DNA of 64,000 nucleotides from Tardibacter chloracetimidivorans (GTDB lineage Bacteria > Pseudomonadota > Alphaproteobacteria > Sphingomonadales > Sphingomonadaceae), in the NCBI RefSeq assembly GCF_001890385.1, contig NZ_CP018221.1, positions 3,087,501-3,151,500 of the forward strand, in the 5' to 3' direction. Below are positions 1-64,000 of this stretch, one piece after another. Position numbers and translations under genes: made by a program. Positions within the stretch are counted from its first letter, which is position 1, and each line of letters begins with the position of its first letter. The notes beneath the pieces are model-generated. The model had not been told where the DNA came from, did not search any database, and was given only the letters and a program-made list of their open reading frames with translations.

Positions 1-945
1 GGATGGCTGGATGTGGGAGCCGCCAATAATGGGACACCCGACCAGAATATCGCGGTCGGACTGAATTCCGCATCCGTGTCATGCATTGCCGAAACCGAAG
101 CAGATGTGGACACAGGCGTTGCAGCCGCTGTCATGGATGCCCTCAACGTCCGGTTTGACATATTCAACAATGGGTGGGCCAGAAATACATGCTATGACAG
201 CAATAACTGTAACCCCTCCGACAATTCCACAAAAGATGTCGTTCGTCGTGCTAATCCTTCAAAAAATGCGTGTGGTGTAGCCAATAACAATAATGAATGG
301 AAACTGCCTCCAAAATCCGATCAGTATCTTCCTACCGATTCCTCTGGGGATGATGGAACAGTTGTTCATATGGGATATCCGATGGACATCTGCCATTATG
401 CTGATGTCGACGAGTGCGATGCATTCGGCGACGGCAGTTGGCGGCGGGACATCTATTTCAAGACCAACCATCCGACGCTGAGCGACGCAACCGGATCGAA
501 CTGGCAGGCGGTGACCGGCCTTCCAGCAAACGCCACCAGATATGATTTCTATGATTGGGAAAAGAACACGCCGGGGATGCTGCCCAATGTCTCCCGTAAC
601 CTTACGGGAGTAAATGGGGGCGCATTCACGCAACATGGCGCGCCGGTCTGCAAGGCTGGGATCTCGCCCAGTGCAACACAGCCGGACCGCCGCGTCCTAA
701 CCATCGCCGTTGTGGATAATTGTGAAGTCGCCGCTGGCGGATTGCCGAGGCTGTCCGGCGCTTCCATCCAAGCCAGTATCGGAACCTGGGCAGAAGTATT
801 CCTTGTCCAACCGTCTATTTCGCGGTCGGACGCGGGAACGAGCGCGAGCGAGATTTATGTGGAAATCATCGGGACCGGCAAACCATCCGGCGATGGCGAA
901 AACGGCCAGTTGGTGCGGCGCTCAGTGCCGTATCTGATCGAGTGA
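1..945 (+). CDS. TadG-like pilus assembly protein, C-terminal part (5' end outside window)
   Basis: The reading frame is open at the first base, so the true start lies upstream; the GTG at 13 is internal. The visible 314 or so residues form an extracytoplasmic, Cys-containing, Asn/Asp/Gly-rich region typical of the C-terminal part of TadG-related proteins, whose N-terminal membrane anchor would be outside the window. The last residues (SVPYLIE) resemble the usual short hydrophobic ending of this family. The stop overlaps the next gene, and two TadE genes plus the whole Tad ATPase set follow, which is the main basis for the name. TadG proteins are minor, membrane-anchored components of the Flp pilus machine. 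The exact family assignment is from context rather than from a diagnostic motif. Confidence 0.7.
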   Translation, partial: GWLDVGAANNGTPDQNIAVGLNSASVSCIAETEADVDTGVAAAVMDALNVRFDIFNNGWARNTCYDSNNCNPSDNSTKDVVRRANPSKNACGVANNNNEWKLPPKSDQYLPTDSSGDDGTVVHMGYPMDICHYADVDECDAFGDGSWRRDIYFKTNHPTLSDATGSNWQAVTGLPANATRYDFYDWEKNTPGMLPNVSRNLTGVNGGAFTQHGAPVCKAGISPSATQPDRRVLTIAVVDNCEVAAGGLPRLSGASIQASIGTWAEVFLVQPSISRSDAGTSASEIYVEIIGTGKPSGDGENGQLVRRSVPYLIE

Positions 946-1442
946 CGGCGATGCTGTGGCGTTCACTTGCACGGGATCGCTCCGGCGCGGCGGCAGCCGA
1001 GATGGCGCTGGTGTCGCCGATGCTGATCATCCTGATGTTCGGATCGTTTGAGCTGGGGAATTATTTCCTGGATGAGCATGTCGTCCTGAAGGCAGTGCGC
1101 GACGGCGCGCGCTATGCGGCGCGTCAGAACTTCACGACGATGCCGTGCAGCGGGACTCCAACCGCCGATGCGGCGATCAAGAACCTGGTTCGCTATGGCA
1201 ATATCGCTGGCAGCGGCGATCCGCGCCTGCGCTACTGGACGAGCAACAACACGATCGCCGTGTCGATCGCCTGCCCGAACAGCGGGACCTACTCCGGCAT
1301 CTATAACGGGCTGACGGGTGGCGAGCGGATTGTGACCGTCACCGCGACGGTGCCCTATGGCTCGCTTTTCGGCGGTGTCGGCTTCGGCGTGGCCGGGCTT
1401 GATGTGACCGCGAGCGCGGAAAGCGCGCTGATGGGCATATGA
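942..1442 (+). CDS. TadE-like minor pilin / pilus assembly protein
   Basis: The protein is about 166 residues, with the classical TadE N-terminus: a short positively charged leader, SGAAAAEMALVSPML with the conserved Glu of pseudopilin-like proteins, then one membrane segment. The rest is extracytoplasmic and contains two Cys. TadE-type pseudopilins are processed by the prepilin peptidase and help assemble the Flp pilus. The GTG at 942 overlaps the upstream stop; an ATG at 951 is equally possible and no strong ribosome binding site decides. The stop overlaps the ATG of the next TadE-like gene, so the two are translationally coupled. Confidence 0.85.
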   Translation: MTAMLWRSLARDRSGAAAAEMALVSPMLIILMFGSFELGNYFLDEHVVLKAVRDGARYAARQNFTTMPCSGTPTADAAIKNLVRYGNIAGSGDPRLRYWTSNNTIAVSIACPNSGTYSGIYNGLTGGERIVTVTATVPYGSLFGGVGFGVAGLDVTASAESALMGI

Positions 1443-2023
1443 TGCGGCTGCTGACCCGCCTCGCTCATTCCTCTTCGGGAGCGACTGCCGCCGAGTTCGC
1501 GATGGTATTGCCGCTGCTTTTGATCTTCCTGCTGGGCATCATCGATGTCGGACGGCTGATGTGGACCTGGAACCGCGCGGAAAAGGCCACCCAGATGGGC
1601 GTGCGCTTCGCGGTGGTGACCGATATGGTTCCAGGCAATCTGGCCGATTATGATTTTGCCCTGCAAGGCGGCATCGCCGGCGGTGACCCGATCCCCACTA
1701 GCGCCTTTGCCAGCACGACCTGCGATAACGTCAACTGCACAAGCTGGGGCTACGACAGCACTGCCTTTACCAACATCGTCACCCGCATGCAGATGATGAT
1801 GCCCGAGATACAGGCCGATAAAGTGCTTATCGATTACGAGAACGTCGGCCTCGGCTATGCAGGCGATCCCAACGGCCCGGACGTATCGCCGCTCGTTCGC
1901 GTGCGGCTGGCCAATCTTGATTTTACCCCCCTCAGCTTTGCCCTGTTCGGCGGTTCGGTCTCGCTGCCTGATTTTTCCGCGGCGCTGACGATGGAAGACG
2001 GCGTGGGCAATGTGTCGAATTGA
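1439..2023 (+). CDS. TadE/TadG family pilus assembly protein
   Basis: A 194-residue protein begins with a short basic leader, then SGATAAEFAMVLPLLLIFLL. This is the TadE-like motif with the invariant Glu followed by a membrane helix, which is the substrate type of the prepilin peptidase encoded at the operon end. The remaining 150 residues are periplasmic and carry two Cys close together (TTCDNVNC). It starts with ATGATG overlapping the end of the previous TadE gene. Two adjacent TadE-like genes (TadE and TadF in the usual nomenclature) are typical of tad loci; which of the two corresponds to TadF cannot be told here. Confidence 0.85.
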   Translation: MMRLLTRLAHSSSGATAAEFAMVLPLLLIFLLGIIDVGRLMWTWNRAEKATQMGVRFAVVTDMVPGNLADYDFALQGGIAGGDPIPTSAFASTTCDNVNCTSWGYDSTAFTNIVTRMQMMMPEIQADKVLIDYENVGLGYAGDPNGPDVSPLVRVRLANLDFTPLSFALFGGSVSLPDFSAALTMEDGVGNVSN

Positions 2024-2043
2024 GTGAGTAATTGAAAGTGACC

Positions 2044-3249
2044 ATGATGGAGTTCAGACGCGGTAAGACAGGCTCGCTCAAGGGAAGCGCGCGCGGGCGG
2101 GACGCCGTCGCGGTTCTGCTTTCCGAGGCGGAACTGGCCGCGGCCGAGGTTCCGTCAGGGCCGCTCGCGGGGTTTGAAGCGCGACTGGTCGCCCTTTCGC
2201 CCGAAGCCACTCCGGACGCCGCGACCCTTGGCTGGGCGCGCGCGATCGTCATCGAAACCGACGGCAAGACTCCCGAGGGATGGGAACGGCTCACCAACGC
2301 CATTCGCGCGCTTTCGCCATTGCCGGTGATCGCTGCGCTTCGCGAACCGACACATGGCGAGACGCGCCAGTGCATGCATCTGGGCGCGGTCGATGTGATC
2401 GCATTGCCGCTGGGGCTCGATGAACTCCAGCAGGCGCTGGGTCAGGCCCGTCAGCGCATGTCGGCCGGAGCCGCGCCGAGTGAGGATTCCCACGGGCGCG
2501 TGATCGCTTTTGTGAAGAGCGTCGGCGGCGTGGGTGCGACGGCGCTCGCCACCCAGATGGGCTGTTTGCTTGCAGCAAGGGAGGGCGTCGCTGGCCGCGA
2601 GACCTGCCTGCTGGATCTCGACCTGCAATTCGGCAACGCTGCGCTTTATCTCGGCCTGTCGCCCACCCTTTCGGTCGCCGATGTGATCGCGGCCGGTGCG
2701 CGGGCCGATGGTGCCCTGCTCCGCTCCACCACGACCGAACACCCATCGGGGCTTCACGTGGTCGCCGCGCCGCCGGACATCATCCCGCTGGAATCGGTCA
2801 GCGCGGAACAGATGAGCGACATACTCGACCTTGCGCGGCAGGAGTTCTCGAACGTCCTCGTCGACCTGCCGGGAAGCTGGACCAACTGGTCGCTGTCGCT
2901 TGTCGCCCGCGCCGACGCCGTCTGCCTCATCACCGAAATGAGCATCCCGAGCCTGCGTCAGGCGCGGCGGCAGCTCGACATGCTGGCCAGCCAGGACCTG
3001 GGCGATCTTCCGATTTACGTGATCGTCAACCGGCACGAGCGGGGCTTCCTCAAGTCGATCAAGACGGACGAGGCGGAACAGGCGCTGAACCATTCGATAG
3101 CGGCGACAATCAGCAATGATTTCCGGACGCTGAGCGCCGCGATCGATCAGGGCGTGCCGGTCAGCGACATAAAGATGAAGACCAGACTCGAAAAAGACAT
3201 GTCGGCGATGATCGACATGCTTCTCACCCACATCGAGCAGCGAGAATAG
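2044..3249 (+). CDS. cpaE: CpaE/TadZ-family pilus localisation ATPase
   Basis: About 400 residues: an N-terminal receiver-like domain (roughly residues 15-135, no phosphorylatable Asp recognised) followed by a MinD/ParA-type ATPase domain from about residue 150. The nucleotide-binding loop reads FVKSVGGVGATAL, so both lysines of the deviant Walker A motif are absent; this is an atypical loop of the kind seen in TadZ proteins. LLDLDLQFGN is the following conserved block. CpaE/TadZ positions the pilus machinery, often at a pole. The ATG at 2044 (or 2047) is preferred over an in-frame TTG at 2032. The gene lies between the TadE genes and cpaF, the standard order. Confidence 0.88.
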   Translation: MMEFRRGKTGSLKGSARGRDAVAVLLSEAELAAAEVPSGPLAGFEARLVALSPEATPDAATLGWARAIVIETDGKTPEGWERLTNAIRALSPLPVIAALREPTHGETRQCMHLGAVDVIALPLGLDELQQALGQARQRMSAGAAPSEDSHGRVIAFVKSVGGVGATALATQMGCLLAAREGVAGRETCLLDLDLQFGNAALYLGLSPTLSVADVIAAGARADGALLRSTTTEHPSGLHVVAAPPDIIPLESVSAEQMSDILDLARQEFSNVLVDLPGSWTNWSLSLVARADAVCLITEMSIPSLRQARRQLDMLASQDLGDLPIYVIVNRHERGFLKSIKTDEAEQALNHSIAATISNDFRTLSAAIDQGVPVSDIKMKTRLEKDMSAMIDMLLTHIEQRE

Positions 3250-3251
3250 TC

Positions 3252-4646
3252 ATGGCGTGGCATATCAAGGGACGCAGGGGCCAGGAGCGAGAGGAACAGG
3301 CGGCGGATGCGGCCGAAGCGCACCGGGTGTTGACGCTTGCCGATATCAGCGGCCTTAGCGCCAAGGATCATCATACCGATCTCAAGGTCGACATCCACCA
3401 GTCGCTGCTGGACCGCATCAATCTGGCGGCGCTGGAAACTATGACTCGCGACCAGATCCACCGCGAGATCGGCGAACTTGTCCATGAACAGCTTTCCAAC
3501 AGGAAACATGCGCTCAACAGCAGCGAGCGCCGCCAGCTTGTGGACGACATCCTCGACGAACTCCTTGGGCTAGGGCCGCTGGAGCCGCTGCTGAAGGACC
3601 CGACGATCACCGACGTTCTCGTCAATTCGCACAAGACCGTCTTCGTCGAACGCTTCGGCGTGCTTGAGGAAACGGCCGCCCGCTTCAAGGACGAAAAGCA
3701 CCTGATGCGGGTGATCTCAAAGATCGTTTCGGCAGTCGGCCGCCGCGTGGATGAATCGTCTCCGATGGTGGACGCCCGCCTTGAGGATGGAAGCCGCGTC
3801 AACGCCATCGTGCCGCCGCTTGCGGTGGACGGCGCGCTGCTTTCGATCCGCAAGTTCGCCAAGATTCCGATCAGCATGGACAGGTTGTGCGAGATCGGCA
3901 GCATCGCCCCTGAAATCGCCGAGGTCTTGAAGGCAGTCGTCATGTGCCGGCGCAATGTCCTGATTTCCGGCGGCACGGGATCGGGCAAGACGACCCTGCT
4001 GAACGCGCTTTCCGCCTATATCGACAACCGCGAGCGGATCGTCACCATAGAGGATTCCGCCGAGCTTCAGCTGCAGCAGCGGCATGTGGCGCGGCTGGAA
4101 ACCCGGCCGCCCAATATCGAGGGCAGGGGCGAGGTCACACAGCGCGACCTCGTGAAGAACGCGCTTCGCATGCGGCCGGACCGCATCATCGTGGGCGAGG
4201 TGCGCTCCGGTGAGGCGTTCGACATGCTGCAGGCGATGAACACCGGTCACGACGGCTCGATGACGACGGTGCACGCCAATACCTCGCGCGATGCCCTGTC
4301 GCGGGTGGAGCAGATGATCGGCATGTCGGGTATCGACATCCCGCCTCGTTCCGCCCGCGCGCAGATCGCCTCGGCGCTCAACATCGTCGTCCAGATCGAA
4401 CGGTCGGTGGACGGCCGCCGTCGTCTGGTGAGCGTCAGCGAACTGACCGGCATGGAAGGCGAAGTCATCACCATGCAGGAAATCTTCCGCTTCAAGCGCA
4501 CCAGCATGGATGCCGAAGGGCGTGTCGTGGGTCATTATGAGGCGTCGGGCATCCGTCCCAAGTTCATCGATGTGGCGGCGGCCTATGGCGTGCGTCTGCC
4601 GGTGGAGCTTTTCGCCCCAGACCGGAAGCTGGGGGCGGCCGCATGA
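3252..4646 (+). CDS. cpaF: CpaF/TadA-family type IV secretion-like ATPase
   Basis: A 464-residue hexameric motor ATPase that powers Flp pilus assembly at the cytoplasmic face. Walker A is [12 protein letters not shown] near residue 240, the Asp-box follows at TIEDSAELQ, Walker B-like [11 protein letters not shown] is near 310, and the His-box is MTTVHANT. An N-terminal extension of about 100 residues precedes the PilT/VirB11-like core, normal for CpaF. Its ATG comes two bases after the cpaE stop, and its stop overlaps the start of tadB, so expression of the motor and platform genes is coupled. The family assignment is secure. Confidence 0.96.
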
Positions 4647-5638
4647 ACCCGCTCGCACTCCAGATACTCGTCTACATCTTGATCTTCGCTGCGACCGTGC
4701 TTGCCGTCGAAGGGGGCGTCAGCTGGTTCCGTAGCGTTCACGGCGAACGCAGGCAGATGAACCGACGGCTTGGGCTGATCGCCAAGGGCATGGATCGCGC
4801 CGAAGTGCTGTCCATGCTGCGTCGGGAAGGCAGGGACATGCATTTCGCCGGTCCGTTCGGCAGGTTCCTCACGAACGTGAACCGCACCATGTCCCAGGCC
4901 GGGCTGATCATGCCGGTCGCCCGCTTCGTGACATTGATGGTGGCGACGGCGGTCGGCATCGTCCTGCTGGCGATCGTCGCGATCGTGACAATGGGGTCGA
5001 AGGTATCTCCGGGTGCGATCTTTCTCGTTCTGCTCCTGGCGGCCGCCATCGGCTTCGGCCTGCCGATGATGATTATCGGGCGTTTGCGCGACAGACGCAT
5101 CCGGAAACTGGAGGAACAGTTTCCGCTGGCGCTGGAAGTGTTCGTCCGGGGATTGCGCGCCGGTCACCCCATCTCGGCCGCGCTGGAGCTTCTCACCGCC
5201 GACCTTCCCGACCCGATCGGATCCGAGTTCGGCATTGTCGTCGACGAAGTGACCTACGGTCTTGAGTTGCGGGACGCCTTGCAGAACATGGCCGACCGCT
5301 GCGGACTGGAGGACATGCACATGTTCGTGGTCAGCCTCGCCGTGCAGAGTGAGACCGGCGGAAACCTGGCGGAGATACTGGAAAATCTCGGCAAGGTTAT
5401 CCGCGAGCGGGCTGCAATGGTGATGAAGGTGCGTGCGCTCAGTTCCGAAGGGCGAATGACGGCGGCGATGCTCACCGGCCTTCCCGTATTCGCCTTCTCG
5501 GTGCTATTCCTCGTCAACCCGGCGTTCTATATCGACGTCGCCGAAGACGCCGCCTTCTTCCCGTCGGTCATAGCGCTGCTGCTGCTCTATGCGCTCGGAT
5601 TCTACTGGATCCGCCGCCTCATCGACCTGAAGGTATAG
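4643..5638 (+). CDS. tadB: TadB-like inner-membrane platform protein (T2SS GspF domain)
   Basis: A 331-residue protein with an N-terminal membrane helix, two close helices around residues 90-145, a cytoplasmic GspF-type domain (EEQFPLALEVFVRGLRAGHP, then SETGGNLAEILENL) and C-terminal membrane helices. The block around ALEVFVRGLRAGHPISAAL is the hallmark of TadB. Together with TadC it forms the inner-membrane platform on which CpaF acts. The start overlaps the cpaF stop by four bases, and tadC follows four bases downstream, so all three are in one transcript. Confidence 0.95.
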   Translation: MNPLALQILVYILIFAATVLAVEGGVSWFRSVHGERRQMNRRLGLIAKGMDRAEVLSMLRREGRDMHFAGPFGRFLTNVNRTMSQAGLIMPVARFVTLMVATAVGIVLLAIVAIVTMGSKVSPGAIFLVLLLAAAIGFGLPMMIIGRLRDRRIRKLEEQFPLALEVFVRGLRAGHPISAALELLTADLPDPIGSEFGIVVDEVTYGLELRDALQNMADRCGLEDMHMFVVSLAVQSETGGNLAEILENLGKVIRERAAMVMKVRALSSEGRMTAAMLTGLPVFAFSVLFLVNPAFYIDVAEDAAFFPSVIALLLLYALGFYWIRRLIDLKV

Positions 5639-5642
5639 CCCG

Positions 5643-6614
5643 ATGCCCGGTAATCTCTCCCTCGTCGAGCTGTCGCGCTTCTCGCTGCTGGCGCTGATCT
5701 TCCTGATCGTCACGCTTGGAATCGTCACGATCACGCCGATGATCCTGTCGCGGGTCGCGGTCCGCCGTCGCTTGCCCGAGATCAGGGGCGTGCGCGAGGG
5801 GCTGACAACCGCAGGTTCGCTGCGCACGGCGGAAGTCGAGAACTTCTGGACCCGCCTGGTCAAGGAGATCGAGCAGCGCGGGGTCTCCCTTGCCGACAGC
5901 GACGATCGTTCCGTCAGGGCAAAGCTGATCGCCGCGGGATATACCCACCCGCAGGCACCCGCGCTCTTCACGCTCGTTCGGATCGTGATGACGCTGGGCC
6001 TGCCCGCCATGTTCGTCATCTTCTTCCTTGCGACATCCGTGCAGCCGTCGATCATGAAGCTTTATGCGGGGGCCGTGCTGCTGGCGGTGGCAGGGCTGTA
6101 TCTGCCCAATATCTTCATCGCCGCCAAGCGCGACCGGCGGCAGCGCGAACTCCTTAACGGTTTTCCCGATGCGCTGGACCTGATGCTGGTCTGCGTCGAA
6201 GCTGGGCTTGGAATAGACGCCGCCTTCCAGCGCGTGGGCAAGGAGATCGTCCATTCGCATCCGCTCCTGGCCGAGCAGCTTGCCGCCGTGACGCTTGAAC
6301 TGCGCGCCGGGCGCGGGCGGGAAGACGCACTGCGCCGCATGGCCGACCGGGCGGGCATTGCCGAGATTCGTGCGTTCGCCACGCTCATCATCCAGTCCGA
6401 AAAGCTGGGGTCCAGCATCGCGCAGACGCTGCGGATATATGCCGGTGAAATGCGCGAGCGCCGTAAACTTCGGGCGGAAGAGAAGGCTCACCGGCTTCCG
6501 GTGCTGCTGTCGGTGCCGCTGGTGGCGTGCATGTTGCCGACCATGATTGGTGTTTTGATGCTTCCGGCCGTCATCCGCGTGATCCGCGTGATGCTTCCGG
6601 CGATGGGCGGCTAA
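5643..6614 (+). CDS. tadC: TadC-like inner-membrane platform protein (T2SS GspF domain)
   Basis: A 323-residue partner of TadB with the same architecture: an N-terminal membrane helix, a pair of helices around residues 105-160, and a GspF domain with FPDALDLMLVCVEAGLGIDA and SEKLGSSIAQTLRIYAGEMR. Membrane helices close the C-terminus. The sequence pattern LDLMLVCVEAGLGIDAAF is characteristic of TadC rather than TadB. It begins four bases after tadB and precedes the TPR lipoprotein-like gene by about 20 bases. Confidence 0.95.
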   Translation: MPGNLSLVELSRFSLLALIFLIVTLGIVTITPMILSRVAVRRRLPEIRGVREGLTTAGSLRTAEVENFWTRLVKEIEQRGVSLADSDDRSVRAKLIAAGYTHPQAPALFTLVRIVMTLGLPAMFVIFFLATSVQPSIMKLYAGAVLLAVAGLYLPNIFIAAKRDRRQRELLNGFPDALDLMLVCVEAGLGIDAAFQRVGKEIVHSHPLLAEQLAAVTLELRAGRGREDALRRMADRAGIAEIRAFATLIIQSEKLGSSIAQTLRIYAGEMRERRKLRAEEKAHRLPVLLSVPLVACMLPTMIGVLMLPAVIRVIRVMLPAMGG

Positions 6615-6636
6615 ATACAAGGGGAGGGGAAGACCG

Positions 6637-7671
6637 ATGCGAATCCAGCCAGTTCTCTTGGCGGCGGTCACGGTCGCAGGGTGCAGCAGCGCGCAAATGC
6701 CTTCCAATGTCCGGTGGAGCGGCCAGACGCCCGACGCTGCCACTGCTGATGCGAGCTATCACTATTCCAGGGGCAAGGCTCAGCTTGCCGCGGGCAATGC
6801 CTCGCTTGCGCTGGACGGCTTTCGCAAGGCCTTGCGGCTCAACCCCAAGTCGATCGACGCTTTGAACGGGCTGGGCGCGGCATATGACCGCATGGGCCGC
6901 TTCGACCTTAGCCGGAACTATTACGAGCGGGCGCTGGGTCTTGATCCGGATTCGCGGATGACGCTCAACAACTTCGGATACTCGCTCGCCTTGCAGGGCA
7001 AGCGCGTTGAGGCGCAGGCGATGCTCGCGCGGGCAGAGCAAGGCGCCGAAGACACGGTGGCAGGCATCGCGGCGCGAAATCTGGCCGCCCTCACCCCGTC
7101 AGCGGGCGAGCGGGCGCAAGCACGACCGGCCGAGCGCGCAACGACACGCTCGTCATGGGTGGAGCGACTATCGGTGAACACACAGCTTCTGGTGACGCGG
7201 CTCGCACATATTGCGAGGCGCCCGGAAATCACTTCGGTGACGCGACCGGCGGCGGAAAGCGCAAGCGAGCGTCCCGCGCGCTATTCGCCCGAATACCACC
7301 GCCAGAGGATATATGTGGACGCTGCCACCCTCGCCGAGATGGCGAACGACGAAGTCATGCTAAGCACCGGAACAGCGACATCACTGGTGGTCCTGAACGG
7401 GGTTGGCCGTCGCGGCATGGCCGCCCGCTTCGCCGGGTTTCTGTCGGTCAACGGCTATTCGAACACCGACGTGGGCGACACGCTTCCGACCAAAGAAACT
7501 GAGCTTCTCTATCCCGTGGAACAATCGGCCGTTGCGAAGGCGATCGCGGCGCAGCTTCCGTTCGAGGTTCGACTGACACCATCGCCCAAGGTGCAGTCGA
7601 TCACGTTGGCAATCGGCCAGGACGCTGCACGGTTCGACGACCATTTGCGGCGTGTGCAGGTGAGCGCATGA
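6637..7671 (+). CDS. TadD-like TPR lipoprotein fused to a LytR_C-type domain
   Basis: The 344-residue protein begins with a lipoprotein-like signal (LLAAVTVAGCSS, lipobox VAGC). TPR repeats follow (about residues 40-150; ALDGFRKALRLNPKSIDAL, then RFDLSRNYYERALGLDPDS). After a charged linker, residues 250-335 contain VVLNGVGRRGMAARFAGFL and later EVRLTPS, a pattern matching the LytR C-terminal domain (Pfam LytR_C). TadD proteins are pilotin-like TPR lipoproteins of the Flp system. A TPR plus LytR_C arrangement has been seen in tad-locus proteins, but the function of the second domain is unknown. The gene lies 22 bases after tadC behind an AGGGGAGGGG ribosome binding site and overlaps the next TPR gene. 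Confidence 0.85.
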   Translation: MRIQPVLLAAVTVAGCSSAQMPSNVRWSGQTPDAATADASYHYSRGKAQLAAGNASLALDGFRKALRLNPKSIDALNGLGAAYDRMGRFDLSRNYYERALGLDPDSRMTLNNFGYSLALQGKRVEAQAMLARAEQGAEDTVAGIAARNLAALTPSAGERAQARPAERATTRSSWVERLSVNTQLLVTRLAHIARRPEITSVTRPAAESASERPARYSPEYHRQRIYVDAATLAEMANDEVMLSTGTATSLVVLNGVGRRGMAARFAGFLSVNGYSNTDVGDTLPTKETELLYPVEQSAVAKAIAAQLPFEVRLTPSPKVQSITLAIGQDAARFDDHLRRVQVSA

Positions 7672-8534
7672 TGATGCGCCCCATCATCGTGCTTGGCTTG
7701 GCCGGTGCCTTTCTGGCGATCACCGTACATTGCGGCGCGGAGGCGAAGAAGAAAAAGCAGCCCGAGGTAGCGCAGGTCGCGCCGATCGATCTCACGGCGT
7801 TGGATGAGGCGATCAGAGCCAATCGGCTCGTTCAGGCGAAAACGCTTCTGGAGCAATCACAGCTTGCGCGCCAGTCGGGGCCGATGCTCGATCTGCTGAA
7901 GGCCGAATATGATCTTGCGCGTGGGCAGAATGATGTGGCGCTCGCAGGTTTCCGGCTTCTCGTCGCGGACATTGGGGTGGGTGCCCGCGCCCATCAAGGC
8001 GCCGGGATCGCCTCGATCCGGATCAACCGCATCGATGACGCGCTGGGCCATCTGTCGGCGGCGACGAAAGCCGATGGCTCGCTGTGGCGTGCCTGGAGCG
8101 CGCTCGGTGTCGCTTATGACCTCAAGCGGAACTGGCAGGCTGCGGAAGCGGCCTATGCCAGCGGAGTTGCCGTGCGCCCCAATGCGGGGGAGATTCTCGC
8201 CAACCGGGGCTATTCCCGGTTGCTGCAGAAACGCTTTCCCGAAGCGCTGCATGACTTGAAGCAGGCGCATGGCATGTTGCCGGGCAATGAAAGGATTGAA
8301 ACCAATCTGCGCCTCGCGCTGGCGCTGAACGGCTCATATGACGATGCAATCGGCATTTCGGCCAGCGATACCGAGCTGGTCAAGAATCTGAACAATGCCG
8401 GCTATGCGGCCTGGCTCCAGGGCGATTTCGTGGCGGCCAGGGCATATCTCAGCCGCGCGATGGAGATCAGCGACGTCTATTACGATCGCGCCGCGAACAA
8501 TCTGGCCGCGGTCAACGCCGCCTCCGGCAAATAG
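7668..8534 (+). CDS. TadD-like tetratricopeptide repeat protein
   Basis: A 288-residue exported protein. The N-terminal signal (IIVLGLAGAFLAITVHCG) carries a possible lipobox ending at Cys23 (VHCG, a weak match). The rest is made of TPR repeats, with clear units at GALGHLSAATKAD-like, WQAAEAAYASGVAVRPNAGE and RFPEALHDLKQAHGMLPGN positions. Alternating small and aromatic residues follow the TPR consensus. The ATGATG start overlaps the previous TPR gene. Two consecutive TPR genes at this point fit the TadD position of tad operons, where such proteins stabilise the outer-membrane secretin. No enzymatic motif is present. Confidence 0.85.
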   Translation: MMMRPIIVLGLAGAFLAITVHCGAEAKKKKQPEVAQVAPIDLTALDEAIRANRLVQAKTLLEQSQLARQSGPMLDLLKAEYDLARGQNDVALAGFRLLVADIGVGARAHQGAGIASIRINRIDDALGHLSAATKADGSLWRAWSALGVAYDLKRNWQAAEAAYASGVAVRPNAGEILANRGYSRLLQKRFPEALHDLKQAHGMLPGNERIETNLRLALALNGSYDDAIGISASDTELVKNLNNAGYAAWLQGDFVAARAYLSRAMEISDVYYDRAANNLAAVNAASGK

Positions 8535-8546
8535 CGGCGGCAGGAC

Positions 8547-9089
8547 ATGGAGTTGAACTATCTCATCCTTGCGCTCGCCCTGCTTGTCTCCGCCGCGGGG
8601 ATACAGGATGTGCTGTCGCGGCGGATATCCAATATTTTCCCGCTCGTGATCGTCCTTCTGTTTCTCGTCGCCACGACGCTTGGAGGGTGGACCGCCGAGG
8701 TCTGGCAAAATTTCGCATCTTTCCTCCTGGTTCTAAGCATAGGCGCGATTCTGTTTCAGCGGGGCATATTGGGAGGCGGCGATGTCAAGCTCTGGGCGGC
8801 GGTCGCTCTCTGGTTCAAGCTGACGCAGCTGCCCCTGCTGGTTCTGAGCATCACGCTCGCCGGAGGCATACTCGCCTTGCTGTCGCTCGGCACCCGCCGC
8901 TTTCGCCGATCCGGAGGTGCGCGGCCGGCCCCCAGCTGGAAGACCGCCCGTTCGGTTCCCTATGGGGTCGCCATTGCTCTTGGGACCATGCTGAGCATTG
9001 CCATGTCCGAGGTTGATCCTGGCGCTGCGTCTCCGCCATCGGCAGGCCATGAGCAATTGAACAATTCACTGCTGGACATGGTGGAGTAG
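8547..9089 (+). CDS. cpaA: A24-family prepilin peptidase (CpaA/TadV)
   Basis: A 180-residue polytopic membrane protein with the two catalytic Asp motifs of A24 peptidases: D in GIQDVLSRRISN near the N-terminus and GGGDVKLWAA in the middle (GxGD-type). It lacks the N-methyltransferase domain of full-length PilD, as CpaA/TadV proteins do. It cleaves the leader of the Flp pilin and of TadE-type pseudopilins at the inner membrane. It closes the visible tad operon, 12 bases after the TPR gene. The C-terminal 25 residues are hydrophilic and not conserved in my reading. Confidence 0.93.
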   Translation: MELNYLILALALLVSAAGIQDVLSRRISNIFPLVIVLLFLVATTLGGWTAEVWQNFASFLLVLSIGAILFQRGILGGGDVKLWAAVALWFKLTQLPLLVLSITLAGGILALLSLGTRRFRRSGGARPAPSWKTARSVPYGVAIALGTMLSIAMSEVDPGAASPPSAGHEQLNNSLLDMVE

Positions 9090-9138
9090 CCCCGTCTGCG
9101 CGGGATGTGGCTTCCCATACATAGTGCGTGATGCGGCC

Positions 9139-9527
9139 TCACTCGATCGGGCGCCTATCGTCGAGCAGATCGCCGTCTGCTTTCCCGGCGCGTTCCTCCT
9201 CCACCAGCTTTGCGACATGCGCGTCCGGAGCCGCATCCCCGGCGGTCCTCTCCGCCGCTTTCGGCACCTGCGGTTTCGGCTTTGCCGTGGTCGATCTGGT
9301 GCCCTTGCCCTGGAGCGGGAGCGGTGCTGTCTCGTCGAACCGCAGGCGATAGATCGGCTCCGGGAGGGCGAAGCCGGCTCCCTCCAGGGCGCGCTTGGCC
9401 GCGTCCAGCGCAAGGCTGCGGCCTTTCAGGAAGTCTGTGCGCGACTGATCGACCCAGCCGAAGAAGCGCAGCACGATATTGGAATCGCCCACCTCATCTA
9501 TGATCGCGGTCGCGGCAGGCCTATCTA
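9139..9527 (-). pseudogene. C-terminal remnant of interrupted MscS-family channel gene
   Basis: Read on the minus strand, this piece carries a C-terminal MscS segment (GDSNIVLRFFGWVDQSRTDF and a charged, Pro/Lys-rich tail) without its own start. It is separated from the rest of the gene by the IS630-type element at 9528-10579. Joining base 10581/10580 (TA) directly to 9525 and removing the element plus one TA gives a continuous frame through VLDRPAATAIIDEVGDSNIV, the expected cytoplasmic cage of the channel. An internal ATG could in principle start a 117-residue fragment, but no function is expected from it. Confidence 0.9.
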
Positions 9528-9547
9528 GAGCATCGAGCGTTTAATCG
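9528..9547. repeat. Left terminal inverted repeat of the IS630-type element
   Basis: Starts GAGCATCGAGCGTTTAATC directly after the TA at 9526-9527. It matches the inward-read right end at roughly 14 of the first 18 positions. Confidence 0.85.
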
Positions 9548-10498
9548 TGTGCATATCCGGCGGCGATGAAGTAGTTGCGGCATTCGTCGGGCGGATAGAG
9601 GTCGCAGATGCTGCCGACGGCTCGCCAGAGGTCATCGATCGTCCTGGCCCCGATGCGCCTGAGGTGCGCTTTCAGTTTTGAGAAGGCCATCTCGATCGGG
9701 TTGAGATCAGGGCTGTATGGCGGGAGGAAGAGGAACCAGGCGCCGCGCTGCTTGAGGATCGCCTTGGCCTTTTCGCTCTTGTGGCTCGGCAGGTTGTCGA
9801 GGATCACGACGTCGCCCGGATCGAGTGTCGGCGCGAGCTGGGTTTCCACGTAGATTTCGAAGATCTCTTTGGTCATCGGCCGATCGATGATCCAGGGAGC
9901 GGTCAGGCCGTCGCACCGTAATCCTGCTATGAAGGTCTGCGTCTTCCAATGGCCAAATGGCGCGCGTCCCTTCAGGCGCTGGCCACGGCGAGCCCGCCCC
10001 CGCAGACGCGTCATTTTCGTCGTGGTCGCTGTCTCATCGATGAATACCAAGCGGTGCGCCTGCTCGCGCATGCGCGGCTGGCGATGCAGCCGCCATCGCC
10101 GACGAGCCTCGCAAACATCATCGCGTCCGCACTCCGAGGCCAGAAGCTGTTTTTTTATATCTGAAGCCCGCTCCCAGAAGGGCGCGCGACAATGAGGCTG
10201 GATGAACACGCATCTTCGTCGTCGCCTCAAGCTTTGCCGCAAGCTCGGGCATGCTGATATCCGACTGCGCCTCCACCCAGCGGATCAGCATTGTCATGTA
10301 CGGCGCAAGCTTGCCTGCTCCCGGCGGCCGCCCCTGCCGCGCCGGAGCCGCCGACCCCGTCTTCGCCACACGCTGCACAAGCTTGATCGCGCAGCTCACG
10401 CTCACTCCAAATCGCCGCGCCGCATCACGTCGCGAATGACCCGCCGCCACATGATCAGATATCCGATTCCGAAGATCGCTCGAAAAGGCTTTCCCCAT
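9541..10498 (-). CDS. IS630-family transposase, two overlapping frames
   Basis: The first frame (start 10498, [13 protein letters not shown]; its stop is at 10118) encodes the helix-turn-helix part: [19 protein letters not shown], then a linker and a second HTH (residues about 1-115). The second frame (open from 10242 to 9541) encodes the DDE nuclease: Asp in [13 protein letters not shown], Asp in [12 protein letters not shown] and Glu in [17 protein letters not shown] full protein of about 318 residues requires a shift of +1 (or -2) at the run of seven A at 10156-10150, giving GFRYKK joined to [10 protein letters not shown], which matches the expected IS630 order. Translation or transcription slippage on such runs is known in this family. 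Confidence 0.92.
10150..10156 (-). other. A7 slippery run joining the two transposase frames
   Basis: On the minus strand the sequence is TATAAAAAAACAGC. Upstream frame: TAT AAA AAA ACA; downstream frame: ATA AAA AAA CAG. The run therefore lies exactly where HTH-coding and DDE-coding frames must be joined. The needed change is +1, or one A fewer in the transcript. Confidence 0.7.
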
Positions 10499-10559
10499 GA
10501 TCCACCTCCAGCAACGGTGAATCATATTTTCCGGTCGCTGGGAATCCTTGGCCTGATTC

Positions 10560-10579
10560 CTATTTCACGCCCGTTGCTC
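10560..10579. repeat. Right terminal inverted repeat of the IS630-type element
   Basis: Read inward from 10579 on the minus strand it is GAGCAACGGGCGTGAAATAG, the partner of the left repeat. It is directly followed by the TA at 10580-10581, the second copy of the target duplication. Confidence 0.85.
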
Positions 10580-11626
10580 TAGCACGAAATCCAGGCCTCG
10601 GACCGCCCGGAGACCGACGGCCATGCCATCCACCGGATCGTCGTTCGCGTCGATGCCGAGTTCGAAGTCGAAACGCCGTTCCGGGTTGCGGGTGTAGTTC
10701 AGGATCACCGCCTTGAACACGGTCGAGTTGGGAATCCGCAGATGATTGCCTTCAAGGGTCATCAGGATGGTCGCACGGCTGGTGAGCCGCACGACACGAC
10801 CTTCATGACCTTCGATTACGACATGGTCGTTCGCGCGAAATGGCTGGCGAAGGCTGAGCATAAGACTGGAGACGTAATTGTCGACGGTGTCGCGAATGGC
10901 GAACCCTATCGCGATTCCGATCACGCCGGCCCCGCCAAGCACGGCGCCCAGCAGCGCGGTCGCGCCCAGCACTTCCAGCCCGGCCACGATTCCGAGCACG
11001 ACAAAGACAAAGCGGACCAGCGTCGCCAGCAACTCTGCGAGGAACGTGTTGGGCGCGATCTTTCGCCAAAGTCGCCCGAAGGAGGCCAGCAGATAACCGA
11101 ACGCACCAATCACCAGCGCGATGACCAACGCCACGCCGATAAGCGGCAATCCGCGAACGAGGCCGCGCAGATCGTCGCTGAACCTGTCGATCGCAGGAGT
11201 CAGATTGCTGTCGACCTTGAGATCGCGTTCAAGCTCGTTCTGGACCGTGACGACGCCGGCCACTCGCCCGGCAATCGCAATCGCGCGGTTCACGTCCTCC
11301 AGCGTCGCGACCGTTCCGGTCAGCGTGACCACGCCAGCGGATACCCGAACCTCCACACCCCGAAGCCCTGCGATTTCCGAGAAGATGCTGCGGATCCGCC
11401 CGCGAATGTCTGCGTCGGATTGACCATCCGCCCTTGCCGCAATGGCCGTCTGCGGAGCCTCTGCCGACACTTCTGCCGGTGCCTGTGTCGGCGCAGCATC
11501 CTGAGCGGCCGCTTCCTGGCTGGACAGGAGAATGAGCGCGGCGAGCCAAAGGGCGATCGTCGGAAGCGCGGACCAAAGAGCGGCACCGGAGATGCGTCGT
11601 GGGGAAGGGAGGACCAGCATGTTCAC
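10580..11626 (-). pseudogene. N-terminal part of BON-MscS mechanosensitive channel gene, interrupted by IS
   Basis: The minus-strand frame begins at 11626 and encodes a signal-like segment (ALWLAALILLSSQEAAAQD), a periplasmic BON domain (about residues 73-135; VEVRVSAGVVTLTGTVATLE), membrane helices at about 158-185, 205-230 and 235-260, and the MscS pore and beta domain (GAGVIGIAIGFAIRDTVDNY, then VVIEGHEGRVVRL). The frame then enters the IS and ends after LEQRA (stop at 10565-10567). The intact protein would be about 477 residues. The truncated product keeps the pore but loses most of the cytoplasmic cage, so residual channel activity cannot be excluded. MscS channels release osmolytes on hypo-osmotic shock. 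Confidence 0.9.
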
Positions 11627-11803
11627 TTAACGCGCAATCGGGCCGATTGGCTCGTTGTGGTTCACCTTTGGTGCCGACTGCGGACCGCCGCCCGGGGTGG
11701 GATACACCGGCTATTCCCTAGCACGGACCCGTACAACCTGGCCTCCTGAATACGAAATCCAGTGGGGAACAGGCGGAATAGGTGCTGAGGGATTTTGGCA
11801 GCG

Positions 11804-12355
11804 CTACGACCACCCTTCGAGACAGGCATGAAGGTGCTGGCGCTGCTCCTGATCAAGCCCCTGTTCCCTTAGCTCCGGAAAGGTGCGCCGGAGGAATTCC
11901 ACAACGGGCAGTTCATTCAGCGAGAGCCAGCGACGCTGTGCCTGATGGTCCGCGAGTGCTTGGCGCACCACGTTCATCTGGCTTGGCGGCAACGATGAGA
12001 GCGGCTGTCCGGCGATAAGCTCCAACTCCTCCAACAGTCCGTCGTCGCTCTGCGGCTCGGTTTTCGCGCCCATGTTCCTGAAATCGAGATGCGGATAGCG
12101 TTGCTCAAGGACCGCCAAAAGAAATTCCCCTTCCTCCATCTCAAGTAGGTGTGCATAGTCACCAACACGCTCGATGGGGATGGGAGCCCGGCCGCTCGCC
12201 ATGTGGCTGAGTATGACCGAACTCCGATAGCCGAGCTGCTCGGCAAGCATGCGCTGGCTGAGGCGCTTCTCATCCCAAGCCTTTTTCAAAGCCCTTGCAA
12301 GCATCTGCGTCGCGCGCGTTTCCTCATATGGATAGCCGGTTCGCTTCTCGGTCAT
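11804..12355 (-). CDS. Helix-turn-helix (XRE-like) protein of unknown target
   Basis: A 183-residue soluble protein. Residues 15-75 form an XRE-like HTH: ALKKAWDEKRLSQRMLAEQL, then GYRSSVILSHMASGRAPIPI. The remainder (residues 80-183) is acidic and helical and I do not recognise it. The gene is divergent from the integrase gene, with about 190 bp between their outer ends, and downstream on the same strand lies the interrupted mscS gene. HTH proteins beside integrases often control integration or excision, but nothing here proves that. It could equally be an independent core regulator. Confidence 0.75.
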   Translation of the reverse strand: MTEKRTGYPYEETRATQMLARALKKAWDEKRLSQRMLAEQLGYRSSVILSHMASGRAPIPIERVGDYAHLLEMEEGEFLLAVLEQRYPHLDFRNMGAKTEPQSDDGLLEELELIAGQPLSSLPPSQMNVVRQALADHQAQRRWLSLNELPVVEFLRRTFPELREQGLDQEQRQHLHACLEGWS

Positions 12356-12437
12356 TGCATGCCTCCCAGATCAAACAATTATATCGCCAAGCACGTGGTC
12401 AGCAATACGCGCACCTTGTGGATAGGCCACGCGGGGC

Positions 12438-12449
12438 CACACTTGTGTG
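12438..12449. promoter_or_regulatory. Short inverted repeat in the HTH/integrase intergenic region
   Basis: CACAC-TT-GTGTG is a perfect 5+5 inverted repeat about 20 bases before the -35 box of the putative integrase promoter and about 85 bases before the divergent HTH gene start. It is a plausible but unproven operator for the HTH protein. Confidence 0.3.
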
Positions 12450-12470
12450 CCATAAAGGACATGTTTTGCC

Positions 12471-12500
12471 TTGACGAGCTAATTTATTGTAATGTATATA
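12471..12500 (+). promoter_or_regulatory. Putative sigma70-type promoter for the integrase unit
   Basis: TTGACG at 12471-12476 is followed after 18 bases by TATATA at 12495-12500, with TG just before it. It lies in the AT-rich 12450-12545 stretch, 44 bases before the first candidate ATG at 12544 and 235 before the integrase ATG. Confidence 0.5.
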
Positions 12501-12543
12501 ACAGATATGTTCGAAATTTTGCTCATGGTAAGAAATTAATGTT

Positions 12544-12957
12544 ATGGAACACACGCAAGAGAACCGCAGTTGCCCCCAAAGTCCATTTCAGCAGATCGCA
12601 AAGCGCCTTAGGCGAGCAGCTCGCAACGGCACGGCATTCCACCTCCCGCCGGAGCTGGTCCCCGCGCTCCTCGCTTCGGACGCCATGCCGATCATCCTTG
12701 ATCTGGAAACACGGGAAATACGCGAAGGCCTGAAATGTCCAAAGCCGCAAATCGCCTGCCGGGACGACGGCAGCTTGGAGACTTCTGGCTCTGGTATCGC
12801 CAGGATCGAGACGAATGGTGCATCTGCTGGTACGATCGATCCGCTCGTAGCAGACGCCGCATCGGCACGGGCGTTGGCGGCGGTTCGCCTGACGCACCAC
12901 CAATCGAGGCTGAAAAGGCACTCGCAGCGCATTTCGAGCGACACAACCGTCCAGTAG
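12544..12957 (+). CDS. Small ORF upstream of and overlapping the integrase gene
   Basis: An ATG at 12544 opens a frame whose first 65 residues look protein-like (FQQIAKRLRRAARNGTAFHL, then PPELVPALLASDAMPIILDL), with the character of small hypothetical proteins that precede integrases. The frame runs on for another 220 bases inside the integrase gene (stop at 12957), where its composition is poor and the integrase frame is clearly the coding one. Either the gene really overlaps by that much, or only the upstream part is meaningful. I do not recognise a family. Confidence 0.4.
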   Translation: MEHTQENRSCPQSPFQQIAKRLRRAARNGTAFHLPPELVPALLASDAMPIILDLETREIREGLKCPKPQIACRDDGSLETSGSGIARIETNGASAGTIDPLVADAASARALAAVRLTHHQSRLKRHSQRISSDTTVQ

Positions 12958-14057
12958 CGCCTGCGCCTGCCGCACAGGCGCTCGTGTCGACAGTCTTCGC
13001 ACAGTGGCTGGAGGAGCACGTTCACAAACTTGCCCGCGCCAGCATCTATGCATCATCGGTTGCGCATTGGGAGCGGTTCTTTGCAGCCGAGCGGGGTGCA
13101 GGCAGGATTGGAAGTGCGGTTTCGGTCGAAGACCTGTTTGGCGGTGACATTGTAGATCGGATGATCACCTTTCGCCTTGGCGAAGGCGTCAAGGGTGAAA
13201 CCATCCGTGGCGATCTCGCCGCGTTGAGTAGTGCGCTGAATTATGCCCGGAAGAGGAATCGGCTGCGAGAGGTGCCGTGCATTCCCGATGTGGATGCGGC
13301 CTTACGTTCCGGGCCTAAGGAGCTTGAATACAGCATGGAACAGGTCGCCGGCCTGTTGGAGGCCGCCTGGCGTCTTCAGGAGCGCCATCACGTACACCTG
13401 TTTACGTTGATCAGCCTGAGCACACATGGACGGACTGAGGCGATCCTCGAACTGGAGGCGCCACAGGTGCGGGATGGCATTATCTATTTCAATCCACCGG
13501 GAAGAATGCAGACCAAAAAGCGGCGATCGACCGTCCCGGTTGCGCCTTCGCTGCGACCTTGGCTGGCAGGCGCGAGCGGCAAGATCATCCGGTATCAGAC
13601 GCCATTGGCTAAAAGCTTCTGGGCGGACCCTGCTGTTCCGGAATATTATGAACGACCATGTTACGGCATCCGTAAAGCCTTCGACGCTTGTCTGATGGAG
13701 GCAGGAATCCGGAACCCGCATCTGGGTTTGCGTGTCCCGCTGCTCGATAGACAAGGTCGGCAGCGGGAGCAGGTCGACAACAATGGCGGTCGAGAGCTCA
13801 TGTGGCGCGGGCTGGGCTCACCCAACACACTGCGCCATACGCTCCACACCTATCTTCAGACCGTAGGCGTGCCGCAGGCGCAGATCGACGCCGCTGCAGG
13901 GCACAGCTCCGAGCGGGGCTCAGGCCGCAACTACACCCATCTCCGGCCTGAGTATCTTAAGGACTTCATCGCGGCGGTGGAGACCTATTGGCGGGAGATG
14001 GACGGGCTGACTACGGTGCATAGGGTACGGCCCGTCCCTGAAAAAGGAAAAACTTGA
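12735..14057 (+). CDS. Tyrosine-type site-specific recombinase/integrase
   Basis: A 440-residue protein. Residues 80-190 form a SAM-like core-binding domain ([20 protein letters not shown]); the catalytic domain follows. Catalytic residues seen: Arg233 in [12 protein letters not shown], a Lys in the beta hairpin [12 protein letters not shown], Arg367 in [11 protein letters not shown], His390 in AAGHSS, and the nucleophile Tyr400 in RNYTHL. The usual HxxR box is NxxR here (Asn364). The enzyme would integrate or excise a mobile segment. No tRNA gene or clear attachment site was found next to it. It stands just before the polysaccharide locus, with fcl 65 bases downstream on the same strand. Confidence 0.88.
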
Positions 14058-14121
14058 GCGCCGGCCTTGTCCGCCATATGCGTGGGTCGCTGTTCAGATC
14101 GACCCGGAGCCGAGTTTCGCA

Positions 14122-15105
14122 ATGCGTATAGACGACAAAATCTATGTGGCGGGTCATCGCGGTCTCGTCGGCGGCGCAATTTTCCGCGCCCTGAAGCGGT
14201 CCGGCTTTACCAACATCGTTGCGCGCACACACGGTGAACTGGATCTCACCGATGGTTCGGCCGTCGCACAGTTCTTTCAAACGGAGCGGCCGAAGCATGT
14301 TTTCATGGCCGCCGCACGCGTCGGCGGCATTCACGCCAACTCGGTTTGTCCGGCCGATTTCATTCGCGACAATCTGCTCATCCAGACTCACATAATTGAC
14401 AATGCATGGAAAACGGGCGTTGAGCGCCTGATGTTTCTTGGATCGAGCTGCGTCTATCCGAAGCTGGCGCCCCAGCCAATCAAGGAGGAATATCTCCTCA
14501 CCGGGCCGCTGGAGGGCACCAATCGCCCCTATGCGCTCGCAAAGATCGCCGGAATCGAGAGCTGCTGGAGCTACAACCGCCAGTATGGCGCGCGTTTCCT
14601 GGCGACCATGCCAACCAATATGTATGGACCGGGCGATAACTATCACGCCACGAACAGCCATGTCATACCGGCACTGCTTCGGCGCTTTCATGAGGCAAAG
14701 CTGTCCGGAGCGGCGGAGGTAGTGATTTGGGGATCGGGCACGCCCCGGCGTGAGTTCCTTTACAGTGACGATCTGGCCGATGCCTGCCTGTTCCTGATGA
14801 CGCTTGACGATGCGCGTTATTCCACACTGCTGGGCAGCCGCGATCCGGACGAATTCGTACCGCCGCTCGTCAACATTGGTTACGGATCGGATGTGACCAT
14901 TCGCGAGCTGGCGGAAATGATCGCCACCGTTATCGGGTATGAGGGACGCTTGGCGTTCGACCCTTCCAAGCCCGACGGCACCCCGCGAAAGCTGATGGAT
15001 TCAGGCAAGATCGCCGCGCTCGGCTGGACCCCGAAGGTGACGTTGGAGACTGGTCTGCGGCGGGCTTATGAAGATTTCCGGGCTAGTCAGCTACGAGCCA
15101 CCTGA
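14122..15105 (+). CDS. fcl: GDP-L-fucose synthase
   Basis: A 327-residue extended SDR enzyme that epimerises and reduces GDP-4-keto-6-deoxy-D-mannose to GDP-L-fucose. Seen are the NADP-binding loop [20 protein letters not shown], the catalytic Ser in GSSCVYP, the YxxxK pair in [10 protein letters not shown], and the substrate region [10 protein letters not shown] with [14 protein letters not shown], all typical of Fcl/WcaG. The preceding enzyme of the pathway, Gmd, is encoded at the opposite end of the locus (29864-30982). The gene is on the + strand, followed by the Wzz-like gene and convergent with the main glycosyltransferase operon. Confidence 0.97.
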
Positions 15106-15189
15106 TCGATTGCGATGCTGACAAGGCTTTCCTCAGAGCCCGAGAAGATTGAATACTGCCGCCGAACCTCTTGAACCGGAAGAACTTCC

Positions 15190-16158
15190 ATGGCTAATGA
15201 TAACAATGAGATACCGCCAGGTCACTCTCGTTCTGGAAATTTCGAGATGAATTTCACGGATATCCTGACAAGACTGTGGAGTAGAAAGTTCAGCGGAGTC
15301 GTTTTTGTACTTCTGTCAATAGTTGTTGGTTCCTTTTATCTCAGGGCCGCGACATATACCTATACCACCGAGCTGGTTCTCACGCCGGCGGAGCAGAACG
15401 CTGCGAAGATATCGAGCAATTTGGCTGGACTCGGTTCGCTCGTCGGTCTGAATCTCGGAAACGGTGAAAGCTCCGGATTTGCGATGTATGAGGAGGCAGC
15501 CAAGTCATACGCGGTCGCTGTCAAGCTGAGCGAAGATCCGGTGATAATGCACAAGGTTTTTGAAGGATTATGGGATCGAGACTATAAGACATGGAAAGAG
15601 CCCAAATCCGTTAGTTCGTCCATAATTGGAGGGCTTAAATATATTTTGGGTATCCCCAGATATCGTTGGATCCCCCCCGGCCCAAAAGACCTTCAGGAGT
15701 ATATCAGAAAATCGGTCGTGATCAGGGACGATAAGATAAAACCTATAACTACAGTTTCGTTCGATCATAGGGACCCAAATTTTTCGATATATTTTCTTAA
15801 CAGAATAAATGCCGAAGCAGACAATTTTCTACGACAGAAATCCTTAATTCGATCAACAGAATATATAAAATACCTTCAGGGCCGGCTGAATGAGGTCCAA
15901 GTCGTCGATTACAGGCAAAGTCTTTTAGATCAACTTAGATTCTACGAGCGAATGAGGATGATGGCAAATTCGGACATTTCGTTTGTAGCGGAAGTGTTTG
16001 GAGGCGCTGAAGCTTCTCAGCGACCCACACGGCCACGGCCATCAATCGTTCTGGTGATATGCATTGCCTTGGGGCTGATTTCCTGGACTTTGTATGCTCT
16101 TTTCGCGGAAATGGTGAAAAATGCGATTTCACAAATTCGAACGGGTGGAACTAAATAG
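15190..16158 (+). CDS. Wzz-like polysaccharide chain-length determinant / co-polymerase
   Basis: A 322-residue protein with two membrane helices (about residues 35-55 and 283-305) enclosing a periplasmic domain that is mostly helical, the PCP fold. The first helix follows FTDILTRLWSRKFSGVVFVL, the usual Wzz N-terminal segment, and a Pro-rich stretch (RPTRPRPS) leads into the second helix, also typical. There is no C-terminal tyrosine kinase domain, so it is a PCP1-like or short PCP2-like protein. It would set chain length together with the EpsG-like polymerase at 18413. The coding sequence is noticeably AT-richer than fcl, suggesting a different origin. Confidence 0.8.
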   Translation: MANDNNEIPPGHSRSGNFEMNFTDILTRLWSRKFSGVVFVLLSIVVGSFYLRAATYTYTTELVLTPAEQNAAKISSNLAGLGSLVGLNLGNGESSGFAMYEEAAKSYAVAVKLSEDPVIMHKVFEGLWDRDYKTWKEPKSVSSSIIGGLKYILGIPRYRWIPPGPKDLQEYIRKSVVIRDDKIKPITTVSFDHRDPNFSIYFLNRINAEADNFLRQKSLIRSTEYIKYLQGRLNEVQVVDYRQSLLDQLRFYERMRMMANSDISFVAEVFGGAEASQRPTRPRPSIVLVICIALGLISWTLYALFAEMVKNAISQIRTGGTK

Positions 16159-16182
16159 CTCACAACCACAAGTTATTTACAG

Positions 16183-16932
16183 TCAAAAAGGTCTGAATTG
16201 ACGAACCTTGGACAGATTTTTCCCCAGAAGCGTAAGAAAGCCTATCAGCTTGTGACGTTGGATTATTCTGTAGTCCTCCGAGCTCTTCAGCAGAATGGAT
16301 TGGAGGGACTGATTGCTGGCTCCTCCTAACCTCATCTGGATCAACGTTTCGGGGATATAGCGCACCGTTGTTTCCTGCTGGCGAAGCAGCCGCAGCATTT
16401 GGTCATAGTCAGCGGAAATCTTGTAGTCGAGATCGAAGAGGCCAAAACGGTCATACATCTGGCGGCGGACGTAAAAGGTGGGGTGTGGCGGCATCCATCC
16501 ATATGCAAGTCGTCCCGGAGCGAATGTGCCCGAGATCCACCGGCGCACGACACGATCCGGATCAGTCCGCCTGACATATTCAAGGTCGCCATAAGAGACG
16601 TCGACGTCGGGATCCTGAAACGTGCTAGCGACCCGCAATAGAACTTCTTGATGCGCAAAAAGGTCGTCGGCATGAAGAAAGCCGATTACATCGCCGGTGG
16701 CGAGTGCAATGCCCTTGTTCAGGGCATCATAGATGCCTCGGTCCGGCTCGCTGACAAAAGTCGTCAGCCGTTCGCCACTCTCTTCGACGATTTTTTGGGT
16801 GCCGTCAGTGGACGCACCGTCGATGACAATATGCTCCACGTTTTGGTATGTCTGCATGGCTGCCGAACGAAGGCTGTCGGCCACGGTATCGGCGGCGTTG
16901 TAAGTCGCTGTTATGAGTGAAATCTTTACCAT
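16183..16932 (-). CDS. Family 2 glycosyltransferase (WcaA/WcaE-like)
   Basis: A 249-residue GT-A enzyme. It has MVKISLITATYNAADTVADS at the N-terminus, then IDGASTDGT, the conserved SEPDRGIYDALNKGIALATG and FLHADD (DxD-type, metal and nucleotide binding). It lacks membrane segments and should act at the cytoplasmic face on a lipid-linked intermediate. The ATG at 16932 is chosen because conserved sequence starts there; a longer open frame upstream has no resemblance to the family. It is the last gene of the minus-strand operon. It is a clear paralogue of the enzyme at 17648-18403, sharing the SEPDRGIYDA block. Confidence 0.9.
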   Translation of the reverse strand: MVKISLITATYNAADTVADSLRSAAMQTYQNVEHIVIDGASTDGTQKIVEESGERLTTFVSEPDRGIYDALNKGIALATGDVIGFLHADDLFAHQEVLLRVASTFQDPDVDVSYGDLEYVRRTDPDRVVRRWISGTFAPGRLAYGWMPPHPTFYVRRQMYDRFGLFDLDYKISADYDQMLRLLRQQETTVRYIPETLIQMRLGGASNQSLQSILLKSSEDYRIIQRHKLIGFLTLLGKNLSKVRQFRPF

Positions 16933-16940
16933 CGGCGTGA

Positions 16941-17651
16941 TCAGCAAACTTTTGTCAGAATCATTCGCCGGGCCAGAGCCCAGGCCAGGATGATGCGCCA
17001 CCGCAACCTCACCAGCATCGGCGTGGCGGAACTCTCGGAAGTGGTTGAGGTGTTGCCACCGTGGCGGCGATAGAGCACCAACCGGTCCGCAATGAACTGG
17101 GGTCGACCAAAGGTTTCGGCGACCAGTCCCAACCACCAGTCATGCATCGGCACATTTGCCGGAAAAGGTAGCGCGTAATCGAGCAACTGCCGCCTCAGGG
17201 CGATGCAACAGCCTAGATAACTGTTTCGCATGATATTATGCATCAGGCCGTTCCGCGAGCGACGTAGGGCAAAGAATGATTCTGTTATGGTGTTCAGCCG
17301 CTCGTCAACTACCGCGCAATCGCTGACGACGAGATCGGCGTAGCGTAAATGCGCCATCATGGTAGATACTTTTCCTCGCAGCCATATATCATCTTGATCG
17401 GCCAGAAAGATATAGTCTCCTCGCGCCTCCGATAGTAGGAACTCGAAATTGCGAACCAACCCCTGGCCAGGGCCGAGGACGAGCCGAACGCGAGGATCGC
17501 TGATCGCCCTTATGCGGTCGACGCTGTCATCCGACGAACCATCATCGGATATCAGCACCTCATCAACTTGGCCCGACGCCAGTATCGACCGGAGCTGATC
17601 CTCAATATAAGGCGCGCCATTATAGCTCGCCATGCAAACCGAGATTGTCAT
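16941..17651 (-). CDS. Family 2 glycosyltransferase (rhamnosyltransferase-like)
   Basis: A 236-residue GT-A protein with MTISVCMASYNGAPYIEDQL, ISDDGSSDDSVD, and FLADQDDIWLRGKV, the pattern typical of WbbL/WsaF-like rhamnosyl- or galactosyltransferases (DQDDIW). It lacks a membrane anchor. The ATG at 17651 overlaps the stop of the upstream glycosyltransferase (ATGA), so the two are translationally coupled. Donor and acceptor cannot be deduced from sequence. Confidence 0.9.
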   Translation of the reverse strand: MTISVCMASYNGAPYIEDQLRSILASGQVDEVLISDDGSSDDSVDRIRAISDPRVRLVLGPGQGLVRNFEFLLSEARGDYIFLADQDDIWLRGKVSTMMAHLRYADLVVSDCAVVDERLNTITESFFALRRSRNGLMHNIMRNSYLGCCIALRRQLLDYALPFPANVPMHDWWLGLVAETFGRPQFIADRLVLYRRHGGNTSTTSESSATPMLVRLRWRIILAWALARRMILTKVC

Positions 17652-18403
17652 TGTCGCCCTGAAAGTTTCTTCACCATGCGATAGATCGGATGAAGCACGA
17701 GATAAGAGGCAAGCCGCCACTTCGAGATGCGGCCATGCAAATAGTCAATAGCGCTCTTCTGGGCAAACGTGTGGTTGCCGGCGGAAACGCCGCCGATATC
17801 GATAATGGCCACCGGCTCCGTAAGCTCGGAGGTCGGTATGCGGCTGTCCTGCAGCAGCGCCGACAGAAAAAGGTAGTCCGCCGTCGTCAGCCCTGGCACC
17901 AACGCATACGGCCCGAGTTCGCGATGCAGGCTTCGGGCGTAAAGGACCGCCTGGTGGTTGAATAACCCTGATCGCAACTTCGGTTGTCGGAATTCCGTCG
18001 AGCCGCCTGGAGATTGCCTGACCCATCCGCCGAACACGGCCGAACTGTTCGTCGCTTCCGCCCTTTCGATCAGCTTCGAGAGCGATGATCGGTCGAAAAA
18101 GACGTCCCCAGAGTTCATGAAGAGCATGAACTTGCCGTTGGCAAGCCCGATCGCCTTGTTCATTGCATCGTAAATGCCGCGATCAGGCTCTGAAAGGTAA
18201 ACATCGATCAGGTCGCGACGTTCCTCAACCTTTTGGGCGGTCCCGTCCTGGGATTTTCCATCAACGACAATGTGTTCGACAGAATCATAGGTCTGTCCCG
18301 CCACCGACTCGATCGTCCTGCTGATGCCCTCCGCATCATTGAACACGACGGTAACGACAGTAACGACTGGCTGCTGGTGGACCGGGGCCGCATCATTGAT
18401 CAT
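17648..18403 (-). CDS. Family 2 glycosyltransferase (WcaA/WcaE-like)
   Basis: A 251-residue GT-A enzyme: VVTVVTVVFNDAEGISRTIE, VDGKSQDGT, SEPDRGIYDAMNKAIGLANG and FMNSGDVFFD in place of the usual DxD. It is closely related to the 16183-16932 gene product, which points to a duplication with divergence in the metal-binding block (HADD there, NSGD here). The NSGD form is common in WcaE-type enzymes. It follows the polymerase gene by about 10 bases. Confidence 0.9.
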   Translation of the reverse strand: MINDAAPVHQQPVVTVVTVVFNDAEGISRTIESVAGQTYDSVEHIVVDGKSQDGTAQKVEERRDLIDVYLSEPDRGIYDAMNKAIGLANGKFMLFMNSGDVFFDRSSLSKLIERAEATNSSAVFGGWVRQSPGGSTEFRQPKLRSGLFNHQAVLYARSLHRELGPYALVPGLTTADYLFLSALLQDSRIPTSELTEPVAIIDIGGVSAGNHTFAQKSAIDYLHGRISKWRLASYLVLHPIYRMVKKLSGRQ

Positions 18404-18412
18404 TCGGAATAC

Positions 18413-19597
18413 TCAAAGAAACAGCAGATGAGAGATGGCCAATGTCGACAACAAATTGCCTGAACCCTCGGCTGAGGCAAAGCTGACCACCTTGTAGAGC
18501 AGAAGTGCATTAGACACTGCCATAGCCATCATCCACGTTTGCCTTCTGTCGAGCATTTTTGCTACCAAAAACCCCGGCAGCAACGCGTGAATGACAAGGG
18601 TTGTCCTCAGCGACAGCAAGGGTATGGGTAACAGAATGATATGCACAGCCCCCGCAATCCATGGAACCTTCAACCAGACCCGAGCCTCCGCCGGAGGTTT
18701 CAGCCGGCATGTGATAGTAGCAATTACTGAGACGATTGCGAGAAGTACTATGATCCTGAGGGCGCCAAGATCCGCCTCGGTATAGCCTGCGGAATTGTTG
18801 AGATAATAGGTTATCTTCTCCGCCATTGCTGCTGGCATTACACCGATCATCGCCAGTAGGTTTGCAAAGTAGAAGCGCAGCACCGCCGCCAGCCCGAGCA
18901 CAGCAAGCCAGCCGTATCTCCACCTCTGCCCAAGCACGTATATGATGAAAAACGGAATCGACGTTATGTGAAACGCACTGGCCAACGCCAGCAAAGCGAA
19001 TCTGATAAAAAGCGATTTTTCCGTTATTGCGAAAAGCAGTAATATCGTCGCTATAAATTGACGCGATGTCTGAGTAGAGAAATATAGATTGATCATCAAG
19101 AGTGAGATGCCGAGCAGAAGGGCTTGCTTTTGGGGTGCTTCCTGAGCGCTGACCCGGCATAGCCATACGATAAACAAAATAATACTGAACAGAGAAAGGA
19201 AAAACATCATCCCGTTGATGGACAGGTTCGATGAAATAAGGGATAGTAGAAAAAATAAAACAGAAATTCCGACCTCAAACCCACCGCCATACAGCGTAAG
19301 TACACTCATATCGCCGTCACAGATTGCCCGATATATCCCATAATATACGTCGGTATCGCTGAATTGCTCGAACGCCACAGGGCGCGCGGCTGCCATGAGA
19401 GACAGGGAAACGCCGGCAATAAGGGAAAAAATAAGCCGCACATCGCTATGTTTAGGTTGAATATTAATAAGGATAAAAACCGACAAGAAAAATGAAAGCA
19501 TCGGGATGTTCAGAGCGCCCATCGTCAACGCAAGATACAACGGTATTAAAAGGACATCCCTTGAATTTTGAGTCTTGTACTCTGCCTCAATCATCAT
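18413..19597 (-). CDS. EpsG-family membrane protein, probable Wzy-type polysaccharide polymerase
   Basis: A 394-residue protein with about ten membrane helices. It contains the EpsG-family signature: QFSDTDVYYGIYRAICDGD on a large external loop, STQTSRQFIATILLLFAI, and SAFHITSIPFFIIYVLG (the AFHxTS motif). Members act as polymerases of exported polysaccharide repeat units in the Wzx/Wzy pathway. This fits the presence of a Wzx-like flippase and a Wzz-like protein in the same locus. The coding sequence is AT-rich compared with flanking genes. The start codon directly follows the upstream gene's stop. Confidence 0.82.
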   Translation of the reverse strand: MMIEAEYKTQNSRDVLLIPLYLALTMGALNIPMLSFFLSVFILINIQPKHSDVRLIFSLIAGVSLSLMAAARPVAFEQFSDTDVYYGIYRAICDGDMSVLTLYGGGFEVGISVLFFLLSLISSNLSINGMMFFLSLFSIILFIVWLCRVSAQEAPQKQALLLGISLLMINLYFSTQTSRQFIATILLLFAITEKSLFIRFALLALASAFHITSIPFFIIYVLGQRWRYGWLAVLGLAAVLRFYFANLLAMIGVMPAAMAEKITYYLNNSAGYTEADLGALRIIVLLAIVSVIATITCRLKPPAEARVWLKVPWIAGAVHIILLPIPLLSLRTTLVIHALLPGFLVAKMLDRRQTWMMAMAVSNALLLYKVVSFASAEGSGNLLSTLAISHLLFL

Positions 19598-20536
19598 TTA
19601 ATACTTCTGGTGGTTCTGATAGTTGAAGCGCCACAGATTATTATAGATGCCCGACAAGAACCGTTTGGCCGTGATCCAGGGGCCGCGGGGGCGGATTTGC
19701 GGCCGTGGCTCGCATCCGGCTGAGCGAAGTCGGGCGATCGCCGCCTTGAGGTCCGCTACATAAGGACCGTACACCTGCCGAACCACGATGGGAGGCAGAG
19801 GATAGATTGACCCAAAATCCAATAGCCCGCGAGGCCCCAGCCTGAGACCGTGAAAATGAAACAGGATTGACTGGCTGTATGGAAATCGGGTGGCGTTCCA
19901 TGGGGCCTGCGTCCAAGCTTCGTGCCCAAGGACGTGAACGTCATTCCCAAATCTCTCCGGCCAATCGTCCAGATATTTCTGATCGCCGAACTTGCCGTCC
20001 TCGAAACGGGCGAAACACCATTCGATGCAGCGGCTCTCCCACCAGTGTCGTATATGTTCGCCGCCATGCCGGTTAAAGGTCATGAACTGCACGCAATATT
20101 GTCCGGAGGTCGCAGACTGGTCATATTCCGGCGAATAGCCGTGGTCCGTCATCAGCACGTGCGCGCCGGACTTTTCGAACTCGGCGAATATGGGGTCCGG
20201 ACTCTTTCGGAACCAGAGATCTGCATCAACGTATGTGACCCGCTCAACGCTGGGGTCTGCCTCAAATACGAAGCGCGGAGCGAACGGGGTTAGCGTCCAG
20301 CAATACTCGCCCCGAGTCCTGCTGGGCTTGACCTCCTTTAGAGAGGCGGTCTCAACGTTTCCAAGATTCAATAGGGACACATTGTGCAAATCAAGATTCA
20401 GCAGAACTGAAAAAGATTGTTCGTCGACACAGATCATCCAGAGATGATAGGGCGCGCAGTGCCGTTCCATCGAGGCGTGCAGCGCCAGCGCCTGGGGAAG
20501 GAATAAGCTGTCAAACAATGTAACATAATGTTCCAT
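19598..20536 (-). CDS. Putative GT-A glycosyltransferase (GT8-like), substrate unknown
   Basis: A 312-residue soluble protein. It opens with HYVTLFDSLFLPQALALHAS, which resembles GT8-like and nucleotide-diphospho-sugar transferases, and has a DxD motif in RVTYVDADLWFRKSP. The middle block (GQYCVQFMTFNRHGGEHIRH with DQKYLDDWPERF) matches uncharacterised transferases found in O-antigen loci. The C-terminal 40 residues are basic. It lies 17 bases after a methyltransferase gene in the operon. It probably adds a sugar to the repeat unit. Confidence 0.72.
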   Translation of the reverse strand: MEHYVTLFDSLFLPQALALHASMERHCAPYHLWMICVDEQSFSVLLNLDLHNVSLLNLGNVETASLKEVKPSRTRGEYCWTLTPFAPRFVFEADPSVERVTYVDADLWFRKSPDPIFAEFEKSGAHVLMTDHGYSPEYDQSATSGQYCVQFMTFNRHGGEHIRHWWESRCIEWCFARFEDGKFGDQKYLDDWPERFGNDVHVLGHEAWTQAPWNATRFPYSQSILFHFHGLRLGPRGLLDFGSIYPLPPIVVRQVYGPYVADLKAAIARLRSAGCEPRPQIRPRGPWITAKRFLSGIYNNLWRFNYQNHQKY

Positions 20537-20553
20537 AACTATTTTGAGGTCCC

Positions 20554-21327
20554 TTATCCCCTCAGAAAGTAATATCCGTCATCCAATCCAAGTAGGAGAA
20601 ATACAAAGTTATTGAACACCCGGCTATGGTGATAACGAACAGGCAGGATGTTCAGTCCGGTCGCCGAGGCAAGCCGCCTTACCCCCTGCCGGCCAAGCAT
20701 GTTTACATGCTCATCAACTTCGTTGAACACATTTATCTGGGGATGTGACACGTTGTTTCTTATAATGGGAATGGTGCCCAGCCACCGCCGGAGCCAGTCG
20801 AACGGCGGCACCGCAAGCACCAACAGCGCGTCAGGAGCCATCAACCGCTTCGCTTGGCGGATCATCGCCACAGGATCGGGAACGTGTTCAAGGACGTTGT
20901 CTATGAGAACAACATCATATTGGCCGACTGCATCATCGGATAGATATCCATGAACGACATCTATTCCCCTTTCCTTCGCGCTTAATACGAGTGCCTGGTT
21001 GGGCTCTATGCCGCTTGCAGTCCAACCCCGAGCCTTGGCCACTTGCAGCGAAAAGCCCATTCCAGAGCCGATGTCGATCAGGCTTCCGACACTGCAATAG
21101 CGTTCAATTTCCGTCATTAACCGATTATAGCGAGCGCGAATAGCGGCTGCGTAGCGCGTGTAGTACTCCGTCAGATCGGCATCATCGTAATTTGTCGCGC
21201 CGCCATTGGAAAAATAGGCATCGCACGCACCGCATCGAAAGACTGGAACGGTTTGATCCACCCTGCGTGAGCACATGTCAAAGGCTCGGCGGGTCTCTCC
21301 TGAGCAGATGCGGCATTTCATCCTCAA
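20554..21327 (-). CDS. Class I SAM methyltransferase with N-terminal zinc ribbon
   Basis: A 257-residue protein. An N-terminal ribbon has CxxC pairs at Cys5/Cys8 and Cys32/Cys35. The SAM-binding motif I is LIDIGSGMGFSLQVAK, and motif II/III is DVVLIDNVLEHVPDP. Similar zinc-ribbon methyltransferases (Methyltransf_11/12 type) occur in polysaccharide loci, where they act on sugars or termini of the chain. The ATG overlaps the aminotransferase stop (ATGA). It is one of five methyltransferases in this operon; the one at 26715 has the same layout with a different spacing of Cys. Confidence 0.85.
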   Translation of the reverse strand: MRMKCRICSGETRRAFDMCSRRVDQTVPVFRCGACDAYFSNGGATNYDDADLTEYYTRYAAAIRARYNRLMTEIERYCSVGSLIDIGSGMGFSLQVAKARGWTASGIEPNQALVLSAKERGIDVVHGYLSDDAVGQYDVVLIDNVLEHVPDPVAMIRQAKRLMAPDALLVLAVPPFDWLRRWLGTIPIIRNNVSHPQINVFNEVDEHVNMLGRQGVRRLASATGLNILPVRYHHSRVFNNFVFLLLGLDDGYYFLRG

Positions 21328-22418
21328 AATCCGTTCAGCGCCTCGATCACCCTGTCAACGTTCTCGTCTCCGAGTTGTGGATGGCAGGGGATGGAAAGGC
21401 AGGTCGCGGCATGGCGTTCCGAACATTCTAGCCCGGCCCGATCCCGCTGTAGATCAAGGCAGGGCTGCTGCAAGTGCACTGGGACCGGATAATGGGCGTG
21501 CGTCTGTATGCCGCGTTCAAGTAGATGCGCCGCCAAGGCATCACGGCGTTCGCAAAGCACAACATAGAGGTGATATGAATGTGCAAGCGCCTGCTGCGGC
21601 GGCGCAAGCAGCGTGATTTCCGGGTTGTCGATCTCGTTGTCGTATCGCTGCGCTATGGCTCTGCGACGGTCAGTGAATGAGGGAAGCCAGCGCAGCCTTT
21701 CGGAAAGGATCGCCGCCTGCAACTCATCTAATCGGCTGTTCATGCCGACAAACGGATGCTTATAGCGTTCGCTCTGCCCATAGTTCCGAAGCTGGGAAAT
21801 GCGTTCCGCCAAGTGGGAGCGGTGCGTTACCACCGCTCCGCCGTCACCAATGGCGCCCAGGTTCTTCGTCGGATAGAAGCTGTATGTTCCCGCTGTTCCG
21901 AAGGCGCCAGCGGTGACTCCATCCCAGCAGGACAGATGCGACTGGGCACAATCCTCTATCAATTCGATCGCATGCTCACGGCACAAATCTTCCCAACCAT
22001 CCATGTCGCGGACCTGCCCATACAAATGGACAAGTACGATCGCGCGCGTGCGCGGCGAAACGCAGCGGCGAGCGCTTTCGATCGCGAGGAGACCGCTGTC
22101 GGGCTCTATGTCAGCCAAAACGGGTATTGCGCCCGCGCGCATGATGGCAAGCGTAGTCGCGAACGCCGTCATCGATGTGGTGATGACCTCATCACCATCT
22201 CCAATTTCGAGCGCGCGCAAGACCAGTTCGATCGCATCCATGCCGTTCCCAACGCCGATGCAATGCGGTGTGCCGCACGTCTCTGCCCAGCGTTCTTCGA
22301 AAGCCTTTACTTCCTGACCCAGAACATACCAGCCGGAAGCGAAAACGCGCGCGGCGGCATCGGTCATTGCGGTGCGGATTTCGGCAGGCTCGGCCTTGAA
22401 GTCGTTCATCAGGATCAT
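21324..22418 (-). CDS. DegT/DnrJ/EryC1-family sugar aminotransferase
   Basis: A 364-residue PLP-dependent enzyme. Seen are the SGWYVLGQEVKAFEERWA opening, GVGNGMDAIELVLRAL, ALEIGDGDEVITTSMTAFAT, LIEDCAQSH (Asp of the cofactor ring) and the PLP lysine in FYPTKNLGAIGDGG. The sequence resembles enzymes that aminate 3-keto-6-deoxy sugars (FdtB/QdtB/DesV type) more than perosamine synthases, but this is judgement by pattern only. No dedicated 3,4-ketoisomerase or acyltransferase gene is seen in the locus. The ATG at 22418 overlaps the upstream epimerase stop; the nearby ATG at 22409 is an alternative. Confidence 0.93.
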   Translation of the reverse strand: MILMNDFKAEPAEIRTAMTDAAARVFASGWYVLGQEVKAFEERWAETCGTPHCIGVGNGMDAIELVLRALEIGDGDEVITTSMTAFATTLAIMRAGAIPVLADIEPDSGLLAIESARRCVSPRTRAIVLVHLYGQVRDMDGWEDLCREHAIELIEDCAQSHLSCWDGVTAGAFGTAGTYSFYPTKNLGAIGDGGAVVTHRSHLAERISQLRNYGQSERYKHPFVGMNSRLDELQAAILSERLRWLPSFTDRRRAIAQRYDNEIDNPEITLLAPPQQALAHSYHLYVVLCERRDALAAHLLERGIQTHAHYPVPVHLQQPCLDLQRDRAGLECSERHAATCLSIPCHPQLGDENVDRVIEALNGF

Positions 22419-23416
22419 GTGGACGCATTCCAGTAATGAGCATGGTGCTGCTGATAATAGGCGATCGTCTGGGCGAGGCCGGTCTTGAGATCGACCTTCG
22501 GCGTCCATTCTAGGTCACGTTCTATTGCCGAAAAATCGCTATAATAGTCGCCGATGTCGATCGCCTTGCGGTCGGCGGGGAAAGGTACAATCTCGAAGCG
22601 CCCACCGGCGACCATCTGGATCATAAGTTCAGCCAGACTCTTCAGGTTTACAACTTCCCGGCTTCCCAGATTGTAGACTTGCCCGATCGCGGCCTCGTTC
22701 GTGGCAGCAAGCAGCAGTGCGTCGACGCAGTCGTCGACGAAATTGAAGTCGCGCAGTTGAAGGCCATCACCGAACACCTTGATGGCACTGCCTTCAATAA
22801 GCTGCCTGATCCAGATGCCCAGAAAAGTCTGGCGTGCATCAACGACGCGCATGCCTGGTCCATAGGTGTTCGTCAGACGGAGCACACTTGCGCGAATGTC
22901 GTAAACGTTGCTGTAGAGTAGGTGGTAACCTTCCCCCGCCAGCTTGTTTATCCCATTGACGTCGACCGGTCGGATCGGGTGCTTTTCATCGACGGGCAGA
23001 TAGTCCGGCCGGCCATAGAGCTGGCGGGTGCTTGCGAACACCAAGCGAATCCCCGGGTTTGCTTTCCTGCATGCCTCAAGCAATGAAAGCTGGGCCGACG
23101 CATTGATGTCGAGGTCGGTCTGCGGGTCCGTCATCGAATCCAGATGGCTCGTCTGCCCCGCCAGGTTGAACAAAAAATGCTGCTCGCGCACGAGATGCTC
23201 GATGGCGAACGGATCGCGTACATCACATATGTTGACGGTGAGCCTGTCGCGAATATCGGCGATGTTCTGGAAATTGCCACCATATTGCGGGATCAGGCTG
23301 TCGACCAGCGTTACGTCGGCACCAAGCCCCACCAGCCTGCGAGCAAGGTTGGAGCCGATGAAGCCAAGGCCACCGGTTATCAGGACACGCTTGCTCAAAA
23401 ATTCGGACATCAGCAC
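22415..23416 (-). CDS. NAD-dependent epimerase/dehydratase (extended SDR)
   Basis: A 333-residue nucleotide-sugar SDR. Rossmann loop RVLITGGLGFIGSNLARRL; FNLAGQTSHLDSM; catalytic-loop Ser/Thr in FASTRQLYGRP; and the block DVNGINKLAGEGYH where the usual YxxxK is NxxxK (Asn for Tyr, AAT rather than TAT). The substrate region VLRLTNTYGPGMR and the DFNFVDDCVDA block are standard. It could epimerise or dehydrate a UDP-, GDP- or dTDP-sugar used by the aminotransferase beside it. Start at 23416 or at Met3 (23410), where it overlaps the upstream methyltransferase stop. Confidence 0.88.
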   Translation of the reverse strand: MLMSEFLSKRVLITGGLGFIGSNLARRLVGLGADVTLVDSLIPQYGGNFQNIADIRDRLTVNICDVRDPFAIEHLVREQHFLFNLAGQTSHLDSMTDPQTDLDINASAQLSLLEACRKANPGIRLVFASTRQLYGRPDYLPVDEKHPIRPVDVNGINKLAGEGYHLLYSNVYDIRASVLRLTNTYGPGMRVVDARQTFLGIWIRQLIEGSAIKVFGDGLQLRDFNFVDDCVDALLLAATNEAAIGQVYNLGSREVVNLKSLAELMIQMVAGGRFEIVPFPADRKAIDIGDYYSDFSAIERDLEWTPKVDLKTGLAQTIAYYQQHHAHYWNAST

Positions 23417-24129
23417 CTCTTAGCTAAAATGAGCTGATCAAGGAATAGGTCGTCATTTTTCGGCAACAGGGCTCCAAAGACGAGGCCTAATGCAGAAACA
23501 GGCGCGATCAGCAACGCCACCGTCAATCGGTTCACCAGGGCCGATCGGGTATGGAAAACCTTGAACAGATAGGCATTTATGAGTTGGAAGAGGATGGAGG
23601 AATCCGCGAGAAGCTTTTTTTGAGTAAGAACGTTAAAGCCGTTGCGTTCCAGCAGCGATTTCAAGCCAAATGTGGAATATCTTGCATAGTCATATGGCTG
23701 TTCGTGCTCATCCCATACGAAGGGGACGGTGAGCAACAGCATGCCGCCTTGTCTGAGAACCCGGTGTATTTCCTGAAGAAAATCGTCAGGATTGAAGACA
23801 TGCTCTAAAACCTGATTGCACAGGACAGAATTGAATATCTCGGCCTCGAATGGGAATTTTTTTCCATCGTAAAAATAGTCGGCCCTGCTTTGCGTCCTTG
23901 CGGAGGGGCTATCGATCTCCAATCCTATATATTCCTCAAGCTCGAATAATTCCCGGTATGGCTTGGTTCCGCAACCTACATCCAGCATCGGACCGGCCAA
24001 CGTGCCGCCTTGCCTTGCCATCTCGTGCCAGAGAGCCCGCCGTGCGAGGAAAAACGGATTGAGGAATAGCCCTAGCGGGCCGGGGTTGAAGATCTGCTTT
24101 CTGGATAAGCGCCGCAAGCTGCCGATCAC
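23410..24129 (-). CDS. Class I SAM-dependent methyltransferase
   Basis: A 239-residue protein with motif I in MLDVGCGTKPYRELFELEEY, acidic residue after YIGLEID, and motif post-I/II in NSVLCNQVLEHVFNPDDFLQ, the Methyltransf_11 pattern. The C-terminal 60 residues contain one or two hydrophobic segments (LTVALLIAPVSALGLVFGAL), suggesting membrane association, which is common in methyltransferases of O-antigen loci. It overlaps its neighbours on both sides (ATGA). The substrate is unknown. Confidence 0.87.
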   Translation of the reverse strand: MIGSLRRLSRKQIFNPGPLGLFLNPFFLARRALWHEMARQGGTLAGPMLDVGCGTKPYRELFELEEYIGLEIDSPSARTQSRADYFYDGKKFPFEAEIFNSVLCNQVLEHVFNPDDFLQEIHRVLRQGGMLLLTVPFVWDEHEQPYDYARYSTFGLKSLLERNGFNVLTQKKLLADSSILFQLINAYLFKVFHTRSALVNRLTVALLIAPVSALGLVFGALLPKNDDLFLDQLILAKRC

Positions 24130-24947
24130 GGCTTCCTCTCCATTACAAGACCCTTGAAGCCGAACTCAAGTCCATTGACCGTGCGGTGAAAACCTTCAGT
24201 GCAGAGAAACGAATAGATCGTCGTCCAGTCCTTTTCGAGGTGTTCGGAAAGGCGGCCTTCCGAAAAAATCCAGCATGGGTAGCTTGCCTTGTAAATACGA
24301 CGGGGCACCATTTGAATCGATAGAAAGTCTTCTTCAAGGTCTGCCATGGGTGTTCTGTCGATGATAAGGTAACTAGCGCACACCTCTGTAGCCCTTGCCA
24401 GGATTTCGTGGGGCTTTTCGACATATTGCAGGGTAGACGACAGGAGAAAGATACGCCTGCCTGTTTTTTCGGGGACATCGCTAATGTCGTTCCAGAAGTG
24501 CAGTTCGTCGGTTTCAAACTCCTGCCGGCCCGCCTCCACGAAATGGGGCTGTTCGACAACATGCCACTGGAGGTGCTGAACGGCGTCGAGCAACGGGCGG
24601 CATTGCCGGTAGGTGCTCCCAAGCGAACCGCCAAAGTCGATGACGTCCAGCCGCATATCCGCGGATGCCGCAGCGCGAAGAAGCGCGGTGATGAGGGCGA
24701 AGGGATAATCGGCTTTGTCGAACAATACAGAATCCCGCTCATAGGCGGCTTCGCCGGCAACGACGGCACGGGTCGCCGTGCGAACACGATCGAGTATCGC
24801 GGACTCTGAATATCCTGAGGACATTCGCGCGGCCTCGTTCCAACCCTGTGGCGTCCCTCCAAAGCGGAGCGATTGTCCGCGCCACTTGTGATAAGCTTTC
24901 ATCAGCAGTGGAGGGGTGATATCCTTCAAAAGCCCACGAGGGTTCAT
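24126..24947 (-). CDS. TIGR04325-family methyltransferase
   Basis: A 273-residue protein. The pattern YERDSVLFDKADYPFALITA, then VIDFGGSLGSTYRQCR, then LQWHVVEQPHFVEAGRQEFE is the signature of the family annotated as methyltransferase, TIGR04325. FGGSLG stands in place of the usual GxGxG of motif I. Members occur in O-antigen and exopolysaccharide clusters; the chemical substrate is unknown. Start and stop overlap the flanking genes (TGATG at 24947). Confidence 0.9.
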   Translation of the reverse strand: MNPRGLLKDITPPLLMKAYHKWRGQSLRFGGTPQGWNEAARMSSGYSESAILDRVRTATRAVVAGEAAYERDSVLFDKADYPFALITALLRAAASADMRLDVIDFGGSLGSTYRQCRPLLDAVQHLQWHVVEQPHFVEAGRQEFETDELHFWNDISDVPEKTGRRIFLLSSTLQYVEKPHEILARATEVCASYLIIDRTPMADLEEDFLSIQMVPRRIYKASYPCWIFSEGRLSEHLEKDWTTIYSFLCTEGFHRTVNGLEFGFKGLVMERKP

Positions 24948-25873
24948 CAGGACGCTCCTGCAAAGGACTTGAGCAGCCCGCGCACCCTGGCTTTCCAGGT
25001 TCGCCGGCCCTTTAGGAACCGGATTATTTCGTTTCGTGCCTCTTCGGAAGCGGCCACGTCAATATTGCCGACCGGAATGGGCTGGGAGGCTATGTCACCG
25101 CTGTAGACAGAGGTGGTGATGCTGTGCGTCCCGCTTGAATCGTTGCCAATATTTTCAACCAGGCTTCGGCCCGGATACAATGTCAGTTTGTCGGCCAGAT
25201 AGCAGGACGCCTGCCATCGGACGGCCCATGAGTTATTCTTGCCGCTGATCTGATTGCGGAGCATCTCCGTATAGGGAAAGGAGCCGTCGAAATCGAAATG
25301 GTGGACCAGGTGTCGGCGTTCCAGTTCGGAAAGGAGAGCCCGGCCATCGGGATTGAACCCCCCCCACGCGCGCCGCCACGTTGCCCAGCCCCAGCAATCG
25401 GCTCCCTTCAGGAAATAGGTTTCGGGCAATGGTCGGTCCGTGGGAAGGCTGTATCCATGGATGCTCGCCACGCGTTGATCGTCGCGGTAGTGATACAGGG
25501 CATCGTTCATATATTTCAGGAAATAAGGGGATAGCAGAAGATCGTCCTCTATGACGATGACTGCTTCATGCTGCTCCAGCATCTGCGTCACCCCGATAAT
25601 GATGGACTGCGCCAGACCAAGATTGTGCGGCTGTCGGACGACTGAGACCGACGCAAATCCTTCCAGCGTATCCACGTACTGGCGCACGGCCTCCACCTGC
25701 GGAATGTCAAACTGGTTGCGGGGGCCGTCGCAGTAGACCGTCACATGGGTAAGCGCTGCCTCGGCATTGGCCTGCAGGGATTGGATCGTTCGCCTGAGGT
25801 GGTCGGGACGCGCGAACGCGAAGATCGCGACGGGTGTGGACGCGTTCCCAATATCAGCGGACGGATATGTCAT
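24947..25873 (-). CDS. GT-A glycosyltransferase (GNT-I/family 2-like)
   Basis: A 308-residue transferase. It has PVAIFAFARPDHLRRTIQSL, a nucleotide-binding region after VTVYCDGPRN, the EDD metal-binding triad in AVIVIEDDLLLSPYFL, and the acceptor region FLKGADCWGWATWRRAW, a block typical of the sugar transferases grouped with GNT-I. No membrane helix. The ATG at 25873 overlaps the upstream GT stop (ATGA), and the conserved part begins soon after it; a longer open frame upstream is not family-like. Confidence 0.9.
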   Translation of the reverse strand: MTYPSADIGNASTPVAIFAFARPDHLRRTIQSLQANAEAALTHVTVYCDGPRNQFDIPQVEAVRQYVDTLEGFASVSVVRQPHNLGLAQSIIIGVTQMLEQHEAVIVIEDDLLLSPYFLKYMNDALYHYRDDQRVASIHGYSLPTDRPLPETYFLKGADCWGWATWRRAWGGFNPDGRALLSELERRHLVHHFDFDGSFPYTEMLRNQISGKNNSWAVRWQASCYLADKLTLYPGRSLVENIGNDSSGTHSITTSVYSGDIASQPIPVGNIDVAASEEARNEIIRFLKGRRTWKARVRGLLKSFAGAS

Positions 25874-26718
25874 GCGTGGTCCGGCGTGCGGTGCGTTGCC
25901 GTGGCCAGTAGCCCCCGTGCAAAGCGGCCCCATATACGTACTATGTGAAACGGCGCAATCCACGCAGGACAGGTCAGGAGCACAAAAGCCGTCCAGTGTT
26001 TTGGATTAAATTTGGCGCGATTAGAAAAGCTCTGCCGCCAAAAGGCGACCACTCCGGTTGCCGTGGGTTGCCCCATCCCCGTCAATGAAAGGTCGGTCTG
26101 CGCGCAGAACCCCGGCTCGACAGCGAGCCGTACCCCCTTCCGCTGAAGGCGCAGTGTAAATTCGTAGTCGCTGAGATAATGTGGAAGCCATCTGGGCCGG
26201 AAACCGCCGGACGCCTTGAACATGGCTGCGTCTAGCATCAGGCCCCGCGTTGAAAGGCAATTCGGCGTCTCGCCGGGCCGGGCCGCGCGGAATGTCAACC
26301 GGATGAGATCGGCAATGGTGCCGCAGTCGACCTCTGAGCTGCGTGGGTCTGTGCCAACTGCCTGCAGACACCCTCCCGGATGGCGGCGCAGGGCATCCAA
26401 GCCTTTTGCCAGAAAGTCCTCTGCGAAAGTGACGTCGTCATTGATGATGAGGATAACATCATTGTCCGCGAGCTTGCCGATCAGCGAGTAATAAGCTAGA
26501 TTGAGCGCACCTGCCCACCAAAGCTGTCCATCGCCCTGTAGTACGATCAACCTGTCCGAGGGGATCTTTTCGCGAGCGATGCTGACGGTTTCATCAGTAC
26601 AGCCGTCATCCACCAGAACCAACAAGAAATCCTGGAAGGTCTGGCGCTGCAGCGCGTCCAGAAACAGGCTCGTCGTTTCCGCGCGATTGTGAACAGGTAG
26701 GATGATGTACAGCATCAC
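25870..26718 (-). CDS. Family 2 glycosyltransferase (rhamnosyltransferase-like)
   Basis: A 282-residue GT-A enzyme: LYIILPVHNRAETTSLFLDA, VLVDDGCTDETV, GQLWWAGALNLAYYSLIG and the metal site LIINDDVTFAEDFL. The WWAGALN block with a later SDYEFTLRLQRKGVRLAVEP is characteristic of GT2 enzymes acting as rhamnosyl-type transferases. A hydrophobic C-terminal segment (FVLLTCPAWIAPFHIVRIWG) suggests membrane attachment. The start overlaps the methyltransferase gene upstream. Confidence 0.92.
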   Translation of the reverse strand: MMLYIILPVHNRAETTSLFLDALQRQTFQDFLLVLVDDGCTDETVSIAREKIPSDRLIVLQGDGQLWWAGALNLAYYSLIGKLADNDVILIINDDVTFAEDFLAKGLDALRRHPGGCLQAVGTDPRSSEVDCGTIADLIRLTFRAARPGETPNCLSTRGLMLDAAMFKASGGFRPRWLPHYLSDYEFTLRLQRKGVRLAVEPGFCAQTDLSLTGMGQPTATGVVAFWRQSFSNRAKFNPKHWTAFVLLTCPAWIAPFHIVRIWGRFARGLLATATHRTPDHA

Positions 26719-27686
26719 GATTTGCGAAGCACGTAAACAACATTGTCACCAACGCCGAAAGCATCCGCCAAGCGTGCGATGAGATGATTTACGCCTGTGT
26801 AGCCGATCAACCGGAACATCTTCAGCGCCATCCGTTGGGGAAGGCTTAGTTTTTCACTCCCCCAGAAGGGCGATGCGTGACCTTGCCGGGGGAAGGTCAC
26901 AAGGTGCGCCCATTGATATTCAATCCATGCGGAATTGGTTACGACCCTGACGAATTCCACGTCAAAACCGACTTTAGCTGCCAACCGCTTCATCGAATGC
27001 CGAGTAAAGTAGTTCAGATGATATGGAGCATGCCAGTGTATCCATCGCCGTCCGAACAGCTTTGCTCCCCAGCCGTTAGGGTTCGGGGTGCTGACGATAG
27101 CCTGCCCGCCGGGTTTCAATACCTGATGAACGTTCCGCAAAAGGGCCGCCGGATCAGATGCATGCTCGATCACCTGGTCGAGCGTGACAATATCGAACTT
27201 CTGTGGAGCATAGCAGGCCGCCTCGAACAGGCCCGCCGTAACATTGAGTCCGTGCCGTTGCGCGACGCGTAAAATGTTACGATCGGCCTCGATGCCATGA
27301 GCGTCACATCCCCGCGCCCGATGGTAGCCAAGCGCTTCGCCGAAGCCACATCCAACATCGAGAATCGTTACGTCACGCGGTACCCAGCGGAAAGCGGATG
27401 CCTTCAGCCCGCTCCACCAGACACGTAAACGTCCTTCCTCGCGTGGTGGGGACCATGCTTCCACGTCAAATGAGGAGCGAGGATAGTAGTTAGTATAAAG
27501 ATCACCGATTTCGTCGCCGTTCATTTCCGTGGCCAGACGATGGTGGCCGCAGGATACACATTTAAGCAATGCGTATTCGCCAGGATAACCGTACCGATCA
27601 TCGAACAGCGTCAATTGAGCGCTCAATATAGCGCCGCATTCGCACGGCTGTCGCGTTGATAAGTTCGGGCTATGCATGAACTTCAT
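26715..27686 (-). CDS. Class I SAM methyltransferase with N-terminal zinc ribbon
   Basis: A 323-residue protein. N-terminal Cys15/Cys17 and Cys43/Cys46 (ECGAILS, LKCVSCGHHR) form a ribbon. The SAM motif is VTILDVGCGFGEALGYHRAR and post-I is FDIVTLDQVIEHASDPAALL. The C-terminal part contains PNPNGWGAKLFGRRWIHWHA and HLNYFTRHSMKRLAAKVGFD, both typical of this methyltransferase type in polysaccharide loci. It overlaps the FkbM-type gene upstream. Sugar O-methylation is likely; the residue modified is unknown. Confidence 0.88.
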   Translation of the reverse strand: MKFMHSPNLSTRQPCECGAILSAQLTLFDDRYGYPGEYALLKCVSCGHHRLATEMNGDEIGDLYTNYYPRSSFDVEAWSPPREEGRLRVWWSGLKASAFRWVPRDVTILDVGCGFGEALGYHRARGCDAHGIEADRNILRVAQRHGLNVTAGLFEAACYAPQKFDIVTLDQVIEHASDPAALLRNVHQVLKPGGQAIVSTPNPNGWGAKLFGRRWIHWHAPYHLNYFTRHSMKRLAAKVGFDVEFVRVVTNSAWIEYQWAHLVTFPRQGHASPFWGSEKLSLPQRMALKMFRLIGYTGVNHLIARLADAFGVGDNVVYVLRKS

Positions 27687-28474
27687 TTCTCAAAGAAAAC
27701 ATTGTAGTATATGTTGTGATGCGCCTCTTCAAATGGCCGCTTCTTTCCATTTGCGATTACACTAGCTTTGTATCCATAAAAGCTCATTATAGAAACTATA
27801 TCTCCTATGGATGTGTCAAACATTCTCAAATTCTGGTCGTATAGCTCAATCATTACCATTCTTGGACTAAAACGAGAATCAGAAAAGATATTACTGGCTC
27901 CTTTCAATACCTTCATTTCTGCACCTTCAACGTCAATTTTCAATATATTAGGGATGCAGGAATTCTGGCTGCAGAAATCTTCTATGGATATTGTTTGAAC
28001 GGAAACGGTTTCGAAGACGCCCTTTCGACGAGTGTCTATCAGAGAAGAGTACGCGCTATCTTCCGCGATAGAAAACGACTCAGTTCCTGATTTGTCGCTA
28101 ATGCAACTTTCAAAAACAGATAAATTGGTTACCCTGTTAATTCTAGACGATGCAAGAATTAGAGAGTAATTTAAAGGTATAGGTTCAAAAGCAAATATAT
28201 TTGCTTTTGGGAAAGATCTCGCAAGAGGAATTGAATATGCCCCGACATTTGCACCAATATCAAATATAGAGTCATCAGATCTTATAGTGGAAAAGAAGTA
28301 TTTTAAGTCATCTAGCTCAAAACTTCCAAGAGCCATGCTTTGGCCAACGTCCTCTCTGGCCTTTACAAGTATTCGGGTGCCAAGAAAATCCACTTGAACA
28401 ATTTCTGGGCCGAGTCGTAGCCGCCTGCGGCGCAAATGATTGGCAAAGTTGCGTGGATTCAAAAGAGACATCAT
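27683..28474 (-). CDS. FkbM-family methyltransferase
   Basis: A 263-residue protein with the FkbM pattern: SIFDIGANVGAYSIPLARSF, IFAFEPIPLNYSLI, NILKIDVEGAEMKVLKGASN and a late MVMIELYD. FkbM enzymes O-methylate sugars or polyketides. This is the most AT-rich gene of the operon, with codons such as ATA and TTA that neighbours avoid, a sign of acquisition from another source. It begins four bases after the flippase gene and overlaps the next methyltransferase. Confidence 0.92.
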   Translation of the reverse strand: MMSLLNPRNFANHLRRRRLRLGPEIVQVDFLGTRILVKAREDVGQSMALGSFELDDLKYFFSTIRSDDSIFDIGANVGAYSIPLARSFPKANIFAFEPIPLNYSLILASSRINRVTNLSVFESCISDKSGTESFSIAEDSAYSSLIDTRRKGVFETVSVQTISIEDFCSQNSCIPNILKIDVEGAEMKVLKGASNIFSDSRFSPRMVMIELYDQNLRMFDTSIGDIVSIMSFYGYKASVIANGKKRPFEEAHHNIYYNVFFEK

Positions 28475-28478
28475 GGGG

Positions 28479-29813
28479 TTATCTGACCTGGCTTCTCACG
28501 GTTGAGGCATTAATCACAGCACGCAAGAGGCGTGCGGGAGCGGCGACGGCATTGAGCATCATAAAAAAGTTTCCGCGCCCTCTCCTGAAGGCTAACTGGA
28601 TGGGCAATATGCCGATCTGCGTTGCCAGAGTCGCCCACGCGGCTCCGACTGCTCCATATCTCGGTATGAACAGAAAGTTCAGCGAGATGTTCGTAGCCGC
28701 GCCTGCCAGAGTATAATATAAGCCATACTTCTGCAGGCCTTCGGCCAGCAGCCAGCGACCGTGCACATAGGACATTGCTACGGCTATGCCAGCCCATATC
28801 TGGATGGAAAGAATGACCGCTGACTGAGCGTATTCCTGTCCATAAAGCAGCGGAATCAGCCTCTGGGCAGAGAGGCTCACGAGCACCGCCACCGCAAGGC
28901 CGAGCCACGCCATGCCGTCGTAAAGCCCCTGAGTATAGCGCTGATAGGTGGTCGGATCCGCCGTCCGCTTCTCAAGCATACGCGGAAATGCGGCACCGGT
29001 GATCGCCATGGGAATAAAATACCATACCTCGGCAACCCGGAGCGCGGCTGAGAATACGCCGACCGCATGATCGTCCAGCATCGTTGCCAGCATGATCTGG
29101 TCGATCCGCATATAAGTCATCACCGCGAAGCCGGAGAGAAGGAGAGGCCAACTCTGCCCCAGCAATCGCCTTGCCAAAGGAAGTGAGATCGACCAGGGGG
29201 CGTGCATCCGGTCTCGCCGGTAGGCAAAGGCCAGAAGACAAGCAGCAAGCGCGGCCTCTACCGCCAGGGATAGGCCGAACCACGCAATCGGGGCACCCAT
29301 GGCCAGCAGGAGCAGGCGCAGGATTGATGTAACCAGAAAAGCCACGTTCGCGGCTATCACCGCCGCCCGCGCCCTCATCTCCGCCTGAAAATGATACTCG
29401 ATGATCTGGGAACCCTGGAACACCAGTGTAAGGGAATTAAGGGCGACGAGAAGTGTCGCCAGATCAAACGCTCCTCTGATCCCGAAGGCCGCCGCAACCG
29501 CCGCCATGGCGGCAATGGTCGCTGCGGTCAGCCTCATTGCCAGGGCGGTTCCCAATATGCGCCCGGCATTGACCTTATCTGTCACAAGCTCACGGACGAT
29601 GATCCCGTCCATCCCGAGCACTGCGAACACGCCGAATAGCGCGACGAACGCAGAGGCGAAGTTCCAGACGCCGAAGCCCTCCGGGCCAAAATGCCGAGCA
29701 AGCCAGATCGTGATGATCAGATTGAGGCCGAGACGCACAACCTTGTCCCCGATCAGCCAGGCCGAATTGACAGCGAGGCTGTGCTGATCACGGTTCTTCA
29801 AGTTCGCGTCCAT
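28479..29813 (-). CDS. Wzx-like oligosaccharide flippase (MATE/MOP superfamily)
   Basis: A 444-residue protein with about twelve to fourteen membrane helices. The opening SLAVNSAWLIGDKVVRLGLN with LARHFGPEGFGVWNFASAFV is the usual start of Wzx proteins in the polysaccharide-synthesis branch. It would move the lipid-linked repeat unit across the inner membrane before EpsG-like polymerisation. It lies 50 bases after gmd in the same direction. A second, unrelated flippase is encoded at 58375-59760. Confidence 0.9.
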   Translation of the reverse strand: MDANLKNRDQHSLAVNSAWLIGDKVVRLGLNLIITIWLARHFGPEGFGVWNFASAFVALFGVFAVLGMDGIIVRELVTDKVNAGRILGTALAMRLTAATIAAMAAVAAAFGIRGAFDLATLLVALNSLTLVFQGSQIIEYHFQAEMRARAAVIAANVAFLVTSILRLLLLAMGAPIAWFGLSLAVEAALAACLLAFAYRRDRMHAPWSISLPLARRLLGQSWPLLLSGFAVMTYMRIDQIMLATMLDDHAVGVFSAALRVAEVWYFIPMAITGAAFPRMLEKRTADPTTYQRYTQGLYDGMAWLGLAVAVLVSLSAQRLIPLLYGQEYAQSAVILSIQIWAGIAVAMSYVHGRWLLAEGLQKYGLYYTLAGAATNISLNFLFIPRYGAVGAAWATLATQIGILPIQLAFRRGRGNFFMMLNAVAAPARLLRAVINASTVRSQVR

Positions 29814-29863
29814 ATTGAAAGCCGCATCAAAAGAAACGCCGCGCCAAGCGAAGGCGCGATTGG

Positions 29864-30982
29864 CTATTCGTGATAGTCATAGGCTCGGAAGCCGGCCTGT
29901 TTGACAAGCGTATCGCGCTCGGCCGCGGTATAATCTGCAGCGACCATCTCGCTTACCAGTTCGCGTAGCGAAACCCTAGGTTCCCAGCCCAGCTTCGCTT
30001 TCGCTTTAGATGGGTCGCCCAGCAATGTTTCCACCTCGGTCGGGCGGTAATAGCGCGGATCGACCCGCAGGATGACCTGGCCAGGTTTCACAATCGCCTT
30101 GTCGCCCGAAACTGTGGCGATCACGCCGACTTCTTTTTCCCCTTCTCCTTCAAACGCGATCGTTATACCAAGCTCTGCCGCCGCCAGTTCCACGAACTGG
30201 CGGACGCTGTATTGCACACCAGTGGCTATGACGAAATCGTCCGGCTCGTCTTGCTGCAGCATCAGCCACTGCATTTCGACATAGTCGCGGGCATGTCCCC
30301 AGTCTCGTAGTGCGGACAGGTTGCCGAGGTAGAGGCAGTCCTGAAGCCCAAGCGCAATGCGTGCGATCGCGCGCGTAATCTTGCGCGTGACGAAGGTCTC
30401 GCCCCGTAGCGGACTTTCGTGGTTGAACAATATACCGTTGCAGGCATACATCCCATAAGCTTCGCGATAGTTCACGGTAATCCAGTAACCATAGAGCTTC
30501 GCCACCGCATATGGGCTGCGGGGGTAAAATGGTGTCTGTTCGGTCTGGGGCACTTCCCGAACCAAGCCGTAAAGCTCCGACGTCGACGCCTGATAAAAGC
30601 GCGTCTTCTTCTCTAAGCCGAGAATCCGGATCGCCTCAAGGATACGAAGCGTGCCGATCGCGTCGGCGTTCGCGGTATATTCAGGCGTCTCGAAGCTCAC
30701 CGCGACATGGCTCATTGCCGCAAGATTATAGATTTCGTCCGGCTGGACCTGCTGGATGAGGCGGATCAGGTTGGTGCTGTCGGTCAGGTCACCATAATGA
30801 AGAACGAAGCGCTGATCATCGACATGGGGGTCCTGGTAGAGGTGGTCGATGCGATCGGTATTGAAAAGCGAGGCTCGACGCTTGACGCCGTGAACTTCAT
30901 ATCCCTTCGACAACAGCAACTCAGATAGATAGGCCCCGTCCTGACCGGTGACACCCGTAATCAGAGCGCGCTTTCTTGACAT
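29864..30982 (-). CDS. gmd: GDP-mannose 4,6-dehydratase
   Basis: A 372-residue extended SDR that makes GDP-4-keto-6-deoxy-D-mannose, the substrate of Fcl (14122) and possibly of other enzymes. Seen are [37 protein letters not shown], the YxxxK pair in [13 protein letters not shown], and [20 protein letters not shown], all diagnostic of Gmd. The ATG at 30982 is preferred because GGGG sits seven bases upstream; an ATG at 30988 is possible. It heads the long minus-strand operon, so its promoter region (30990-31250) likely drives the whole cluster. Confidence 0.97.
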
Positions 30983-31086
30983 GATCATCCCCAGCAGTTT
31001 GGAGGCCGTCTTTGCGCTAAGATGGCTGATGCTGCAAGTGGCAGGAAGCCAAGAGCTTTCGTGACATGTATTGGGATCTACCTGCT

Positions 31087-31105
31087 GGTACCGCACCGGT
31101 ACCGC
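31087..31105. repeat. Short direct repeat GGTACCGC in gmd upstream region
   Basis: GGTACCGC occurs at 31087-31094 and again at 31098-31105, three bases apart, about 105 bases before the gmd start. It may be part of a regulatory site of the polysaccharide operon or chance. Confidence 0.3.
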
Positions 31106-31154
31106 AAGCGTCTAAAGTTCTTTCTTCGTTCCGCGGCATTTCGTCCTACGCCGT

Positions 31155-31174
31155 CTAAAAACCGCGGTTTTTAG
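31155..31174. promoter_or_regulatory. Perfect 20-bp palindrome upstream of the gmd operon
   Basis: CTAAAAACCGCGGTTTTTAG is its own reverse complement over 20 bases and has no loop, so it looks more like a protein-binding site than a terminator. It lies about 170 bases upstream of gmd and 80 bases past the end of the acyl-CoA regulator gene, which ends at 31253. The two genes read in the same direction, so it could also lie in the readthrough region between them. Confidence 0.5.
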
Positions 31175-31252
31175 TGCACATAGACACAATGGCATTGTTC
31201 AGCGCGTCCGTCCGTCCCGGTAGTGAAGCGTCACTATTCTGGCCGGTCCCCA

Positions 31253-32683
31253 TCAGTCATCCGCAAAGCCATAGGGCGTGTCGGCCCGGCGATAGTCGTC
31301 CGGCATCACCTGCCGCCCGATCGGCGGGGCGGAGCGGGCGCCGCACTCCGTCCGGTGGCACAGGCTGCATGTCGCGCCGATCGGAGTCGCGGCCTGCGCG
31401 GCGGCGGGCTGGCCGCTCGTGTGGACGAGGCGGTGGGCGTGTTCGGCCGCGCACACCAGCGCCACGGCCCGTTCCACCTTGGGCGCGCCATAGGCCCCGC
31501 CGCCCGATGTCACCGTTCGCGCGATCGAGAAATAGCGCTCGCCGTCGGGCAGTTCCAGCCATTGGGTGACGATCTCGCCCGGGGTGCGGAACACCTGATG
31601 GACCGACCACAAAGGGCAGCCGCCGCCGTGCCGGGCAAAGGGAAAGCCCGCCCCGTCCAGCCGTTTCGAGACATTGCCGGCCGGGTCCACCTTGATGAAG
31701 AAGAAGGGCACCCGCTCGTGGCCGGGCTTTTGCAGGGTCGTCAGTCGATGGGCCGTCTGCTCGAAGCTTGTCCCGAACTGCCTGGAGATCGCCTCCACGT
31801 CATAACGGCGCGCCTCCACCGCCCTGGCGAAGGGCGCATAGGGCATGATCATCGCGGCCGCCGCATAGTTGGCGAGCGCCCGCCTCGCCAGCCTTTCGCC
31901 GTTATCCGTGGTGAAGCTGCCGTCCTTCAGCGCTTTCTCCACATCCTGGCGCATTTCGAGATAGACGAGCTGGAGCGCGAGCTGGAACTTCTGGCCGGCT
32001 CCGTCCAGCGCCTCGCTCAACAGCACGGCCCGCCCGTGCCGATCCAGCCGCCTGATCGATCCGGCCATCACTTCAAGCGGCAGCCGCCGCACCTTAAGTT
32101 CATGCCGCGCCTCGATATAGGGAGCAAAGCCGCCGGCCTCGGCGACGGTGGCGGCCAGCGCCTCGGCCGCCTCGTCAAGCGCGGGAAAGCTGTTGCGCCG
32201 CGCGGTCAGGAACCGCCGGGCCTCGGCCACGGCATCCGTCCGGCGGGCATTGCCGTCTCCCCCCCGCGGGGTTTCGGCATCGCGATCCGCAAGCGCGAGC
32301 TGCTCCTCCTGATAGGCGGTGTAGAGGCGCAGGAAAGCCTCCGTCATGCCCGGAAAGTTGGTGGCGACGTCCTCGCTCTGCAGCTTGGGCAGGTCCAGGT
32401 CGGTGAACATCGGATCGCGAAGGGCCGCCTGCAGCCGCGCGGCATATTCGGTGGCCCCGTCTCCCGCCAGATCGGCCATGTCGATCCGGTACGTCCGCGC
32501 CAGCCGCAGCAGCATGTCGGCCGTCAGCGGCCGCTGGTTGCGCTCCAACAGCGCGATATAGGAGGGTGATATGTCCAGATCGCCGGCCATGTCGGCTTGG
32601 GTCAGGCCCAGGTCGCGCCGCAGCCGCCTGAGGCGGGGGCCCATATAAACCGCACGTTCGCCGGCCATGACAAGTTCATCCAT
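31253..32683 (-). CDS. XRE-type short-chain fatty acyl-CoA regulator (RamB/PrpR-like)
   Basis: A 476-residue regulator. An N-terminal HTH (residues about 10-75; RRLRRDLGLTQADMAGDLDI with SPSYIALLERNQRPLTADML) is followed by an ImmA/IrrE-like middle domain and a C-terminal domain with a Cys-rich end (CSLCHRTECGARSAPP). This layout is that of RamB-like regulators that sense short-chain acyl-CoA and control the glyoxylate and acetate genes. It is divergent from aceA, 130 bases apart, with TTACAA/TTGTAA half-sites between. The ATG at 32683 is preferred; Met at 32668 is also possible. A longer frame upstream would run into the aceA promoter. Confidence 0.88.
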   Translation of the reverse strand: MDELVMAGERAVYMGPRLRRLRRDLGLTQADMAGDLDISPSYIALLERNQRPLTADMLLRLARTYRIDMADLAGDGATEYAARLQAALRDPMFTDLDLPKLQSEDVATNFPGMTEAFLRLYTAYQEEQLALADRDAETPRGGDGNARRTDAVAEARRFLTARRNSFPALDEAAEALAATVAEAGGFAPYIEARHELKVRRLPLEVMAGSIRRLDRHGRAVLLSEALDGAGQKFQLALQLVYLEMRQDVEKALKDGSFTTDNGERLARRALANYAAAAMIMPYAPFARAVEARRYDVEAISRQFGTSFEQTAHRLTTLQKPGHERVPFFFIKVDPAGNVSKRLDGAGFPFARHGGGCPLWSVHQVFRTPGEIVTQWLELPDGERYFSIARTVTSGGGAYGAPKVERAVALVCAAEHAHRLVHTSGQPAAAQAATPIGATCSLCHRTECGARSAPPIGRQVMPDDYRRADTPYGFADD

Positions 32684-32706
32684 TCCGTTGTGCAGGCAAT
32701 ACAACA

Positions 32707-32735
32707 TTACAAGATCGTTTTGTAAAGTCTTACAA
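32707..32735. promoter_or_regulatory. Array of TTACAA/TTGTAA half-sites between regulator and aceA
   Basis: TTACAA at 32707-32712, TTGTAA at 32720-32725 and TTACAA at 32730-32735 form two overlapping inverted pairs (7- and 4-base spacers). They lie between the divergent regulator and aceA starts, the place where a RamB-like autoregulator would bind. Binding is inferred, not shown. Confidence 0.6.
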
Positions 32736-32813
32736 GTGGACCTCGGCGGCGCTTTCGCCCTCGCGGGCGATGCGCCATCTCCCGGACAGAGTTTGATACC
32801 GGAGGGAAGTTTC

Positions 32814-34406
32814 ATGTCCTACAATGCGCAGATCACCCAGCTTGATGAGCTGATCCGGGGCCATAACGGCGCCTGGGGCGGCATCAGCGCGGAGGCCGTC
32901 GCCCGCATGCGGTTGCAGAACCGGTTCAAGACCGGCCTCGACATCGCGCGCTACACCGCCAAGATCATGCGCCAGGACATGGCTGCCTATGACGCAAATC
33001 CTGCGAACTACACCCAGTCGCTGGGCTGCTGGCACGGCTTTATCGGCCAGCAGAAGATGATCTCCATCAAGAAGCATTTCGGCACCACCAAAAGCAGGTA
33101 TCTTTACCTGTCGGGCTGGATGGTCGCCGCGCTGCGTTCGGAGTTTGGGCCGCTGCCGGACCAGTCGATGCATGAAAAGACCAGTGTTCCCGCGCTGATC
33201 GAGGAACTTTACACCTTCCTCCGCCAGGCCGATGCGCGCGAGCTGGGCATGATCTTCCGCGAGATCGACGCCGCCCGCGCGGCCGGCGACAGCGCGAAGG
33301 AAAGGGAGCTGCTGGACAAGGCCGAGAATTACGAGACCCATGTCGTTCCGATCATCGCCGACATCGACGCCGGCTTCGGTAATGCGGAGGCGACCTATCT
33401 CCTCGCCAAGAAGATGATCGAGGCGGGTGCCTGCGCGCTTCAGATCGAAAATCAGGTGTCGGATGAAAAGCAGTGCGGCCACCAGGATGGCAAGGTCACC
33501 GTTCCGCACGAGGATTTCATCGCGAAGATCCGCGCCTGCCGCTACGCCTTTCTGGAACTGGGCGTCGAGGACGGGATCATCGTCGCGCGCACCGATTCGC
33601 TGGGCGCGGGCCTCACCAAGCAGATCGCCTTCAGCCGCGAGCCGGGCGACCTTGGCGACCAGTACAACAGCTTCCTCGATTGCGAGGAAATCACCGACAT
33701 CGCCAGCGTCAACGGTGACGTCATCATCAACCGCGACGGCAAGCTGATGCGGCCGAAGCGGCTGCCGTCGAACCTCTATCAGTTCCGCGAAGGGACGGGT
33801 GAGGACCGTTGCGTGCTCGATTGCATCACCTCGCTCCAGAATGGCGCGGACCTGCTGTGGATCGAGACGGAAAAGCCGCATGTCGAGCAGATCGCCGGCA
33901 TGGTCGACCGCATCCGCGAGGTCGTTCCCGACGCGAAGCTGGTCTACAACAACTCGCCGTCGTTCAACTGGACGCTCAATTTCCGCCAGCAGGTTTACGA
34001 TCGCTGGGCGAAGGAAGGAAAGGATGTGTCGGGCTTTGAGCGTGACGCGCTGATGAGCGTGATCTACGACAACACCGAGCTGGCGGCCGAGGCGGACGAA
34101 AAGATCCGCACCTTCCAGGCGGATGCGGCGAAGCGCGCGGGCATTTTCCACCACCTCATCACTCTGCCCACCTACCACACGGCGGCGCTGTCGACCGACA
34201 ATCTCGCCAAGGAATATTTCGGTCGGGCCGGTATGCTCGGATATGTCCTCAACGTGCAGCGGCAGGAAATCCGCCAGGGCATCGCCTGCGTGAAGCACCA
34301 GAACATGTCCGGCTCCGACATCGGCGACGACCACAAGGAGTATTTCGCGGGCGAAGCGGCGTTGAAGGCGGGCGGAGCCCATAATACGATGAACCAGTTC
34401 GCATAG
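32814..34406 (+). CDS. aceA: Isocitrate lyase, long (P. aeruginosa-like) form
   Basis: A 530-residue enzyme that cleaves isocitrate to glyoxylate and succinate in the glyoxylate shunt. The length and the active-site motif KQCGH (Lys219-His223, then QDGKVTVPHE) match the long type found in P. aeruginosa, rather than the 430-residue E. coli form with KKCGH. Other conserved blocks: GCWHGFIGQQKMISIKKHFG, PIIADIDAGFGNAEATYLL, RTDSLGAGL and YNNSPSFNW. A GGAGGG site seven bases before the ATG at 32814 fixes the start. Regulated probably by the divergent RamB-like protein. No malate synthase gene is in the window. Confidence 0.97.
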   Translation: MSYNAQITQLDELIRGHNGAWGGISAEAVARMRLQNRFKTGLDIARYTAKIMRQDMAAYDANPANYTQSLGCWHGFIGQQKMISIKKHFGTTKSRYLYLSGWMVAALRSEFGPLPDQSMHEKTSVPALIEELYTFLRQADARELGMIFREIDAARAAGDSAKERELLDKAENYETHVVPIIADIDAGFGNAEATYLLAKKMIEAGACALQIENQVSDEKQCGHQDGKVTVPHEDFIAKIRACRYAFLELGVEDGIIVARTDSLGAGLTKQIAFSREPGDLGDQYNSFLDCEEITDIASVNGDVIINRDGKLMRPKRLPSNLYQFREGTGEDRCVLDCITSLQNGADLLWIETEKPHVEQIAGMVDRIREVVPDAKLVYNNSPSFNWTLNFRQQVYDRWAKEGKDVSGFERDALMSVIYDNTELAAEADEKIRTFQADAAKRAGIFHHLITLPTYHTAALSTDNLAKEYFGRAGMLGYVLNVQRQEIRQGIACVKHQNMSGSDIGDDHKEYFAGEAALKAGGAHNTMNQFA

Positions 34407-34429
34407 GCGCGACCAGCAGGAGACCTGAC

Positions 34430-34603
34430 ATGGCACAGCACGAAGCCGCCACTCCCGAACCGGCGCGTGCCCGGGCGGTGTTTTCGACCGAGGACTTCCA
34501 GCTCCTCCGCACGGCGGTGATGCACTATCTCAAAGAGATCGAGGATCAGCCTGAATCGACCAAGTACAGCAATCTCTACCACCGGCTTGGTCGCCTCTGC
34601 TGA
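34430..34603 (+). CDS. Small hypothetical protein downstream of aceA
   Basis: A 57-residue ORF begins 23 bases after aceA with an AGGAG site seven bases before its ATG. The product is soluble: an Ala/Pro-rich N-terminus, then RAVFSTEDFQLLRTAVMHYL and ESTKYSNLYHRLGRLC, which reads as an amphipathic helix pair with a C-terminal Cys. A strong terminator follows 25 bases after the stop, so it is co-transcribed with aceA. I do not recognise a family; a regulatory or stabilising role for isocitrate lyase is only a guess from position. Confidence 0.75.
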   Translation: MAQHEAATPEPARARAVFSTEDFQLLRTAVMHYLKEIEDQPESTKYSNLYHRLGRLC

Positions 34604-34628
34604 GGCAGGGCAGGGAGAGGATCCGGGG

Positions 34629-34662
34629 AAGGGGCGGCCGCAAAAGCCGCCCCTTTTCCTTT
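34629..34662 (+). terminator. Rho-independent terminator of the aceA operon
   Basis: A 10-bp stem AAGGGGCGGC / GCCGCCCCTT encloses a 7-base loop, followed by TTTTCCTTT. It lies 25 bases after the stop of the small ORF downstream of aceA. Confidence 0.88.
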
Positions 34663-34756
34663 GGGCCGACGAACGCCGCCAGACCTTCAGGCGATATGCG
34701 GGTCAGGGCCATTCCCCCGCTGGCGTCGGCCGCCATTCGCCGCTAATCGGCTGGCT

Positions 34757-35800
34757 ATGATAGCCGATGTCCCCTCCCGCCTGCTGCTTGATGGCGATGC
34801 GCTGGTTGCGAACTGGCGCTGGCTGGCGGCCAAGAGCGGGCAAGCGCGTTGCGGGGCCGCGATAAAGGCCGACGGCTATGGCCTTGGCGCTATTGAAGTT
34901 TGCAGGCGGCTGGCGGCGGCGGGTTGCCGCGACTTCTTCGTCGCCACCTGGGCGGAGGCGCTTGCGCTTGGCCGCATGCCGCAGGGCACGACGCTGTCGG
35001 TCCTGCACGGCGTTCGCGGCGGCGATCTGGCCCATGCCCGCGCGGGGCTGGCGCGGCCGATCCTCAACACCCCCGCACAGGTCGTGCGGTGGAAGGAGGC
35101 GGGCGGCGGCCCCTGCGACGTGATGGTCGACACCGGGATGAACCGGCTGGGCCTTTCCCCGCAAGAGGCTGCCTCCGGCCTGCTCGACGGGCTGATGGTC
35201 GAAACGCTGATGAGCCATCTCGCCTGCGCGGATGAACCCGCCCATGCGCTCAACCGCCGCCAGCTCCAGGCCTTTTCGGCCCTTCGCCAGACGGTGCCCG
35301 CAAATGCCTATAGCCTCGCCAATTCGGCGGGTATTTGTCTCGGCGCGGACTATGCGTTCGACCTCACCCGGCCGGGCCTTTCCATCTATGGCGGCGTTCA
35401 GGTGCCCGATATGGAAGGGCGCATCCGTCAGGTCGCCCGGCCGGAGGTGGAGCTTCTTCAGGTGAGGGAAATCAGCGCCGGCGACAGCGTCGGCTATAAC
35501 GCCACCTTCACCGCCGAACGGTCGATGCGGGTGGGCGTGCTCAACCTGGGATACGCCGACGGCTATCTCAGGGGCTTTTCCGGGCAGGGCCGCGCACTCG
35601 CCGGAGAGAGGGCGCTTCCGGTGCTCGGCCGCGTCTCGATGGACCTGACGGTTATCGACCTTGCCGCCGCGCCCGATCTTCGCGAAGGCGATCACGTGAC
35701 CATCGACTTCGATCTGCCCCGCGCCAGCCACCAGTCCGGTCTCTCGCAATATGAGTTGCTTACCGGCCTTGGCCGCCGCTATCACCGCGTCTGGTCATAG
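34757..35800 (+). CDS. alr: Alanine racemase
   Basis: A 347-residue PLP enzyme that interconverts L- and D-alanine for peptidoglycan. The PLP lysine is Lys37 in CGAAIKADGYGLG; MVDTGMNRLGL, LANSAGIC and the second catalytic base region SVGYNATF with GVLNLGYADGY are all present. The C-terminal beta domain includes GRVSMDLTVID. The ATG at 34757 places the lysine near residue 37 as expected; an upstream in-frame start at 34661 lies in the terminator loop region and is rejected. Confidence 0.95.
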   Translation: MIADVPSRLLLDGDALVANWRWLAAKSGQARCGAAIKADGYGLGAIEVCRRLAAAGCRDFFVATWAEALALGRMPQGTTLSVLHGVRGGDLAHARAGLARPILNTPAQVVRWKEAGGGPCDVMVDTGMNRLGLSPQEAASGLLDGLMVETLMSHLACADEPAHALNRRQLQAFSALRQTVPANAYSLANSAGICLGADYAFDLTRPGLSIYGGVQVPDMEGRIRQVARPEVELLQVREISAGDSVGYNATFTAERSMRVGVLNLGYADGYLRGFSGQGRALAGERALPVLGRVSMDLTVIDLAAAPDLREGDHVTIDFDLPRASHQSGLSQYELLTGLGRRYHRVWS

Positions 35801-35826
35801 GTTGGCGAGGCGAGGTCCGAACCCTG

Positions 35827-36609
35827 GTGCAGAGCGTAATCGAGTTCTTCGCGACGATCGGGCGCTTCATCATCAACGCCTTTGCCGCGTTGGGGCGCGT
35901 GACGCTCTTTGCGGCGACCGCGATCGGGCGGGGGCTGACTCCGCCCTATTATCCGTCGCGCCTTGCCGAACAGCTTGCCCAGATCGGCTGGTTCTCGCTG
36001 CCCGTGGTGGGGCTGACGGCGATCTTCACCGGCGCTGCGCTGGCCCAGCAGATCTATACCGGCGGCTCCCGCTTCAACGCGGAATCGACCGTTCCCGCCA
36101 TCGTCGTTATCGGCATGGTGCGCGAGCTTGCGCCCGTTCTCGCCGGGTTGATGGTTGCGGGGCGCGTGTCGTCGGCAATGGCGGCGGAACTTGGCACGAT
36201 GCGCGTGACCGAGCAGCTTGACGCGATGGTGACGCTCAGGACCGATCCCTATCGCTACCTCGTCGCACCGCGCGTCCTCGCCAGCACCATCGCCCTGCCG
36301 CTGCTGGTGCTTGTCGCCAATTCGATCGGCATTTTCGGCGGCTGGCTGCTGGCGACGGCCAAGCTCGGCTTCAACAGCGCCAACTATCTGAGCGTCACCC
36401 GCGAGTTTCTGGAGATGGACGATCTGGTCATGTCGCTTGTGAAGGCGGGCGTGTTCGGTTTCGCCATCGGCCTGATGGGTTGCTACAACGGCTTCACCTC
36501 CAATGGCGGCGCGGCGGGTGTCGGCCGCGCGACGACAAACGCGGTGGTGTCGGCTTTCGTGCTGATCCTGCTTTCCAACCTCATCCTCACCGTGATCGCG
36601 TTCGGCTGA
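35827..36609 (+). CDS. mlaE: MlaE-family ABC transporter permease (phospholipid/lipid transport)
   Basis: A 260-residue membrane protein with about five to six helices. The MlaE signature appears as GAALAQQIYTGGSRFNAEST, IVVIGMVRELAPVLAGLMVA, GRVSSAMAAELGTMRVTEQL and YRYLVAPRVLA. MlaE with the MlaF ATPase forms the inner-membrane core that moves phospholipids between membranes. It starts with GTG, and its stop overlaps the mlaF start (TGATG). No MCE-domain (MlaD) gene follows in the window; downstream is a convergent ABC exporter. Confidence 0.93.
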   Translation: MQSVIEFFATIGRFIINAFAALGRVTLFAATAIGRGLTPPYYPSRLAEQLAQIGWFSLPVVGLTAIFTGAALAQQIYTGGSRFNAESTVPAIVVIGMVRELAPVLAGLMVAGRVSSAMAAELGTMRVTEQLDAMVTLRTDPYRYLVAPRVLASTIALPLLVLVANSIGIFGGWLLATAKLGFNSANYLSVTREFLEMDDLVMSLVKAGVFGFAIGLMGCYNGFTSNGGAAGVGRATTNAVVSAFVLILLSNLILTVIAFG

Positions 36610-37382
36610 TGAACGACGGCAACACCCTTTCCGGGCCAAAGATCGCGCTTCAGGGCGTGGTCAAGCGCTTTGGCCGCAAGACCGTGCTGGATGGAATCGA
36701 CCTCAGCGTCGATCCGGGCGAATCGCTTGTCGTGATCGGCGGGTCCGGCTCCGGCAAGTCGGTGATGCTGAAGTGCATCCTGGGCCTGATGAAGGTGGAT
36801 GAAGGCCGCATATTGGTGGACGGCGAGGACGTGACCCGCATGAGCGGGCGCGAGCTTCAGCGGGTGCGCGGCAGGTTCGGCATGTTGTTTCAGGGCGGCG
36901 CGCTGTTCGATTCGCTGCCGGTGTGGCGCAACGTCACCTTCGCGCTCAGCAAGGGCAGTGGCGGCCATGCGGCGGAGATGCGGCGCATCGCGCTGGAAAA
37001 TATCGAAAAGGTCGGGCTTGGTGCGGAGGTGCTGGACCTGCGCCCGTCGGAACTTTCGGGCGGCATGCAGAAGCGGGTCGCGCTCGCCCGCGCCATCGCG
37101 GGCCATCCGGAAATCCTGTTCTTCGACGAGCCGACGACCGGGCTGGACCCGATCCGCGCCCATTCGATCAACAGCCTGATCGTCAGCCTTGTACGCGATC
37201 TCGGGATCACGGCCGTCACCATCACCCATGACATGGCGAGCGCGCGGACCATCGCGCATCGCGTGGCGATGCTCAAGGACGGGCGGATCATCTGGTCCGG
37301 GCCGACATCCGAGCTTGAATCCAGCGGCAATGATTATGTCGATGATTTCGTCCGCGGCCGTTCGAAATCGGTGACCATCTAG
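36609..37382 (+). CDS. mlaF: MlaF-family ABC transporter ATP-binding protein
   Basis: A 257-residue ABC ATPase. Walker A GGSGSGKSVMLKCILGL, signature LSGGMQKRVALARAIAG, Walker B EILFFDEPTTGLDP and H-loop TITHDM are all present; GLDPIRAHSINSLIV is common in MlaF. The KSVMLK form of the P-loop is also usual for this group. The ATG overlaps the mlaE stop. It powers lipid transport through the MlaE permease, and a periplasmic MCE component would be needed from elsewhere in the genome. Confidence 0.95.
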   Translation: MNDGNTLSGPKIALQGVVKRFGRKTVLDGIDLSVDPGESLVVIGGSGSGKSVMLKCILGLMKVDEGRILVDGEDVTRMSGRELQRVRGRFGMLFQGGALFDSLPVWRNVTFALSKGSGGHAAEMRRIALENIEKVGLGAEVLDLRPSELSGGMQKRVALARAIAGHPEILFFDEPTTGLDPIRAHSINSLIVSLVRDLGITAVTITHDMASARTIAHRVAMLKDGRIIWSGPTSELESSGNDYVDDFVRGRSKSVTI

Positions 37383-37403
37383 CCTCCTGACCCCCGGGGC
37401 GGT

Positions 37404-39209
37404 TCAGGCCGCTTCCTCCTCTTCCTTTTCGCGGTCGGCCTGCTGGCGCGCCCACATGTCCGCATAGATTCCGGCGCGCGCCATAAGCTGCTCATGGGTG
37501 CCCCGTTCCGCCACGCGCCCGGCGTCCAGCACCACGATCTCATCGGCGTCGACCACGGTGGAGAGGCGGTGCGCGATGACGATGGTGGTGCGCGAGCGGC
37601 TGACATCGGCAAGCGCCGACTGGATTTCCGCCTCGGTTCGCGTGTCCAGCGCGCTCGTCGCTTCGTCCAGAATCAGGATCGGCGGGTTCTTCAATATCGT
37701 CCGCGCGATGGCGACCCGCTGTTTTTCGCCGCCCGACAGCTTCAGCCCGCGCTCGCCGACCTCGCTTTCATAGCCAAGGGGCAGGCTCATGATGAAAGCG
37801 TGGATGGCCGCGCCGCGCGCCGCCGCCTCCACCTCGGCCCGGGTCGCGCCGTCGCGCCCATAGCCGATGTTGTAGCCGATGCTGTCGTTGAACAGCACCG
37901 TGTCCTGCGGGACGATTCCGATCGCGCCGCGCAGCGATTGCTGCGTCACGTCGCGAATGTCCTGGCCGTCAATGGTGATCCGGCCGGATGTTACATCATA
38001 AAAGCGGTAGAGCAGGCGTGACAGGGTGGATTTGCCTGCGCCCGAATGTCCCACCACGGCCAGCTTCCGGCCGGGGGCGACGTCCAGGTCCACGCCTTTC
38101 AGGATCGGCCGGGCGGGGTCATAGGCAAAGACGACATTCTCGAACCGCACATGGCCCCCCGACACCTTCAGCGGGGGCGCGTCCGGCGCATCGGCCACCT
38201 CGGCGGGGGTATCGATCAGACCGAACATCGCCTCCATGTCGATCAGCCCCTGCTTGATCTCGCGATAGACCATGCCCAGCATGTCCAGCGGCCGGAAAAG
38301 CTGGGCGAGAAGCGCGTTCACCAGCACCACGTCGCCAACGGTGAAGCGGCCCTGCGCCCAGCCCCAGACGGTGAACCCCATTGCGGCGGCCATCATGATG
38401 TTGGTGATCGCCGACTGGCCGACGTTCAGCAGCGCGAGCGACGTCTCGTTTCGCACCGCCGCGTTCATATAGGCGTCGACCGCACGGCCGTAGCGCTGCG
38501 TCTCGCGGTCCTCGGCGTTGAAATATTTGACGGTCTCGTAGTTCAGCAGCGAATCGACCGCCTTGGAGACGGCGTGCGTGTCGCTGTCCACCATCTGCCG
38601 GCGCACCCGGGCGCGCCAATCGGTGACGATACGGGTGAAGACGATATAGACCGCCACCGCCAGAAGCGTGAAGGCGACCAGCCCCCAGCCGAACTTCACC
38701 AGAAAGATCACGCAGACGGCGACAAGCTCGATCACCGTCGGCCCGATGTTGAACAGCAGGAAATAGAGCATGGTGTCGATGCTCTTGGTGCCGCGCTCTA
38801 CGATCTTGGTCAGCGCCCCCGTGTGACGCTCCAGGTGAAAGCGCAGCGACAGCCGGTGGATATGAGAAAACACGTCCACCGATAGGCGTCGCGCCGCGTC
38901 CTGACCCACGCGCTCGAATATGGCGTTGCGCAGGTTGTCGAACAGCACCGCGCCGAAACGCGCTGCGGCATAGGCGAGGATCAGCGCCACCGCGATCGCC
39001 ACTCCCGGCTCCATGCCGGGGGCCATGCGGTCGATCGCGCCCTTATAGGCAAAGGGCATGGCCAACACGGTCGCCTTGGCAAGCAGCACCAGCATGATCG
39101 CGGCGATCACCCGCGCCTTCAGGCGTCCCTGTCCCTCGGGCCAGAGATAGGGAAGGAAGCGGCGCAGCGGATGCGCGCTCGCCGTTGCAGCGGGGGTGGT
39201 TACGGACAT
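37404..39209 (-). CDS. ATM1-like ABC exporter, permease plus ATPase
   Basis: A 601-residue half-transporter: six membrane helices (residues about 30-330), then an ABC ATPase with GHSGAGKSTLSRLLYRFY (Walker A), LKLSGGEKQRVAIARTILKN (signature), ILILDEATSALD (Walker B) and IVIAHRLSTV (H-loop). LNYETVKYFNAEDRE in the membrane domain is the ATM1/HMT1 hallmark. Such exporters move glutathione-linked sulfur or metal conjugates. The ATG at 39209 is chosen because MSVTTPAATAS begins the family-like part. It ends 21 bases from the convergent mlaF. Confidence 0.93.
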   Translation of the reverse strand: MSVTTPAATASAHPLRRFLPYLWPEGQGRLKARVIAAIMLVLLAKATVLAMPFAYKGAIDRMAPGMEPGVAIAVALILAYAAARFGAVLFDNLRNAIFERVGQDAARRLSVDVFSHIHRLSLRFHLERHTGALTKIVERGTKSIDTMLYFLLFNIGPTVIELVAVCVIFLVKFGWGLVAFTLLAVAVYIVFTRIVTDWRARVRRQMVDSDTHAVSKAVDSLLNYETVKYFNAEDRETQRYGRAVDAYMNAAVRNETSLALLNVGQSAITNIMMAAAMGFTVWGWAQGRFTVGDVVLVNALLAQLFRPLDMLGMVYREIKQGLIDMEAMFGLIDTPAEVADAPDAPPLKVSGGHVRFENVVFAYDPARPILKGVDLDVAPGRKLAVVGHSGAGKSTLSRLLYRFYDVTSGRITIDGQDIRDVTQQSLRGAIGIVPQDTVLFNDSIGYNIGYGRDGATRAEVEAAARGAAIHAFIMSLPLGYESEVGERGLKLSGGEKQRVAIARTILKNPPILILDEATSALDTRTEAEIQSALADVSRSRTTIVIAHRLSTVVDADEIVVLDAGRVAERGTHEQLMARAGIYADMWARQQADREKEEEEAA

Positions 39210-39730
39210 GCTATCAATTAGATAGTTCGGTCGCAGCGCCAGGCAATCGGTCCGGCTGCGAAATCCGTCCTTTCCGGTCCTTCCGGCCGGGCTGGCTGCG
39301 GGGACCAGAGTTGCAACTGCATCCCGGCCGGAAGGCGGCGAACGAAAGGCCGGCGGGCGCTTGCGACAGGGGAGTCCCAAAGGCGCAGGGACCATTTGCG
39401 CCACAGGGTCAGTCGCTCGCGCCCACAGGCCATGACTTCATTCGCATGCACAGCATGGAGCGATGCGGCCGCCATCGGGAGTATAGACAGGTCACAAATG
39501 GCGCGTGTAACTTCCCCATCGGTCCCCAGGCGTGATAGGCCGATGCTGCGGCTCACATGAGGGTTCGCGAAAAGGATGGATCGTGTCGGGAGCTACACGG
39601 TGTAACAAGACGTTACGTGTTATACGGATATAGAAAAATCAGCACGATAGAGGAACTTCCGCAGTATTTTTACTTTACGTTAACCAATGTTCAAGAAACG
39701 GTGTCGCGCCAATAATAACGAGGCCTGCCA
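39210..39730. other. 521-bp intergenic region between ABC exporter and TPR protein genes
   Basis: No protein-like reading frame, tRNA or strong hairpin was found. The first 300 bases are GC-rich; 39580-39725 is AT-rich and probably holds the promoter of the downstream TPR gene, with GTAAC-N5-GTTAC at 39602-39616 as a possible operator. TTCAAG-N17-TAATAA (39690-39718) looks like a promoter but lies too near the start codon. Confidence 0.5.
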
Positions 39731-41437
39731 ATGCAGCAGGGAGACCACCCGCCAGCTCCTGAGCGGTTAAGAACAAGGATAGAACAGGAACTGGCCGCGA
39801 TTGAAGCGTCGCCAGCCTTTAGCCGTTCGCCGGTAATGCGGCGGCTGCTCCGGTTCATCGTCGCAGAATCCGAGGCCGGCCGTGGCTCCTTGATCAAATC
39901 CTATACGGTCGCAGTCGATGGCCTCGGCCGGGGAGAAGATTTCGACGCGCAGCAGGACAGCTATCCGCGCGTCCAGATCGGACGGCTCCGCAAGGCGCTG
40001 GACAGTCATTACGGCCACAATGCGCCGGTAAACGGCCTGCGGTTCGAGCTTCGGCCCGGCAGCTATGAAATCCACTTTATTGAAACGCAGACCGGGCGCG
40101 GGGCCGGCTCCACACAAATGTTTCCTCCGGCGGGCAGGTCGCAAGGACGGCTTGGGTCCGGAACGCTGGTCTGGTTTTTGACGCTGCTGTTCGTCGCGGC
40201 CATCGCCCTGCTCTGGCTGACGGGCACGGGCAAGCGCTGGCTCGCGCCCTGGCATCTCGACGGCCAGACGTCCGAGGCCTTCGTCGATTTTCCGCTGGTC
40301 GAGGTCCGGCCGGTTATTGCGTCGGGCAAGGCCGAAAGCGGAACGGCCGAAATCGTCACATTCCAGTTGACCGACGCCCTGCGGCGGACCGGCTGGCTTC
40401 GTATTCGTTCAGCGACGCCCGAGCCCGGCTCTTCGGAGGACGCACCGCCGGATTATCGGTTGCGTTCCAGGCTTTACGGCAAAGGCAACGATCTGTCCTT
40501 GGCGGTCGAGCTGGTTCAGGCCGATAACGATCTTGTCGTCTGGACGCATGAGGTGCCGATCCGTGCCGCGGCCCGAGGGCCGGATCAATTGGCGTGGGTG
40601 TCGATGAGCCTCGCCAGCAGTCTGACCCGCCTGCGCGGTCCCGTGGTGGAGCGGGCGCTGCATGGCTACCCCGATATGCCAGCGCCGGGCTACCCTTGCG
40701 TGGTACGCACCCTGGCTTTCGACATGGACAGGACAGCGGCTGAATACGGCCGCCTGCACATGTGTCTGGAACAAACCATCGCCATGCGCCCCCAAATGAG
40801 CCGCGCCAGAACGTTGCTGGCACGGCTGAAGCAGGACAATCTGGATTTTCACTACGCCCCGGCCGGCGACGATAGCCCCAGGGGGGTAATCCGCCTCGCC
40901 GCCAGCGCGGTCGAGCAGGACCCGAACGACAGCATGGCGCTGATGGACCTCGCCTTTCTTCAGCTTCGGTATGGCGATTATCAGCGCGCGCGCGCCAATG
41001 CCGAACGGGCCTATGCCAATAATCGTCATTGTCCCAAGATTCTCAGCCGCGCCGGAACCGTGCTGTTCTTTCTAGGCGACAAGAGGGGGCTCGATCTGGT
41101 CAATCGCGCGCTTGAGACGGAATCCGATCCGGCGGCATGGTTCTATGTGGCGCCCTTCTACGACGCGCTTGTCCGGGGAGATGCGGCCGCCGCGAAGGCG
41201 AACGCCGCCCAGATGGCGCAACTGCAGGACAAGGGGCAAATCTCCATTACCGCGCTCAGGGCGGTGGCTGCGGCGATGCAGATGCAGTCGGACATGGCCC
41301 GGAACTACTGGCGGGCCGTCGTTCGCGCCGTCCCCGGCGCATCCAGCGATCCCCGCAAGGTGTTTTTCAGAATGGGCGTGCCCAAGTCTTATGCTGATCG
41401 CAGCGTTGCGGTGATGAACGCGGCCGGGGTGCTCTGA
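39731..41437 (+). CDS. Membrane protein with N-terminal soluble domain and TPR-like C-terminal half
   Basis: A 568-residue protein. Residues 1-110 are soluble (FSRSPVMRRLLRFIVAESEA, then YPRVQIGRLRKALDSHYGHN), a pattern seen in CadC-like or adenylate cyclase-associated regulators. One membrane helix lies at about 145-165 (TLVWFLTLLFVAAIALLWLT). The remaining 400 residues are periplasmic with TPR-like repeats from about 370 (SMALMDLAFLQLRYGDYQRA). The layout suggests a membrane-bound regulator, cytoplasmic at the N-terminus. I do not recognise a named family, and the DNA-binding role of the N-terminus is unproven. Confidence 0.7.
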   Translation: MQQGDHPPAPERLRTRIEQELAAIEASPAFSRSPVMRRLLRFIVAESEAGRGSLIKSYTVAVDGLGRGEDFDAQQDSYPRVQIGRLRKALDSHYGHNAPVNGLRFELRPGSYEIHFIETQTGRGAGSTQMFPPAGRSQGRLGSGTLVWFLTLLFVAAIALLWLTGTGKRWLAPWHLDGQTSEAFVDFPLVEVRPVIASGKAESGTAEIVTFQLTDALRRTGWLRIRSATPEPGSSEDAPPDYRLRSRLYGKGNDLSLAVELVQADNDLVVWTHEVPIRAAARGPDQLAWVSMSLASSLTRLRGPVVERALHGYPDMPAPGYPCVVRTLAFDMDRTAAEYGRLHMCLEQTIAMRPQMSRARTLLARLKQDNLDFHYAPAGDDSPRGVIRLAASAVEQDPNDSMALMDLAFLQLRYGDYQRARANAERAYANNRHCPKILSRAGTVLFFLGDKRGLDLVNRALETESDPAAWFYVAPFYDALVRGDAAAAKANAAQMAQLQDKGQISITALRAVAAAMQMQSDMARNYWRAVVRAVPGASSDPRKVFFRMGVPKSYADRSVAVMNAAGVL

Positions 41438-41469
41438 CGATACCGGCCATTTGGGGCGGAGTTTTCCGC

Positions 41470-42405
41470 TCAGTCGAACAGGCTGGAAACTGAGGTTTCG
41501 TCCGCGATGCGCTTGACCGCCTCGGCAAACAGCGGGGCAATGGTCAAAAGGCGGATCTTGGCCGCATCCTTCACCGCTTGCGGCACGCCGATGGAATCGG
41601 TGATCACCAGCTCGGTCAACGCAGAGGATTCGACGCGCGCCACTGCGCCGCCCGAAAGCACGCCGTGGCTCACATAGGCGGCCACGCCTTCAGCGCCCGC
41701 CTCCATCAGCGCCGCTGCCGCGTTGCAGAGCGTCCCGGCCGAATCGACGATGTCGTCGACGAGGATGCAGAAACGGCCGGAGACATCGCCGATGATGTTC
41801 ATCACTTCGGACTCACCGGCCCGTTCCCGGCGCTTGTCGACGATGGCGAGCGGCGCGTTGTCCAGCCGCTTGGCGAGCGCCCTTGCGCGCACCACGCCGC
41901 CCACGTCCGGAGACACGACCATCAGGTTCTTCGCGCTGAACCGGCTGCGGATGTCGGCGGACATCACCGGCGCGGCATAGAGATTGTCGGTCGGGATATC
42001 GAAGAAGCCCTGAATCTGGCCCGCATGCAGGTCCATCGAAAGGACGCGGTCAGCGCCGGCCGTGGTGATGAGATTGGCGACCAGCTTGGCCGAAATGGGA
42101 GTGCGCGGCCCGGGCTTCCGGTCCTGCCTTGCATAGCCGAAATAGGGGAGGACAGCCGTGATCCGCCGCGCCGACGAGCGTTTCAGCGCATCGATGCAGA
42201 TAAGCAGCTCCATCAGATTGTCATTGGCCGGATAGGCCGTCGACTGGAGCACGAACACATCCTCGCCGCGAACATTCTCGTGGATTTCGACAAAGACCTC
42301 TTCGTCGGCGAACCTGCGCACCGCCGCATCCGTCAGGGGCAGGTCGAGATAGTCCGCGATCGCCTGCGCCAACGGCCGATTGGAATTGCCTGCCAGAATT
42401 TTCAT
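41470..42405 (-). CDS. prs: Ribose-phosphate pyrophosphokinase
   Basis: A 311-residue enzyme that makes PRPP from ribose-5-phosphate and ATP for nucleotide, His and Trp synthesis. Seen are [20 protein letters not shown], the flexible loop [40 protein letters not shown] (the PRPP synthase signature) and the PRPP loop [14 protein letters not shown]. The GDQ-type metal site is at VVSPDVGG. It lies 32 bases from the convergent TPR gene and 52 bases after the transporter gene upstream. Confidence 0.97.
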
Positions 42406-42457
42406 CTTCAGTTCCCGCCCCGAGTCGAGCGGCTCATAAAGCGGGGCGCGCCGCTTC

Positions 42458-43861
42458 TCAAGCAGCGATGGCCCTGATGATGAAGACCGTCGCCACGATC
42501 AGGCCGGTCCCCGCCAGATCAAGCCAGAGGCCCGCCCGCAGCATGTCGGTCACGTGCAGCCGCCCGGTCGCAAAGGCGATGGCGTTGGGGGCGGTGCCCG
42601 CCGGCAGCATGAAGCCCCAGCTCGCGGCGATTGCCGTCGGCATCGCAAGCAGCAGCGGGTCGGCTCCCGTCGCGATCATCAACCCGGCCACGACCGGCAT
42701 GAAGCCCGATGCCGAAGCGACGTTGCTGGCGAACTCAGTCACCAGGATGATGAAAGCGGTCAGCACCAGCGCCATCACGACCAGCGGCACCTCGTTCAGC
42801 ATCGTCAGACGTTCGCCAAGCCAGACGGCCAGCCCTGCGCGGGTGATCGCCTCTGCCAGCGCCAGTCCGCCGCCGAACATCATTATAATGTCCCAGGGCG
42901 CGGCCTTTGCTTCCTTCCACACCAATATCGGGCGACCATCGCCTGCCGGGACCACGAACAGCAGCAATGCGCCCAGAATCGCGATGACCCCGTCATCGGC
43001 AAGGCCGGGAGGAAGGGCGCCGCCCAGCAGCGGCGCGGTGATCCAGGCGCAGACCACGAGCGCGACGATCGGTGCAAGCCGCCGTTCAGCGCTTGACCAG
43101 GGGCCCGGGCTTCCGATCGCATCGGACAGCATTTTGGGGTCCAGTTTTCCGGCCGACAGCCCCGTGGTGCGGATCAGGAGAAGCCAGGCCAGCGGGATTG
43201 CCATGACCACTATCGGCAGTCCGAACATGGCCCAGGTCAGAAAGTCGATGCGAAATCCGGTCAGCTTGTCCACCAGCCCCGCGGCGATCGCATTGGTGGG
43301 AGAGCCGACCAGCGTGCCCAGCCCGCCGATGGTCGCGGCATAGGCGACGCCGAGCGTGAGCGCGATGGCCAGCGGGTTCCGCTCACCCTCCGGGCTGCCC
43401 GTCGCCGTCAATATGGCGACCACCACCGGCATCATGATCAGCGTGGTCGCCGTGTTGGAGACGATCATGCTCAGCATTGCGGTTGCGACCATGAAGGCAA
43501 GAAGGAGCGCCCGGGGCGAAGCGGGCGCGCGCCCTACGATGGCGAGCGCAAGCCGCCGGTGCAGTCCTGTCCGCCCGATCGCGAGCGCCATGAACGCGCC
43601 CCCCAGCACCAGGAACAAGATGGGGGAATAATAGCTGGCCGCCACATCGGACGGGGTGGAAACGCCCAGCAGCGGCAGCAGTGCGAAAGGCAGCAGCGCC
43701 GTCGCGGTGAGCGGCAGCGCCTCGGTCATCCACCAGCAGGCCATCAGAAAGGCGAGCGCAGTGACGCGCCATGCGTCCGCCCCCATGCCGTCTGGCGCCG
43801 GAAGCAGAAGCAGCAGGCAAAATCCCGCCAGTCCGGCCCAGAAGCCAAGTCTTTCCCGCAT
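42458..43861 (-). CDS. DASS/SLC13-family anion:sodium symporter
   Basis: A 467-residue membrane protein with about eleven helices. Signature blocks are [17 protein letters not shown]-like ([20 protein letters not shown], the SNT motif), [20 protein letters not shown] and late [20 protein letters not shown] with a second SNV-type loop. These are the two Na+/substrate sites of DASS transporters for dicarboxylates or sulfate. The substrate cannot be decided by reading. It is upstream of prs in the same direction but probably separately transcribed. Confidence 0.9.
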
Positions 43862-43922
43862 CCCATCCCCCTTGCCGGGTCAGGCTAGCCGGGCGAGGGG
43901 CGGCTGTGAAGGCCGGGGACAG

Positions 43923-44690
43923 TCAGGGCAGCGCGATGGCGCTCAACTGCCTGCCGTAATCCGCCTCCCCGCGATGCGTCGCGCGTCGGAAGCTGAAGAA
44001 GCGGTCGGGCGCAGAATAGGTGTCGAGCCCCATCGCTTCAACGCGGCCGATGCCGGCAGCCGCCAGCGCCGCGGCGTTGAAGCCTTCCAGATCGAACCAG
44101 GCATGGCCGGGACGGCCGTCTGCAAAAAAGCGCTCATTCTCCGGATCGGCATCGGCAAAGCGGCGGCGAAAGCCGTGGTCGACCTCATAGGATGCGCGGG
44201 CGATGCACGGCCCGATCGCAGCCGCAATGCGCGACCGCTTCGCTCCCAGCCTTTCCATCGCCTCGACCGTCGCTGCGATCACGCCGCCAAACGCCCCCTT
44301 CCATCCCGCATGGGCCGCGCCGATCACGCCCGCGTCCGGGTCGGCGAACAGCACGGGCGCGCAATCGGCCGTCAATATGCCCAGCAGCAGGCCCGGCCTG
44401 TCCGTCACCACCGCATCGGCCTGCGGCCGCGCATCGTCGGGCCAAGGCGATGTGACGGTTACCGCTTTGGCGCTATGCACCTGATGAAGCGTCACAAGCC
44501 TTGCGCCCGGCGCAACCGCCTCAACCGCGCGCCGCCGGTTCTCGGCGATCGCCTGCCGGTCGTCGTCAGAGCCCAATCCGACGTTCAACCCCGCGAGCAT
44601 GCCTTCCGAAACGCCGCCGCGCCGCCCCAGAAAGCCGTGCGGCACGCCGCCAAGCGCTTCGGCGCGATTAATCTCGACAGCATCCGTCAT
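43923..44690 (-). CDS. pgeF: Peptidoglycan editing factor PgeF (multicopper-like, YfiH family)
   Basis: A 255-residue cytosolic enzyme. It has VTLHQVHSAKAVTVT with the conserved His, ILTADCAPVLF (Cys), AAHAGWKGAFGGV (His) and the late FFSFRRATHRGEADYGRQLS, all diagnostic of the YfiH/PgeF family, which removes misincorporated L-Ser from cell-wall precursors. The ATG at 44690 overlaps the MidA stop (ATGA), fixing the start and showing coupling. It is the last gene of the midA-pgeF unit. Confidence 0.95.
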   Translation of the reverse strand: MTDAVEINRAEALGGVPHGFLGRRGGVSEGMLAGLNVGLGSDDDRQAIAENRRRAVEAVAPGARLVTLHQVHSAKAVTVTSPWPDDARPQADAVVTDRPGLLLGILTADCAPVLFADPDAGVIGAAHAGWKGAFGGVIAATVEAMERLGAKRSRIAAAIGPCIARASYEVDHGFRRRFADADPENERFFADGRPGHAWFDLEGFNAAALAAAGIGRVEAMGLDTYSAPDRFFSFRRATHRGEADYGRQLSAIALP

Positions 44691-45766
44691 TCGTCCACTC
44701 CGCCTGTCGGAAATGCGGCGGGAATCGCCCAATCCGGGGCCGTCACGGCCAGCGCCTTGAAAAGCACGCCCATCTCCTCTGGAGAAGTAAGCCGGTTGAC
44801 GTCTTCGTCAATGGAGTCCGCCCGGTCCGGATTGGCGCGTTTCAGGGCGTCCGCTCGCGCCGACAGGCCCAGACCGGCGAGCAGCGCCGCCTGCGATACC
44901 GGGCCAAAAGTCCTCGCGCCCGTGCGACGGGCGACTTCGGCGAGCGCGGTGAAATCGACATGGGCCGTCAGATCGGCTTCCCCGATATCGGCAAAGACAT
45001 CGGCATAGCTGTGGCCTTTCACCGCCTGCAGCGTGTCGCCCACGGCCGGACCTTCATAGCCATAGTCGACGACCAGCATGGCGCCGCCCTGTCGGACGAT
45101 GCTCTGGGCCAGCGCCTCCATGATCGCGGCGCTCGCGGGTGACGCCTCCACGATCGCGCCTTCATGGCTATGGACGAGGCGGGGCGGGATCAGCGGATCG
45201 GCGGGCCGTCTTCCACTCGTCGGGACGAACCGGCCGTCATCGTCCAGCGTCACCACCCGTTCGCGCCAGCCCTTTAGGGTGCGGACAAACTGCCGGACCG
45301 GCAGCGCATCGAAGAACTCGTTCGCGATCACCAGCAGCGCATGGTCGTCCGGCAGGGTCGACACGTCGTCATGCCAGATCGCGTCGGGAATGCGCTGGCG
45401 CTGTTCGACGCGAAGGGCGGGGCTCGTCTCGACCAGATGGACAGACAGGGCCGCCATGCCGGGCACGCGGCTCGCCGCACGCCGGGCGTCGGCCATCAAC
45501 GTACCCCGGCCGGGGCCAAGCTCCACCAGCGCTGCCTTCGGCCGCCCGCTCCGGTTCCACAGATCGGCCGCCCAAAGGCCGATCAGTTCGCCGAACATCT
45601 GACTCGTCTCCGGTGCGGTGATGAAATCGCCCTCGCCGCCGAAAGGGATCCTAGTCGCATAATAATGCGCGTTCGCAATCGCCATGAAGGTCGCGATTGG
45701 AACCGCGCCTTCGCTTTGCGCAAGCTGTCGCAGCCGCACGGCGGCTGATCGGGATGGCAGGTCCAT
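44687..45766 (-). CDS. SAM-dependent methyltransferase, MidA/NDUFAF7 family
   Basis: A 359-residue protein (COG1565). The opening DFITAPETSQMFGELIGLWA, LVELGPGRGTLMADARRAAS (SAM-binding), NEFFDALPVRQFV and VVDYGYEGPAVGDTLQAVKG are characteristic. The mitochondrial homologue NDUFAF7 dimethylates an Arg of complex I subunit NDUFS2; the bacterial substrate is not firmly known. The ATG at 45766 is preceded by AAGGGAAAGG, while an in-frame upstream ATG at 45844 overlaps the divergent methyltransferase gene. In many alphaproteobacteria it directly follows lgt; here two genes lie between. Confidence 0.93.
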   Translation of the reverse strand: MDLPSRSAAVRLRQLAQSEGAVPIATFMAIANAHYYATRIPFGGEGDFITAPETSQMFGELIGLWAADLWNRSGRPKAALVELGPGRGTLMADARRAASRVPGMAALSVHLVETSPALRVEQRQRIPDAIWHDDVSTLPDDHALLVIANEFFDALPVRQFVRTLKGWRERVVTLDDDGRFVPTSGRRPADPLIPPRLVHSHEGAIVEASPASAAIMEALAQSIVRQGGAMLVVDYGYEGPAVGDTLQAVKGHSYADVFADIGEADLTAHVDFTALAEVARRTGARTFGPVSQAALLAGLGLSARADALKRANPDRADSIDEDVNRLTSPEEMGVLFKALAVTAPDWAIPAAFPTGGVDE

Positions 45767-45855
45767 GACCTTTCCCTTGCATAATGGATGGTGCATAGGA
45801 AAGCAGGTCTTTGGAGACCGGCCCGGCGGGACTCCGAAATTCAAGGCGATGGCCG

Positions 45856-46491
45856 ATGAAGGTCAACGGAAATCGATTTCGACGAAAGCGATTCCAGCAC
45901 TTCCTGGGCCTCATCCACCGCGCGGCGCAATCGAGGCAGGAGGTCCGGATCCTCGATATCGGCGGGACCAGGGATTATTGGGTCGCGCTGCAGGATATGT
46001 GGTCACCCTATCCGATCTCCGTCACCATCGTGAACATGGAGGGCGAGACGGGAGATGACGGGCCGTTCCGATTGAGGCTGGGTGATGCCTGCAACCTTTC
46101 CGAATATGCCGACAACAGCTTCGACATCGTCCATTCCAACAGCGTGATCGAGCATGTCGGCCGTTGGGAACAGATGAAGATGATGGCGGCCGAAGTCCGG
46201 CGGCTGGCCCCGGTCTATTATCTTCAGACGCCGGATTTCGCCTTTCCGGTTGAACCGCATTTCAGGACGGTCGGGTTCCACTGGTTACCCGAACAGGCGC
46301 GCGCCGCACTGATCCAGCGGCGGGGTTTCGGCTTCAGGAAAAAGGCGGCTTCAGTGGAAGAGGCGGTCACCAACATCCAGTCGGTGAACCTGCTGACCAA
46401 GGGACAGATGAAGGCCCTGTTCGGCGACGCCGTCATTTTTCACGAGCGATTTCTGGGCCTGCCCAAGTCGCTCATCGCCGTCCGCGAATAA
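45856..46491 (+). CDS. Class I SAM-dependent methyltransferase
   Basis: A 211-residue protein divergent from midA. Motif I is VRILDIGGTRDYWVALQDMW, with an unusual GGT for GxG, and post-I is SFDIVHSNSVIEHVGRWEQM. The C-terminal block FRTVGFHWLPEQARAALIQR resembles methyltransferases of sugar loci such as those in exopolysaccharide clusters. The ATG at 45856 is chosen over one at 45811 because the basic KVNGNRFRRKRF start is more family-like. It ends at the terminator shared with the convergent PEP-CTERM gene. Substrate unknown. Confidence 0.82.
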   Translation: MKVNGNRFRRKRFQHFLGLIHRAAQSRQEVRILDIGGTRDYWVALQDMWSPYPISVTIVNMEGETGDDGPFRLRLGDACNLSEYADNSFDIVHSNSVIEHVGRWEQMKMMAAEVRRLAPVYYLQTPDFAFPVEPHFRTVGFHWLPEQARAALIQRRGFGFRKKAASVEEAVTNIQSVNLLTKGQMKALFGDAVIFHERFLGLPKSLIAVRE

Positions 46492-46520
46492 AAAAACGAG
46501 GGGCGACCTTGGGCCGCCCC
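46490..46520 (-). terminator. Rho-independent terminator of the PEP-CTERM gene
   Basis: Read on the minus strand: GGGGCG, a 9-base loop, CGCCCC, then TCGTTTTTTTATT. The T7 run lies at 46490-46496, inside the end of the convergent methyltransferase gene, so the hairpin may stop both transcripts. Confidence 0.8.
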
Positions 46521-46550
46521 CCGCAATTGCACTCTCGAAGGAAAGGGCGT

Positions 46551-47972
46551 TCAGCCGACCGACGCGCGCGTCCCGCTGCGTGACCGGCGCATGAGCCAGC
46601 CCACCATGCCGAAACCGGCCACCAGCTGAACCCAGGTTTCCGGTTCAGGCACTGCACTCAGGACGTTGTTGGTTCCGGTATTGGAGCCTGTAGTGGTCTG
46701 TTGCAGCTGCTGGCTGGTCTGGCTGAAAGCGTCATTCTGCTGCACGCTCTGATCGTCGATCGCCACCATCTTGTAAGCCGAATTGGTCAACAGCACCGGA
46801 TCGTCAGGCGTCGGCGTCGGGGTGTTGAAACCGTTGTTGACGGTCGGGTCGTTCGATCCGATCGGTGACTGCGCAATGGTGTCCGGGTCCGGCAAGGTCG
46901 CGAGATTGGCCTGGTACCATGCCTCTATCGCCTGCTCGGCAAGGCTGCTGCTGATCGTGTTGGTCTTGTTGTTCGCCTGTTTCAGATTCGGGCTGTCCGA
47001 GACGGGGAGGCTCTTTGCTGTGTTTCCGCTCATTACGCCCGAAACATATCGCATCATGATCCAGCTTGTGTTGTTTGATCCCGGAATGGTGACGACGGTA
47101 TTGCCGGTCACCGATGCGTTACTGGTGTGATGAACGGTAATCCCGTGCCAGGCGGCCCCGACAACCGTGTTGTTCTTGATCGTGATGCCGGAATACGGCA
47201 GCTTGCCGCCCGACTGGTCGGTCACGAAGATGCCCTGCATCTGGGCGCCAAGCTTTCCGACGATGAGATTGCTTGAAATCTCGATGTTTTTGCTCGGCGC
47301 GTTCGTGCCGGCCGTCCACAATTGTATGCCATCGGGATGATCGCCTTTCACTGGCATGAAATCCCGGATGATATTCGAGCTGATCTTCACATTTTCACTT
47401 TGTGCAAGCACGACACCGTCGGACCGGACATTGTGGATCATGTTGCCGGTTATGACGACGCCGGTGCTCCTGCTGATGCCGATGCCGCGATGAAGTTCGG
47501 TGAAGTTCGACCCCGATACGGTGATGCCCGAACTGCCCTGGATATAGATGCCCAGACCGTCGTTCTGAGGGTTGCCATCCAGGCTTCCATAGGCCCGGAC
47601 GTTGCTCATGCTGATGTTGCTCGATCCGTACAGGGCAAGCGCCTTGCCCGCTTCCTTGATCGAGCCGGGGTTGGGCATATGAAAGGACACGGCATCGAAG
47701 CGCACGCCCGATGAATCCCTGACGACCGATTGGCCGCTGAACACGGCCGGTTTGCTGGGGTCGATCGATCGGAAGGTCACCGGTGTCGAAAACCGCCTCG
47801 ACTGGATCAGGAGCGTGCCGTAATTGCCCGGCGCAAGATCGAAGGTTTCACCCCCCTTTGCCGCCTTCAGGGCGGAGGCAAGCTGGGCGGCGCTGGAGAT
47901 TGTGACCGCGGATGCGATGCCCGGTGCGGCTACACATATCGCCGCGAGCACCGGAAGGTGCAACAGCTTCAT
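46551..47972 (-). CDS. Exported right-handed beta-helix protein with PEPxxW-CTERM sorting signal
   Basis: A 473-residue protein. A signal peptide (LLHLPVLAAICVAAPGIASA) precedes a right-handed parallel beta-helix domain of pectate-lyase/NosD type (about residues 30-310; repeating units such as GITVSGSNFTELHRGIGISR and GVVITGNMIHN). A Thr/Pro-rich linker follows, and the C-terminus is AVPEPETWVQLVAGFGMVGW plus a basic end, the PEP-CTERM (exosortase) form common in sphingomonads. It may act on polysaccharides at the cell surface, but no catalytic residues were identified. It is monocistronic with its own terminator, preceded by AAAGGA before the ATG at 47972. Confidence 0.88.
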   Translation of the reverse strand: MKLLHLPVLAAICVAAPGIASAVTISSAAQLASALKAAKGGETFDLAPGNYGTLLIQSRRFSTPVTFRSIDPSKPAVFSGQSVVRDSSGVRFDAVSFHMPNPGSIKEAGKALALYGSSNISMSNVRAYGSLDGNPQNDGLGIYIQGSSGITVSGSNFTELHRGIGISRSTGVVITGNMIHNVRSDGVVLAQSENVKISSNIIRDFMPVKGDHPDGIQLWTAGTNAPSKNIEISSNLIVGKLGAQMQGIFVTDQSGGKLPYSGITIKNNTVVGAAWHGITVHHTSNASVTGNTVVTIPGSNNTSWIMMRYVSGVMSGNTAKSLPVSDSPNLKQANNKTNTISSSLAEQAIEAWYQANLATLPDPDTIAQSPIGSNDPTVNNGFNTPTPTPDDPVLLTNSAYKMVAIDDQSVQQNDAFSQTSQQLQQTTTGSNTGTNNVLSAVPEPETWVQLVAGFGMVGWLMRRSRSGTRASVG

Positions 47973-48205
47973 CGTCGGTGGTCCTTTGAGAGAGAGAAAA
48001 CGGACGCCAATCTTCTTGTCATAGTCTGGAAGCCGTAATTTCCATACCAGGCCAGGTTGTTCTCCGCCGTATTTCTGACAGGATTCACCGAAGTGGGTTA
48101 AAATTCCGTTTACTACGTTCCGGGACCGCAACCGTCGCCCGGAACTAATAAAAGGTTAATTTTAATAAAGGGATAGGTCTTCGCCTATACTTTCTGCAGG
48201 CGATA

Positions 48206-48235
48206 AATGGGCGAAAAGCGCCCAAATCGCCCATT
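48206..48235. other. Inverted repeat between lgt end and PEP-CTERM gene start
   Basis: AATGGGCG and CGCCCATT (48206-48213, 48228-48235) flank a 14-base loop that itself contains a second pairing option (GGGCG with CGCCC). There is no U-run on either strand, so it is a weak terminator candidate for lgt at best. The rest of the 280-bp gap is AT-rich leader of the PEP-CTERM gene. Confidence 0.4.
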
Positions 48236-48252
48236 GTCGGCAGGTCGGGCGG

Positions 48253-49110
48253 TCAGCCCGCGCGCAGCCCCGCCCGCTTTCCGCTTGCCCGGCGACCGGC
48301 GGTGGCGATCAGATAGATGCCGCCCGCGATCATCGGCAGGGTCAGCGTCTGCCCCATTGTGAGCCCCCATGACAGCGTGCCGAGCTGGATGTCAGGCTCG
48401 CGGAAGAACTCCACGAAGAAGCGCGCCAGTCCATAGCCGAGCAGGAAGGTGCCGACCAGCATCCCCGGCTTGCGACGCGCATCGGTCTTGTAGAACAGGA
48501 ACCATAGCACTACGAAAAGCACGACGCCTTCCAGAACGAATTCGTAAAGCTGGCTTGGATGCCGGGGAAGATCGCCCGGCGCGCCGGGAAATATGACGCC
48601 CCAGCTTGCATCGGTGGGGCGGCCCCAAAGCTCGCCGTTGACGAAATTGGCCAGCCGCCCGAGGCCGAGGCCGATCGGCACCACACAGGCGACATAGTCG
48701 TGGATGCGCAGCCAGTCGAGCTTGTGCCGCCGCGCCATCAGGATGATCGCGAGGCTCACCCCGATGACGCCACCATGAAAGGACATGCCGCCCTCCCACA
48801 GCTTCACGATGTCGCCGGGGTGCTGAAGGAAGCGGGCGGGGTCGTAGAACAGCACATAGGCCAGTCGGCCGCCCAGGATGATGCCAAGCGTCGCCCAGGT
48901 GACCAGATCGTCCGCGTGACGGCGGGCCATGGGCGCGCCCGGCGCCTGCAGCAGGCGCAGCAGATACCACCAGCCGACGAGTATGCCCGCGATATAGGCA
49001 AGGCTGTACCAGCGGAGTTGAAGGAAGCCGAGGTCCAGAGCGATGGGAGAAAGGCCCAGCGATGTGAAATCGATCGCAGTGGCGACGTCAGCAAACAACC
49101 CGGACATCAA
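48253..49110 (-). CDS. lgt: Prolipoprotein diacylglyceryl transferase
   Basis: A 285-residue inner-membrane enzyme with about seven helices. It transfers diacylglyceryl from phosphatidylglycerol to the lipobox Cys of prolipoproteins. The signature [20 protein letters not shown] (Lgt signature) is complete, with [12 protein letters not shown] and a late [10 protein letters not shown] also present. ATG at 49110 or 49107. It is divergent from the molybdenum hydroxylase gene. Its usual partners midA and pgeF lie 2.5 kb further along on the same strand. Confidence 0.97.
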
Positions 49111-49232
49111 TTCCCGTTCCCCCTCGCGGTTTGCGCCAGCATAGGCGGAGGGGCATGGCAGGGCAAAGGCAAAGCGGCAAGGCTTCCGTGCCCTCTAGCC
49201 AGTTTCGATGACCCATCCTATCAGTTGGCGCG

Positions 49233-51473
49233 ATGAGCCTGTTGTCCAAGCCGAAGATCGCAGTCGACCGTCGCGCCCTCCTGATCGGCGGCGGCGTGGG
49301 CGCAGGATTGCTCCTGGCATGGAGCGTCTGGCCGCGCGAACAGTCGATGAATCTCGCGGTGGGGGAAGGGGAGACCGCGCTTGGCGCGTTCCTCAAGATC
49401 GGGACGGATAACCGCATCACGGTCGCGGTGCCACAGGCGGAGATGGGTCAGGGCGTCTGGACTGTGCTGCCCCAGATATTGGCCGACGCTCTTGGCGCAA
49501 ATTGGTCGATGGTGGGGGTGGAGCCCGCGCCGATCGGTCCCGCCTATGCCAATGAACTGCTGCTCCGGCGGCTGGAGGAAATGGCGCTGCCGGGCTGGGC
49601 GGGACCGGCCGGACGGCTGCTCCGCTCCTGGCCTGAGGACGCGCGTCTTCTCCAGGCGACGGTCGGCTCCAGTTCCATTCCCGCCTTTCATGACAGCTTT
49701 GCCCGTGCCGGGCAGGTCGCGCGCGCCCTCCTGTGCCGCGCGGCGGCGGAGCGGTGGAACACCGACTGGAGAGAGCTTCAGGCCCGCAGCGGCTTCGTCG
49801 TGAACGGGGCGGAGCGGATCGCCTTCGGCGCGCTGGCGGAAGACGCTGCGGGCTTCGACCTCCCGCCGGAGATTCCAGCGCCCCATCCGTCCACGCCGCG
49901 CCTCGTCGGGCGTTCGGTGCCCCGTCTGGATACGCCGGCAAAGCTTGACGGCAGCGCACGCTTCGGGGCCGATGTGCGGCTGCCGAACATGGTCTATGCC
50001 TCGGTCCGCTCAGGCCCTCCGGGCGACAGCAGGCTGGTGTCGGCCGATGAAAAGGCAGCGAAAGCGTTGCGCGGCGTGGTGAAGGTGATCCGGGACGATC
50101 GCTGGATTGCCGTGGTCGGCGAAAGCTGGTGGGCGGCCAATCGCGCGCTGAACGTGCTCAAGCCGCGCTTTGAAACGCGCGGACGGCTGGCCGATAGCGC
50201 CGTGATCGGCAAGACGCTGCAAAATGCGCTCGACGATGGCCCCTCGGCAGACGCGGCGAACACCGGCGATGCGGAAAAATTGCTCGGCGGCAAGAATGTC
50301 ATATCCGCCAGCTATGACGTGCCGATGCTGGCCCATGGCTCACCGGAGACGCCGGGCGCGACGGTGCGCATCTCGGGCGATCGGTGCGAGATCTGGGCCG
50401 CCACCCAGTCTGCCACGCTGGTGCGAAATGCAGTTGCGTCGGCCATCGGTTTTCCGACGGAGGCGGTGGTCGTCTATCCGACGCTGGTGGGCGGCGGTTT
50501 CGGTCGCCTGCTCGATCCCCGCCCGGCGGTGCAGGCGGCGCTGATCGCGCGCCAGATGAAGCGGCCGGTCCAGCTTGTCTGGTCCAGGTTCGAGGACAGC
50601 GTCCACGACGCGATGCGCCCCCCGGCAATGGCGCGGATGCGTGCCGCGCTGACGCCCGACAAGACCATCGCCGCGTGGGAGGCGCTGATCGCCGCGCCCG
50701 ATTACCGAACGGCCTTCGTCCGCGCGCTGCTGCCGGGAGTATCGATCGACAAGGGCGCGAACGCGGATTCGATCGAGGGCGCGGTCCCGCCCTATGACAT
50801 TCCGGCGCTGAAGGTGGCGCATCGCTACGCGGACACCGGAGCTGAGCCGGGGGTCTGGCGGTCGGGCATGCACAGCGCCACCGCCTTTTTCACCGAATGC
50901 TTCATCGACGAGCTTGCCGCCGCTTCGGGGCTTGATCCGCTTTCTTTCCGCATCCGCATGCTGCGCAGCAAACCGCGCCATGCCGAAGCGTTGAAGACGG
51001 CGGCGGGCATCGGCGGCTTCGCGCCTTTTGCGGGCGAGGTGGCGCAAGGCCTCGCCGTCCACGAGACGGCAGGCGCGGTGGTGGCGGTGCTTGCCGAAGT
51101 CTCGATCAACAAGGATCAGGGCATCGATGTCGACCGGATTTTCTGCGCGGTCGATTGCGGGCGGGTCGTCAACCCCGATCTGGTCCGTCAGCAGATCGAA
51201 GGCGGGATCATATTCGCGCTCAACGGCGCGGTCGCGGGCGGCATCACCTGGTCCAAAGGCCTGGCGCAGCAGACGGCGCTTGGCGACATGGGTCCGCCGC
51301 GCATGGCCGACGCGCCTGAAATCACCGTGCAGATCATGGAGAGCGATGCGCCTCCCGCCGGGGTCAGCGGGGCCGCCGTGCCCCCCGTCGCGCCTGCGAT
51401 CGCCAATGCGGTCCACGCGGCCACCGGGCGGCGCGTCCGTCGCCTGCCGCTCGCCGTATCGGGCGGGGCATGA
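49233..51473 (+). CDS. Xanthine dehydrogenase-family molybdopterin-binding subunit (IorB-like), catalytic Glu absent
   Basis: A 746-residue protein like the large subunit of isoquinoline 1-oxidoreductase. A Tat-like start (DRRALLIGGGVGAGLLLAW) suggests export. Domains: IorB N-terminal half (QAEMGQGVWTVLPQILADAL), GGGFGRLLDP of the cofactor region, and the C-terminal half ending PPVAPAIANAVHAATGRRVR. At residues 710-713 the usual GVGE with the catalytic Glu reads GVSG. No IorA iron-sulfur subunit gene lies beside it. The stop overlaps the hemH start. Activity and substrate are therefore uncertain. Confidence 0.88.
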   Translation: MSLLSKPKIAVDRRALLIGGGVGAGLLLAWSVWPREQSMNLAVGEGETALGAFLKIGTDNRITVAVPQAEMGQGVWTVLPQILADALGANWSMVGVEPAPIGPAYANELLLRRLEEMALPGWAGPAGRLLRSWPEDARLLQATVGSSSIPAFHDSFARAGQVARALLCRAAAERWNTDWRELQARSGFVVNGAERIAFGALAEDAAGFDLPPEIPAPHPSTPRLVGRSVPRLDTPAKLDGSARFGADVRLPNMVYASVRSGPPGDSRLVSADEKAAKALRGVVKVIRDDRWIAVVGESWWAANRALNVLKPRFETRGRLADSAVIGKTLQNALDDGPSADAANTGDAEKLLGGKNVISASYDVPMLAHGSPETPGATVRISGDRCEIWAATQSATLVRNAVASAIGFPTEAVVVYPTLVGGGFGRLLDPRPAVQAALIARQMKRPVQLVWSRFEDSVHDAMRPPAMARMRAALTPDKTIAAWEALIAAPDYRTAFVRALLPGVSIDKGANADSIEGAVPPYDIPALKVAHRYADTGAEPGVWRSGMHSATAFFTECFIDELAAASGLDPLSFRIRMLRSKPRHAEALKTAAGIGGFAPFAGEVAQGLAVHETAGAVVAVLAEVSINKDQGIDVDRIFCAVDCGRVVNPDLVRQQIEGGIIFALNGAVAGGITWSKGLAQQTALGDMGPPRMADAPEITVQIMESDAPPAGVSGAAVPPVAPAIANAVHAATGRRVRRLPLAVSGGA

Positions 51474-52486
51474 ACAGCCTGCCGGATGCCCACCCGCCGG
51501 TCGCCCGGCCCGGCGTGGGCGTGCTGCTCGTCAATCTGGGCACGCCCGATGCGCCCACGCCTCGTGCGGTGAAGGCCTATCTGCGCGAGTTCCTGTCCGA
51601 CCCGCGCGTGGTCGAAATCCCTCCGCTCATTTGGCAGCCCATTTTGCGCGGCGTCATCCTCAACACCCGCCCAAGAAAATCCGCTCAAGCCTATTCGCTG
51701 GTGTGGGACCGCGCGCGCGACCTGTCGCCCCTGAAGGCGATCACGCAGGATCAGGCGGCGGCGCTGGCAGGCGCGTTCGGCGGCGGCGTCATCGTCGATT
51801 ACGCGATGCGCTATGGCACGCCGTCCATCGCTGAACGGCTCGCCGCGTTGAAGGACGCCGGGTGCGACCGGATCCTCGTCGCGCCGCTCTATCCGCAATA
51901 TTGCGCGGCGACGACCGCCACCGTGTTCGACGAGGTCGCGCGCGTGCTGGCCGGGATGCGCTGGCAACCGTCGCTTCGCTTCCTGCCGCCTTATCATGAC
52001 GATCCGGCCTATATCGCGGCGCTCGCGCAATCGGTGGACTCGGGGATCGCCGCGCTCGATTTCGAGCCCGAGCTGATCATCGCCAGCTTTCACGGCATGC
52101 CAGCGCGCACCCTTGCCCTCGGCGATCCCTATTACTGCCTGTGCCGGAAGACGGCGCGGCTTCTGGCCGAACGGCTGGAGCGGGACGTGCGGATCAGCTT
52201 CCAGTCGCGTTTCGGCCGGGCGAAGTGGCTGGAGCCCGCCACCGATACGGTGCTTCGGGAACTGCCCTCGGGCGGGGTCCGTTCCGTCGCGGTCATCGCA
52301 CCCGGCTTTGCAGCCGACTGTCTCGAAACGCTGGAAGAGTTGGCGATTCGCGGCCGCGACGGCTTTCTTGCCGCAGGCGGGGAACGCTTCGCCTATCTGC
52401 CGTGCCTAAATGCCGGCGAGGCCGGAGTGCGCATGCTGAAAATACTCCTTTCTGGGGAGCTTGCGGGCTGGGTTGCACAGACATAG
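51470..52486 (+). CDS. hemH: Ferrochelatase
   Basis: A 338-residue enzyme that inserts Fe2+ into protoporphyrin IX, the last step of protoheme synthesis. Seen are GVLLVNLGTPDAPTPRAVKA, MRYGTPSIAERL, LVAPLYPQYCAATTATVFDE, IIASFHGMPARTLALGDPYY (catalytic His) and FQSRFGRAKWLEPATDTVL. The C-terminal APGFAADCLETLEEL is also conserved. It starts four bases inside the end of the molybdenum hydroxylase gene, so the two are coupled, although a functional link is not obvious. Confidence 0.97.
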   Translation: MNSLPDAHPPVARPGVGVLLVNLGTPDAPTPRAVKAYLREFLSDPRVVEIPPLIWQPILRGVILNTRPRKSAQAYSLVWDRARDLSPLKAITQDQAAALAGAFGGGVIVDYAMRYGTPSIAERLAALKDAGCDRILVAPLYPQYCAATTATVFDEVARVLAGMRWQPSLRFLPPYHDDPAYIAALAQSVDSGIAALDFEPELIIASFHGMPARTLALGDPYYCLCRKTARLLAERLERDVRISFQSRFGRAKWLEPATDTVLRELPSGGVRSVAVIAPGFAADCLETLEELAIRGRDGFLAAGGERFAYLPCLNAGEAGVRMLKILLSGELAGWVAQT

Positions 52487-52521
52487 GCTGACATCGGTCG
52501 GCTAGTTGAAGGGAGCAGCAG

Positions 52522-53244
52522 GTGGGACGTATCGCGATTGTTACCGGTGGCACACGCGGGATCGGCGAGGCCATCTGCCTGGCCTTGAAGGATGCCGGCA
52601 TGACGGTTGCCGCCAACTATGGCGGCAATGACGAAAAGGCGCGCGCATTCACCGAGGAACACGGCATTCCCGCCTATAAATGGGACGTGTCCGACCATGA
52701 GGCCTGTCAGCGCGGCGTCGCCCGGGTCGTCGACGATCTCGGCCCGGTCGATGTGCTGGTCAACAACGCCGGCATCACCCGCGACGGCATCATGTTGAAG
52801 ATGACCTACGAGATGTGGAAGGAAGTCATCGACGTCAATCTCGGCGGCTGCTTTAACATGGCGAAGGCGGTGTTTCCCGGCATGCGCGAACGCGGCTGGG
52901 GCCGGATCGTCAATATCGGGTCGGTCAACGGCCAGGCGGGGCAATATGGCCAGGTGAATTACGCCGCCGCCAAGTCCGGCATTCACGGCTTCACCAAGGC
53001 TCTGGCGCAGGAAGGCGCGAAGTTCGGCGTCACCGTCAATGCGCTGGCTCCCGGCTATATCGATACGGAAATGGTCGCCGCCGTCCCGCAGGACGTGCTT
53101 GCGAAGATCGTCGCCCGGGTGCCGGTCGGCAGGCTGGGCCATGCCGATGAGATCGCCCGTGGCGTCGCCTTCCTCTGCGCCGATGAAGGGGCGTTCATCA
53201 CCGGCTCCACGCTGTCGATCAACGGCGGCCAGCACATGTATTGA
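52522..53244 (+). CDS. phaB: Acetoacetyl-CoA reductase (PhaB)
   Basis: A 240-residue classical SDR. NADPH loop IAIVTGGTRGIGEAICLALK, catalytic Ser in VNIGSVNGQAGQYGQ, Tyr and Lys in VNYAAAKSGIHGF and late PGYIDTEMVAAVPQDVL. It reduces acetoacetyl-CoA to (R)-3-hydroxybutyryl-CoA for polyhydroxybutyrate; the QYGQVNYAAAKSG block and length fit PhaB rather than FabG, though FabG is the alternative. GTG start with AAGGGAG about 9 bases upstream. No phaA or phaC is in the window. A small RHH gene follows 10 bases downstream. Confidence 0.92.
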   Translation: MGRIAIVTGGTRGIGEAICLALKDAGMTVAANYGGNDEKARAFTEEHGIPAYKWDVSDHEACQRGVARVVDDLGPVDVLVNNAGITRDGIMLKMTYEMWKEVIDVNLGGCFNMAKAVFPGMRERGWGRIVNIGSVNGQAGQYGQVNYAAAKSGIHGFTKALAQEGAKFGVTVNALAPGYIDTEMVAAVPQDVLAKIVARVPVGRLGHADEIARGVAFLCADEGAFITGSTLSINGGQHMY

Positions 53245-53254
53245 CGGGGCGCGC

Positions 53255-53470
53255 GTGGCCGGCAACGGACTGATCAAGAGATCGGTGAATCTTTTCGGTC
53301 ACGCCACCAGCATCAGCCTGGAGCCGGTCTTCTGGCGGGCGCTGAAGCGCGCCGCGGATGAAGAGGGCCTGCCGCTCAACACGCTGGTCGCGCGGATCGA
53401 CGAGGCGCGCACCACCAACTTGTCGAGCGCGATCCGCGTCTGGCTGTTCGAGCGGGCGCTTGGCCATTAG
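53255..53470 (+). CDS. Ribbon-helix-helix domain protein
   Basis: A 71-residue protein starting at GTG 53255. It contains KRSVNLFGHATSISLEPVFW and RALKRAADEEGLPLNTLVAR, with LSSAIRVWLFERAL at the end, the pattern of the RHH_4 family. These small proteins may bind DNA as dimers through the N-terminal strand. It follows phaB by 10 bases and is likely co-transcribed, so a role in regulating PHB or lipid metabolism is possible but not shown. Confidence 0.85.
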   Translation: MAGNGLIKRSVNLFGHATSISLEPVFWRALKRAADEEGLPLNTLVARIDEARTTNLSSAIRVWLFERALGH

Positions 53471-53644
53471 GACTCAAGCGCGGCGCGAAAGATAATCCAG
53501 AACCTTGTGCCAGAACCTTGAGAACGCCGCCTGCCGATCCCGGCAATGCCTCGCGCTGGACGAGACGGCCGAAGGCGTAAGAATTGCAGAGAGGCGATTT
53601 TGCGGTAATAGGGGCGGGCTATCCGCCGCTTCGTCTGACCCCCT

Positions 53645-54787
53645 ATGAGGATCACTAGCCAGAACATGATCACGGTCGTTCCCACCGACGAAAATCCCAC
53701 GAAGCTGTGGGGCCTTACAACAGCCGAGAGGGTCCGCAGGATCGCCCGCGCCGCGAGCCTTGGCGTGGAAGACCAGCTTCCGGTGGACGGGGCCGTCGTC
53801 CTTGCCAACAACGCCCATGTCTTCGATCCCGGCTGGCTGAAACATGTCGCCGGTCATCCTGGAGAGGTGCTGACGCTGGGCGGTGTCCCCGTCGTCGCCC
53901 ATTGCCGCACGGCCGAGGAGCGCGCGCTGGTGGATGCCGCGATGCGTGAAGGCCGCCCGCTGCCTGCGGGCACGTCGATGAAGGCCATCGCGCATGAAAG
54001 CGGTGTTCAGGCGATCAATTCCGAACTGAGAAAGCGTGAGCAGCCCTTCGCGCTGAAGCTGGAACCGTCGACCGTGCGCGCCGCCGAACGGGCGAGCTAT
54101 TTCGGCGCATACAAGGGCGTGACCGACGTCCTCACCAAATATCTCTGGCCCGAATGGGCGCTGGTCCTCACGCGGCTGGCGGCGCGCATCGGCATGTCGC
54201 CCAATATGGTGACTGCCATCGGGGCCCTGCTCTGCGTGGTCGCAACCGTCGCCTTCTGGTACGGCCATTACTGGTGGGGCATGGCTGCGGGCCTTGTCTT
54301 CATGGTTCTGGATACGGTGGACGGCAAGCTCGCCCGATGCACGATCACCAGTTCCAAATGGGGCGATGTCTTCGATCACGGCATCGATCTCGTGCACCCG
54401 CCCTTCTGGTGGTATGCATGGGGCGTGGGCCTGTGGGCCTATGGCCGTCCGCTCGCGCCCGAAACCTTCGCCCTGGCGCTGTGGGTCATCATCGGCGGAT
54501 ATGTGCTCCAGCGCCTGATCGAGGGCGCGTTCCTGCAATGGTATGGAATGCACATCCATGTGTGGGAAAAGCTAGACTCCGATTTCCGCCTCATCACCGC
54601 ACGGCGCAATCCGAACATGGTGATCCTGTTCGCATCGATGCTGGTCGCGCGGCCGGACCTGGGGCTGGTCGCGGTGGCGGCATGGACGGCGCTTTCGCTC
54701 GTCTTCCACGCGGTGCGGCTGGCGCAGGCCGCCTGGCGGCACCGGCGCGGCAACCCGATCCGCTCATGGCTGGAGCAGGCGGCATGA
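53645..54787 (+). CDS. CDP-alcohol phosphotransferase with degenerate nucleotidyltransferase-like N-terminal domain
   Basis: A 380-residue protein. The C-terminal half has the full CDP-alcohol phosphatidyltransferase motif: Asp223, Asp226, Gly227, Ala230, Arg231, Gly240, Asp244, Asp248 (LDTVDGKLAR then KWGDVFDHGID), with several membrane helices. Residues 1-150 look like the nucleotidyltransferase part of IPCT/DIPP synthase bifunctional enzymes (LTTAERVRRIARAASLGV) but lack the LxxGxGxRL loop. The active nucleotidyltransferase may be the separate protein at 55222-55974. The enzyme would transfer an alcohol phosphate from a CDP-alcohol to a lipid or polyol. An ATG at 53666 is an alternative start. 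Confidence 0.88.
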   Translation: MRITSQNMITVVPTDENPTKLWGLTTAERVRRIARAASLGVEDQLPVDGAVVLANNAHVFDPGWLKHVAGHPGEVLTLGGVPVVAHCRTAEERALVDAAMREGRPLPAGTSMKAIAHESGVQAINSELRKREQPFALKLEPSTVRAAERASYFGAYKGVTDVLTKYLWPEWALVLTRLAARIGMSPNMVTAIGALLCVVATVAFWYGHYWWGMAAGLVFMVLDTVDGKLARCTITSSKWGDVFDHGIDLVHPPFWWYAWGVGLWAYGRPLAPETFALALWVIIGGYVLQRLIEGAFLQWYGMHIHVWEKLDSDFRLITARRNPNMVILFASMLVARPDLGLVAVAAWTALSLVFHAVRLAQAAWRHRRGNPIRSWLEQAA

Positions 54788-55215
54788 ACGACACCATCCT
54801 GAAGTTCGGCTATCCCGCCACCCTCATCCGCGAATATGAACATTGGGTGGTTCTGCTGCGTCCCGCCCAGCTGACGCTCGGCTCGCTGGTGCTTGCCGCC
54901 CGGTCCGACGCCACCGATTTCGGCAGCCTTTCACCCGCCGCCTTTGCGGAGTTGAAGCAGGCGACGGCTGACATAGCGGCCGCGCTGGGCAGCGCCGTGG
55001 CGCATGAGAAACTCAACTATCTGATGCTGATGATGGTCGATCCCCACGTCCATTTCCACGTCTTCCCCCGCTATGAGGGGAGCCGCGACGCGGCCGGCGT
55101 GACGCTGGCCGACCAGAGCTGGCCCGGCCCGCCCGATCTCTCGAAAGGGCGCAAGCTGGAGCAGGGCGAACTGGAGGCGCTGGCCAGCTGGCTGAAAGGC
55201 CATTGGCCCGCCTGA
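54784..55215 (+). CDS. HIT-family protein
   Basis: A 143-residue protein with the histidine triad His88-x-His90-x-His92 (DPHVHFHVFPRY). HIT proteins hydrolyse or transfer nucleotides from nucleotidyl-phosphate conjugates. The ATG at 54784 overlaps the CDP-alcohol phosphotransferase stop (ATGA), so the two are translationally coupled. A longer open frame in the same phase covers the upstream gene and is not coding. A role in turning over CDP- or NMP-conjugates of the neighbouring pathway is plausible. It ends seven bases from the convergent nucleotidyltransferase gene. Confidence 0.9.
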   Translation: MNDTILKFGYPATLIREYEHWVVLLRPAQLTLGSLVLAARSDATDFGSLSPAAFAELKQATADIAAALGSAVAHEKLNYLMLMMVDPHVHFHVFPRYEGSRDAAGVTLADQSWPGPPDLSKGRKLEQGELEALASWLKGHWPA

Positions 55216-55221
55216 CGGGCG

Positions 55222-55974
55222 TCAGCGCGAATAGCGCCCTTCCGCCACCCAGTCGGCCGTCAGCGCGCCGGCGATCTCCAGGTCTTCGGGGAAATCGACC
55301 TCGGCCCATTCCAGCCCCTCGATCGACACGGTGTTCACCGTGCGCTCCTTGGCGATCATGTCGATCGCGCGCAGATACCATCGCTGCACGCCGTCGGGGG
55401 TGCGCATCATCCTTTCCACCTGCTCGCGGAAAATCCGCGGCCCTTCGCCGACGAAGGCCAGCATGCCGATCGATTCGGCATTGGCCTCGCCGGGCGGCAG
55501 GCGCTTGCCTATGGAGATCAGCCGGTCGCCCTCGCGGTGGACCTTCATGTCGTCGCTGTCATAGTCGGGCTTCACGTCGACCGTGACATTGATCGAGCCG
55601 CTCGCCCCGGCGATCAGCCGTCCGACGATTTCGTCGGAGACGATCGTATCGCCGTTCAGGATGATGAAGTCGCGGTCCATGGCGTGCCGCGCGATCCAGC
55701 ATGTGCCCAGATTGTCGGCGACCTTGAAGAAGGGATTGAAGATCACCTCGAACGACGCCCCGCCGATCGTCGCCAGATGCGCTTCCACCACCTCCGTGCG
55801 AAATCCGGTGACGACGGCGATGTCGCGGATGCCGTTCGCCTTCAAGGCTTCGATCTGCCATTCGATCAGCGTGCGGCCGTTAAAGTCGATCATGCACTTG
55901 GGCATGTCCGCGGTCAGCGGAAGCAGGCGCGAGCCCTGCCCTGCGCTCAGGATGATGGCCTTGCTGATCGTCAT
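55222..55974 (-). CDS. Sugar/choline-phosphate nucleotidyltransferase (LicC-like)
   Basis: A 250-residue GT-A nucleotidyltransferase. KAIILSAGQGSRLLPLTADM contains the complete LxxGxGxRL loop, PKCMIDFNGRTLIEWQIEAL follows with the PK motif, and RDFIILNGDTIVSDEIVGRL carries the metal-binding Asp. Resembles phosphocholine or inositol-phosphate cytidylyltransferases rather than RmlA. It would activate an alcohol phosphate to the CDP-alcohol used by the convergent phosphotransferase (53645), whose own nucleotidyltransferase-like domain is degenerate. Monocistronic; the promoter would be in the 170-bp gap upstream. Confidence 0.9.
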   Translation of the reverse strand: MTISKAIILSAGQGSRLLPLTADMPKCMIDFNGRTLIEWQIEALKANGIRDIAVVTGFRTEVVEAHLATIGGASFEVIFNPFFKVADNLGTCWIARHAMDRDFIILNGDTIVSDEIVGRLIAGASGSINVTVDVKPDYDSDDMKVHREGDRLISIGKRLPPGEANAESIGMLAFVGEGPRIFREQVERMMRTPDGVQRWYLRAIDMIAKERTVNTVSIEGLEWAEVDFPEDLEIAGALTADWVAEGRYSR

Positions 55975-56147
55975 GAAAGTGAAACCCTGAATATGTTAGC
56001 CGTAATGGAAAGCTGAGCCTCTAGCTACTGTCGATGGCATAACAAAGGCAGTCTTGGGATCAGTATAAGGCCGCTGATTTAAGGACTGGCAGCAGTCCAT
56101 TTTGAACATAATGGCCGCTCCAGTCGTTTGTTTCAGGTGCGTAATCA

Positions 56148-57305
56148 GTGTTGCGTCCGGGTGCTATCGCCATTGCGAACTATGATTTCCGCTCAAGCGG
56201 GACCGTGGCCAAATCCATAGAAATTGCAACAGCCGCCGTGGAGGCCGGGTTGCCTGCCCAATTGTGGGCGGTTCGAGAGGATGGCCCGTTCAGGGAACGG
56301 GTGCCCGGCAATGTCCCGGTCGTTCAGGTCGGCTCGTCGGCAGCCATGCCCAACCGGGCGATCGACCTGGTCCAGAATATAAGATTCCTCGGATCGGAAA
56401 TAGGTAAAAGGAAACCCGCCGTATTCCTGAGCGGTGGCAACCACATGCACTTGCCTGCGAAATTTGCCTCCCTGCTCAGCGGGCACAGGCAGCGGATGCG
56501 GCTTGGCCTTCGCGCAAGCAATTCCTCGGTGAGGACGGGGGGTGGCAGGCTTGCCGGGCTGTCCCGCCCGACATTGACGAAGTTGAAGTATGACAATGCC
56601 GATTTCGTCGTCGCCGTTTCAAAGGAGCTGGCGACCGAAATCGGTCAGATCGGTTTGGGGGATGTGCAGTGTATTCCTAACGGGGTGGACGTCGCGCGCG
56701 TCCGCCGCATGGCAGCGGAACCGTTCGTTCACCCCTTTCTGACGGAAAAGAACAGGTCGCAGCCGGTGCTAGTGGCTATGGGCCGGATCGCGCATCAGAA
56801 AGGTTTCGATGTTCTCATCCGGTCGCTGGCCTGGTTGAAAGTGAAGTACAAGGCGAAACTGCTGGTCATCGGTCATGGAAGCGCAAAGAATGTCGATCGG
56901 CTTCGGGCTCTCGCTTCAAAGCTGAATCTGTCCGACAGTATCGATTTCCTCGATTATCAGGCAAACCCATTCGCGATCATGAGCAAGGCGGACATGTTCG
57001 TCAGTGCGTCAAGGTGGGAAGGGGCCAGCAATGCCTTGAACGAAGCCCTGATCTGTGGCCTGCCCATCGTCGCCACGGATTGTCCGGCCGGTGTTCGTGA
57101 AGCGCTTGAAGGTGGAAAATTGGGAACCCTTGTGCCGGTGGACGATCCTCGCGCCCTTGCGCGAGGCATCATCGCCGAGCTTGAAATGGATCGCGGACTC
57201 GCGCTCGCCTCGGCCGTGAACAGGCTCGATATTTCATTCAGCCTGTCGTCCTGGGTCGATCTGCTTGCGCGTGAAGTACGGCTGGCGGACGACCAGCCAA
57301 AATGA
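56148..57305 (+). CDS. Family 4 glycosyltransferase
   Basis: A 385-residue GT-B enzyme. GVDVARVRRMAA and LVAMGRIAHQKGFDVLIRSL begin the C-terminal Rossmann domain, and the donor-binding EX7E region appears as SASRWEGASNALNEALICGL. The N-terminal domain carries NYDFRSSGTVAKSIEIA. The GTG at 56148 is the only family-consistent start seen. The stop overlaps the next gene (ATGA). It belongs to a second envelope-sugar locus ending with a flippase at 58375. Confidence 0.92.
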   Translation: MLRPGAIAIANYDFRSSGTVAKSIEIATAAVEAGLPAQLWAVREDGPFRERVPGNVPVVQVGSSAAMPNRAIDLVQNIRFLGSEIGKRKPAVFLSGGNHMHLPAKFASLLSGHRQRMRLGLRASNSSVRTGGGRLAGLSRPTLTKLKYDNADFVVAVSKELATEIGQIGLGDVQCIPNGVDVARVRRMAAEPFVHPFLTEKNRSQPVLVAMGRIAHQKGFDVLIRSLAWLKVKYKAKLLVIGHGSAKNVDRLRALASKLNLSDSIDFLDYQANPFAIMSKADMFVSASRWEGASNALNEALICGLPIVATDCPAGVREALEGGKLGTLVPVDDPRALARGIIAELEMDRGLALASAVNRLDISFSLSSWVDLLAREVRLADDQPK

Positions 57306-58356
57306 CCGCGCCTGCCAAGCGGATCGCCTGGTTTGCGAAACGCTATGATCCCGTCATGGCCAGCATTCGCCTGCGTCTGCTGGGGCCGATGGCCTATCTC
57401 CGGCAATCGGGACTGGACGTCGTCACCTTTTCGTCAGGTGATTGCTGTCGGCATCTTGATGCGATCATCCTCTCCAAGCATTTTTCAGAGGAAGCGATTG
57501 CGGTTGCCCGTGAAATGCGAATCCGGGGGCAGCCGGTCATATTCGATATTTGCGACAACATATTCGAGGGAAAGAAGCGCATCGACAAACAGGCGCGGCT
57601 TGCACGCCTGCGCGAAGTGCTGTCGCTGTCTACGCACATCGTCTATTCAACGCCTGTTCTTGCTGCGCAACTTGAATGTCACACATCGGGCCTCCCGATC
57701 AGCAAATGGGTGATACCCGACCAGATCGACATGCCGCAGACCGGGACGGCTGCCTGCCTCAACCCCGGCGAGCGATACGAGTTGTCCCGCTGCGCGCTTT
57801 CGTCGCCGCCCATCCCGAAGCACTGCATTGCGTCTGGTTCGGCAAGAGCCAGGGCAATATGGCAGGCTTTTCACATCTTGATGCCGCGGTCGTCCATCTC
57901 AGACATTTCGCACGGCACAGGCCGGTGACATTGACCTTTATCAGCAACTCGCGTCTCAAATATCTGAAGGCCAGGCTGGGGTGGCGAGGGGTTCCAACCC
58001 ATTACATGCCCTGGGCGATGAACAGCTTTTACGAGGCGCTCTCCGTCCACGATGCCGCAGTCATACCCGTAGAACGGAACGGCTATACAATCGGGAAGAC
58101 CATCAATCGGCCCGCCACTGCGATCTTGGCCGGACTGGGTGTCATAGCGGATTCGATCGACGCTTATGAAGAGCTGCGGCCGTTCATAGCATTGGACGAT
58201 TGGCAGGGAGGGCTAAGGCGCTACTCCGCGTGCCCGCCCGCGGGCGACCTGCTTCTTGACGCGGCAAGGTCTCACCTCAATCTGCGCTACAGCGCCGACG
58301 CTGTCGGCAGGCAATGGCATGAATTGCTCCAGCAGGCGCTTGCCCAGACCGCCTGA
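57302..58356 (+). pseudogene. Frameshifted glycosyltransferase-like gene
   Basis: Two overlapping frames together resemble one GT-B-like glycosyltransferase. The first (57302-57928) carries KRIAWFAKRYDPVMASIRLR through WVIPDQIDMP. The second (open from 57676 to the stop at 58356) carries LHCVWFGKSQGNMAGFSHLD and GVIADSIDAYEELRPFIALD, a C-terminal Rossmann half. A shift of -1 (or +2) is needed between about 57740 and 57800, consistent with loss of one base, for example in the C4 run at 57762-57765. It starts by ATGA overlap with the GT4 gene. A sequencing error would give the same picture. Confidence 0.72.
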
Positions 58357-58374
58357 CCGGAGGGCATAACGACG

Positions 58375-59760
58375 TCAGCCGGCCTGCAAAGCCGCCCGCT
58401 TGGCGGCCCTGCCCATCAGCAGAAGCCCAACGACCGCAACGGCCAAAGTGGCTATCGCCGCCCCGATGGTGCCGAACCGGGGGAGCAGGATCGTCAATAT
58501 GACGACCAGCAGCACCGCGTTGAACAGGCGTATTTTGACCGACCAGTTCATCCGCCCGGTCGCCATCAACAGCGGTTCATAGGTAACCCCGATGAGGTCG
58601 ATGGCGGCGGCGATACCGAGCAGCACCAGCAGCGGATAAGCGGCCTCATATTCCGGCCCGGCAAGCAGCAGAAGCAGCGGCTTGCCGATGAAGACGACGA
58701 TTATCGCTATCAATATGCCGGTTATGATCGCGAGCAGGCTGGCGCGGCTGAACAGCGCGCGCAGGCTTTCGGCATCGGCATTGGCGCGCACCTTGACCAG
58801 TTCGGCGAAGATCGACTTGGAAAGCAGGCCCGCGATCTTGGTCAACGAAGCGCTCAACTGGTTGGCGAGGCGATAGAGGCCCGCACTTGCAGGGCCGACG
58901 AAGCCCCCCACCAGCAAAACGGCGAGGTGGCGGGTTGCGCCGCTCACGCTCGTGCTGATGTTCGTCGCGACCAGATAGCGGAGTATTTCCGGCTGATCGT
59001 GGCGCGCCGTCAGGAAGCGGCGGCCGCTCAGCCTTCCCGTTCTTTCCCGAATGGTCTTGAGCGCGAGATACCAATAGGCGACAGCGCACAGCAGTTCGGC
59101 GCCCGCCCATGCAATCAGGAAGCCGCTGATGCTCGGTCCTGTCAGCCAGACCGCCAATGCGCCGATCATCCGGCCGACCGGCACCATCGTTTCGGCAAAT
59201 GCACCGGCGTCGAACCGGTCGAACAGGCGCAGAATGCCGGTCGGCGTGGACCGGATGGTAAGCAGCATCACCATGCTGAAGAGCGTTGCCTGAACGGCCA
59301 TGTCGTTGGTCAAGCCCAGTTCGGGGCCGAGCAGGAACGCCACGGCCATTGCGATCAGGCTGCCGACAATGGCGCCGCACAGATCAAGTGCTATGCAAAA
59401 GAAAAACAATCGGCCGAACTTTTCATGGTCGCCCGACGGAACATATTCCTGCCCATATCTGACGATGATCTGCCAGGTTTCGAAGCTGATGATGATGCCG
59501 ATGGTCTGGGCGGCGCTTAAAATCAGCGAAAAAAGCCCAAAGCCTACCGGCCCCAGCGTTCGGGTCACAATCGCCAGGTAGAACAGGCTCAGAACGGCAC
59601 CCACACCTTTTCCGGTGAGGAGCCAGCCTGTGTTCTGCAAGATGCTGCGAAGCGAGCTGTTGTCTCGCAGTCCTCTGACAAAACTTGCAAATCTTACCCG
59701 GTGAATAGCCAAACGCCTTCGTTGCACTGGAGAAATTCGGGCTCGCAATAGTCGAGCCAC
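58375..59760 (-). CDS. Second Wzx-like polysaccharide flippase
   Basis: A 461-residue protein of the MATE/MOP polysaccharide-export group with about fourteen helices. ILQNTGWLLTGKGVGAVLSL and VTRTLGPVGFGLFSLILSAA mark the N-terminus, and AGPEYEAAYPLLVLLGIAAA is the late conserved loop. It is convergent with the frameshifted glycosyltransferase (18 bases apart). The substrate is probably a lipid-linked glycan made by the 56148-58356 enzymes, different from the one handled by the flippase at 28479. Confidence 0.9.
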   Translation of the reverse strand: MARLLRARISPVQRRRLAIHRVRFASFVRGLRDNSSLRSILQNTGWLLTGKGVGAVLSLFYLAIVTRTLGPVGFGLFSLILSAAQTIGIIISFETWQIIVRYGQEYVPSGDHEKFGRLFFFCIALDLCGAIVGSLIAMAVAFLLGPELGLTNDMAVQATLFSMVMLLTIRSTPTGILRLFDRFDAGAFAETMVPVGRMIGALAVWLTGPSISGFLIAWAGAELLCAVAYWYLALKTIRERTGRLSGRRFLTARHDQPEILRYLVATNISTSVSGATRHLAVLLVGGFVGPASAGLYRLANQLSASLTKIAGLLSKSIFAELVKVRANADAESLRALFSRASLLAIITGILIAIIVVFIGKPLLLLLAGPEYEAAYPLLVLLGIAAAIDLIGVTYEPLLMATGRMNWSVKIRLFNAVLLVVILTILLPRFGTIGAAIATLAVAVVGLLLMGRAAKRAALQAG

Positions 59761-59859
59761 ACCCGATTGTCGATCTTTTCGCCTTCCCGCGTCACGACGC
59801 GCTATGATCCGTATCGTGTCGCTGAATCATCGTCGATGATTGAATGATGAGAAGAACCG

Positions 59860-60561
59860 ATGTCACGCAAATTCCTGCTTCCGTTTGCCGCTGCCCTTGT
59901 TCTTGCCGGTCAGGCCCACGCCGCCGGACGCTCCTTCAGCGTCACCGGCTTCGACAAGCTGAGGGTGGAAGGGCCTTATACGGTCGATGTGCGGACCGGG
60001 GCCGGCTCGTCGGCGCGCGCCAGCGGCGATCTGCGTGCGCTGGACCGGTTGAGTGTCACCGTGCAGGGGCGCACCCTGATCGTCCGGCCCGACCGTTCGG
60101 GCTGGACCGGCTGGCCGGGCGAGCGGCCCGGCGGCGAGGTGACGCTCAGCATCTCCACACCGTCCCTGTCTTCAGCGGCGCTCAACGGCTCGGGCAGCGT
60201 GTCGATAGACCGCATGGCGGGTTCGCGGATCGATCTGTGGGTGTCGGGATCGGGCAATGCGTCGGTCGCTGAAATCGAGGCCGACAGGCTGGACCTCAGC
60301 CTTTCCGGTTCGGGCAAGGTCGTGCTCGCGGGCAAGGCCGCGCAGGCGCGGGTGACCGTGCTCGGGGCGGGCAATGTCGATGCGCACGGCCTCACCGTGG
60401 CCGACGCCGATGTCACCATGGCGGGCGCGGGCGATGTCACGCTTTCCGCCACCCGCCGGGCGACGGTGAAGGCCGAAGGCGCGGGCAATGTGACGATCGG
60501 CGGCAGTCCCGCCTGCGCGGTCGCGGGCAGGGGGCAGGGGGTGGTCCGTTGCGGAAAGTGA
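59860..60561 (+). CDS. Exported DUF2807 (head GIN) repeat protein
   Basis: A 233-residue protein with a signal peptide (FLLPFAAALVLAGQAHA) and a repeated SGSGxxxx/GAGNV unit: GSGSV, GSGNA, GSGKV, GAGNV, GAGDV, GAGNV, spaced about 20 residues. This is the beta-helical DUF2807 fold. The function is unknown in general; these proteins are periplasmic or cell-surface. ATG at 59860. It ends seven bases from the convergent mgtE. Confidence 0.9.
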   Translation: MSRKFLLPFAAALVLAGQAHAAGRSFSVTGFDKLRVEGPYTVDVRTGAGSSARASGDLRALDRLSVTVQGRTLIVRPDRSGWTGWPGERPGGEVTLSISTPSLSSAALNGSGSVSIDRMAGSRIDLWVSGSGNASVAEIEADRLDLSLSGSGKVVLAGKAAQARVTVLGAGNVDAHGLTVADADVTMAGAGDVTLSATRRATVKAEGAGNVTIGGSPACAVAGRGQGVVRCGK

Positions 60562-60567
60562 AGCGAT

Positions 60568-61989
60568 CTAGCCCGGCAAGCCGACCAGTGTCGCAAGGCC
60601 CAGGAACGAGAAAAAGCCCATGATGTCGGTCATCATGGTGACGAACACGGCGGACGACACCGCCGGGTCCACCTTCAGCCGGTCCAGCGTCAGCGGCACC
60701 AATATGCCTGAAAGCCCGGCGATCAGATTGTTGATGACCATCGCCGCCGCGATCACGCCGCTCAGCTCCGGCTCCCGATAGATGATGTAGACGCCTAGCC
60801 CGATCAGCACGCCCAGCGTGAAGCCGTTGGCGATCGCGATCCGCAGTTCGCGCGTGATGGTGCGGATGGTGTTGGACTGGGTAAGCTGGTTGGTGGCGAG
60901 CGCGCGCACCGCGACCGCCATGGTCTGCGTGCCCGCATTGCCGCCCATGGAGGCGACGATCGGCATCAGCACGGCAAGCGCCACCAGCCGCGAAATCGTG
61001 TCCTGAAACAGCGACACCACCCCCGAGGCGAGCAGCGCCGTCCCAAGGTTCACGATCAGCCAGGTCTGGCGGGTCTTCACGGTTTCAAGGAACGGCCGGT
61101 TGATGTCGCCGTCGCCCGCACCCGAAAGCCGGGTGATGTCCTCGCCCGCTTCCTCCTGAATGATGTGGACGACGTCGTCGACGGTGATCATGCCCACCAG
61201 CCTGCCCGAACTGTCGACCACGGCGGCCGAGATCAGAGCGTATTTCTGGAAGCGCAGCGCCACTTCCTCCTGGTCCATGTCGACCGGGATCAGCGTCTGT
61301 TCGCGCTGCATGGCGTCGGCGACCGGAACCCAGCGCGGCGTCCGCAATATCCATGACAGCTTCAGCGCGCCGACCGGGCGGTGGCCGGGGTCGACCACGA
61401 ACACCTCCCAGAAATCGGTCGTGAGTTCGGGGTTTTCGCGCAGATAATCGATGATCTGGCCGACCGTCCAATGCTCGGGCACGGCGATCAGCTCGCGCTG
61501 CATCAGTCGCCCGGCGGATTCCTCCGGATAGGACAGCGCTGCTTCGATGGCCGCGCGATCGTCGGCGGGCATGGCGCGCAGCACTGCGCGCTGCTCTTCG
61601 GCCTCCAGATCCTCGATGATCGCGACGGCGTCGTCGGTGTCGAGCTGGGTGGCGAGGTCGGCCACTTCATGCGGGGCCAGCGCATCGATCAGGTCGTCGC
61701 GGACCCAGTCGTTCATTTCGGCCAGCACGTCGCCGTCCAGACGCGGGCCAAGCGCCGCCGCCAGCCTGCGCCTGCGGTCGCTGTCCAGCAGTTCGAACAG
61801 ATCGGCTATGTTCGCGGGGTGGAGCGGCTCGACCAGTTCCTGGACGTGGGCGGCGTCTTCCTCGTCCAGCCCTTCGATGATCGCGTCGACGAACGCCGGG
61901 TCGAACATGTCGTCATCGGCAAGCGGCGACGACGCGGGGGCCGCGTCGACGGTTTCGGTCAGGTCTTCGTCGTCGCGCTGTTCGGCCAT
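60568..61989 (-). CDS. mgtE: MgtE-family magnesium transporter
   Basis: A 473-residue Mg2+ channel. An N-domain of superhelix type (LVEPLHPANIADLFELLDSD), two CBS domains (SAGRLMQRELIAVPEHWTVG, then VADAMQREQTLIPVDMDQEE and MITVDDVVHIIQEEAGED), and a five-helix membrane domain with MPIVASMGGNAGTQTMAVAV (pore helix) and LTLDRLKVDPAVSSAVFVTM. The CBS and N-domains close the pore at high Mg2+. Standard length and order. 95 bases separate it from the kinase gene upstream. Confidence 0.95.
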   Translation of the reverse strand: MAEQRDDEDLTETVDAAPASSPLADDDMFDPAFVDAIIEGLDEEDAAHVQELVEPLHPANIADLFELLDSDRRRRLAAALGPRLDGDVLAEMNDWVRDDLIDALAPHEVADLATQLDTDDAVAIIEDLEAEEQRAVLRAMPADDRAAIEAALSYPEESAGRLMQRELIAVPEHWTVGQIIDYLRENPELTTDFWEVFVVDPGHRPVGALKLSWILRTPRWVPVADAMQREQTLIPVDMDQEEVALRFQKYALISAAVVDSSGRLVGMITVDDVVHIIQEEAGEDITRLSGAGDGDINRPFLETVKTRQTWLIVNLGTALLASGVVSLFQDTISRLVALAVLMPIVASMGGNAGTQTMAVAVRALATNQLTQSNTIRTITRELRIAIANGFTLGVLIGLGVYIIYREPELSGVIAAAMVINNLIAGLSGILVPLTLDRLKVDPAVSSAVFVTMMTDIMGFFSFLGLATLVGLPG

Positions 61990-62084
61990 GTCGCGGTTAT
62001 AGCCCGGCGATTTGCGGTTGCCAGTCCATTCGGGACGGCAAGGAAATGATTTGGCGGGCTGTTTCGGGCTTTAGGATCGGGGCC

Positions 62085-64000
62085 CTAGGCGGCGGCGCGG
62101 TGGCCCATCGCCTCGCGCACCTTCGCCTCAAGCGCGCTGATGGTGAAGGGCTTGTGGAGAATAGGCGTGGTGCCCAGCAGTTCCGCCCCCCGGCCGCCGG
62201 CATCCTCGACACTTCCCGCATAGCCGGTCGTGAACATCACGCTCAGTCCCGGCCGCACGTCGCGCGCGGCAAGCGCAAGCTCGGGGCCGGTCATCTCCGG
62301 CATCACGACATCGGTCAGCAGCAGGTGGATCGACGGGTCTTCGGCGAGCCGGTCCAGCGCCACGGCGCCGCTGTCGGCCTCGACGACATTATATCCCAGC
62401 TCCTGAAGGGCAGCCATGGTCGATGCCCGGACGCGCGGCTCGTCCTCCACCACCAGCACGGTCTGCGCGTGCTGCGACTGGGGCTGTTGCACGCGCGGCG
62501 GCGGGGCCGGCAGCGACACCACGCGCGGCTGCGCGGATGTGTTGCCCGCATGGCGCGGCAGGAAAAGGGTGACGGTGGTGCCCTCACCCTCCACCGAATC
62601 GATCGACAGTTCGCCGCGCGACTGGCGGACGAAGCCGTAGATCTGGCTCAGGCCAAGGCCGGTTCCCTTGCCCACGTCCTTGGTGGTGAAGAAAGGCTCC
62701 AGCACGCGGTCGATCACATGCTCGGGAATACCCGCGCCCGTGTCGCTCACTGTGATGACGATATAGTCGCCGGGCGACAATGTGCCCCGCCCCGCAGTGG
62801 TGCTCTGGGCGATCGTCCGGTTTTCGGCGCTGATCGTCAGCCGTCCGCCCAGAGGCATTGCGTCGCGCGCGTTGACCGCCAGGTTCAGGATCGCGCTTTC
62901 TAGCTGGGTGGGGTCGGTCCACACCGGCCAGGCGTCGTCCGCGACCGTCATCTCCATCTCGATCTGTTCGCCGAGCGTGCGCGACAGCATTTCCGACATG
63001 CCCAATATCATCGGGCCGACGGCGACCCCTTCCGGCTGAAGCGGCTGTTGGCGGGCAAAGGCGAGCAGGCGTTGGGTGAGCGACGCGGCGCGGTTCGCGC
63101 CTTCCATCGCGTTCACGATATGGCGCTCCATCTCGGCGGTTTCGCGGGTCAGCCTGCGCCGCGCCATGTCGAGCCCGCCGATCACCACCGCAAGCATGTT
63201 GTTGAAGTCGTGCGCGATCCCGCCCGAAAGCTGGCCGATCGCGTCCATCTTCTGCATCTGGCGAAGCTGCGCCTCGGCGGCGGCGCGCTCTTCGGCCTCC
63301 GCCCTCAACCGCGCATTGGCGTCGCTCAGCTCGGCCGTGCGCGCGGCGACCGCTCGCTCCAGCTCGGCGGTGCGGCGGCGATGCGCCTGCACGCGCCGTT
63401 CGGTGTCCCGCCGCGCGGCGACGGCGCGGACGGCTGTCCAGCCCAGCAGGCCCGCCGCCGCGATCATCATGACGCCAAGCGCAGCCAGCGCGCTGTCCAG
63501 CAGGTTGGACCAGTCCGTCATCGAATTGGCGTGATCCCGGCGCGCTGACAGGCGGTCGCGCTCCTCCTCGCCGATCCGCTGCAACACGCGGCGCATCTGC
63601 GTTCCGGTGCTGGTGGAGCTTTCCTCGTCAAAAGCGTGAAAGGCCGCCCATTGCCGCTTGTAGGTCGCAAGATTGGCCGGGCGCGCCAGTTCCTCGCCCC
63701 TTTTGCGGTACAGCGCCTTCAGTTCGGTGATCGGCTGGCGCTGGCGTGGATTGTCGGCGGTGAGCTGCGTCACCCGGATGAGCAGACGCCCGGCCTTCAG
63801 CCACTCGTCATAATAGCGGGTGCCGTCGCGCGGATCGCTGGAGACGACGAACATGCCCAGCGACGCCTCGGCGCGCGCCACCGCCGTTTCAAACGATCCG
63901 GTGGCGACCAGGACGTCATAGGTGTGGCGTTCGGCCTGGCCTGCCTGTTCGCGGGCGTCGTTCGCGCGGAACAGCAAAAGCACGATGGAGATAAGCAGAA
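62085..64000 (-). CDS. Hybrid histidine kinase with C-terminal receiver domain (5' end outside window)
   Basis: At least 637 residues; the frame is still open at base 64000 and passes through a membrane segment ([14 protein letters not shown]), so the true start is upstream. Order: N-terminal helix, a CHASE3-like periplasmic domain (residues about 12-140 of the visible part), a second membrane helix, a coiled coil, a dimerisation domain with His in [17 protein letters not shown], an HATPase domain ([32 protein letters not shown]) and a receiver domain ([13 protein letters not shown], Asp in [13 protein letters not shown], Lys in ILHKPF). Signal unknown. The Pro/Gln-rich linker between kinase and receiver is typical. 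Confidence 0.93.

Follow-up and report, generated by a model that had tools for sequence, protein, structure and literature searches.

A probable second-phosphoglycerate module of sphingolipid headgroup synthesis in Tardibacter chloracetimidivorans and the histidine-triad gene that accompanies it

Described headgroup systems and the Tardibacter locus

In Caulobacter crescentus, the genes for the outer-membrane sphingolipid ceramide diphosphoglycerate (CPG2) form the cluster CC_1168-CC_1152 (PMC11324152, PMC12275187, PMC13228409); genetic evidence shows that the lipid depends on cpgA and cpgD (PMC11324152, PMC12275187), CpgD is the proven maker of CDP-glycerate (PMC12275187, PMC13228409), and CC_1166 has been proposed by the Caulobacter authors as a potential sphingolipid flippase (PMC11324152, PMC12275187, PMC13228409). 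Scattered orthologues of the set are described for Sphingomonas wittichii and other Sphingomonadales in PMC11324152, in which the histidine-triad (HIT) gene CC_1157 is treated as unrelated and whose main text holds no multi-genome co-occurrence analysis. Two further systems bear a likeness to the locus studied here. The archaeal and bacterial IPCT-DIPPS fusions and AF2299 (PDB 4MND and 4O6M) carry an extra domain before the CDP-alcohol phosphotransferase, which in 4MND is a nucleotidyltransferase, and the alternative inositol-lipid cluster of Bacteroidetes likewise combines a separate NTP transferase with a CDP-alcohol phosphotransferase but differs in its proposed substrate, inositol, and in having a HAD hydrolase where our locus has a HIT gene (PMC9246714).

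We analysed a 64,000-nucleotide stretch of the T. chloracetimidivorans genome (NZ_CP018221.1, positions 3,087,501 to 3,151,500; 'the window'), in which three adjacent genes are, as judged by homology, the counterparts of Caulobacter ceramide diphosphoglycerate genes, so that the pathway is one already known. The first (53645-54787, + strand, 380 aa) is a cpgA-like CDP-alcohol phosphotransferase gene whose product is 45% identical to Caulobacter CpgA (CC_1159) over residues 20-378; its only Pfam match is CDP-OH_P_transf (PF01066; residues 185-284, 39 bits against a cut-off of 22), and the motif Dx2DGx2ARx8Gx3Dx3D is complete in it and in 40 of 40 aligned orthologues. The second (54784-55215, + strand, 143 aa; PF01230) is a HIT-family gene orthologous to CC_1157 (48% identity), and the third (55222-55974, - strand, 250 aa; PF00483) is a cpgD-like CTP:phosphoglycerate cytidylyltransferase gene with 50% identity to CpgD (CC_1152) over its full length. 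In Caulobacter, the three counterparts are clustered together with spt, cpgB and cpgC.

The ATG of the HIT gene overlaps the cpgA stop codon (ATGA, 54784-54787), as it does in 12 of 26 orthologous pairs, and cpgD runs convergently with only six bases between the stop codons; in relatives, HIT and cpgD were convergent in all 22 loci with both genes mapped, and in 19 of these they lie no more than about 70 bases apart. A sequence-only reading had described a complete CDP-alcohol motif, a translationally coupled HIT gene and a full convergent nucleotidyltransferase, and had proposed a search for conserved neighbourhoods: all three reading frames and the ATGA overlap were confirmed, and the arrangement proved to be kept among relatives. 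Chance neighbourhood was rejected on this conservation together with the co-occurrence described below. Homologues of cpgA were absent from viral contigs.

Further along the window, a CC_1166-like gene of the Wzx/MOP type (58375-59760, - strand; PF01943) probably encodes a sphingolipid flippase, its product being 28% identical to CC_1166 and 33% to the flippase of a Roseomonas sphingolipid cluster; a flippase gene lies near cpgA in 20 loci. Between cpgD and the flippase gene is a GT4 glycosyltransferase gene (56148-57305, + strand; PF13692/PF00534), whose homologues are near cpgA in only few other loci and whose tie to the lipid is uncertain. It is followed by a glycosyltransferase-like gene (57302-58356) seemingly split into two overlapping frames (57302-57928 and 57676-58356), which appears to reflect either a frameshift or an error in the sequence. 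The operon for ceramide synthesis (spt, acp, cerR and aasR) starts less than 0.2 kb beyond the window end, about 8-16 kb from the trio.

CpgA, HIT, CpgD, the flippase and the ceramide synthesis genes spt, acp, cerR and aasR are shared with the Caulobacter cluster, whereas in Tardibacter they stand in two nearby blocks and the HIT gene overlaps cpgA instead of coming after a metallophosphoesterase gene. The order in C. vibrioides DSM 9893, whose locus was found via the published cpgD primer (PMC12275187; the gene ends EAEAV, fitting the reverse primer) and whose genes were named by order and homology to the published cluster, is flippase, aasR, cerR, acp, spt, cpgC, cpgB, cpgA, phosphoesterase, HIT, lptF, lptG, cerS, CC_1153 and cpgD. 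A tblastn search against plasmids placed homologues within clusters annotated for sphingolipids in Roseomonas and Diaphorobacter, alongside genes for a fatty acyl-AMP ligase, an acyl carrier protein, a serine palmitoyltransferase-type aminotransferase, lipid-kinase-like and LptF/G-like proteins, a HIT protein and a member of the 'phosphocholine cytidylyltransferase family'; a related gene set is on a Pseudomonas plasmid. The earlier view that the genes belong to no described pathway is overturned by the Caulobacter requirement for cpgA and cpgD (PMC11324152, PMC12275187), the HIT gene alone staying undescribed; nor is the rearrangement peculiar to this genome, a loopless CpgA with a separate nucleotidyltransferase being found family-wide and in Caulobacter, Roseomonas and Diaphorobacter.

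Taken together, the trio is very probably the module that adds the second phosphoglycerate in the synthesis of bacterial sphingolipid headgroups. Orthology, active-site identity, co-occurrence and linkage to the ceramide operon were observed and make this the best explanation, within which we infer the reactions in this organism, the role of the HIT protein and the acceptor. CpgD (55222-55974) would convert CTP and 2-phosphoglycerate to CDP-glycerate and pyrophosphate, and CpgA (53645-54787), in the membrane, would transfer phosphoglycerate from CDP-glycerate to the headgroup of a phosphosphingolipid with release of CMP. The CpgA N-terminus would be the relic of a fused cytidylyltransferase whose CTP-binding loop was lost and whose activity the separate CpgD would have taken over; the HIT protein may act on the same nucleotide-linked intermediate, either by degrading surplus CDP-glycerate or by removing a CMP adduct, and export of the lipid would fall to the flippase (58375-59760).

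The two domains of CpgA

The N-terminal 150 residues or so of CpgA have no Pfam match, and a profile search of the PDB with CpgA gave matches that begin near residue 120 and lie mainly over the CDP-alcohol domain, the N-terminal domain being covered by none. A single-sequence AlphaFold model reached a pLDDT of 40 and was unusable, so the N-terminal fold is judged from profile links only. These run through CAPi, a paralogue encoded elsewhere in the genome: CpgA matched CAPi with 99.8% probability over 314 columns, N-terminal part included, and the N-terminus of CAPi matched a true nucleotidyltransferase with 89% over residues 20-111, beginning just past the missing loop. For residues 1-150, which the earlier reading had proposed to compare with nucleotidyltransferase folds, the outcome is mixed, this two-step link standing against a direct comparison of CpgA with the neighbouring nucleotidyltransferase that gave 7.5%, too weak alone.

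The GxGxR loop was present in 0 of 40 CpgA and 0 of 11 CAPi sequences, compared with 30 of 31 and 8 of 8 in two sets of separate nucleotidyltransferases, the single exception among the 31 being a truncated alignment row. It is not hidden upstream of the cpgA start, because the reading frame has just 382 codons between stops and no room for an added N-terminus. We therefore consider that residues of about 20-150 are, in all likelihood, a loopless nucleotidyltransferase relic, which bears out the degenerate nucleotidyltransferase-phosphotransferase fusion of the sequence-only reading. A bifunctional IPCT-DIPPS with an active N-terminal cytidylyltransferase was rejected, the GxGxR loop being found in none of the 40; in the 4MND type the nucleotidyltransferase is annotated as active on inositol-1-phosphate, whereas the CpgA of the window, like that of Caulobacter, has lost the loop and has a separate enzyme instead.

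CAPi belongs to an inositol-type locus (L053 7560-14131; G000:C1 ~316.6-323.1 kb) encoding a nucleotidyltransferase (NTi), myo-inositol-phosphate synthase (MIPS), CAPi, which is itself a loopless nucleotidyltransferase/CDP-alcohol fusion, a second CDP-alcohol transferase (CAP2) and an RND-like protein. In CAPi (L053 9441-10793; alignment A4), GDLEHxxDK replaces Gx3Dx3D, and the standard CDP-alcohol motif was seen in 0 of 11 sequences.

The histidine-triad gene

Among 150 family genomes, cpgA was present in 45 and cpgD in the identical 45, and the HIT subfamily occurred in 40 of these and in 0 of the 105 others; the histidine-triad gene, hitherto called unrelated, accompanies cpgA and cpgD nearly without exception. 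Fisher tests on co-occurrence gave p values no higher than 3e-31 but take no account of kinship, so weight was put on the pattern instead. As HIT is confined to cpgA genomes while cpgB and cpgC are each found in 118 of the 150, it tracks the second step (CPG to CPG2) and not the first. HIT enzymes break or move nucleotide-phosphate bonds, and the window protein has the triad HVHFH, in agreement with HxHxH. The five cpgA genomes without HIT (G023, G039, G063, G107 and G117) all carry a divergent cpgD-like nucleotidyltransferase (36-37% identity), and this would tie HIT to CDP-glycerate itself. Action of the HIT protein on CDP-glycerate is a tentative proposal, with somewhat less than an even chance of being right.

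Slightly less likely still is that HIT is merely a linked housekeeping gene, as the Caulobacter paper assumed. In the Caulobacter data, high cofitness between CC_1157 mutants and the cluster was not seen, and the gene is deemed probably unrelated (PMC11324152); the lack of shared fitness patterns counts against an essential role. The first histidine of the triad, moreover, is not kept in all of 31 orthologues, the second and third being invariant. Against a housekeeping gene stand the confinement to cpgA genomes and the divergent nucleotidyltransferases of the HIT-less ones, the absence of both genes from Z. mobilis (PMC11324152), and four genomes (G010, G030, G048 and G052) in which cpgA is located elsewhere and HIT is still beside cpgD.

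In the aligned cpgD-like nucleotidyltransferase of one HIT-less genome (L044 11252-11953), CTP-site residues are changed, and this enzyme may use another substrate.

Acceptor lipid, CpgD substrate and implications for sphingomonads

CpgB is a ceramide kinase and, together with CpgC, makes CPG, the acceptor lipid. Neither cpgB nor cpgC had a match in this 96.85% complete assembly, in difference from the Caulobacter cluster; the same queries match 118 of 150 relatives, and both genes are present in 44 of 44 other cpgA genomes. Eight relatives have genes of ~346 and ~309 aa lying divergently beside cpgA, which in one locus (L038) are CpgB and CpgC. CC_1153 was likewise not found in this genome by one search, run without a positive control. 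The genus is represented by this genome alone. The simplest answer is an assembly gap; with the two genes absent the organism may make no CPG, the usual acceptor, and if the absence is no gap, CpgA must use another acceptor.

A trio that works as in Caulobacter but extends another lipid, for example inositol phosphoceramide from the MIPS/NTi/CAPi locus, is unlikely. That locus is present in the genome and conserved (homologous loci L110-L119), could supply an inositol lipid here and is a candidate for the missing inositol phosphoceramide pathway; Novosphingobium acidiphilum makes inositol phosphoceramide although no known cluster has homologues in it (PMC9246714). Close CAPi homologues are also over-represented where cpgB and cpgC are missing (6 of 11 against 26 of 139; Fisher p ~0.013, uncorrected for kinship). 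However, cpgB and cpgC are adjacent, so that one gap in the incomplete assembly could hide both, four other genomes combine cpgA, a close CAPi, cpgB and cpgC, and the sphingolipid product of the inositol locus is itself only putative. Less probable again is the fuller version, in which the acceptor decorated by the trio is not CPG but, say, inositol phosphoceramide, so that the product would be a mixed inositol-phosphoglycerate sphingolipid, and in which HIT is an unrecognised CDP-glycerate enzyme.

Returning to the phosphoglycerate module, we compared the cytidylyltransferase of the window with the CTP and phosphoglycerate contacts of CpgD named in PMC12275187 and PMC13228409, the latter drawing on CpgD structures. 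Residues G12, R16, K26, N90, T93, N110, G111, D112, M147, K161, S170 and W201 are identical, and the only change is Ala for T88, a backbone contact. Phosphoglycerate is preferred over inositol or choline mainly because these side-chain contacts match CpgD and most are changed in the nucleotidyltransferase of the inositol locus. An inositol- or choline-type headgroup or osmolyte pathway, as first read from the sequence, is very improbable and was rejected on these residues, for although among solved structures LicC, a phosphocholine cytidylyltransferase, comes closest to the window enzyme in sequence, and a separate inositol locus exists, the CpgA and HIT orthologues are located in phosphosphingolipid clusters and none of the examined neighbours is an inositol or choline gene; the lipid headgroup in that reading was right, its type wrong.

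The anionic sphingolipid CPG2 aids the survival of Caulobacter when LPS is lost and adds to its polymyxin sensitivity. Some sphingomonads have no LPS and rely on sphingolipids, so the distribution of the module matters. The pathway itself being known already, the value of the finding lies in the HIT association and the acceptor question: knowing which sphingomonads hold the second-phosphoglycerate module with HIT directs attention to an enzyme that may be missing from the pathway as described, and a genome in which cpgB and cpgC were not found lets one ask what else CpgA accepts.
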